Part shown: one piece after another, positions 1 to 27,829 of the stretch
How positions within the stretch are numbered: position 1 is the first letter of the stretch
Layout: each line of letters starts with the position of its first letter
Virus record (IMG/VR): IMGVR_UViG_3300027708_000248
Coordinates: 1 to 27,829 of that record
Length of the DNA: 27,829 nt
DNA from: a virus
Direction: 5' to 3' (one strand)
Notes under the pieces: generated by a model
Databases searched by the model: none
What the model was told of the DNA's origin: nothing
Seen by the model: the letters and a program-made list of their open reading frames with translations, nothing else
Translations under genes and position numbers: made by a program

Positions 1-604
1 TTAAAGCTGGGGGAACAATCAACTTACGGGGTTTAGCGGCAATCAAAAGACCGCGCTCGTCCGTCCAAGCAGCGATTTGAATAACGGCGGCTTCCAAAGA
101 AGTCTCGTTCAAATCAACGCCAGTAGACGCAGTGTTAGAGTTTGTACCACCGTTCACCAAAGGATGAGCAGTAGAGAACAAAGCAACACCATCACCACCG
201 GGGTAAGCAGAGCTGAAACCGTTGTTAATAACGGAAGCAGCCTTAACTTGCTTGGTGTAAGCCATAGCACGGGCCAAAGCTTTTGTATAACGTGCAGACA
301 AAGAGTCATACAAGTTATCTTCTACAGCTTCTTCAGTGATGGAGAAGCCTAAAGCGATGGTCTCGTGGTTATAGCGAGCCGTGAAAGCTTCTTGCGCATT
401 GTCATAAGCAATTGCAGAACCCTCATTTTTAACTGGAGCAGCGGAGAAACCAGCAAGCTTGGTCTCTTCTTCAAAAGAACGCTCAGACTTCTCAGTCTCA
501 TACAATTCTTTGTGCTCTTCGCCGTAACGTGCATACTCCAAACCGAACAATGCGTTCAAGCCTGGGAGCAGCTCTTTCAATAGTTGTGCGCGGGAAATAG
601 CCAT
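1..604 (-). CDS. Major capsid (coat) protein, gpT-like, 3' part missing
   Basis: Forms the icosahedral head shell. The reading frame starts at an ATG at 604 and stays open to the window edge, giving about 201 N-terminal residues (MAISRAQLLKELLPGLNALF at the start). The segments KLAGFSAAPVKNEGSAIAYD, HETIALGFSITEEAVEDNLY, SARYTKALARAMAYTKQVKA and AAWTDERGLLIAAKPRKLIV follow the pattern I know from the Mu gpT-like coat proteins of environmental phages. This is recognition from memory rather than a search. It is the last gene seen of the leftward late operon, 12 nt after the probable decoration gene, with GGAG just upstream as ribosome binding site. The C-terminal part lies outside the window, so total length is unknown. 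The family call is fairly secure because it also fits the terminase-portal-scaffold-coat order. Confidence 0.88.
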   Translation of the reverse strand, partial: MAISRAQLLKELLPGLNALFGLEYARYGEEHKELYETEKSERSFEEETKLAGFSAAPVKNEGSAIAYDNAQEAFTARYNHETIALGFSITEEAVEDNLYDSLSARYTKALARAMAYTKQVKAASVINNGFSSAYPGGDGVALFSTAHPLVNGGTNSNTASTGVDLNETSLEAAVIQIAAWTDERGLLIAAKPRKLIVPPAL

Positions 605-616
605 GATTTAAGCTCC

Positions 617-1441
617 TTATGCTACGTAATAGCGATGTACGCCGAAGTTGAATTTAACCAACACTTCGGGGGTTACGACCAATACAACAGTACCAGTAAC
701 TGCGGTTGTTACCGAAGTAATGGTAAGAGTTGTACTACCTGTGGTTGATACAGTAGATGCTGAACTCAAGGTTGAACCTGTGAACTGCAACTGACCGTTT
801 ACCAAGTTGAACACATCTGTGCCGATTGGTAAGAAAGTACCTACTGCCAAACCTGAGACAACAACAGAAGTTGCTGAAGCAGCGCCACCAGACACATATG
901 TGCTTGAATAGCTAACTTGCGTATCAGGAACCAAGTTCAATACACGGAAGCCACCACCAGAAGTTGTAGCAGATGCGCCAACAACGGACAGTTGACTGTT
1001 ACCACTCGTAGCAGAACCTGTTTGTGTACCGCCAGCCATGTTGACACCAACGAGGATTGAAGATGCTGAACCGATAGTTGTACCACCAGCAGTTGTAGTA
1101 ACTGCCATGCGCATAACTTGGTCAGGATCGTCACCGATGATTGCAGTAATGTCGCCAGCAGTTACGCTACCGGGATAATACTGTGAGTATTGACGTTGCT
1201 TAGTTGTAGGATTTGTGTAATAACAACCCAAGAAAACACCAACCGTTGTATTGGTAGTGCTAACTGCATAAGTTGCTAAAACAACATAACCAGCAGACAA
1301 AGTAACGAGATCACCGTAATACAGAGCGGTGCCGTAGTTGTACTGAATTGGCAAATTTCTTGTCGATCCAGCAAAAACTTGGCCACCGATCAGGTTTACG
1401 GGCTTTGCGCCGTAAGGGGCTGAGACAGTTGGATAAGCCAT
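617..1441 (-). CDS. Probable capsid decoration or head-associated structural protein
   Basis: A 274-residue protein directly upstream of the coat gene in the late operon. The N-terminal ~110 residues look globular (PYGAKPVNLIGGQVFAGSTR, then a VGVFLGCYYTNPTTKQRQYS segment). From about residue 115 to 260 the protein is very rich in Ser, Thr, Val and Gly with alternating beta-type patterns (for example TTGSTTLTITSVTTAVTG), as in Ig-like or decoration domains exposed on capsids. No enzyme motif, signal peptide or membrane segment is visible. I do not recognise a named family. The structural role is inferred from composition and from its place between the scaffold region and the coat gene. It could instead be a head fibre or head-completion protein. 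Confidence 0.6.
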   Translation of the reverse strand: MAYPTVSAPYGAKPVNLIGGQVFAGSTRNLPIQYNYGTALYYGDLVTLSAGYVVLATYAVSTTNTTVGVFLGCYYTNPTTKQRQYSQYYPGSVTAGDITAIIGDDPDQVMRMAVTTTAGGTTIGSASSILVGVNMAGGTQTGSATSGNSQLSVVGASATTSGGGFRVLNLVPDTQVSYSSTYVSGGAASATSVVVSGLAVGTFLPIGTDVFNLVNGQLQFTGSTLSSASTVSTTGSTTLTITSVTTAVTGTVVLVVTPEVLVKFNFGVHRYYVA

Positions 1442-1460
1442 TTAAGACTCCTATAAAAAG

Positions 1461-1913
1461 TTATTTAGAACCAGAACCAAATCCAGCTCCGCGACTGACT
1501 GTCGACTTGCGGTCGGAGAACAGCGGCATCCTTGGATCATTGTTTCGCATAAAGTGATTGTCAACTGAGTCCATCTGATCTTGCGCTTGTTTGTTGAAGT
1601 AATCATCACGGGCTTTGGCTTGTTCAGCGGGTTGTTTGCATAACATCAACCCACCAATCTCCACATTACCTGTCTTTTCATTCGCCTCAAGCATAAGCTC
1701 TGGATGGTCTACTGCCTTCACTGGCACCCAGCCATCGCGCATCTTACGAGACACATTGGTTGGATCGGCTTGTCCCATGATATGCGTTGCTATCCAGCGA
1801 TAGACATATCCGGGTTCCGGTGTTGGATCGGGCAGTGTGCTCGATGGTGTATACACGTAACGAGCGGTTTTTTCGCGTGAAGCGATATCACGATTTTGTC
1901 TGTTATCAGCCAT
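1461..1913 (-). CDS. Conserved late-operon protein of unknown function
   Basis: A 150-residue soluble protein whose start overlaps the end of the scaffold-like gene by 8 nt, so the two are probably translationally coupled. Visible features are a basic N-terminus, a Pro-rich stretch (STLPDPTPEPGYVYRWI), the segment RKMRDGWVPVKAVDHPELML, and a polar Gly/Ser-rich tail. There are no Cys clusters, nucleotide-binding loops or membrane segments. Similar proteins with a YRW..RKMRDGWVPV core sit next to scaffold genes in environmental phages as far as I recall, but I know of no assigned role. A capsid-associated or assembly role is inferred only from position. Confidence 0.6.
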   Translation of the reverse strand: MADNRQNRDIASREKTARYVYTPSSTLPDPTPEPGYVYRWIATHIMGQADPTNVSRKMRDGWVPVKAVDHPELMLEANEKTGNVEIGGLMLCKQPAEQAKARDDYFNKQAQDQMDSVDNHFMRNNDPRMPLFSDRKSTVSRGAGFGSGSK

Positions 1914-2850
1914 TTTGAGCCTCCAATTTAGCTACTTGTGCAGCGTATTGCTGCGGGGTTAATCCAAACTTCTTTGCCAACGCAACTTGCGTGGTAGTTA
2001 GTTTGACCTTTCCTGCGGACGTAGAACGACCAGCAGGCGCAACAACAGTTGAGGGCCGTCTATTGACTTCAGCAGATTTTCTGTCTTCAGAACCACCGAA
2101 TACTTCAGGGAACTTTGACTTTATGCGAGCATCAATTTGCTCGAAATACTCATCGTTGCGTGGGTCTATGCCCCCGTTGACTAGTTTTTGATGCAGTCCT
2201 AGTGCGTAACTGGTAATTTCTTCAAACCCCGATGCACCAAACCACTGGTTTTTTGCCTGCCAGCGCAGTGACTTTTCGTCTGGTTGAACCTTTTCAGGTT
2301 GGGTATACTGCGTTTGTACCTCATTCCTTTCCTCTTGTAAAGGGGGTACACGGTAATTTTTTACAGTTTCTAGTTGCATTTTAGCATCAGTCAGTGCTTC
2401 TTGCGCAACAATGATAGCGTCTGTGTCAAATGCCTCTTGTGCTTCCTTATACTGTTTGCGAGCCAACGTAAGGTTTGCCTCCGCCTTTTCCTTAGCGGAA
2501 TGGACAAACGCTTCCTGCCCCACGTTAACGCTCTTTTTGAGACTTTTATTCTCGTTTATCAGTTGTTGTGCAAGACGCTCAAGTTCTTGTCGCTCACGTT
2601 CCACCGAGTCTGCCCTGCGGCGTTCATCGTGCCTAGCGTGTGTAAGTTCTTTAATGCGGTTCTTTACCTTATCAGAGTAACTTTCAATTTCTTCATCGGT
2701 TGGGTCTTCAACTTCTTTGTTTAAAGGCCAACGGCCACGATCTTGTTCAGGTGTGTCGTCAATGATTTCAATATCAACTTCTCGGTCATCAACCTCAATG
2801 TCAATCTTTTTATCATCAATTTCATCGGGAAACTTAAATTTATCGTTCAT
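1906..2850 (-). CDS. Scaffold-like head assembly protein
   Basis: A 314-residue, highly charged protein probably acting as the internal scaffold that guides coat assembly. Residues 1-60 are strongly acidic (KKIDIEVDDREVDIEIIDD). Residues about 60-170 are a long predicted coiled coil (RRADSVERERQELERLAQQL and following heptad-like runs). A middle segment contains WFGASGFEEITSYALGLHQ, and the C-terminus (VALAKKFGLTPQQYAAQV) resembles the helical coat-interacting tail of phage scaffolds. It lies between portal and coat genes, the usual scaffold position in P22-like heads. The start ATG at 2850 is preceded by AAGGAAAAATC. The role is supported by composition and gene order; there is no catalytic motif, so a plain structural protein is the alternative. 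Confidence 0.7.
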   Translation of the reverse strand: MNDKFKFPDEIDDKKIDIEVDDREVDIEIIDDTPEQDRGRWPLNKEVEDPTDEEIESYSDKVKNRIKELTHARHDERRRADSVERERQELERLAQQLINENKSLKKSVNVGQEAFVHSAKEKAEANLTLARKQYKEAQEAFDTDAIIVAQEALTDAKMQLETVKNYRVPPLQEERNEVQTQYTQPEKVQPDEKSLRWQAKNQWFGASGFEEITSYALGLHQKLVNGGIDPRNDEYFEQIDARIKSKFPEVFGGSEDRKSAEVNRRPSTVVAPAGRSTSAGKVKLTTTQVALAKKFGLTPQQYAAQVAKLEAQNG

Positions 2851-2859
2851 GATTTTTCC

Positions 2860-3294
2860 TTACGCGCGGGTAATCCCACGAGGGTCTTGCACAACACATT
2901 CAACTTGGTCATCATTGATTACTCTGAATTCCTTGCCAAATATTTTTAATCGCGTACCTGTATACGTACGTACCACCACAAAATCCCCCTGTTTGCACCA
3001 AGGCCCGCTGGGAAATTTAGCCGTGTCTTTGTATGCGTCTGGGCCTAATGCCATTACAAACAAAGTGGTTGTACCCATCTGTTCTTGTTTGGCGTAGTCC
3101 ATAGGACGCACTAAATCTAAATCAGTGCCGTCTAACTTGTCAGAAATGTCAGGCACGATGCAGAGTATTTTGTACCCTGTTGGGACGGGCAAAGCCGCCG
3201 CTTTATCTTCCGCAGGAATGTCCTCATCAGGCGTATCTATGGGAAGAATTTTTTCAGGCAGGCTTACGCCCGGAGGGAGTATTAAATTACTCAT
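2860..3294 (-). CDS. GroES-like co-chaperonin
   Basis: A 144-residue protein whose second half reads as a GroES fold. It runs GYKILCIVPD, then a mobile-loop-like region, then TTTLFVMALGPDAYKD, GPWCKQGDFVVVRTYTGTRL, and KIFGKEFRVINDDQVECVV. These match in order the GroES pattern of conserved strand, VVAVGPG, KVGDKVLY..YAGTEV, and DGEEYLILRESDILAIV. The first ~38 residues are a Pro/Asp-rich extension absent from bacterial GroES. I chose ATG 3294 (MSNLILPPGV) because it overlaps the upstream stop codon in an ATGAGTAA arrangement; an upstream ATG at 3324 would add ten basic residues. Phage co-chaperonins such as T4 gp31 replace GroES so that host GroEL can fold coat protein. Its place between portal and scaffold genes fits that job. 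The GroES assignment is by motif reading only. Confidence 0.72.
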   Translation of the reverse strand: MSNLILPPGVSLPEKILPIDTPDEDIPAEDKAAALPVPTGYKILCIVPDISDKLDGTDLDLVRPMDYAKQEQMGTTTLFVMALGPDAYKDTAKFPSGPWCKQGDFVVVRTYTGTRLKIFGKEFRVINDDQVECVVQDPRGITRA

Positions 3295-3481
3295 TAGCTT
3301 TTTCAACTTTCTCAAGCAGGTCAAGGATGTAACGCTCTGCGATGGCTAGACCTGAAATAACACCACAGAGTTTTTGATATTCATCGAAAGTGCGACATTG
3401 ACCGCCAGCGATATCATCGCAATAGTTGTTCATGTCGGTGCGTATTTGTTCGCGCAATACGCGTGCGAAGTCTTGGATCAT
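3287..3481 (-). CDS. Small helical protein, function unknown
   Basis: A 64-residue protein, mostly predicted helix (MIQDFARVLREQIRTDMNNY, then two Cys around GGQCRTFDEYQKLCG, ending with LDLLEKVEKANE). It overlaps the portal gene by 4 nt (ATGA) and the GroES-like gene by 8 nt, so it is translated in a coupled chain within the late operon. No motif gives a function. Small proteins at this position, just after the portal gene, occur in related environmental phages from memory; a head-assembly accessory role is a guess. Confidence 0.6.
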   Translation of the reverse strand: MIQDFARVLREQIRTDMNNYCDDIAGGQCRTFDEYQKLCGVISGLAIAERYILDLLEKVEKANE

Positions 3482-5988
3482 TCTTTAGGTTTCTCCTCGT
3501 TTCGTTTAAAGGTTTGAAGATGTTGCATCATGGCTTGCTTTCTTTGCAAGTCCATTTGCTCTTTACTCTTAGCCATATCCATACCAGCTTTTAATCCAAC
3601 TTGCTGTTCTTGATTTGCTAATTTGTGTTTGTCACTTTCTATTTGAGCGCCAACTTTCATGGCGTTAAGTTGTGTGGTGTCTTGGATTTTTTCTCTTTCC
3701 ATAGCCAGTTTAGCCATTGCAAGTTTTGCATCCGTATTTGCTTTTTGTCCTTTTATTTGAACTTCTGCTTGGCGGATAGCCAACTCTTGTTGCTGCATTT
3801 GAAGTACGGGGTCTTGCGCAGCTTGCTGAGCCTGCATCTGTGCGGCTTGTGCTTGGTCTTGTTGAAGAACTTGATTGGATGCTTGAGCCATCATTGTTGA
3901 CAACGCCAACTCCAACTGTGGAGGCAGTTTCTCGTCTTCAGGAGGCATGGGCATACCCAACTGTTGTTCCACTTTTTGGCGATACAAATACCCAGCGTGT
4001 TCTGCCATGTGTGCCTGCATAGCTGCCATCATTTGTTGCGCCATTGGGTTTTGACCAACGATTTGCATAATCATTGGGTTTTGTATTAAGGACATATGTA
4101 CGCTGATATGCGCTTGGTGGTCTTGATACATAAACGCTTTTAAAGGCTTACCTTTGAGTACCGCTTGGTTTTCGCTGATTGGGTCGGTTGGCTTTTGGTC
4201 ATCAGGCAAGGGCACTAGCTTCTCAGCGTTTTTAATACCCAACACGTCCAACATTGACCTGTGTAACTGGGGCAAGTCATAAATTTGAGGAGCCATCTGC
4301 GCCATCTGGATCACGGCCTGATACTGCACCACGCGTTGACTCATTGTTGCGGCGTTTGGATCGCTTACAGGAATGACGTCAACCAAGTCGTAGTCTTCCT
4401 TCTTGGCTTTCTTTGAACCGTACTCAGGCTCATACGTGTAGGAAGTATCCGTGTAATCCCGTATAAGGTTCTTGAGAAGCTTTAACTCTTGCTTCAAAGC
4501 AAAATGCACACGCGCTTGGACTGCGGTCAATACTTTAAGCTGGCGTTCGAGAAGAGCAAGCGTTGTTCCCACAGGTGCTTGGCTAGACATGTCACTGATG
4601 TTCATGTCCGCTGTTGCAGCAAAACGACGCCCTTCGTCAACGATCTGGTTCATCAAATTGAACAGTACGTTGCTAGGCTCTTTGTAAGGTAACGGTAAGA
4701 TTGAATCTCTAATGTTGCCAGAGGCAACGTCTACGTCTCGGAACTCGCCCGGAGCAATTGGTGTGTCATCACCCTTGATGCGTAGTCCTCTGGACTTAAG
4801 GCCTCCCGGTAAATTGGATAAAGTTCCCGCGTCCACCAGTTGTCGCATGATGCTTGTGGCGGATTTGGCAAAACCCCCGATGAGATGGAATAAACCAAAC
4901 CCGTACGCGCCAAAGCCGGGGATGTATTGGTAGTGGACAAAGTGTTGTCGTTTGAGTTTAAGGTCGTCGCCTTCTTCCCAGTTCCGTCTAATAGATAAGA
5001 TTTCATTTGATCCTTTGATTAAAGTCACCACATACGGCAAGCCAATACCCGTTTCTTCTCCGTCTTCGTCTACATCTTTGTAGCCTTCCAAGTCCAAATC
5101 AACGTGGCACTCATACAAAGTGTAGCGATCATCATTCAAGTCACTAAAGCCCGTCTCTTTGTCTTTGGCTTGCTTAATATCGTTCTTTTCTTTAGAAGGT
5201 TCTGCCAACTCAATGTCGAGATAAAACCCTGCTTGCTGAAGTTTAAGAATCTCATTCTTTGTCTTGCGCATCACATGCGTCACACGGTAGCAAGTATCCA
5301 TATCTGTAGCGCCATAGGGGAGAAGCATGTCTTCCGCAGGCACAAACACGCTGACTTGACGGCCAAGGCCGGGGTCGTAATAGACTTTTTTGAACGCAGA
5401 ACCCGTGGCTGGGAGACTCCACAACATGCGCTCGTGCTCTGGACGGAACTCTTTCATGGTCTCCGTCAACTCATAGTTCATGTCGTTCTCGACATTCGTA
5501 GCTTTTTCTTTTAACTCTGGCGTCTCTTTACCCAGTAGTTTGGTACGTACTGGCCCCTGTGCAGGGAATGTTTCTGTGATGGTCTCGGCCTGAAAGCGTA
5601 CAACTGCTTCCGTAATCATAGGATGGAACACTCCACACGCACCGTCCCAAGGCTCTGTCCGGTTCTCTATCTGGAGTCCCAACAGTTTTAGTCCTTCTGT
5701 ATAGGCTTTCTCCCATTCTTTACGGGAACCGCGGTCTTGGTCAATGTCGCTGTCCAAATCTCCTGCCAAGCTAGCCAAAGCGCCTTCGTCCATGTACTCG
5801 GCCAAGTTGTCACTAAAGCCTTCTTCGCCATCTTCTCCTTGCATTACGGAGATTTCCATGTCTCCTGCTTTAATATTTACCTCTTCAGGATCAACAATCT
5901 CAATCTCTAGCGGAGCCTCATCTTGCGCTAGAGCATCTATGCCTTGGGGTGCTTGGTATATTGCTTTATCAAAATTACTTGTTGCCAT
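3478..5988 (-). CDS. Portal protein, P22-like
   Basis: The portal is the dodecameric ring at the head vertex through which DNA is pumped and the tail attached. This 836-residue protein lies directly after the large terminase (8 nt apart), the normal position. Recognisable portal-type segments include RKEWEKAYTEGLKLLGLQIE, EPWDGACGVFHPMITEAVVR, FQAETITETFPAQGPVRTKL and the GFGLFHLIGGFAKSATSIMR-QLVDAGTLSNLPGG region. The length fits the large P22-type portals rather than the ~450-residue lambda or HK97 types. The last ~200 residues are Gln- and Ala-rich with long helices (QAQAAQMQAQQAAQDPVLQM), comparable to the helical barrel extension of P22 portals. An acidic N-terminal ~80 residues precedes the core. 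Confidence is high from context and motifs. Confidence 0.88.
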   Translation of the reverse strand: MATSNFDKAIYQAPQGIDALAQDEAPLEIEIVDPEEVNIKAGDMEISVMQGEDGEEGFSDNLAEYMDEGALASLAGDLDSDIDQDRGSRKEWEKAYTEGLKLLGLQIENRTEPWDGACGVFHPMITEAVVRFQAETITETFPAQGPVRTKLLGKETPELKEKATNVENDMNYELTETMKEFRPEHERMLWSLPATGSAFKKVYYDPGLGRQVSVFVPAEDMLLPYGATDMDTCYRVTHVMRKTKNEILKLQQAGFYLDIELAEPSKEKNDIKQAKDKETGFSDLNDDRYTLYECHVDLDLEGYKDVDEDGEETGIGLPYVVTLIKGSNEILSIRRNWEEGDDLKLKRQHFVHYQYIPGFGAYGFGLFHLIGGFAKSATSIMRQLVDAGTLSNLPGGLKSRGLRIKGDDTPIAPGEFRDVDVASGNIRDSILPLPYKEPSNVLFNLMNQIVDEGRRFAATADMNISDMSSQAPVGTTLALLERQLKVLTAVQARVHFALKQELKLLKNLIRDYTDTSYTYEPEYGSKKAKKEDYDLVDVIPVSDPNAATMSQRVVQYQAVIQMAQMAPQIYDLPQLHRSMLDVLGIKNAEKLVPLPDDQKPTDPISENQAVLKGKPLKAFMYQDHQAHISVHMSLIQNPMIMQIVGQNPMAQQMMAAMQAHMAEHAGYLYRQKVEQQLGMPMPPEDEKLPPQLELALSTMMAQASNQVLQQDQAQAAQMQAQQAAQDPVLQMQQQELAIRQAEVQIKGQKANTDAKLAMAKLAMEREKIQDTTQLNAMKVGAQIESDKHKLANQEQQVGLKAGMDMAKSKEQMDLQRKQAMMQHLQTFKRNEEKPKE

Positions 5989-5996
5989 GATTGTCC

Positions 5997-7526
5997 TTAA
6001 TAGTATGCAGCTTGACGTCTACGAAAGATGGACGGCTCGTCCTTTTCATCAGAGTCTAGCGAAATAAAGCCGCCTTGCCTATAGCGAAGCAGCGCTTGAG
6101 AGGTCGTATCCACAAAGTCATCGTGTTCTCCCACAGGGAAAGCCGCAACTTCTTCTATCACTTCTCTGGCCCATCTTGTGTCTGGTGCCCAGATTTTTCC
6201 TGAGCTAAATAGATCTGCAACGGCGTTAAGCCTAACCATTTTGTCATTACCTCTACTGGGGCTGAACTCTTGCACGGGGATGCCCATGTTGCGAAGCTCT
6301 TGTATAAGGGGCGCTCCTGCCGCTTTTTTCTCAACAATGAACGCATCAGGTTCCCACTCCTTGTAATGTTTCAACGCCACTTGTTTTAATTCAGGAAATG
6401 CCATTCTATCCTTGAACGCATCAAGGAGTATGACTTGTGGGCTGTCGCCTTCTTCTTCGTTGTAGAAAACCCCCCACGTTGTACATGCGCTGTAGTCAGA
6501 GTTGTTCTTTGTTTCAAACGCTGTATCCCAAGACTGTATAACGTACTCACATTGGGGCGGCTCATCTGCCGTCCAGATGCGCCAATGCTTTCTAGAAATA
6601 ATGGCACTGTTGTCTGATGTGGGTTGTTGCATGTACTGCGCGTTCCAGTACTTTGGATCTAAAGATGCTTTTGTTTTCTCCAACGCTTCAATTGGCCACT
6701 GCTCTGGCCATAGGGATTTACCCGAAGGTAGTATGGCAGGCAACTCTACAATCTCCCAAGGCTCAGCTTCAGGGTTTTTTGTTTGGTAATCTAAAAGCTT
6801 ACCCGTTAGATCTAAAAGCGACCACCGCGTCATAATCACAATAATCGCCCCACCCGGCATCAGACGTTGCAACGGGCCCGTTTGAAACCAAGACCACGCC
6901 GTATCAAATGCCAGTCGGGAGTTGGTTTTTACATCCTGCTCGCTATGTGGATCGTCAATAACAAACAAGTCAGCGCCTCGACCAGCCAAAGCCCCGCCAA
7001 CACCCGCGGCATAATATTGCCCTCCTGCCGAAGTGCTCCACTTACCAGCAGCCTTTTGATCCTCCGCAATCTGTGTGCTAGGGAAAATTTCATTGTATTC
7101 CTCAGATTCAATTAAGTTACGAACCCTGCGTCCAAAGTCTTCTGAGAGTCCAGCGGTGTGGGTTCCCATGATGATCTTCTTCTCAGGAAATTTTCCAAGG
7201 AAGTATGCAGGGAACAAATAAGACGAAAACTCAGATTTGCCATGACGCGGTGCAATATTTATTATCACGCGCTTCTTTGTCCCGCTGATGACATCTTCAA
7301 ATATCTTGGCTAGCTTTCTGTGATGGGGGCCCGTTTTAAAACCCGGATAGACCGATTTAGCAAATCCTAAAATACTGTTTTGAGAAGCAATAAGGCTGGC
7401 TCGTTTTTCTTGAACATCAATGTCTTGGAGCAATTCCAGCTTTTCCTCCTTGGACATGCGCGGGAGGTTTTGAGTGATGAGCTTGGCCTCAAGCGGCGTC
7501 AGGCTCGTGATCTTGCTCAAGTCCAT
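5997..7526 (-). CDS. terL: Terminase large subunit (packaging ATPase and nuclease)
   Basis: This motor protein cuts concatemeric DNA and drives it into the prohead through the portal. The 509 residues contain an N-terminal ATPase with a Walker A-type loop IAPRHGKSEF (residues 91-100), Walker B DLFVIDDP (186-193), and a coupling motif IVIMTRW (229-235). The C-terminal RNase H-like nuclease shows QSWDTAF with Asp334, FIVEKKAAG with Glu399, and GEHDDFVDT with Asp470 and Asp473, the expected acidic triad. Length is typical. The ATG at 7526 lies inside the end of the small-subunit gene (38-nt overlap), which suggests coupled translation. This is one of the most secure assignments in the window. 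Confidence 0.95.
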   Translation of the reverse strand: MDLSKITSLTPLEAKLITQNLPRMSKEEKLELLQDIDVQEKRASLIASQNSILGFAKSVYPGFKTGPHHRKLAKIFEDVISGTKKRVIINIAPRHGKSEFSSYLFPAYFLGKFPEKKIIMGTHTAGLSEDFGRRVRNLIESEEYNEIFPSTQIAEDQKAAGKWSTSAGGQYYAAGVGGALAGRGADLFVIDDPHSEQDVKTNSRLAFDTAWSWFQTGPLQRLMPGGAIIVIMTRWSLLDLTGKLLDYQTKNPEAEPWEIVELPAILPSGKSLWPEQWPIEALEKTKASLDPKYWNAQYMQQPTSDNSAIISRKHWRIWTADEPPQCEYVIQSWDTAFETKNNSDYSACTTWGVFYNEEEGDSPQVILLDAFKDRMAFPELKQVALKHYKEWEPDAFIVEKKAAGAPLIQELRNMGIPVQEFSPSRGNDKMVRLNAVADLFSSGKIWAPDTRWAREVIEEVAAFPVGEHDDFVDTTSQALLRYRQGGFISLDSDEKDEPSIFRRRQAAYY

Positions 7527-8103
7527 GCGGTTCCAAGTCTGTTATTTCTTCGTTATTAGCTAATACGTCTACTACATCCATCAGGCGATTGAGCTTGTCT
7601 TTGATGCGGCTGTCCAACTCATCGTCAGACATCTCAGTCTTTTTAACCTCAATCTTATCTGTAAAGAGCCCAATCTCTGTAACCTTACCCAGTAGCGCCA
7701 AGGCTTTCAGCCTGATGTTAGCGCTGGGGTTCTCGACCTCTTCAAGTATCTTGGCCACCGCATAACCTCTAAGTTCCTTGGCTTGCTGTACAAATTCCCA
7801 GTCGTATGCGGTCAGCATACCTACGAGGTGCTGGACGGCTGCGGGGGTTTTTACTTCAGCGAGTGCTGTGTGGGTGGCGGGTGCGGGTGCAGCAGAGACG
7901 ATGTTGGCAAAGGTCTTGCGTGCGGCTTGTGTTTCTAATTCTGTGATTTGGGCTGTCTCATCTACAGCGCCTAAGTCTTTTAACCAATCTACTGTGGCTA
8001 TCTTGGCGTCCAGAGTTTGTGCGGGGGTGGCTTTTTCAAGCGACACGAATCCCTGTGAGTGGTCACTCACTTCTGGTTCAAACTCTAAAAGATGATCTAA
8101 CAT
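7489..8103 (-). CDS. Terminase small subunit (DNA recognition)
   Basis: First gene of the leftward late operon and directly upstream of terL, overlapping it by 38 nt. The 204-residue protein carries TAYDWEFVQQAKELRGYAV and the segment IRLKALALLGKVTEIGLFTD-KIEV, which resembles the conserved IRALELLGKHLGLFTDKVEV end of Terminase_2-type small subunits. Small subunits bind the packaging site and regulate the motor. I chose ATG 8103 because AAGGG lies 9 nt before it; an in-frame TTG at 8121 has a GAGG too close to serve. The N-terminal ~75 residues are variable and acidic, and no clear HTH was resolved by eye. Confidence 0.75.
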   Translation of the reverse strand: MLDHLLEFEPEVSDHSQGFVSLEKATPAQTLDAKIATVDWLKDLGAVDETAQITELETQAARKTFANIVSAAPAPATHTALAEVKTPAAVQHLVGMLTAYDWEFVQQAKELRGYAVAKILEEVENPSANIRLKALALLGKVTEIGLFTDKIEVKKTEMSDDELDSRIKDKLNRLMDVVDVLANNEEITDLEPHGLEQDHEPDAA

Positions 8104-8115
8104 ATGCGTAGGCCC

Positions 8116-8144
8116 TTGCAACCTCGTTTTGTGTAGTATATACT
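8116..8144 (+). promoter_or_regulatory. Rightward sigma70-like promoter for a short transcript
   Basis: TTGCAA (8116-8121) and TATACT (8139-8144) are separated by 17 nt on the plus strand and share the palindrome with the leftward promoter. A start near 8151 would give a transcript ending at the terminator at 8211-8239 with no gene inside. Confidence 0.4.
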
Positions 8145-8146
8145 AC
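8133..8146. promoter_or_regulatory. Perfect 14-bp palindrome, operator candidate
   Basis: GTAGTATATACTAC is identical to its reverse complement and contains TATACT on both strands. It forms the -10 element of candidate promoters in both directions and could be a regulator site. A related AGTATATAC sequence lies at 8328-8336. Confidence 0.5.
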
Positions 8147-8164
8147 GAACCTGTAGATGCGCAA
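8135..8164 (-). promoter_or_regulatory. Leftward sigma70-like promoter for the terminase operon
   Basis: On the minus strand TTGCGC (8164-8159) and TATACT (8140-8135) are separated by 18 nt. Initiation near 8128 would give a leader of about 25 nt before the small terminase ATG at 8103, containing its AAGGG ribosome binding site. Inferred by pattern only. Confidence 0.5.
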
Positions 8165-8239
8165 GCAGTTGCCGTTTACTTTTCTCCTCTTTGGACATGT
8201 GAGTCCTTTTGCCCCGCTCAAGTAGCGGGGCTTTTTTTT
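8151..8239 (+). ncRNA. Candidate small RNA, divergent to the terminase operon
   Basis: A promoter-like sequence and a strong intrinsic terminator bracket about 89 nt with no open reading frame of note. The predicted RNA has a single-stranded pyrimidine-rich stretch containing CTCCTC (8184-8189), complementary to Shine-Dalgarno sequences. A small hairpin follows (GGAC 8193-8196 with GTCC 8203-8206), and then the terminator stem. This layout is like a bacterial regulatory RNA. It could also be an aborted leader or simply a barrier against antisense transcription into the late genes. No known RNA family is recognised. Confidence 0.35.
8211..8239 (+). terminator. Strong intrinsic terminator, rightward
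   Basis: GCCCCGCT (8211-8218), loop CAAGT, and AGCGGGGC (8224-8231) form a perfect 8-bp stem followed by eight T residues (8232-8239). The T tract is only on the plus-strand side, so it acts rightward. There is no plus-strand gene just upstream inside the window. Confidence 0.85.
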
Positions 8240-8327
8240 GTGTTGGCGCTCCCATAAAGCAGGGTCGGGGGAACAACACTCTTTAATATCTTCTCCCACG
8301 GAGCTAAACCGTTTCGCCAACACCCCC

Positions 8328-8355
8328 AGTATATACCAAGTCAAGCGTTAGACAA
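8328..8355 (-). promoter_or_regulatory. Second leftward promoter overlapping the repeated operator motif
   Basis: On the minus strand TTGTCT (8355-8350) and TATACT (8333-8328) are 16 nt apart. The repeated motif at 8340-8354 covers the -35 and part of the spacer, as a repressor site would. The transcript would read through the reverse side of the 8211-8239 hairpin, which has no U tract in that direction, into the terminase operon. Confidence 0.45.
8340..8354 (-). promoter_or_regulatory. Operator-like motif, copy 1 of 3
   Basis: Read on the minus strand it is TGTCTAACGCTTGAC, identical over 15 nt to copy 3 (22925-22939) and differing at two positions from copy 2 (13746-13760). It is an imperfect palindrome of form TGTCnAnCGnTnGACA, with only the last base missing here. 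Confidence 0.55.
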
Positions 8356-8646
8356 GGTGTTTTTTAAATTTTTTATAAAATTTGTGGGGGGTATTGTTTG
8401 TCAGAAACTCATACGTTTTTTTTAAAATGTGTTTAATTTGGTTAGTTAGATATAAAGTATTACAGAAATACTCAGGATGGTTATGGAACAGTGTTCATGG
8501 CAGCATGGCTACGGCATTCTTTATTTGGGGGGTGGGGGTATAGTGGGGTCAAAAGTTCTCGATTTTCGGGGCGGAATAAGCCTTTTGTACCCCAAATTAC
8601 ATAGGCTCAACCCCTTTTAGAACCCCTCATGTGCATAATAGAGTTA

Positions 8647-8667
8647 CCTTGAGAATGGTTCTCAGGG
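8647..8667 (+). promoter_or_regulatory. Hairpin or operator ahead of the first rightward gene
   Basis: CCTTGAGAA (8647-8655), spacer TGG, and TTCTCAGGG (8659-8667) form a 9-bp inverted repeat with one T:G pair. It ends 11 nt before the GGAG ribosome binding site of the gene at 8691. It could be an RNA leader hairpin or a protein site. No U tract follows, so it is not an intrinsic terminator. Confidence 0.45.
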
Positions 8668-8690
8668 ACAAACCTTATGGAGCTATCAAA

Positions 8691-9053
8691 ATGACTATCA
8701 ACAAAACCAAAGTGTTCGCCATCTTCCAAGACGCTGACAACTCCCAAGCATCATTCGCAACCCGTCTATTCGAGGAGGGTATTTTTGACAAGACCCAAGC
8801 GATACCCTTGGTGATCGAGTTCGTGGAGGGCAAGTACGAGGGGGCAAAGGCGTACAAGGGTCAACGGGGCATGATGTTTACGAAGGACACGGCTGAATAC
8901 TGGGCGATGAAGCGTATTCTCTCGAACTGCTTTGAGACCGTGGCCAAACCCAAGGCGAACACACAAAACAAAAAAGATCCGATTGATGCTTTGCTCGCCA
9001 AGATCAAAGCGTTGCCCAAGGCCGACCAAAAACGCATTAAAAATGCAATCTAA
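8691..9053 (+). CDS. Early protein of unknown function, 120 residues
   Basis: First rightward gene after the divergent control region, so probably among the earliest expressed. I chose ATG 8691 because GGAG lies 8 nt before it, in an initiation sequence that recurs at two later early genes. The protein begins MTINKTKVFAIFQDADNSQA, has a mixed alpha/beta look through residue ~85, and ends in a basic Lys-rich tail (PKANTQNKKDPIDALLAKIK, then LPKADQKRIKNAI). The basic C-terminus might bind nucleic acid; that is inference. No family is recognised. A strong terminator follows at once. Confidence 0.65.
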   Translation: MTINKTKVFAIFQDADNSQASFATRLFEEGIFDKTQAIPLVIEFVEGKYEGAKAYKGQRGMMFTKDTAEYWAMKRILSNCFETVAKPKANTQNKKDPIDALLAKIKALPKADQKRIKNAI

Positions 9054-9054
9054 A

Positions 9055-9082
9055 CTCGGGAGCATCGTGCTCCCGAGTTTTT
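9055..9082 (+). terminator. Intrinsic terminator, first copy of a repeated hairpin
   Basis: CTCGGGAGC (9055-9063), loop ATCGT, and GCTCCCGAG (9069-9077) form a perfect 9-bp stem followed by five T residues. It begins one base after the stop codon of the 8691 gene. The same stem recurs at 9740 and, with one mismatch, at 10834. Confidence 0.85.
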
Positions 9083-9147
9083 CCCGAGAGCGCAGGGACA
9101 GAGTCTTTGCGCTGTTTCATTCTTTGTCTAACCTAGGAACTTTAATC

Positions 9148-9351
9148 ATGAAATTCGCATTCATTCCAAAAGCCCAATACAAAATCGGGCAAATCATTAC
9201 CGTGCACGGCAAACCCATGCGTGTTGAAAGCTACACCCACACGGGCAAAAATGTAACTGTACACACCCTAGAAGGTGCGCCCCGATTCGAGCGCATTGTA
9301 TGCGTATGCACCGATGCCACACCCATTGAAGCCATTACCCAAGGAAAATAA
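9148..9351 (+). CDS. Small early protein of unknown function, 67 residues
   Basis: Starts MKFAFIPKAQYKIGQIITVH and continues with beta-type segments (KPMRVESYTHTGKNVTVHTL) to RIVCVCTDATPIEAITQGK. ATG 9148 is chosen because AGGA precedes it by about 9 nt; longer in-frame extension upstream would cross the terminator at 9055-9082. The pattern of short strands with one CVC could be a small beta-barrel, but I recognise no family. It is the first of three consecutive small genes spaced 3 nt apart, probably one transcript. Confidence 0.6.
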   Translation: MKFAFIPKAQYKIGQIITVHGKPMRVESYTHTGKNVTVHTLEGAPRFERIVCVCTDATPIEAITQGK

Positions 9352-9354
9352 ATC

Positions 9355-9588
9355 ATGAAAATCAATTTTGAACACACCGATACCTTTGGCGGAGAATCCA
9401 ACTACTCATGGGTGCGCCGTCACACACTCGAACTACCCAACACGACATCCGACCTTGCGTTGGTGCGAAAAGCAAAGGCATGGGCAGACCTTACGGGTTT
9501 GCGTTGCCGTGTTGAAAAACATGGTGAAATGATCGCCATTTATCCCCGTGGCATTTGCCATGTTGTCTTTGTAACTTTTGGAGAATAA
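9355..9588 (+). CDS. Small early protein of unknown function, 77 residues
   Basis: Encodes MKINFEHTDTFGGESNYSWV followed by a basic amphipathic region (RKAKAWADLTGLRCRVEKHG) and a hydrophobic C-terminus (CHVVFVTFGE). It has AAGGA 10 nt before the ATG and lies 3 nt after the preceding gene. The style (a DxxGGESNYSWVRR start) is seen in small accessory proteins of environmental phages from memory, without an assigned role. Confidence 0.6.
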   Translation: MKINFEHTDTFGGESNYSWVRRHTLELPNTTSDLALVRKAKAWADLTGLRCRVEKHGEMIAIYPRGICHVVFVTFGE

Positions 9589-9591
9589 ACC

Positions 9592-9774
9592 ATGTACAAA
9601 ATCACATTCCTCCTACGCATACACAACGACTACCATGAGCGCCGAGTCATCGACTGTACCGCCAAACAAATCCAAGCCACGCTCACACGACTGTCAAAGA
9701 ACCACAATGTCCGCGACATCTATTGGGACAAAGTTGAAACTCGGGAGCACCTTGCTCCCGAGTTGATAAAATGA
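9592..9774 (+). CDS. Small early protein of unknown function, 60 residues
   Basis: Encodes MYKITFLLRIHNDYHERRVI, then DCTAKQIQATLTRLSKNHNV and RDIYWDKVETREHLAPELIK. GGAG lies 8 nt before the ATG. Its last codons are formed by the second CTCGGGAGC hairpin (9740-9762), so the terminal residues REHLAPEL may reflect selection on DNA or RNA structure. No function is recognised. Confidence 0.55.
   Translation: MYKITFLLRIHNDYHERRVIDCTAKQIQATLTRLSKNHNVRDIYWDKVETREHLAPELIK
9740..9762 (+). repeat. CTCGGGAGC hairpin, second copy
   Basis: CTCGGGAGC (9740-9748), loop ACCTT, and GCTCCCGAG (9754-9762) repeat the stem of the 9055 terminator exactly. Here it lies inside the 3' end of the 9592 gene and is followed by TTGATAAAATG rather than a T tract. 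Termination would therefore be weak; it may stabilise an mRNA end. Confidence 0.7.
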
Positions 9775-9800
9775 CAGTAAAAAAACACGACCGAGATTTG

Positions 9801-9850
9801 GCCAACTATCCACGCATACACGACAACAAAAAAACGGCGTGGATATTGGC
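9801..9850 (+). other. Two-part stem-loop in non-coding gap
   Basis: ATCCACGC (9808-9815) pairs with GCGTGGAT (9837-9844). Outside it GCCAA (9801-9805) pairs with TTGGC (9846-9850), leaving a small internal loop (CT against A). The apical loop is 21 nt and A-rich. No T tract follows, so it is not a normal terminator. Confidence 0.55.
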
Positions 9851-9917
9851 GTTCCGAATAACTCTGTCTTATTATTTATCTATTTAAATATAATTATATA
9901 TATAGGAGCATCTCTAT

Positions 9918-9980
9918 ATGTGTGCGTTCTTTTTGGTTCTTGCCTTTGCTTTAAAAGGTTTACCTTATTGCAATTATTAA
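9918..9980 (+). CDS. Possible 20-residue hydrophobic micropeptide
   Basis: ATG 9918 is preceded by AGGAG at a 9-nt spacing and encodes MCAFFLVLAFALKGLPYCNY before TAA. The first 13 residues are hydrophobic enough for a membrane peptide. It could be a real micropeptide, a leader peptide, or chance in an AT-rich gap; the well-placed ribosome binding site is the only positive sign. Confidence 0.3.
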   Translation: MCAFFLVLAFALKGLPYCNY

Positions 9981-10057
9981 AATAGATAGATACTTAGGCC
10001 TGAAGTGTGGCAAAGCCACTAAAATCAACACATTCGACTGTCTTATTTTTTAGATAG

Positions 10058-10087
10058 TTGGACAAAGCTCTGGATACCTGATAAAAT
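10058..10087 (+). promoter_or_regulatory. Sigma70-like promoter ahead of the 10124 gene
   Basis: TTGGAC (10058-10063) and TAAAAT (10082-10087) are separated by 18 nt. Initiation near 10094 would give a ~30-nt leader carrying GGAG (10111-10114) before ATG 10124. Confidence 0.45.
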
Positions 10088-10123
10088 CATGGACACTTTC
10101 AACCCCAAACGGAGATTTTACCC

Positions 10124-10825
10124 ATGCAGTATGCACATTACATGAGCCACACACCCGATGAACTGCACAATGTCCTCAGTAAACGGCGTATGACCGAGTG
10201 GGAACGAGACCACATCAAACGCATCGTTGCCGAGCAACAGGCACAGGTCAAGAGTGACAACGCCAAGGCCAAGAAGCTGGCGTTCTATTGGCGCATCTTA
10301 AAAGAACCCTTGCTTGTGGAGCGCAAGATCGTGCGCTCCATGTTGATGTACAAGAAAGCCTTTGCCGATGAGCGTAGGATTGAGGCGATCACCGCCTATG
10401 CAATTGTCTTGGACAGACTCAAGTCAGACTTCACGCTGAATGAAAAGCACAACAAGATTTTACCCAGTCAAATAATAAAAGAGAAAAATCTTCCCAACGG
10501 GGGCATCCATTGGGTCGACTGGGTTCCGCTGAAAGTAAAGAACCGAGTGATGGATTTGTTTGCGGAGATACCACTCAAGGCCAAGGCCAAACAGAAAGAA
10601 CCGTTCGTGAGGCGCATACCGCCTGAGCTGCACGCTGAACTGAGAGACCGCCTCTATAACCGCACCGAGAAAGAACTCGCCAACGAGGAGCGTGAGCAAC
10701 TGATTGAACCCACAGACGAGCGTGCCGAGCGCATAGAGAAGATGAAGAAAGCCCTCACGCAACTAGGATACATTGCACCTTATGAACCTTTGCCCCACAC
10801 ATGGCACGCATTGTCAAACGATTAA
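10124..10825 (+). CDS. Early protein of unknown function, 233 residues
   Basis: A basic, strongly helical protein. It starts MQYAHYMSHTPDELHNVLSK, has a Lys/Arg-rich helical region (RRMTEWERDHIKRIVAEQQA and following), and a second charged helix (RIPPELHAELRDRLYNRTEK). It ends in LPHTWHALSND. There are no Cys clusters, nucleotide loops or membrane segments. High Lys, Arg and Glu content and long helices suggest a nucleic-acid or protein-binding role, which is inference only. It has its own promoter-like sequence and a clear ribosome binding site, and it is followed by a hairpin, so it looks like a single-gene cassette. Confidence 0.6.
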   Translation: MQYAHYMSHTPDELHNVLSKRRMTEWERDHIKRIVAEQQAQVKSDNAKAKKLAFYWRILKEPLLVERKIVRSMLMYKKAFADERRIEAITAYAIVLDRLKSDFTLNEKHNKILPSQIIKEKNLPNGGIHWVDWVPLKVKNRVMDLFAEIPLKAKAKQKEPFVRRIPPELHAELRDRLYNRTEKELANEEREQLIEPTDERAERIEKMKKALTQLGYIAPYEPLPHTWHALSND

Positions 10826-10833
10826 CAAAGAAT

Positions 10834-10856
10834 CTCGGGAGCACCCTGCTCCCCAG
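10834..10856 (+). repeat. CTCGGGAGC hairpin, third copy with one mismatch
   Basis: CTCGGGAGC (10834-10842), loop ACCCT, and GCTCCCCAG (10848-10856). The stem has one C:C mismatch relative to the first two copies and is followed by TTT, so it could still terminate weakly after the 10124 gene. Confidence 0.65.
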
Positions 10857-10924
10857 TTTGGTGCTTGGAACTGGCTAAGCCGAGCATCACCCGCAAACTA
10901 GCCAAAACAAAAGGAACTATCAAA

Positions 10925-11140
10925 ATGAAATCATGCAGAAACTGCGAGAACGCAACACATGACGGGTACTACTCGGTTCGATTGATTTGTCGATTGAACC
11001 GCCAAGTGGTAGTGCCTTTCTCTAATAACCTAAGTGAAAACAAAGCAAGCGACACCAACGCCCAAACAATAGCGGCACGATGCAAAGCATACGAACCAGA
11101 AGGAGTAAATCAAAATGACAGACGCAGAGAAAATAATTAA
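10925..11140 (+). CDS. Small Cys-rich, possibly zinc-binding protein
   Basis: A 71-residue protein beginning MKSCRNCENATHDGYYSVRL, with CxxC at residues 4-7, a third Cys in LICRLNRQVV, and a fourth near the end (AARCKAYEPEG). Four Cys in a short protein suggest a metal-binding fold. ATG 10925 is chosen because it lies in the recurrent initiation sequence AAAGGAACTATCAAAATG; longer upstream frames lack such a site. The next small gene overlaps its 3' end by 26 nt. The target of the putative zinc fold is unknown. Confidence 0.6.
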   Translation: MKSCRNCENATHDGYYSVRLICRLNRQVVVPFSNNLSENKASDTNAQTIAARCKAYEPEGVNQNDRRRENN

Positions 11141-11258
11141 ACAATTCCAAGAAGAGCGAGACGCCCATGTGCGTGAGGATATCAAGACCGATAACCCTTA
11201 CATACTGAGTGATCTAAGCCAGTCCCAAGTCGTGCCCCCTGTGGCACAAATTCAATAA
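11115..11258 (+). CDS. Short acidic protein, 47 residues
   Basis: ATG 11115 follows AGGAG (11101-11105) by 9 nt and encodes MTDAEKIIKQFQEERDAHVR, then acidic and Pro/Gln-rich residues to VAQIQ. It overlaps the preceding gene by 26 nt in another frame. The next gene's initiation sequence begins 3 nt after its stop, which fits a compact operon. The N-terminal half could form one helix. No function is recognised. Confidence 0.5.
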   Translation: MTDAEKIIKQFQEERDAHVREDIKTDNPYILSDLSQSQVVPPVAQIQ

Positions 11259-11276
11259 ACCAAAGGAACTATCAAA

Positions 11277-12572
11277 ATGGAAACAACAGAAAGACTTAAC
11301 ATGGAAACAAACATACACTGCTTACAGCGTGTGCTCAGGAACTCCCGTCCTTGGTATCACCGTGAGTATTACCGCTACCCTTTGCATCAAGTCATCTTCG
11401 ATGCGCTGAAACACGCCCGTCCTTTGGACTGGCATCAACTGGTGATGGAGCACCCCCATATGTCCGTGACCGAGAACACCAAGATCGCCTACACAAGGGA
11501 CGACAACGCAGGCAACCAAGACCGCCAAGTCACAACGACCATCGGCAAGTATCTGTCTCGGCATTTTCCTACGCTCAAAGACAACATCATCAGGGACATC
11601 TCTGCGCTTTACAGCGCAACGGGTATCAAAATCGTACACACCACGGCCGAGATGATCTACCACTTGAACCGTGGGCCAAAGTCCTGTATGCAAAGCAGTA
11701 TCTTCAATGTGTCCGAGCACCCCTATACCGCATACGATCCGCAGTATGGATGGGCAATGGTCGTGCGAGAAGAGAACGGTGACACGGTAGGTCGTGCACT
11801 TGTGATGATAACGGACGATAACAACAAGTATTTCGTGCGGACTTACCTAAAACCCAAGGAGTCAACGGGCTACTCGCACAGCGACAATGTGATGGAGGCA
11901 TGGTTGCAAAGCAACGGGTTCGACAAACAAACCAGTTGGGGCGGTGAGAAACTCAGAGCGGTTACCCATTCCGATGGGGGTTATGTCGCACCGTACTTAG
12001 ACGGGGATGTCAAGCGTGCCGATCTTAAAGGGGAGTATTTCATCATCTGCAATGACGGTGAGTATGCTATGGACGACACGGGGGGTCGCACCCAACAGGA
12101 GGATACGGTCACTTGTGAGGACTGCGGTGACAGTTTCCACGAGGATGATGGCTACTGGGTCGGGCATCAGGAAGATGCCCGTGTGTGCAACAGTTGCTGT
12201 GAACACAACTACACCTATGCTTACTCACGCCGTGGTTGCGAGTATTACATTCACGCTGACGATGTGGTCACCATTGACGGTGAATGTTACGACACCAACT
12301 ACCTTGGTGACAACGAGATCATTGAGTTGCGCAACGGTGACTACGCTAGGCTAGAGAATTCGATCTGTATCGATGGCGACTGGTACGAGACCGATGACGA
12401 GGACATCTGCTACGCCGAGGACACCGAGGAGTATGCACTCAAGGACGACTGTTGGATGTGTACACACAGCGATAAGTGGTACACCAATGCCATTGAATCT
12501 GTAGAGATCAACTGTGAGTTATTTCACCCTGACCATGCACCCGAAACTGAACAAACTAAAGAAAGCGAATAA
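11277..12572 (+). CDS. Large Cys-containing early protein, putative zinc finger, function unknown
   Basis: A 431-residue protein. The first ~250 residues look like a globular alpha/beta domain with many Tyr and His (for example WYHREYYRYPLHQVIFDALK, and YDPQYGWAMVVREENGDTVG). Residues 280-308 form a CxxC-x20-CxxCC cluster (TCEDCGDSFHEDDGYWVG, then ARVCNSCCEHN), typical of a zinc finger. The C-terminal third is acidic and repetitive in D..Y/D..W units (CIDGDWYETDDED), with another CWMC at 392-395. ATG 11277 sits in the same AAAGGAACTATCAAAATG initiation sequence as the gene at 10925. I know similar CEDC-type acidic proteins from other phages but no established function. The acidic tail could mimic DNA or bind a basic host protein; that is speculation. 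Confidence 0.65.
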   Translation: METTERLNMETNIHCLQRVLRNSRPWYHREYYRYPLHQVIFDALKHARPLDWHQLVMEHPHMSVTENTKIAYTRDDNAGNQDRQVTTTIGKYLSRHFPTLKDNIIRDISALYSATGIKIVHTTAEMIYHLNRGPKSCMQSSIFNVSEHPYTAYDPQYGWAMVVREENGDTVGRALVMITDDNNKYFVRTYLKPKESTGYSHSDNVMEAWLQSNGFDKQTSWGGEKLRAVTHSDGGYVAPYLDGDVKRADLKGEYFIICNDGEYAMDDTGGRTQQEDTVTCEDCGDSFHEDDGYWVGHQEDARVCNSCCEHNYTYAYSRRGCEYYIHADDVVTIDGECYDTNYLGDNEIIELRNGDYARLENSICIDGDWYETDDEDICYAEDTEEYALKDDCWMCTHSDKWYTNAIESVEINCELFHPDHAPETEQTKESE

Positions 12573-12574
12573 TC

Positions 12575-13684
12575 ATGCACAACAAATCAATCATCCACAA
12601 AACCCTTGACCTTGCCCTCTCACTCAAGAGACCGCATAACTCCAAGACCAACACACAGTTCACCGAGTGGTTAGCGCAAGCACTACCCGAGCATCTATGG
12701 GACAAAGCGCATCTTGATGCCGTTGGTAATCTCCATGTTGATGCCCGAGTGAACCCAACCAACCGCACGCTATTCGTAGCCCATGTGGACACCGTACACA
12801 AAACCGAGGGACACAACAAGATCAAGAAGACCAAGACCCATTGGCACGCTGACGGTGCTCCCCTTGGTGCTGACGATGGTGCAGGTGTGGCCATGCTCAT
12901 GCACTTGATACATGGGGGTGTTGCTGCTTATTACATCTTCACCCAAGGCGAAGAGTGTGGGGGTATCGGTGCAACTCATATCGCTACACACAACAAAGAC
13001 TTGCTTGGCTCTTTTGATCGTGCCATTGCGTTCGACCGCCGTGGTATTGAGAGCGTCATCACCCATCAGGGATGGAGTCGTTGTTGTTCCGATGCGTTCG
13101 CTGAAGGCCTGTCCGATGCGCTCAATGGTGACGATCGCTTGATGTATCTGCCCGATGACTCAGGTGTGTACACAGATACCGCAGAGTTTGTTGACATCAT
13201 CCCCGAGTGTACGAACTTGAGCGTAGGTTATTACTCAGAACATACCGACAAAGAATCCCTTGACATCGTGCATTACCAAACGCTTGCATCTCGGGTACTG
13301 GAGATCAACTGGGACAGCCTGCCAACCGACCGTGACCCAACAGTCAAAGAAGACAAGTTCTCACGCTATGACTACGCAGGCATAACGGGATGGAGTTCGG
13401 GGTATAGCGCCATGTTCAACAAGGGCGAGGAGTATGACCTAGCGGAGTATGTTCGGTATGAGTTAGAGGATGCCCTACGCTCGGCACAGGATGGGGACTA
13501 CGACTGGCTGTTGGAGATGATGGCCGAGAGTGTGTACCCCGAGGACATGACCCTAGCGGTACGGTTCATTGACAAACGCAAGCTGACCTTTGGTGTGTTG
13601 GATGATGCGTTGTATATGTTAGAGACCGCTGACCCTGATGCGGTCATGGCGACTTTGTTTGATGAGGCGTATGCCACGGTGTGA
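12575..13684 (+). CDS. M20/M28-like zinc metallopeptidase
   Basis: A 369-residue protein whose first ~245 residues carry the di-zinc exopeptidase signature in order. These are LFVAHVDTVH (His70, Asp72), LGADDGAGVAML (Asp100/101 bridging), YIFTQGEECGGIGA (Glu126 base, Glu127 ligand), IAFDRRG (Asp154), and YYSEHTDKESL (His223). All ligands expected for M20/M28/M42-type co-catalytic peptidases are present, so it is probably active on a peptide or an amide-containing small molecule. The last ~120 residues, acidic and helical, are an extension I do not recognise. There is no signal peptide, so it acts in the cytoplasm. It starts 2 nt after the zinc-finger gene and ends before a hairpin. The substrate, and why a phage carries it early, are unknown; peptide salvage or cleavage of a host peptide are possibilities. 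Confidence 0.8.
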   Translation: MHNKSIIHKTLDLALSLKRPHNSKTNTQFTEWLAQALPEHLWDKAHLDAVGNLHVDARVNPTNRTLFVAHVDTVHKTEGHNKIKKTKTHWHADGAPLGADDGAGVAMLMHLIHGGVAAYYIFTQGEECGGIGATHIATHNKDLLGSFDRAIAFDRRGIESVITHQGWSRCCSDAFAEGLSDALNGDDRLMYLPDDSGVYTDTAEFVDIIPECTNLSVGYYSEHTDKESLDIVHYQTLASRVLEINWDSLPTDRDPTVKEDKFSRYDYAGITGWSSGYSAMFNKGEEYDLAEYVRYELEDALRSAQDGDYDWLLEMMAESVYPEDMTLAVRFIDKRKLTFGVLDDALYMLETADPDAVMATLFDEAYATV

Positions 13685-13709
13685 GGGCGAGGACACAACC
13701 AGTGTCCTT

Positions 13710-13732
13710 CTCGGGGACAAACTGTCCCCCAG
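13710..13732 (+). terminator. GC-rich hairpin after the peptidase gene, terminator-like
   Basis: CTCGGGGACA (13710-13719), loop AAC, and TGTCCCCCAG (13723-13732) form a 10-bp stem with one C:C mismatch at the same position as the 10834 hairpin, followed by TTT. It probably ends the 11277-13684 transcript, weakly. Confidence 0.6.
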
Positions 13733-13745
13733 TTTAAATAAGAAC

Positions 13746-13761
13746 TGTCCATCGCTTGACA
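13746..13761 (+). promoter_or_regulatory. Operator-like motif, copy 2 of 3
   Basis: TGTCCATCGCTTGACA matches copy 3 (22925-22940) at 14 of 16 positions and keeps the same symmetric pairs TGTCnAnCGnTnGACA. Its right half is the -35 element of the promoter at 13756. Confidence 0.55.
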
Positions 13762-13784
13762 ATTGAAATCATTTCAAGTACAGT
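13756..13784 (+). promoter_or_regulatory. Strong sigma70-like promoter with palindromic spacer
   Basis: A consensus TTGACA (13756-13761) and TACAGT (13779-13784) are separated by exactly 17 nt. The spacer contains TTGAAATCATTTCAA (13763-13777), a 7-bp inverted repeat around one base, which looks like a second operator. Predicted initiation near 13791 falls on or next to ATG 13792. Confidence 0.65.
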
Positions 13785-13791
13785 TATTCAC

Positions 13792-14067
13792 ATGAAGAAA
13801 CTTACCAAGAAACAACTAGCACAACAACCCATGACACGGCAAGTTGTGCCTTACGACACAGGCAAAGTCCAAATAGGACTGCGCTACATTCCCCCACCAC
13901 CCAAGATGGATGCGTTCGATGAGCAAATACAGGAGGGTTTGCTTGGAATACGTTCTTGGAAACACACGTTCCTGAGAGATGCGTTGCTGTATTGCTTGAC
14001 GATACTAGGCATCACGGGATTTCTTTTACTATGGACTATCGCAAGAGGAGCAATACAAAATGGCTGA
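13792..14067 (+). CDS. Small single-span membrane protein, 91 residues
   Basis: Encodes MKKLTKKQLAQQPMTRQVVP, then a polar region with a PPPP run, and one clear membrane segment near the C-terminus (ALLYCLTILGITGFLLLWTI, about residues 64-83) followed by a short basic-polar tail. ATG 13792 has no Shine-Dalgarno sequence, and the strong promoter at 13756 would start the mRNA at about the ATG itself, so translation may be leaderless. It opens a chain of overlapping small genes; the next gene overlaps its end by 8 nt. The function is unknown. A holin-like or superinfection role cannot be judged from one segment. Confidence 0.6.
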   Translation: MKKLTKKQLAQQPMTRQVVPYDTGKVQIGLRYIPPPPKMDAFDEQIQEGLLGIRSWKHTFLRDALLYCLTILGITGFLLLWTIARGAIQNG

Positions 14068-14629
14068 TATAAAAACAGCGCTCAAAGAAGCGCTCAAAGA
14101 GTGGGATACAGATTCAACAACCAAAGAGGAAAAACAAATGGATACAAAACCAGACGCACGCAGTAATATGCCACAGACTTTTAAGATAACCAACAACATC
14201 GCACGCATGACATTTGAATACGTGCGAGACAACCCTGGCCTTAAAGCCAAACAAGTGGGGCAACACTTTGCATCTCTTGGGTTCAAACCCCATTCAGCGA
14301 TAGCTATGATGTCCGCATCGGTGGCAAATGGCATCATGCGTAGGGATGAGAATTCGAGATACTACACAATTGCAAATGAGTACAGGCCACTAAAGAAAAT
14401 AAAACCCAAAGACACACCAAGCGTAAGCGTCAAAAAACCAAAAGCATTTGCGCCACAACAAGGCATCAAGGCGTTACTTGCTGAGCCTAAACAAGAGACA
14501 CCCCCACGCATAGTCGAACCTGAACTGACCAACGACTACATACTTTCTAAACTTGATGTAAGGCAAGCCTTGAGTCTGTATCGGGAACTCATTGACATCT
14601 TTACAGGTAAACACAATGAAAGAAAATAA
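14060..14629 (+). CDS. Winged-helix-like putative regulator, 189 residues
   Basis: Residues ~45-110 (TFEYVRDNPGLKAKQVGQHF, then MMSASVANGIMRRDENSRYY) read like a winged helix-turn-helix: a helix, a turn with AKQVGQHF, a second helix of small residues, then a beta wing. The middle is Lys/Pro-rich linker. The end (YILSKLDVRQALSLYRELID) is a helical motif seen in several phage proteins from memory. It may be a DNA-binding regulator of this operon or of the repeated operator motif; that link is inference. It overlaps the preceding membrane protein gene by 8 nt (ATGGCTGA) and shares one base with the next start (TAATG). Confidence 0.55.
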   Translation: MADIKTALKEALKEWDTDSTTKEEKQMDTKPDARSNMPQTFKITNNIARMTFEYVRDNPGLKAKQVGQHFASLGFKPHSAIAMMSASVANGIMRRDENSRYYTIANEYRPLKKIKPKDTPSVSVKKPKAFAPQQGIKALLAEPKQETPPRIVEPELTNDYILSKLDVRQALSLYRELIDIFTGKHNERK

Positions 14630-14742
14630 TGTACACATTCCTGAACATATTAACTTGGTTTCTGATACTCACTGGCATAGTGGGGGTGTCTCTCCTCGTG
14701 TGGTTAGTAGTATGGATGATGACAGAGGAGATGGATCGATGA
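14629..14742 (+). CDS. 37-residue membrane peptide
   Basis: ATG 14629 overlaps the preceding stop codon (TAATG) and encodes MYTFLNILTWFLILTGIVGV, then SLLVWLVVWMMTEEMDR and TGA. Residues 4-31 are continuous hydrophobic membrane sequence with an acidic C-terminal tail. The next gene starts inside its stop codon (ATGA, 14739-14742). Start and stop couplings at both ends make this frame more credible than the competing longer frame from 14616. The function is unknown. Confidence 0.6.
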   Translation: MYTFLNILTWFLILTGIVGVSLLVWLVVWMMTEEMDR

Positions 14743-14900
14743 TAACGCTAATTTGGAACGGCGAAGAGGGTAAGCTGCAAATCTCAAAAGAGTTTGTGGT
14801 TGCCGACAGAATGGTGCAACTTGATGGGCTAGTGGATTGGATGGCTGAGTTGCAAGATTTGTATGAATTTATGTTAGCAGAAAGAAGACAACATGACTGA
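14739..14900 (+). CDS. Small acidic protein, 53 residues
   Basis: Encodes MITLIWNGEEGKLQISKEFV, then VADRMVQLDGLVDWMAELQD and a short helical tail to RRQHD. ATG 14739 overlaps the upstream stop by 4 nt and has GAGGAG at an 8-nt spacing, the best ribosome binding site nearby. A longer start at 14616 is possible but would overlay the membrane peptide completely. Two short strands followed by helices are visible; no family is recognised. Confidence 0.55.
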   Translation: MITLIWNGEEGKLQISKEFVVADRMVQLDGLVDWMAELQDLYEFMLAERRQHD

Positions 14901-15030
14901 CACGGAACTAGAAGACATACCATGCCCACGCTGTGTGCTTGGTGAACTGGGGCGTGTAGAGAACAGACCATTCCTACACTGTGCTGTATGCGGATACTAC
15001 GAAAAGATGGAGGACGATGAGTATGACTAA
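14893..15030 (+). CDS. Zinc-ribbon mini-protein, 45 residues
   Basis: ATG 14893 overlaps the previous gene by 8 nt (ATGACTGA). The peptide MTDTELEDIPCPRCVLGELG, then RVENRPFLHCAVCGYYEKME and an acidic tail, has CPRC and CAVC pairs 16 residues apart, a classic zinc-ribbon spacing. Such mini-ribbons often bind nucleic acid or polymerase subunits, but the partner here is unknown. Its stop overlaps the next start by 8 nt. Confidence 0.6.
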   Translation: MTDTELEDIPCPRCVLGELGRVENRPFLHCAVCGYYEKMEDDEYD

Positions 15031-15043
15031 AGATGAAATCATA
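15022..15043 (+). repeat. 22-bp direct repeat, copy 1 (copy 2 at 15159-15180)
   Basis: The sequence around ATGACTAAAGATGAAATC is identical in both copies, 137 nt apart. Each copy covers the start of a gene, so both proteins begin MTKDEII. Slippage or unequal recombination between the copies would delete the 46-residue gene. Confidence 0.85.
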
Positions 15044-15163
15044 GAACAGATACAAACAAACGAGTGGTGGCCTTTTGATCGTGTTGATCCTAAAATACTT
15101 CAAGAGGTCATGCGTAAAGATAAACAACAAGCAATCGATGAGGTAGGGGAGGCTTTGTTATGA
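15023..15163 (+). CDS. Small protein, 46 residues, shares its start with the next gene
   Basis: Encodes MTKDEIIEQIQTNEWWPFDR and a helical tail to DEVGEALL. GGAGG lies 9 nt before ATG 15023. Its first 21 coding bases are identical to those of the gene at 15160, pointing to local duplication. It overlaps neighbours on both sides (8 nt and 4 nt). No function is recognised. Confidence 0.55.
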   Translation: MTKDEIIEQIQTNEWWPFDRVDPKILQEVMRKDKQQAIDEVGEALL

Positions 15164-15180
15164 CTAAAGATGAAATCATA
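15159..15180 (+). repeat. 22-bp direct repeat, copy 2
   Basis: Second copy of the repeat at 15022-15043, covering the start codon and first residues of the 15160 gene. Confidence 0.85.
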
Positions 15181-15555
15181 AAGATGGCTGAAAAAGTCTA
15201 TGGTAAGTGTGATTGGCATGACTCAGCATTGAGTCATTTAGAACAGTTTGCCAAACTGGTGACAGAGCGTGAGCGTGAGGCGTGTGCGAAGATTGTTGAT
15301 GTGCAAAACATGGCATCTAAATTTACTTATAAAAAACAACTAGAAACAAAAGATGAGCTTGTGTCGTGTGCTGAATGTGGTGCTGATGGTGGTCATGCAC
15401 TTTATTGCGTTGCGTGTGCTGAAAAGTTTGTAAAGCGTGAATGGGTAGGACTGACGGATAAAGAAGTAGATGAGTGCTTGCAAGGTTTGCCAACACAGAC
15501 CATCGATGTTTACGCAAGACGAATCGAAATCAAAATAAAGGAGAAAAACACATGA
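15160..15555 (+). CDS. Phage protein with CxxC-CxxC zinc motif, 131 residues
   Basis: Begins MTKDEIIKMAEKVYGKCDWH and continues with a helical AKLVTEREREACAKIVDVQN segment common in small phage proteins of Gram-negative hosts. A zinc-ribbon-like cluster follows (SCAECGADGG, LYCVACAEKF; Cys 70, 73, 83 and 86), then GLTDKEVDECLQGLPTQTID and a basic tail. It is joined by ATGA overlaps to the genes on both sides. The EREACAK and LTDKEV modules are familiar from phage genomes, but no function is established that I know of. The zinc cluster between them looks like an insertion compared with family members I remember. Confidence 0.6.
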   Translation: MTKDEIIKMAEKVYGKCDWHDSALSHLEQFAKLVTEREREACAKIVDVQNMASKFTYKKQLETKDELVSCAECGADGGHALYCVACAEKFVKREWVGLTDKEVDECLQGLPTQTIDVYARRIEIKIKEKNT

Positions 15556-15764
15556 AAGCATTTCCACACACATATGAAAAAACCCAAGAAGAGGGAAGGG
15601 TTGCAACAGTAACTCAGTTTGGCATGGACTTGAGAGATTGGTTCGCCGGTCTTGCCATGCAAGGTATCATTTCAAATGAAGGTTCTTCGCCCGAATTTAG
15701 AAACACCGACGCTGAGATCGCATACAAAATGGCAGACGCAATGATGAAAGCGAGGGAACAATGA
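15552..15764 (+). CDS. Conserved small phage protein with DWFAGLA motif, 70 residues
   Basis: Starts MKAFPHTYEKTQEEGRVATV and contains GMDLRDWFAGLAMQGIISNE and EIAYKMADAMMKAREQ. The LRDWFAG..A and AYxxADAMxxAR pattern is widespread in tailed-phage genomes as a small protein of unknown role. AAGGAG lies about 9 nt before ATG 15552, and the start overlaps the upstream stop by 4 nt. Confidence 0.7.
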   Translation: MKAFPHTYEKTQEEGRVATVTQFGMDLRDWFAGLAMQGIISNEGSSPEFRNTDAEIAYKMADAMMKAREQ

Positions 15765-15997
15765 CAGAAGAAGATGAAGAATTCAAGCGCGTCGAGAGAG
15801 AATCAGGATGGCGCAAGAGACAGGTGCAAGCGGTCGTTGAAGATGACGACGATATTCAAGACTACAAAAAGCCTTGGAGAGGTTTAACGAAGGAGGAAGT
15901 AGAATATTTAAGCCAAAAGTGGAGAATCATTTATGGCAATTGGGTGATTGAATTTGTTGAAGAAATTGAAACTAAACTGAAAGCGAGAAACACATGA
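15761..15997 (+). CDS. Small acidic protein, 78 residues
   Basis: Encodes MTEEDEEFKRVERESGWRKR, an acidic EDDDDIQDYK stretch, then GLTKEEVEYLSQKWRIIYGN and a helical tail. The LTKEEV segment resembles the module in the 15160 gene. It is coupled by ATGA overlaps on both sides. No function is recognised. Confidence 0.6.
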   Translation: MTEEDEEFKRVERESGWRKRQVQAVVEDDDDIQDYKKPWRGLTKEEVEYLSQKWRIIYGNWVIEFVEEIETKLKARNT

Positions 15998-16413
15998 AAA
16001 TTGAAATCGAACACTACAAAGATAACACGGACGGATCATGCACAGTAATACTGAACACTGATGGCGAAGCCAATGAATTCCTAATACGCTACGGTCTCGT
16101 GGCTGCTATCGAGGATGCAATTAATAAAGCCAAAGCAGAATACACCCCACGGGAGGATATTTTGCACACAGAATCTAATGACGGACAAGCAACCGCTGAT
16201 GACATCCAACGTGACATGATGAAGGAAGAGCTTAAAGCCTTGCGTACGCTAGTCGAGGAGCAAGACAAAGCATTGCGACACGCCTTGGAACTCAACACAA
16301 GGTTACAGAAAGCGCCACTTTCCGATGATCGTATACACGCACTATACAGACGCACTATGGACTGGCGCCAACTGGCACGGGACGTAGAAAAAGAGCATGG
16401 GGTGGGGTGTTAA
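15994..16413 (+). CDS. Protein of unknown function with helical C-terminus, 139 residues
   Basis: Residues 1-45 suggest strands (MKIEIEHYKDNTDGSCTVIL) and residues ~70-135 a long charged coiled helix (MKEELKALRTLVEEQDKALR and on to MDWRQLARDVEKEHG). No motif of known function. It starts in the stop codon of the preceding gene and ends one base before the oxygenase-like gene, so it closes the small-gene chain and may share its transcript with the oxygenase. Confidence 0.6.
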   Translation: MKIEIEHYKDNTDGSCTVILNTDGEANEFLIRYGLVAAIEDAINKAKAEYTPREDILHTESNDGQATADDIQRDMMKEELKALRTLVEEQDKALRHALELNTRLQKAPLSDDRIHALYRRTMDWRQLARDVEKEHGVGC

Positions 16414-17391
16414 ATGAACGAACAATGGAAAACATGGTTTGCTGAACACCTTGCTCGTGGTACAGCGGAAGATGCGCTTGTGCAAGTAATGCTTGAACGC
16501 GGTGTTACTTTAAAGGATGTGATCGAGGAAGTTAAATCCGTGAGAACATCACCAACTTACACGGCTTTTCAAAGACTGTTAAGAGTTCAACGCAAATATG
16601 CCGCAACCATGCGTAGTGTGCAGTTGATGTGGCAACAAAATCCAAATTACGAAACAATCGATAGAATTGAAATGCCAACACGCCAAGAATTCTATGAAAA
16701 GTATTGGTTACCCATACGCCCTGTCATCATCAAAGATTTTACAAAAAACTGGGATAAAACAGTATGGTCTTTTGAATATATGCGTAACAACTTTGACAAC
16801 ATCGATGTTGAAGTCATGGGAAACCGAGACTCTGAAAAAGATTACGAGTTGCATATGGACAACCACAGACAACCCATCAAACTGCATGACTTGCTGGACT
16901 ACATCATGACCACGGAAGAATCCAACAATCTATACATTACGGCCAACAACCGATTGATTGAAAGACTACCCAAGTTATACGAAGCTATTGGAGAACTTCC
17001 TAACTTTATGAAAAGACCTCCAAATGAAGGCGCAGGGTATTTATGGGTGGGCGCTAAAGGTGCTTACACCACCATGCACCAAGATTTGATGGGGCTAATC
17101 AATGTGCAAATTGTAGGAAACAAAAAGTGGCAGATAGTATCGGTGTTGGATACACCAAGGGTGTATAACCATGTCACTATATTTAGTGAACTAAACACCA
17201 AAGAAATTGATTTTGACAAGCACCCTTTAATGCAAGATGTAAAAATCATCGAAGTCACAGTCAATGAAGGAGATGCAATCTTTATGCCGTTTTGTTGGTG
17301 GCACACAGTAGAAGCACTAAACAAATCTATTTCGCTTTCATTTACAGGTTTAGATTTTCCTAATACATGGGAACCCAGCTTAAATTCGTAA
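16414..17391 (+). CDS. JmjC/cupin_8-like Fe(II)/2-oxoglutarate oxygenase
   Basis: A 325-residue protein. Residues 1-45 form a small helical domain (WKTWFAEHLARGTAEDALVQ). From about residue 85 the sequence follows the cupin_8/JmjC hydroxylase pattern: YWLPIRPVIIKDFTKNWDKT, GYLWVGAKGAYTTMHQDLMG, NVQIVGNKKWQIVSV, and NEGDAIFMPFCWWHTVEALN. His222, Asp224 and His297 would form the iron facial triad, with Lys237/238 near the 2-oxoglutarate site. The complete triad suggests activity. Bacterial and eukaryotic relatives hydroxylate residues on ribosomal or other proteins. A substrate here could be a virion or host protein, which is inference. It starts directly after the preceding stop codon. A sugar- or metabolite-modifying oxygenase is the main alternative. 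Confidence 0.78.
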   Translation: MNEQWKTWFAEHLARGTAEDALVQVMLERGVTLKDVIEEVKSVRTSPTYTAFQRLLRVQRKYAATMRSVQLMWQQNPNYETIDRIEMPTRQEFYEKYWLPIRPVIIKDFTKNWDKTVWSFEYMRNNFDNIDVEVMGNRDSEKDYELHMDNHRQPIKLHDLLDYIMTTEESNNLYITANNRLIERLPKLYEAIGELPNFMKRPPNEGAGYLWVGAKGAYTTMHQDLMGLINVQIVGNKKWQIVSVLDTPRVYNHVTIFSELNTKEIDFDKHPLMQDVKIIEVTVNEGDAIFMPFCWWHTVEALNKSISLSFTGLDFPNTWEPSLNS

Positions 17392-17399
17392 GGAAAAAA

Positions 17400-17594
17400 A
17401 TGAACACACATGGAGGACAACGCACAGGAGCGGGGCGCAAGCGAACGCCGATCAACGCACGTAGGATGCACGTACTGCGAGAGCAAGGCAAATCATACCG
17501 ACAGATTGCCGAAGCGTTTGATGTACCCACGCACATTGTGAGTTATTATTTTAGATATTTAGCACCAAAGGAAAACAATGACAACCACACCTGA
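17400..17594 (+). CDS. Small HTH DNA-binding protein, 64 residues
   Basis: Begins MNTHGGQRTGAGRKRTPINA, a GGxRxGAGRKRTP basic motif found at the N-terminus of many small phage DNA-binding proteins. A helix-turn-helix follows (MHVLREQGKSYRQIAEAFDV, then PTHIVSYYFRYL), resembling resolvase- or sigma-region-4-type recognition helices. AAGGA lies 7 nt before ATG 17400. It overlaps the nuclease gene by 17 nt. It could regulate the replication block or assist DNA processing. The target site is unknown. Confidence 0.65.
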   Translation: MNTHGGQRTGAGRKRTPINARRMHVLREQGKSYRQIAEAFDVPTHIVSYYFRYLAPKENNDNHT

Positions 17595-17874
17595 AGGTAA
17601 GGTAAAAGCAAAAGTAAAAAGAGTGCTTGATACACACAAGGTGTACCACTTCTCACCCCCTGGCATGGGGCTAGGACGCGCGGGGATTCCTGACATCATT
17701 GCTTGTTATGATGGACGCTTCATCGGCATTGAGTGCAAGGCAGGCAAAGGGCAGCCAACGCTGTTGCAGTCTCGGGAACTAGGGCGCATCGACATGGCGG
17801 GGGGCAAGACATTTGTGCTAAGAGAAACAAACATCAATGAACTAGAGGACTACTTATGCAAGAACACGAATTAG
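17578..17874 (+). CDS. VRR-NUC domain nuclease
   Basis: A 98-residue single-domain nuclease of the PD-(D/E)XK superfamily. Motifs in order are Glu6 (PEGKVKAKVKRVL), GMGLGRAGIPDIIACYDGRF with Asp39, and FIGIECKAGKGQPTLLQ with Glu52, Lys54 and a conserved Gln. This is the standard VRR-NUC core found in many phage replication modules, where it may resolve branched DNA or Holliday-like structures (activity known for the FAN1 and phage families, inferred here). It lies between the HTH gene and the gene upstream of the polymerase, with overlaps on both sides. Confidence 0.88.
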   Translation: MTTTPEGKVKAKVKRVLDTHKVYHFSPPGMGLGRAGIPDIIACYDGRFIGIECKAGKGQPTLLQSRELGRIDMAGGKTFVLRETNINELEDYLCKNTN

Positions 17875-18125
17875 AAGAACACATACGCACCATGACCGAA
17901 GCAGAACAAGAAGCCTTTAAAGCGTGCGTCATACGCGTGGCTTTGTGTTTTGGTAAAAGCCCTGTCGGTGCAGTATTGGTCATGCACAATCACCTGTCAG
18001 GTGTAGGCGAAGTCTTTCAACTTAACTGCAATGAGATGGAAGCCTTTCAAATTGTAAAAGGTGCGGAACAATATTTTAGTTACATCAACACAAAAGACGC
18101 ACCACCCAAGGAACAATACAATTGA
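17856..18125 (+). CDS. Small protein before the polymerase, function unknown, 89 residues
   Basis: Encodes MQEHELEEHIRTMTEAEQEA and a hydrophobic-aromatic middle (RVALCFGKSPVGAVLVMHNH), ending DAPPKEQYN. It overlaps the nuclease gene by 19 nt and the polymerase start by 4 nt (TTGA). No known domain is recognised. Position suggests a replication accessory, without other support. Confidence 0.55.
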   Translation: MQEHELEEHIRTMTEAEQEAFKACVIRVALCFGKSPVGAVLVMHNHLSGVGEVFQLNCNEMEAFQIVKGAEQYFSYINTKDAPPKEQYN

Positions 18126-20086
18126 AACCATACGATCACATACTAACAATAGATTTTGAGACGCGTTGGGACAAGCGAGACTATACGCTATCAAAGATGA
18201 CCACAGAGGAGTACATCCGTGACAATAGGTTTACCGCGTTCGGAGCTTGTATCCATGAGTATGGAAGCACAGATCCAATTGAATGGTATGGAGGATCAGA
18301 ACTACCTGAACTCTTTTCAAGTATCAACTGGGGACGAACCGCCGTACTTGCACATAACGCCCAGTTCGATATTGCCATCCTCTCTTGGAGGTACGGGTGC
18401 AGACCCGCTTTTATCTTCGACTCCCTATCGATGGCGCGAGCTTTACGCGGCGTGGAGGTTGGAAACTCGTTGGCAAAACTCGCCAGAGACTTCGGACTTC
18501 CCGAGAAAGGGACAGCTGTACACTCAACTGATGGAGTTCACGAGTTGGCCGCCGCGCTCGAACGAGACCTCAGTGAATACTGCAAACATGATGTGTTTTT
18601 GTGCGAGGAAATATTTAAGAGGCTGGTGGTTGCCTATCCATCCAAGGAACTAAGACTGATCGACATGACGCTCAAGATGTTCACACAACCAACGCTTGAG
18701 CTTGACCCCCTAATGCTATCCAATGCTATCGAAGAAGAAAGGACATCTCGTGAAGCACTATTACAAAAACTCGGCGTGGAAGAAGTTGAACTCGCGTCGA
18801 ACCCAAAGTTTGCTGAACAGCTTATCGCCCTCGGTGTGGTTCCCCCAAAGAAAGTCAGTAAAACTACAGGGAAAGAAACACTTGCGTTGGCTAAGAACGA
18901 CGCCTTCTTTCAGGCATTACTCAACGGTGAACGTGAAGACGTTGCCCTTCTATGTCAAGCGCGTCTACGGGTTAAATCAACAACAGAACGTACACGAGCA
19001 CAACGCTTTCTCGATATCAGTCAGCGAGGTAGTTTACCGGTTCCGTTGTCGTATTATGGAGCGAAATCGGGTCGGTGGTCAGCGGCAAAAGGCTCAGCCA
19101 TCAACATGCAAAACCTCAAGAGAGGTTCATTCCTACGCAAAGCAATTATGGCTCCCGAAGGGCAAAGTCTGGTCGTCGGCGACCTCTCGCAAATTGAACC
19201 GCGAGTACTTGCGTGGCTTTCGGATTACGAAGAGATGCTTGACATCTTTCGGTCAGGTGCTGACCCTTATGCCGCGTTCGGTGCGCAGATGTTTAACATA
19301 CCCGGACTTAGTAAAGAGTCGCATCCCGATTTACGGCAGTCTGCGAAGAGTGCGTTACTGGGTTGCGGTTACGGCCTCGGATGGGCGTCATTTGCCTCGC
19401 AACTTTTGGTGGGGTTCCTTGGTGCTCCGCCAGTCAGGTATGAAAGGAAGTTTGCGAAAGCACTAGGCGTAAGCAAAGACTTCTGCGATCAGTTTGTGGA
19501 ATGGAAAGACACCGAAATCAAACTTAGGGATATCCCTCACACTTGTACACTACGAGAACTTGTAGAGCACGCTATAGCTTCCAAAAGAATCATAGACATT
19601 TACCGCAAAACAGCATACCAAGTCGTGTCATTTTGGGAAACATGCGCCACGCTCATGGAGAAGTGTTTGTACGAGGGCGAAGAGCGCCAATATAAGTGCT
19701 TGACATTTCGCAAGGAAGAAATAGAATTACCCAACGGCATGAAATTGCTGTACCCAAATTTAAGAATCATCAAAGATGAAAAAGGTAGGAGCCAGTATGT
19801 ATACGGGCCAGACGCTACCAAGTTATACGCAGGAAAGATAACAAACAATGTCACGCAGGCGTTAGCTCGCATTGTAATGACGGACGGAATGCTCAGAGTA
19901 TCCAAAAGATACTTCATAGCAGGCACAGTACACGACGAGCTAATCGCTGTCGTGCCTGAGTCGGAAGTGGAAGAAGCTAAGACTTGGGTCTTGGCTCAAA
20001 TGACTATGGAGCCAAGCTATATGCAAGGCATACCATTAGAGGCAGATGTCGGCGCTCACAAGCGCTATGGGTTAGCTAAAAATTAA
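18122..20086 (+). CDS. Family A DNA polymerase with 3'-5' exonuclease
   Basis: Replicates the phage genome. The 654 residues start with a DnaQ-like proofreading domain: TIDFET (Asp11, Glu13), LAHNAQFD (Asp83), SEYCKHDV (Tyr153, Asp157). The PolA palm and fingers follow: motif A VVGDLSQIEPRVLAWLS (Asp354), motif B RQSAKSALLGCGYGLG (Arg405, Lys409, Tyr417), motif C GTVHDELIAV (His604, Asp605, Glu606). No 5'-3' exonuclease domain is present, as usual for phage PolA. The position equivalent to E. coli Pol I Phe762 is Leu413. The start is a TTG at 18122 with AAGGA 9 nt before it; the first internal ATG would remove the DFET motif, so TTG is preferred. It is the core of the replication module. Confidence 0.95.
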   Translation: MKPYDHILTIDFETRWDKRDYTLSKMTTEEYIRDNRFTAFGACIHEYGSTDPIEWYGGSELPELFSSINWGRTAVLAHNAQFDIAILSWRYGCRPAFIFDSLSMARALRGVEVGNSLAKLARDFGLPEKGTAVHSTDGVHELAAALERDLSEYCKHDVFLCEEIFKRLVVAYPSKELRLIDMTLKMFTQPTLELDPLMLSNAIEEERTSREALLQKLGVEEVELASNPKFAEQLIALGVVPPKKVSKTTGKETLALAKNDAFFQALLNGEREDVALLCQARLRVKSTTERTRAQRFLDISQRGSLPVPLSYYGAKSGRWSAAKGSAINMQNLKRGSFLRKAIMAPEGQSLVVGDLSQIEPRVLAWLSDYEEMLDIFRSGADPYAAFGAQMFNIPGLSKESHPDLRQSAKSALLGCGYGLGWASFASQLLVGFLGAPPVRYERKFAKALGVSKDFCDQFVEWKDTEIKLRDIPHTCTLRELVEHAIASKRIIDIYRKTAYQVVSFWETCATLMEKCLYEGEERQYKCLTFRKEEIELPNGMKLLYPNLRIIKDEKGRSQYVYGPDATKLYAGKITNNVTQALARIVMTDGMLRVSKRYFIAGTVHDELIAVVPESEVEEAKTWVLAQMTMEPSYMQGIPLEADVGAHKRYGLAKN

Positions 20087-20095
20087 AGGAGAAAT

Positions 20096-20413
20096 ATGCC
20101 AATAAACAAAATGCCAATACCAAAAACAATTAGAGTTGGCAAAAAAAGATATTCCATCGAAGTTGTTGAAGCGTTGCTTCAGCGTCGAGTAATGGGTACG
20201 ATAGACCATGACAAACAACTTATTCAGATTGGGCGTAGGAGTAACTATACAGGTAGGGCTTACACCAAAGCAATGATGACCGATACCTTTTGGCACGAGT
20301 TGGTTCACGCCATACTCAATGACATGGGTGAAGATTTATTGAACAACAATGAGAAGTTTGTTACAGGATTTGCAAACCGCTTAACCAAAGCAATTCAATC
20401 AGCGAGATTCTAA
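20096..20413 (+). CDS. Small HExxH zinc metalloprotein
   Basis: A 105-residue protein with MTDTFWHELVHAILNDMGED (His67, Glu68, His71) and NNNEKFVTGFANRLTKAI, where Glu86 is a likely third zinc ligand. This is the minimal gluzincin-type HExxH layout seen in ImmA/IrrE- and WLM-like small peptidases. The N-terminal half (KTIRVGKKRYSIEVVEALLQ, then RRVMGTIDHDKQLIQIG) is a beta-rich stretch that could bind substrate. GGAG lies 4 nt before ATG 20096. Proteins of this pattern recur in environmental phages. A role in cleaving a host or phage regulator, as ImmA does, is inference. Its stop overlaps the next start (TAATG). Confidence 0.75.
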   Translation: MPINKMPIPKTIRVGKKRYSIEVVEALLQRRVMGTIDHDKQLIQIGRRSNYTGRAYTKAMMTDTFWHELVHAILNDMGEDLLNNNEKFVTGFANRLTKAIQSARF

Positions 20414-21072
20414 TGAAAGTAACATGGTCACACAGTTCCCTCAAAGATTATGAGGGATGCCCACGCCGATACCACGAGGTCAAAGTATTAAAGAACTTCC
20501 CGTTCAAAGATAATCAAGCCACGTTGTATGGTAAAGAGTTTCATAAAGCAGCAGAGGACTACATCAAGGAAGACAAAGAACTTCCACCACAATTTGAATA
20601 CAGTAGAGCCACTCTTGATGCCTTAAAGAAAAAGGAAGGGCGAAAATTGTGTGAGTATCAGATGGCGCTTAATATTCAGTTGCAACCAACTGGATGGTTT
20701 TCAGAAGATGTGTGGGTCAGGGGTGTTGCTGACTTGCTTATAGTTGACGACGATAACTTAACCGCTTGGGTCGTGGACTATAAGACAGGCAACAACAAAT
20801 ACCCTGATAGGGAACAACTTAAACTCATGTCACTCATGGTTTTTGCGCACATGCCACACATCAGAAAGATTAACTCAGCGCTGTTGTTTGTAGTTAAAGA
20901 AGACTTTGTAAAGCACAACATGACATTTGAGCAAGCAGAGCCCGAATGGTGGCAGTACAGAGAGCGAGTTGCTAGAATTGAACAGGCACATGCTACAGGT
21001 ATTTGGAATCCAAGATCGTCTGGTCTTTGTCCGTGGTGCCCAGTAGTAACGTGTGAATACCATCCCAAATAA
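20413..21072 (+). CDS. Cas4/RecB-like PD-(D/E)XK exonuclease with four-Cys cluster
   Basis: A 219-residue nuclease. It begins WSHSSLKDYEGCPRRYHEVK, followed by LYGKEFHKAAEDY (His44), WVRGVADLLIVDDD (Asp107), and TAWVVDYKTGNNK (Asp122, Lys124) with Gln135 downstream, the RecB/Cas4 motif order (PDDEXK_1). Cys16 near the N-terminus and LCPWCPVVTCEY (Cys206, 209, 214) near the C-terminus match the split four-Cys arrangement that holds an iron-sulfur cluster in Cas4 and AddB. Such phage enzymes probably resect DNA ends for recombination-dependent replication. Nearby SNF2-like helicase and SSB-like genes fit. There is no CRISPR array or cas1 in the window, so it is not a CRISPR adaptation gene. Confidence 0.85.
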   Translation: MKVTWSHSSLKDYEGCPRRYHEVKVLKNFPFKDNQATLYGKEFHKAAEDYIKEDKELPPQFEYSRATLDALKKKEGRKLCEYQMALNIQLQPTGWFSEDVWVRGVADLLIVDDDNLTAWVVDYKTGNNKYPDREQLKLMSLMVFAHMPHIRKINSALLFVVKEDFVKHNMTFEQAEPEWWQYRERVARIEQAHATGIWNPRSSGLCPWCPVVTCEYHPK

Positions 21073-21084
21073 AAGGAGTGAAAG

Positions 21085-21321
21085 ATGACACAGACCAACG
21101 GCAAGCGTGACTACAAACACGCATACAAATTGCAAAAGAAAACAGGTGAAACACAAGACCAACTTGAACGCCAAAAGGCCAGACGCGAGTACGACAAGAA
21201 AGGTATTGATCGCAAAGGCAAAGACATCGATCACATCACGCCCTTGCGTAAAGGTGGTAAGACCGAGCCGGGCAATCTAAGACTAAGAAATAAAAGCGCC
21301 AATCAAGGCGACAATAAATAA
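21085..21321 (+). CDS. Small HNH-like nuclease, 78 residues
   Basis: A short basic protein. A helical N-terminus (YKHAYKLQKKTGETQDQLER) leads to GKDIDHITPLRKGGKTEPGN and LRLRNKSANQGDNK, which reads as an HNH motif (His50, Asn64, Asn73) without the structural zinc Cys pairs. Similar minimal HNH proteins occur in many phages. Roles range from nicking during replication or packaging to none known. AAGGAGTG precedes ATG 21085 at a good distance. Confidence 0.72.
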   Translation: MTQTNGKRDYKHAYKLQKKTGETQDQLERQKARREYDKKGIDRKGKDIDHITPLRKGGKTEPGNLRLRNKSANQGDNK

Positions 21322-21333
21322 AGAGAGAAGTAA

Positions 21334-22890
21334 ATGGAAATTGTTGAAGACAGAGCTTTGGTGTTCCGAACGCGGAACCCCGAAAAGTACAGCATCATTC
21401 CGAAGCACAAAGTATTTGAAGTCGATGACGGCTACGAAGTAGCAGTGTATTGGGGTTTGGAAGAAGCTAAGATTTTAAAAAATCTTGGTGTAAAAAATGT
21501 TCCTTCCCCAATTACCAAACGCTACAACTGGCCGGGTCGGTTCATACCTATGGAACATCAGATCGAAACATCTTCGTTTCTTACTTTGCACAAAAAAGCC
21601 TTTGTGTTCTCGGAGCCCGGCACAGGCAAGACGCTATCAGCGTTGTGGTCAGCAGACTATTTAATGACAAGGGGGGATGTTAGGCGCTGCTTAATTCTTT
21701 GCCCTTTGTCCATCATGCAGTCAGCATGGCTATCAGACTTGAACAACAGCATCATCCATCGTTCTGCCGTAGTCGCACACCACTCGCAGGCTACCCGCAG
21801 AATAGAAATGATCCAACAGAACTACGAGTTTGTCATTGCCAACTATGACGGGTTGAACTTAATTGCAAACGAGATCATCAATGATGGCCGCTTTGATCTT
21901 GTGATAGTTGATGAAGCCAACGCATACAAAACAGTTTCTACTAAAAGATGGAAAGCCTTGAAGTCCATACTACGTCCAGACACACACTTGTGGATGATGA
22001 CGGGAACTCCTGCATCGCAGTCCCCTGTTGATGCGTATGGCTTGGCTAAGCTCGTGAACCCTAGCGGTGTGCCGATGTTCTTTACTGGATGGCGAGACAA
22101 AGTAATGAACAAGATGACGATGTACAAGTGGGCGCCCAAGCCTGAAGCAAAAGCCTTGGTACATGAAGCCTTGCAACCCGCCATCAGGTTCACCAAAGAT
22201 CAATGCTTGGATCTACCGCCTGTGCTGACCATGACTCGGGAAGTACCGCTGACCCCACAACAAGCCAAGTATTACAACTTGCTCAAAGAAAAGATGATGG
22301 TCGAGGCATCAGGTGAAACAATTAGCGCAGTCAATGCGGCGGCTAGTGTATCCAAGTTATTACAGATCAGTTGTGGTGCAGCCTACACCGATGACCATGA
22401 GGTTGTGGAGTTTGATTCAGCACCAAGGTTAAATGTCTTGGAAGAAATACTAGAGGAGACAACACGCAAAGTTATCATATTTGCTATGTTTCGTTCCACA
22501 ATCGACACCATCCACACCCATTTACTTAAACGCAATATCACCGCGGAGTTCATCAACGGCACGGTTAACCCATCAAAACGCTCGGATATTATTCGTAGGT
22601 TTCAGAATGAAGATACGCCTAGAGTACTCGTCATGCAACCCCAAGCAACAGCGCATGGCATCACCTTGACAAGAGCCGACACTGTGATATTCTATGGCCC
22701 CCTGATGAGCGTTGAGCAGTACACGCAAGCGATTGCAAGGGCTGATCGCAAGGGACAAGACTCAGAGAAAGTAACAGTCATCCACATCCAAGGCTCACCC
22801 ATCGAGAAGAAAATGTTCAAGGCATTGGAGTCCAAGGTTAGTGATAACTTACTAATTACTCAAATGTTTGAGAATGAAATTAAATATTAA
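21334..22890 (+). CDS. SNF2-like DNA translocase or helicase
   Basis: A 518-residue superfamily 2 ATPase. Motif I is VFSEPGTGKTLSALW (Lys99), motif II VIVDEANAYK (Asp193, Glu194), motif III MMTGTPASQSPVDAYGL, and the C-terminal RecA-like domain ends with QAIARADRKGQDSEKVTVIH (motif VI). The order and QxxxRxxRxGQ ending are typical of SNF2/RapA-type translocases. The motif II sequence DEAN departs from the usual DEAH or DEGH. The first ~65 residues are a beta-rich domain I do not recognise. In phages such enzymes remodel replication or recombination intermediates, as T4 UvsW does by analogy. It follows the HNH gene by 12 nt and precedes the promoter and minigene gap. Confidence 0.9.
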   Translation: MEIVEDRALVFRTRNPEKYSIIPKHKVFEVDDGYEVAVYWGLEEAKILKNLGVKNVPSPITKRYNWPGRFIPMEHQIETSSFLTLHKKAFVFSEPGTGKTLSALWSADYLMTRGDVRRCLILCPLSIMQSAWLSDLNNSIIHRSAVVAHHSQATRRIEMIQQNYEFVIANYDGLNLIANEIINDGRFDLVIVDEANAYKTVSTKRWKALKSILRPDTHLWMMTGTPASQSPVDAYGLAKLVNPSGVPMFFTGWRDKVMNKMTMYKWAPKPEAKALVHEALQPAIRFTKDQCLDLPPVLTMTREVPLTPQQAKYYNLLKEKMMVEASGETISAVNAAASVSKLLQISCGAAYTDDHEVVEFDSAPRLNVLEEILEETTRKVIIFAMFRSTIDTIHTHLLKRNITAEFINGTVNPSKRSDIIRRFQNEDTPRVLVMQPQATAHGITLTRADTVIFYGPLMSVEQYTQAIARADRKGQDSEKVTVIHIQGSPIEKKMFKALESKVSDNLLITQMFENEIKY

Positions 22891-22897
22891 AAAGGAG

Positions 22898-22925
22898 TTG
22901 CAATGAACTAAAATCCATGTACAAT
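22898..22925 (+). promoter_or_regulatory. Sigma70-like promoter for the coiled-coil/SSB operon
   Basis: TTGCAA (22898-22903) and TACAAT (22920-22925) are 16 nt apart. Initiation near 22932 would fall inside the operator-like motif at 22925-22940, giving a ~40-nt leader with AAGGAG before ATG 22971. Confidence 0.5.
22903..22911 (+). CDS. Two-codon minigene (Met-Asn-stop) with strong ribosome binding site
   Basis: AAAGGAG (22890-22896) is followed after 6 nt by ATG AAC TAA. A near-consensus ribosome binding site in front of a two-codon frame is either the remnant of a deleted gene or a functional minigene. Lambda bar minigenes (AUG-AUA-UAA) are a known precedent that depletes tRNA through peptidyl-tRNA drop-off. 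It lies 13 nt after the SNF2-like gene and overlaps the promoter at 22898. Confidence 0.3.
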   Translation: MN

Positions 22926-22940
22926 GTCTAACGCTTGACA
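22925..22940 (+). promoter_or_regulatory. Operator-like motif, copy 3 of 3
   Basis: TGTCTAACGCTTGACA; pairs T-A, G-C, T-A, C-G, A-T and C-G are symmetric about the centre (6 of 8 positions). It starts at the last base of the candidate -10 element and covers the expected transcription start, a typical repressor position. Confidence 0.55.
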
Positions 22941-22970
22941 AGAAATCTAAATTAAACAAGGAGAAAAGTA

Positions 22971-23384
22971 ATGACAGTCGAAGCAGAAACAGAGCATATA
23001 CCGCTCGACCAACTGGCCAAAATCTATCGCAAAATAAAAACGCGTATGGATCTTGTGCAAAAAGAATTTGATACTCAACTCGAAACTTTAGCCGCACAAC
23101 TGGATGAAGTTAAGACAGAGATCAAAGATCAGATGAAAGCGCAGGGCGCTAAATCTGTTAAGACGGACTTTGGTACGCTTAGCTTGGTAACCAAGACACG
23201 GTATTCCACAAATGATTGGGACTCGTTCAAGACCTTTGTTGTCCAGAATGATGTCGTTGATCTATTGGAAAAACGTATCGCCCAACTAAACATGTCAAAG
23301 TTTTTGGAAGAGAACCCCGGCCTCGTGCCACCCGGCCTCAACTCTAATACAGAGTTTGAGATCAAACTTTATAAAGCAAGTTAA
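22971..23384 (+). CDS. Coiled-coil replication-module protein, function unknown
   Basis: A 137-residue protein with a long N-terminal coiled coil (YRKIKTRMDLVQKEFDTQLE, continuing to DEVKTEIKDQMKAQG). A conserved C-terminal domain follows: GAKSVKTDFGTLSLVTKTRY, DWDSFKTFVVQNDVVDLLEK and the ending NPGLVPPGLNSNTEFEIKLY. Small phage proteins with this GxKSVRTxxGTxxxx/PPGxN pattern often sit just before an ssDNA-binding protein gene, as here (5 nt apart), but the role is not established to my knowledge. A recombination mediator or a partner of the SSB-like protein is a reasonable guess. AAGGAG precedes ATG 22971. Confidence 0.65.
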   Translation: MTVEAETEHIPLDQLAKIYRKIKTRMDLVQKEFDTQLETLAAQLDEVKTEIKDQMKAQGAKSVKTDFGTLSLVTKTRYSTNDWDSFKTFVVQNDVVDLLEKRIAQLNMSKFLEENPGLVPPGLNSNTEFEIKLYKAS

Positions 23385-23389
23385 TCATC

Positions 23390-24346
23390 ATGTCAAATTT
23401 ATCAATCTTTAATCCCGCACAAGTACCCGCATTCGCCCAAGGTGGTGAGTTATCCGACACAGCTAAAGCCCTTATGGGTGGCTCAATCAGCACGAGCAGA
23501 CGCATCTCTATCAAAGGTGGTGTGTTCCGTATCGTGGCTGGTGGCAAAGAGATCGCATCTATTGAAGAGCGCCATCTTGATGTCATCGTGGTAAAAGCTG
23601 CACCCAAAGTCAGCCGTATCTTCTATGCAAAGTCATACGATGGCGATAACATCACAGGCCCCGATTGTTGGTCTAATGATGGCGACAAACCCGATGCGTC
23701 TATCAAGGCTCCTCAGTCTGCGACTTGCATGACTTGCTCACAAAACATTGCGGGTTCAGGTCAGGGCAATAGCCGTGCTTGCCGTTATCAACAGCGCATG
23801 GCAGTCATGTTAGCGGATAACCCCGATGACATTTTGCAACTCACGTTGCCTGCAACGTCTGTGTTTGGTAAGGAAGAAGGCGACAAGCGCCCACTCCAAG
23901 CCTATGTGCGTCACCTCGCATTAGCGTCCCCTCCTGTGGATGTTGAGAAGATCGTCACTCGCATGAAGTTTGATACCAAAGCTGAGAGCCCCAAGTTGTT
24001 CTTCTCTCCTGTACGTTGGTTGACAACGGTAGAGTTTGAGTTGAGCAAAGCCAAAGGACACACGCAAGAAGCATTGGATGCTGTGCGTATGACGGCCTCT
24101 CAGTCTGATGGTGTAAAACCTAGAGCCCCTTTGAAGCTAGAAGGCACACGCCCTATGGGTGAGTTGACCAAGGAAGAAGACGCTCCAGTATACGAGCCTA
24201 TTGCGGCCAAGGCAAAAGCCAAAGCCGAGCCTGTAGCTGAAGTTGACGATGAGCCCGAAGTCCGCAAGGAAACGGCAAAGCCTAGCGCTGTACCCGCAAA
24301 GAAAGGCAAACTTGCTGACATCGTAGCTGATTGGGATGACGAGTAA
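23390..24346 (+). CDS. Probable single-stranded DNA-binding protein
   Basis: A 318-residue protein. Residues ~35-75 (SRRISIKGGVFRIVAGGKEI) and the beta-rich middle could form an OB-like core. Cys93, Cys113, Cys116 and Cys131 (PDCWSNDG, ATCMTCSQNI, RACRYQQRM) form a probable zinc site, reminiscent of the zinc subdomain of T4 gp32. After residue ~240 comes a disordered Ala/Lys/Pro/Glu linker (AAKAKAKAEPVAEVDDEPEV), ending in the acidic tail IVADWDDE, the hallmark of SSBs that recruit replication partners. Its place beside polymerase, helicase and primase genes fits. The SSB assignment rests on architecture and context and is not a firm family match. Confidence 0.6.
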   Translation: MSNLSIFNPAQVPAFAQGGELSDTAKALMGGSISTSRRISIKGGVFRIVAGGKEIASIEERHLDVIVVKAAPKVSRIFYAKSYDGDNITGPDCWSNDGDKPDASIKAPQSATCMTCSQNIAGSGQGNSRACRYQQRMAVMLADNPDDILQLTLPATSVFGKEEGDKRPLQAYVRHLALASPPVDVEKIVTRMKFDTKAESPKLFFSPVRWLTTVEFELSKAKGHTQEALDAVRMTASQSDGVKPRAPLKLEGTRPMGELTKEEDAPVYEPIAAKAKAKAEPVAEVDDEPEVRKETAKPSAVPAKKGKLADIVADWDDE

Positions 24347-24350
24347 ATAA

Positions 24351-24496
24351 GGTTTAGGGGGTAGCAAGAGCGGTCGCAACGTGTAGGTCGGGGTTGGTTT
24401 GTTGAACCTTTCTGTCCTCGTTAGATAGGAACATACCTACGGTTGCGTTTCCTCTGATGGAAAAGCATCACGCTACCCCCACCCTTAAATTAAACC
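24351..24496 (+). ncRNA. Candidate structured RNA with nested multi-branch fold
   Basis: The gap between the SSB-like and HTH genes folds on paper into a consistent multi-stem RNA. GGTTTA (24351-24356) pairs with TAAACC (24491-24496). GGGGGTAGC (24357-24365) pairs with GCTACCCCC (24472-24480). CGCAAC (24375-24380) pairs with GTTGCG (24442-24447), and GTAGGT (24383-24388) with ACCTAC (24435-24440). GGTT (24396-24399) pairs with AACC (24405-24408), and TCCT (24415-24418) with AGGA (24427-24430). TTTCC (24448-24452) pairs with GGAAA (24459-24463). The stems nest without conflict and give two three-way junctions. It ends 3 nt before the HTH gene ATG, which has no Shine-Dalgarno sequence. I recognise no known family. 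It may be a cis-regulatory leader or a processed RNA. Confidence 0.6.
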
Positions 24497-24499
24497 ACT

Positions 24500-24793
24500 A
24501 TGCCATACTCAGACAAAATTGTAGATTTAGTAGCCCGTTCGCCAAAAACATTAGGGAGTACCCTAGGTCGGTGGGCGATACATTTGGACTTTCCTGTAAC
24601 TAAAATAGCATATGCGCTGGGGGTCACCCGACAAACCGTGTACAACTGGTTTGAAGGTAAAGACGTCTTTGTTGCGTATCAAAACAGGGTAGAACTTTTA
24701 ACAAAAATAATGTCATCCTCTAAAACGGCTGACGAAGCATGGAGAAGAATATGCAAGGAATACAACCTAGATCCCTCAGTAACTCGGAACTGA
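24500..24793 (+). CDS. HTH protein, XRE-like, 97 residues
   Basis: Begins MPYSDKIVDLVARSPKTLGS and contains LGRWAIHLDFPVTKIAYALG and VTRQTVYNWFEGKDVFVAYQ, a clear helix-turn-helix in which VTRQTVYNWFEG is the recognition helix. A helical tail follows (VELLTKIMSSSKTADEAWRR). It is a likely DNA-binding regulator. ATG 24500 has no ribosome binding site in the preceding 15 nt and follows the structured RNA candidate directly, so expression may depend on that structure. Proteins of this kind recur in environmental phages from memory. Its target could include the TGTCnAnCGnTnGACA motif, which is inference. Confidence 0.7.
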   Translation: MPYSDKIVDLVARSPKTLGSTLGRWAIHLDFPVTKIAYALGVTRQTVYNWFEGKDVFVAYQNRVELLTKIMSSSKTADEAWRRICKEYNLDPSVTRN

Positions 24794-24936
24794 TTATTTA
24801 CTCAGATATGTTGGTAAACGCACCTGATGGAATGCCCCTTGAATGGCAAAAAGAATTGCTGCGCAGATATACAGAGCTTGCCCCAACAGAGACACACCTT
24901 TATCCCCAAGAAGGTCAAGCAGACTTATTCAAATAA
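24751..24936 (+). CDS. Small protein of unknown function, 61 residues
   Basis: ATG 24751 is chosen because GGAG lies 6 nt before it; it overlaps the HTH gene by 43 nt in another frame. The protein MQGIQPRSLSNSELIIYSDM, then LVNAPDGMPLEWQKELLRRY and a tail to QADLFK, has the LSNxELxxY...PxEWQKELLRR pattern of small phage proteins of unknown role. It lies 14 nt before the primase-helicase gene. Confidence 0.6.
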   Translation: MQGIQPRSLSNSELIIYSDMLVNAPDGMPLEWQKELLRRYTELAPTETHLYPQEGQADLFK

Positions 24937-24950
24937 CCCGAAGGAACTAG

Positions 24951-27829
24951 ATGGAACCGCTTGAGTTTCTAGCGGCGGTTTTACCGCCACCGGGTCACGG
25001 ACGCTATTGCGTAGCCGAACTCACGAAGAAGAAGGAGCACTACTATGTGGAGACACTTGAAGAAGCGCAAACGAAAATAGACTCGTGGAAAAAAAGCAAC
25101 TATGACATTTACTTTGCATTGGGTACGTTTGGCAATGAGTTGAATGACAAGAAAAACAACTACTCCCGAACCGCTACCAATGTGCAGATGGTCAAATGTA
25201 TCGCCGTTGATATTGACTGCAACCATCCCAAAGACATCCCTGATAGCACAGGCGCTGTAAAGTCCAAGGCGTACGCTTCTGCGCAGTCCGCAGTATCGGC
25301 GTTGATGACGTTTTGTGATGAGATAGGACTGAGCGACTTGGGTCGCCCTTGGTTGGTCGCATCTGGCGGTGGCGTACACGCTTACTGGCCGTTCAAAGAA
25401 GCCGTTGAGAAAGATGAGTGGTTGCCTGTGGCTGAAGGGTTTAAGCGCCTATGCTTTCAAAAGAAGCTGGCCATCGATCCAACAATCACAAGCGATGCCT
25501 CTCGGGTATTACGCGTGCCAGACACCATCAACACAGGTGTTAAAGCCAACAAGAGGGTTAGGGAAGCAACCAATGTTCGTTTCAAGAATGAAGGGGACTT
25601 CTTTGAGCTTACAGACATCCGCGCTTTAGTTGAGAAACATCTTACAGGCACAGCCTACGAGAAGATTACAAAGCCGTCCAATACCCTCATACTACCCGGC
25701 ACGGCTCCGGTGGGAGCGACCAGTGTCTCTTTGTTCCAAAACTCGGTGACTCGGTTCAAAAAAATTATCATGCTCACCAAGCAAGGGAATGGGTGCGGTC
25801 AGCTTGACTACTACGTTAACAACGCAAGTGATGACGGCATGGAACCTCTTTGGCGTGGGCTCTTGAGCATTACGCAGAAATGCGTGGATGGAGAGAAGGC
25901 AGCAGTCTGGCTCTCAGATATGCACCCATACCCGCATGAGCGTATGCACCAAAAGTTAGCGGAGATTAAAGGGCCCTATCCATGCACCAAGTTTGATAGT
26001 GAAAACCCCGGTGTGTGTATTTCATGTAAGCATTGGGGCAAGATTACAAACCCGTTAGCGTTGGGCAGAGAAACAGCCGTGACGCGCTTAGAAAAAACAA
26101 TCATTACAAAGGAGAATGAAACAGTCCATAGACCAGAAACACCCAGAGGATATGCTTATGGTGAGCACGGCGGTGTCTTTATCGAGAAAGAAGATGAGGA
26201 CGCCAACGGCAACAAAATCAAACGAATGGTCATGCTACTTTCTTACGATTTGTTTCCTGTGCACATATTAAGCAACAAAGGTTCTCACACACTACACATG
26301 ATGGCTTTGCGTCCGCAAGGCATAAAGACCATTACATTACCAACCAAAATGATCGGGAGCCCCGTTGAAGTTACAAAAGCGTTAGTTGATCAAAACGTCT
26401 TAAGTTCTTTTGGATCGGGAAACGATAAAAATTTGTACGATTACGTACGAGCGAGTTATGAAAAAATGAGTACAGAAAAAAACACAATTGAAATACCCAC
26501 AAGCTATGGATGGCAAGCCAATGAAGATTTTGTCTTTGCAGGATGCATCTATTCAGCAAACAAAAAACCAGTTGAAATTCCTATGGAGGGACTAGAAAAC
26601 ATTGTCGATAACACCCAGCCAACTGGGACGCTAGATGCGTGGCGCAATTTTATTAACTTACTTATTAGAAAGAAAATGTATGACCATTTGGCAATCATTC
26701 TGGCGGGTATTGGAGCGCCCCTTATGCGTTTTACTGGTATTTACGGTATTACTTTCCATTGTGGTAGCACTGAGTCAGGGACAGGAAAATCTCTTGCGTT
26801 GGAAGGCGCGGCGTCTGTGTGGGGACACCCCGTACACTATCGTACGGGAAAGGGAACTTCTCCTGTTGCAATGCAACAAAGACTTGGACTCCTTAATAGT
26901 TGTCCTTTAATTACGGACGAGATCACATCTAAAAACCGGAATAACTTTGAATGGTTTCCGGAATTTTTACTGGACATGACCGAGGGTCGTGGCAAGGAGC
27001 GTATGGAGTCAGGCTCCAACAAAGAGCGTGTCAATCTGTCTACATGGATGACCAACGCGATCATGTCGTCCAATACCCACGTGGTTGACATCTTAACGGG
27101 TGAAAGAAAGCACGCCGCCGAAGGTGAACTCAGACGCTTGATTGAGTTTGTGATGGACGAAGAACTGTCATGGGAAGCTGACGAGATCGAGATCATTAAA
27201 TCCTTGGCGCAGAACTATGCGGTTGCTGGACACATCCTTGCCCAGTACTTTGTAGACCACACTGAAGAGCTTGCTAAGTTAGTGCCCACTTGCGTCAGAC
27301 AAATGTATATAGATTTTGAAGCAACGAACGATGAGCGGTTTTGGATGGCGGGTATAGGCGCTACGATTGCAAGCGGGGTTATTTGTAATAGCAAACACGC
27401 CGATGTGGTTGAGTTTCCCATGCAAGAGATCATTAACGCATTCAAGCGCCGTATTGATTATATGCGCGTCAATATCCGAAGCGGAAAGCGTGTGGCCGAG
27501 GATGTCCTCAACGGATTCATCCGTGACCATTGGGGGCACTTTGTCATTGTCAACTACGGAGAGCGTGGGGGATTGGCGGCAGCAATGGGGGACGGCTCTA
27601 TGATTGATAAGGCCACAACCAAGTCCAACGTCATGGGGCGAGTCGAGAACGGCGTGACTGCGGGATGCAAAGATTTCTTTATCGAAGAGCGCTTACTGAA
27701 ATCTTATTGTTCTTCCATGAGCTTTGGCTATACCGACTTCAAGCGTCAGATGGAGAAGGCTTATATGGTCTCCTACATCCCTAAGAAAGATTTGATGGCC
27801 AAGACCAACGGCCCACAGATGCGAGTAGC
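24951..27829 (+). CDS. Primase-helicase (AEP primase plus SF3/DUF927-like helicase), 3' end missing
   Basis: The frame from ATG 24951 (AAGGA 6 nt before) is open to the window edge, giving at least 959 residues. The N-terminal part has archaeo-eukaryotic primase motifs: CIAVDIDCNH (Asp87, Asp89), VASGGGVHAYW (Ser138, His143) and DASRVLRVPDTIN. A Cys345-x10-Cys356-xx-Cys359 group (PCTK, VCISCKHW) may bind zinc. The C-terminal half has Walker A GSTESGTGKSLAL (605-617), Walker B PLITDEI (Asp656, Glu657) and MTNAIMSSNTHV, resembling DUF927/phage primase helicases. It would unwind and prime DNA for the PolA enzyme. The protein continues past the window, so the C-terminus and stop are unseen. Confidence 0.88.
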   Translation, partial: MEPLEFLAAVLPPPGHGRYCVAELTKKKEHYYVETLEEAQTKIDSWKKSNYDIYFALGTFGNELNDKKNNYSRTATNVQMVKCIAVDIDCNHPKDIPDSTGAVKSKAYASAQSAVSALMTFCDEIGLSDLGRPWLVASGGGVHAYWPFKEAVEKDEWLPVAEGFKRLCFQKKLAIDPTITSDASRVLRVPDTINTGVKANKRVREATNVRFKNEGDFFELTDIRALVEKHLTGTAYEKITKPSNTLILPGTAPVGATSVSLFQNSVTRFKKIIMLTKQGNGCGQLDYYVNNASDDGMEPLWRGLLSITQKCVDGEKAAVWLSDMHPYPHERMHQKLAEIKGPYPCTKFDSENPGVCISCKHWGKITNPLALGRETAVTRLEKTIITKENETVHRPETPRGYAYGEHGGVFIEKEDEDANGNKIKRMVMLLSYDLFPVHILSNKGSHTLHMMALRPQGIKTITLPTKMIGSPVEVTKALVDQNVLSSFGSGNDKNLYDYVRASYEKMSTEKNTIEIPTSYGWQANEDFVFAGCIYSANKKPVEIPMEGLENIVDNTQPTGTLDAWRNFINLLIRKKMYDHLAIILAGIGAPLMRFTGIYGITFHCGSTESGTGKSLALEGAASVWGHPVHYRTGKGTSPVAMQQRLGLLNSCPLITDEITSKNRNNFEWFPEFLLDMTEGRGKERMESGSNKERVNLSTWMTNAIMSSNTHVVDILTGERKHAAEGELRRLIEFVMDEELSWEADEIEIIKSLAQNYAVAGHILAQYFVDHTEELAKLVPTCVRQMYIDFEATNDERFWMAGIGATIASGVICNSKHADVVEFPMQEIINAFKRRIDYMRVNIRSGKRVAEDVLNGFIRDHWGHFVIVNYGERGGLAAAMGDGSMIDKATTKSNVMGRVENGVTAGCKDFFIEERLLKSYCSSMSFGYTDFKRQMEKAYMVSYIPKKDLMAKTNGPQMRV

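Follow-up and report, generated by a model that had tools for sequence, protein, structure and literature searches.

To our knowledge, few phage non-coding RNAs have been described. The CI RNA of phage P4 is one such small RNA, and the screens of Weinberg and Breaker reportedly uncovered DUF2800/DUF2815 and other phage candidate RNAs beside SSB or recombination genes, with no function assigned; the DUF2800/DUF2815 candidates are said to lie upstream of their genes in Firmicutes phages. Pre-4.5S RNA is the classic non-tRNA substrate of RNase P, and the phage RNAs M3 (phi80) and C4 (P1/P7) have also been reported as substrates of this enzyme (PMC11143913). In substrate recognition, a GGU in the RNase P RNA pairs with an RCC in the substrate (PMC12710915).

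A structured RNA in a phage intergenic gap

The RNA that we compare with these systems occupies an intergenic gap of 153 nucleotides (nt) in the window, by which we mean the whole 27.8-kb virus sequence that was analyzed (27,829 nt; feature positions refer to its + strand). It is located in an early replication operon, on the sense strand and a few nucleotides behind the stop codon of an open reading frame at 23390 to 24346, and is followed by a helix-turn-helix (HTH) open reading frame at 24500 to 24793. The upstream product, a protein of 318 amino acids with the acidic tail DIVADWDDE, has many homologues and matches PHROG 27714 (E = 4.9e-25), a family annotated as being of unknown function. 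We call it SSB-like with little confidence, from its tail, its operon position, and a weak resemblance; a fold search with its AlphaFold model (pLDDT 67) gave no significant match, and a few single-stranded DNA (ssDNA)-binding proteins appeared solely among the insignificant ones. The downstream product (97 amino acids) has weak HTH/Cro-type matches in Pfam and PHROG. The first-pass annotation had described the gap as free of genes and of intrinsic terminators and the HTH gene as lacking a Shine-Dalgarno sequence, and all of this was borne out: no gene lies between the two reading frames, no terminator was found on the + strand 3' of the RNA, and the HTH gene has no Shine-Dalgarno motif, whereas a Shine-Dalgarno-like motif precedes 16 of the 26 window starts that were inspected.

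The same annotation had marked the gap as a candidate structured RNA of no recognized family, to be judged by its folding energy against shuffled sequence, by compensatory changes in relatives, and by a search of Rfam. Positions 24351 to 24496 fold at −55.3 kcal/mol, compared with −41.0 ± 4.5 kcal/mol in shuffles (z = −3.2), and none of the 200 shuffled sequences folded as well. No family in Rfam 15 matched at the gathering threshold, and a permissive search of the window returned a single meaningless microRNA match (E = 0.26). The C4 antisense RNA covariance model had no match, and ARAGORN called no tRNA or tmRNA in the window and 16 loci.

Compensatory changes were assessed among relatives obtained through homologues of both flanking proteins, which gave approximately 140 loci in IMG/VR, with pattern scans adding further loci that carry the RNA, here called type A; type A, like the type B RNA described below, was partly fetched by pattern, with some conserved letters fixed by construction. 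In an alignment of 31 sequences (A1), the 24 core pairs were 96% paired, 12 of them had changed on both sides, and the cells with double changes numbered 95, compared with 28.7 in shuffles. When the pairing was slid by 1 to 3 columns, 37 to 58% remained paired and 2 to 7 double-change cells were left. A set of 48 distinct sequences (A7), which was aligned by the model and so leans toward the structure, was 94.6% paired, with 13 double-changed pairs and 149 double-change cells versus 42.4 in shuffles. Outside invariant columns, the core pairs included 19 G-U cells versus 2 A-C cells, and it is therefore the sense-strand RNA on which selection acts. The compensatory changes exceed both the shuffled and the slid controls, and type A is thus a conserved structured RNA and a new, previously uncatalogued phage RNA family; together with the empty Rfam search, they lend strong support to what the first-pass annotation had proposed.

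A covariance model (R1) of the core, at 24366 to 24456, scored the window at 78.8 bits (E = 2.6e-17), the window being a member of the training set. Members scored 47 to 92 bits and occurred singly on their contigs, the 1.3 Mb of viral sequence contained nothing else, and loci outside the model building supplied further type A members at 47 to 83 bits; one contig had a second, meaningless match of 13 bits.

Fold and conserved core of type A

The fold supported by the relatives begins behind a flank of the type GUUY(A/C) (AGGUUUA here, 24350 to 24356) directly 5' of the closing stem P1, and AGUUYC or AGUUUA also precedes P1 in the unrelated contexts of loci L176, L330, and L338. The 5' strand of P1, GGGGGUAGC (24357 to 24365), pairs with 24472 to 24480, and the 3' strand GCUACCCCC together with the unpaired ACC behind it spans 24472 to 24483. 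At least eight different P1 sequences occur among the relatives (GGGGGUAGC, GGGAGUAGC, CGCUAGG, CGCUGGG, GGGCCGGC, GGAGGCCGGC, UGGGGUACAAG, and GUGCACUGCCU), and every one is complementary. Next come the 5' strand of P2 (AGAG, the bulged C24371, and GG; 24367 to 24373), which pairs with 24450 to 24455 with strong covariation, and, from the alignment of relatives, that of P3 and P4 (CGCAAC, the bulged G24381, and UGUAGGU; 24375 to 24388). The bulged C of P2 is invariant and is followed by an invariant U facing UU; P3 is CGCA/UGCG and leads through the bulged G into P4, which is variable in sequence and strictly complementary. The pair A24379-U24443 is not maintained in relatives, being unpaired in 32 of 48. 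P5, apparently stacked straight onto P4, consists of 5 bp between an invariant or nearly invariant CGGGG (24389 to 24393) and CCUCG (24416 to 24420) and includes an invariant G-U pair; its loop varies in length and is rich in U in the subtype of the window. Comparison of relatives places a conserved UUA (UYA) after CCUCG (the two spanning 24416 to 24423) and then a single-stranded linker with a conserved ACAY at its end (24424 to 24434); across relatives, 12 to 20 nt lie between UYA and the ACAY end. The 3' strands of P4, P3, and P2, including the invariant UGCG-UUUCC, occupy 24435 to 24455. The hairpin P6 (GAUG-GAAAAG-CAUC, 24456 to 24469, with its stem at 24456 to 24459 and 24466 to 24469) is specific to the subtype: relatives within it carry other complementary stems, and P6 is absent in the CGCUAGG/CGCUGGG subtype. 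A search by covariation for extra tertiary pairs or a pseudoknot found none beyond the model. Positions in the unpaired regions are invariant across contexts with different genes, which argues that insulating genes is not the core's only task.

The seven helices originally drawn for this RNA stand in part. Comparison retains P1 (the GC-rich stem of 9 bp), the long P2-P3-P4 arm, and the small P6 hairpin; GGUUUA/UAAACC, the 6-bp stem drawn outermost, is not maintained in relatives, where the unpaired-looking GUUY(A/C) is conserved instead. The two apical hairpins of the minimum-energy fold are likewise not kept; all relatives pair CGGGG with CCUCG and continue with UYA and the linker, and what stands at the apex is an asymmetrically looped stem instead of a three-way junction. 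The minimum-energy drawing misled because the conserved fold is less stable in the model by 5.5 kcal/mol (−46.6 versus −52.1 kcal/mol). Overall, the observation holds up, with more behind it than the first reading was able to show, and its detailed fold needs correction.

Genomic contexts and exchange of RNAs behind SSB genes

Type A usually lies 5 to 12 nt past a stop codon and is always in sense orientation, codirectional with its neighbors. It is portable, being present in numerous phages, most of them unrelated, and in at least six contexts without the window's gene pair. An Enc34-type SSB gene and a small open reading frame precede it in L313, where a beta-clamp-like protein is encoded downstream; recombination-type proteins are encoded upstream and a KTSC protein downstream in L324, L338, and L367; an AAA_24/Sak4-like ATPase is upstream and DUF669 downstream in L384; and L330, L176/L179, and L327 provide further contexts. 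Small unknown proteins are also found among the downstream products. L311 and L315 carry the RNA but lack the HTH gene, and an extra gene separates RNA and HTH gene in L372. Type A thus occurs independently of its neighboring genes, and the downstream genes, being unrelated, supplied no consistent gene or pathway of the kind associated with a riboswitch or leader. Terminator-like hairpins adjoin type A in L313 (5' of the match at 3534 to 3612, minus strand) and L327 (5' of 145 to 223), leaving no room for a promoter between hairpin and RNA.

BLAST searches for type A and type B in named phages gave no believable match, and one to Aeromonas phage phiA014S failed the covariance model. A loose-pattern scan of genome contigs returned 120 matches, of which 100 were checked; only three reached approximately 21 bits, and these were judged to be due to chance, as was the pattern match in L158. 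A search for type A in 399 genomes of one bacterial order, run without a positive control, found nothing.

In the window's phage group, the same gap between the SSB-like and HTH genes ranges from 7 to more than 1,000 nt and may hold nothing (7 nt), a plain GC hairpin (approximately 30 nt), type B (52 to 98 nt), type A (130 to 160 nt), a tRNA-like element (L056), or other contents. Type B is far commoner than type A, is unrelated to it inside, and has the ends GGGGGAAAGCGGAUGC...GCAGCGAGUACCCC-ACC; its apical stem covaries freely, and it had no Rfam match in the loci scanned. Elements of the form GGGGGAAAGCGGAUGC...ACGCAGCGAGUACCCC-ACC (L386 to L608; for example, L396:2592-2649 and L412:2881-2925) are very common directly behind phage SSB genes, and their GAAAGC/GCGAGUAC internal loop resembles the sarcin-ricin (bulged-G) motif. 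Among the matches listed, type B lies 6 to 10 nt past the stop codon in 142 of the 162 cases scored, and of 67 upstream proteins sampled at least 23 belong to SSB PHROGs (7364, 10 proteins; 6015, 7; 112, 6), with another 10 matching the window's family, 27714. Type B therefore follows genes for ssDNA-binding proteins from several unrelated families. Types A and B were never found together at any locus examined or in any of 20 whole type A records, an exclusion that is weak evidence, as detection was by pattern and contigs drawn at random may seldom carry type B. Both types are common in (largely freshwater) metagenomic viruses and yet are missing from Rfam.

Tandem elements occur at type B loci. 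In L412, L417, L436, L593, L595, L518, L549, and L568, a conserved structured element, GGCNCCGGUNACC...CAUCAGG...CCUGAUG...GGUNACCGGAGCC-ACCC, stands directly 3' of type B, and a further structured-looking element, GCCCAGCCGGAGGUGGCGC...CGGUGACCCCGC, is found just past it in L504, L535, and L605. The tRNA-like element of L056 has a perfect T-arm (GUGGG-UUCGAUC-CCCAC) beside an acceptor-like stem, GGGGGUUGG/CCAACCCCC-ACC, and a second T-loop hairpin; it is not called as a tRNA. In L038, L044, and L060, a GC hairpin of the UUCG/UUUG type separates an AGGAG from the HTH start codon, and its folding would restore normal Shine-Dalgarno spacing, as a hairpin does in T4 gene 25.

Closing ends and candidate functions

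Types A and B have in common a G-rich closing stem that is usually followed by an unpaired RCC, ends of the kind seen in pre-4.5S RNA and other RNase P substrates. The RCC follows P1 in 175 of the 188 type B elements listed and in about three-quarters of type A, a count that depends on the reading of the CGCTAGG subtype, in which the G read as R may form an additional terminal C-G pair; none of the 16 plain hairpins from that gap is followed by it. The TGGGGTACAAG clade (ACA), L330 (AUC), L324/L338, and L162 lack the RCC. The ends of the window's element, GGGGG...CCCCC-ACCC, are identical to those of Escherichia coli 4.5S RNA. A type B element in L494 ends in CCCC-ACCA and is followed at once, after approximately 4 nt, by a tRNA-Gly(UCC). 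One GGGG...CCCC-ACC match on the minus strand of the window (19204 to 19300 of the reverse complement) was dismissed, as it does not lie between genes.

We propose, with slightly less than even confidence, that the RNase P of the host releases type A from the early operon as a small RNA. In this inferred pathway, the whole element would be excised from the polycistronic mRNA: RNase P, guided by the unpaired RCC, would cut immediately before the G-rich strand of the closing stem, as in pre-4.5S, M3 (phi80), and C4 (P1/P7) RNAs, and exonucleases would trim the other side. Cleavage would split the SSB-like cistron from the cistron behind it and yield a stable small RNA capped by its stem, and the conserved core of this RNA may then bind, in trans, a factor of the host or the phage. 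From such sharply defined closing ends, the cleavage site is predicted to be precise.

The conservation of the core is explicable without RNase P, and the position of these RNAs is also that of a cis-acting intercistronic element of the REP or puf operon type, in which a structure behind the stop codon would shield the SSB mRNA from 3'-5' exonucleases and keep SSB in excess over the downstream regulator. This is possible but doubtful. It would account for the short, regular distance of type B from the stop codon and for the SSB families upstream of it, for the plain GC hairpin that can stand in the same gap, and for the several type B elements that have a further hairpin, a terminator, or no evident gene behind them. 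However, a plain stability device needs no invariant loop nucleotides common to unrelated phages, type A is not directly behind an SSB gene in L324, L330, L384, and L176, and a gene or stretch lies between the SSB gene and the RNA in L084 and L348. The invariance of the core in unrelated phages argues for a function of the RNA itself. A leader controlling the HTH gene, as the first-pass annotation had suggested, or more generally a riboswitch-like or protein-bound regulator of the downstream gene, is unlikely: the RNA does mostly end 10 to 45 nt ahead of a start codon, and no Shine-Dalgarno sequence precedes the HTH gene, but unrelated genes follow the same RNA elsewhere, some loci lack the HTH gene or carry it at a remove from the RNA (L311, L315, and L372), and in related phages that same gene comes after a gap of 7 nt or one with a plain hairpin. 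The other suggestion made for this gap, an independently made phage RNA, fits better than a leader, except that this RNA lies inside an operon, from whose transcript it is probably excised instead of having one of its own.

Some hammerhead and HDV-like ribozymes are intercistronic in phages, and an invariant unpaired core among freely varying stems would also suit a self-cleaving ribozyme that splits the operon mRNA; with no match to catalogued ribozyme families and no double pseudoknot by covariation, we regard this as highly improbable. We give very little credence to a replication or recombination site acting at the DNA level as a hairpin in ssDNA, since the location in replication modules that would favor it is set against an orientation that is always that of the operon, the invariant G-U pair in P5, and an excess of G-U over A-C cells by which just one strand folds well.

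Type A belongs to a broader set of SSB-linked phage RNAs with a candidate function. It is conceivable, though we would hold this loosely, that phages carry a class of interchangeable small RNAs that are unrelated inside, have common RNase P-type ends, and are attached behind genes for ssDNA-binding proteins to be released and act on the host; types A and B would be two members, and the tRNA-like and tandem elements would be others. Because these RNAs are tightly linked to genes for ssDNA-binding proteins of several unrelated families, and because different RNAs replace one another at a single position, a shared role can be tested directly.

Relation to described RNAs

The DUF2800/DUF2815 candidates reportedly resemble type A in being structured RNAs by phage SSB or recombination genes; they differ in that type A had no Rfam match. 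Type B shares with type A the gap, the phage group, and the closing ends, and its interior is unrelated. The C4 antisense RNA of P1/P7, the P4 CI RNA, and the M3 RNA of phi80 are, like the proposed product, phage small RNAs, whereas type A has no C4-family match in Rfam and no visible antisense target and differs in structure and genomic place. C4 and M3 have in addition been reported as RNase P substrates (PMC11143913). Bacterial pre-4.5S (signal recognition particle [SRP]) RNA is dissimilar to type A in the sequence and structure of its interior, and type A is encoded by phages, inside an operon, and matches no SRP family in Rfam; however, each is a long irregular hairpin with GGGGG/CCCCC as its closing stem and ACC behind it (PMC11143913).
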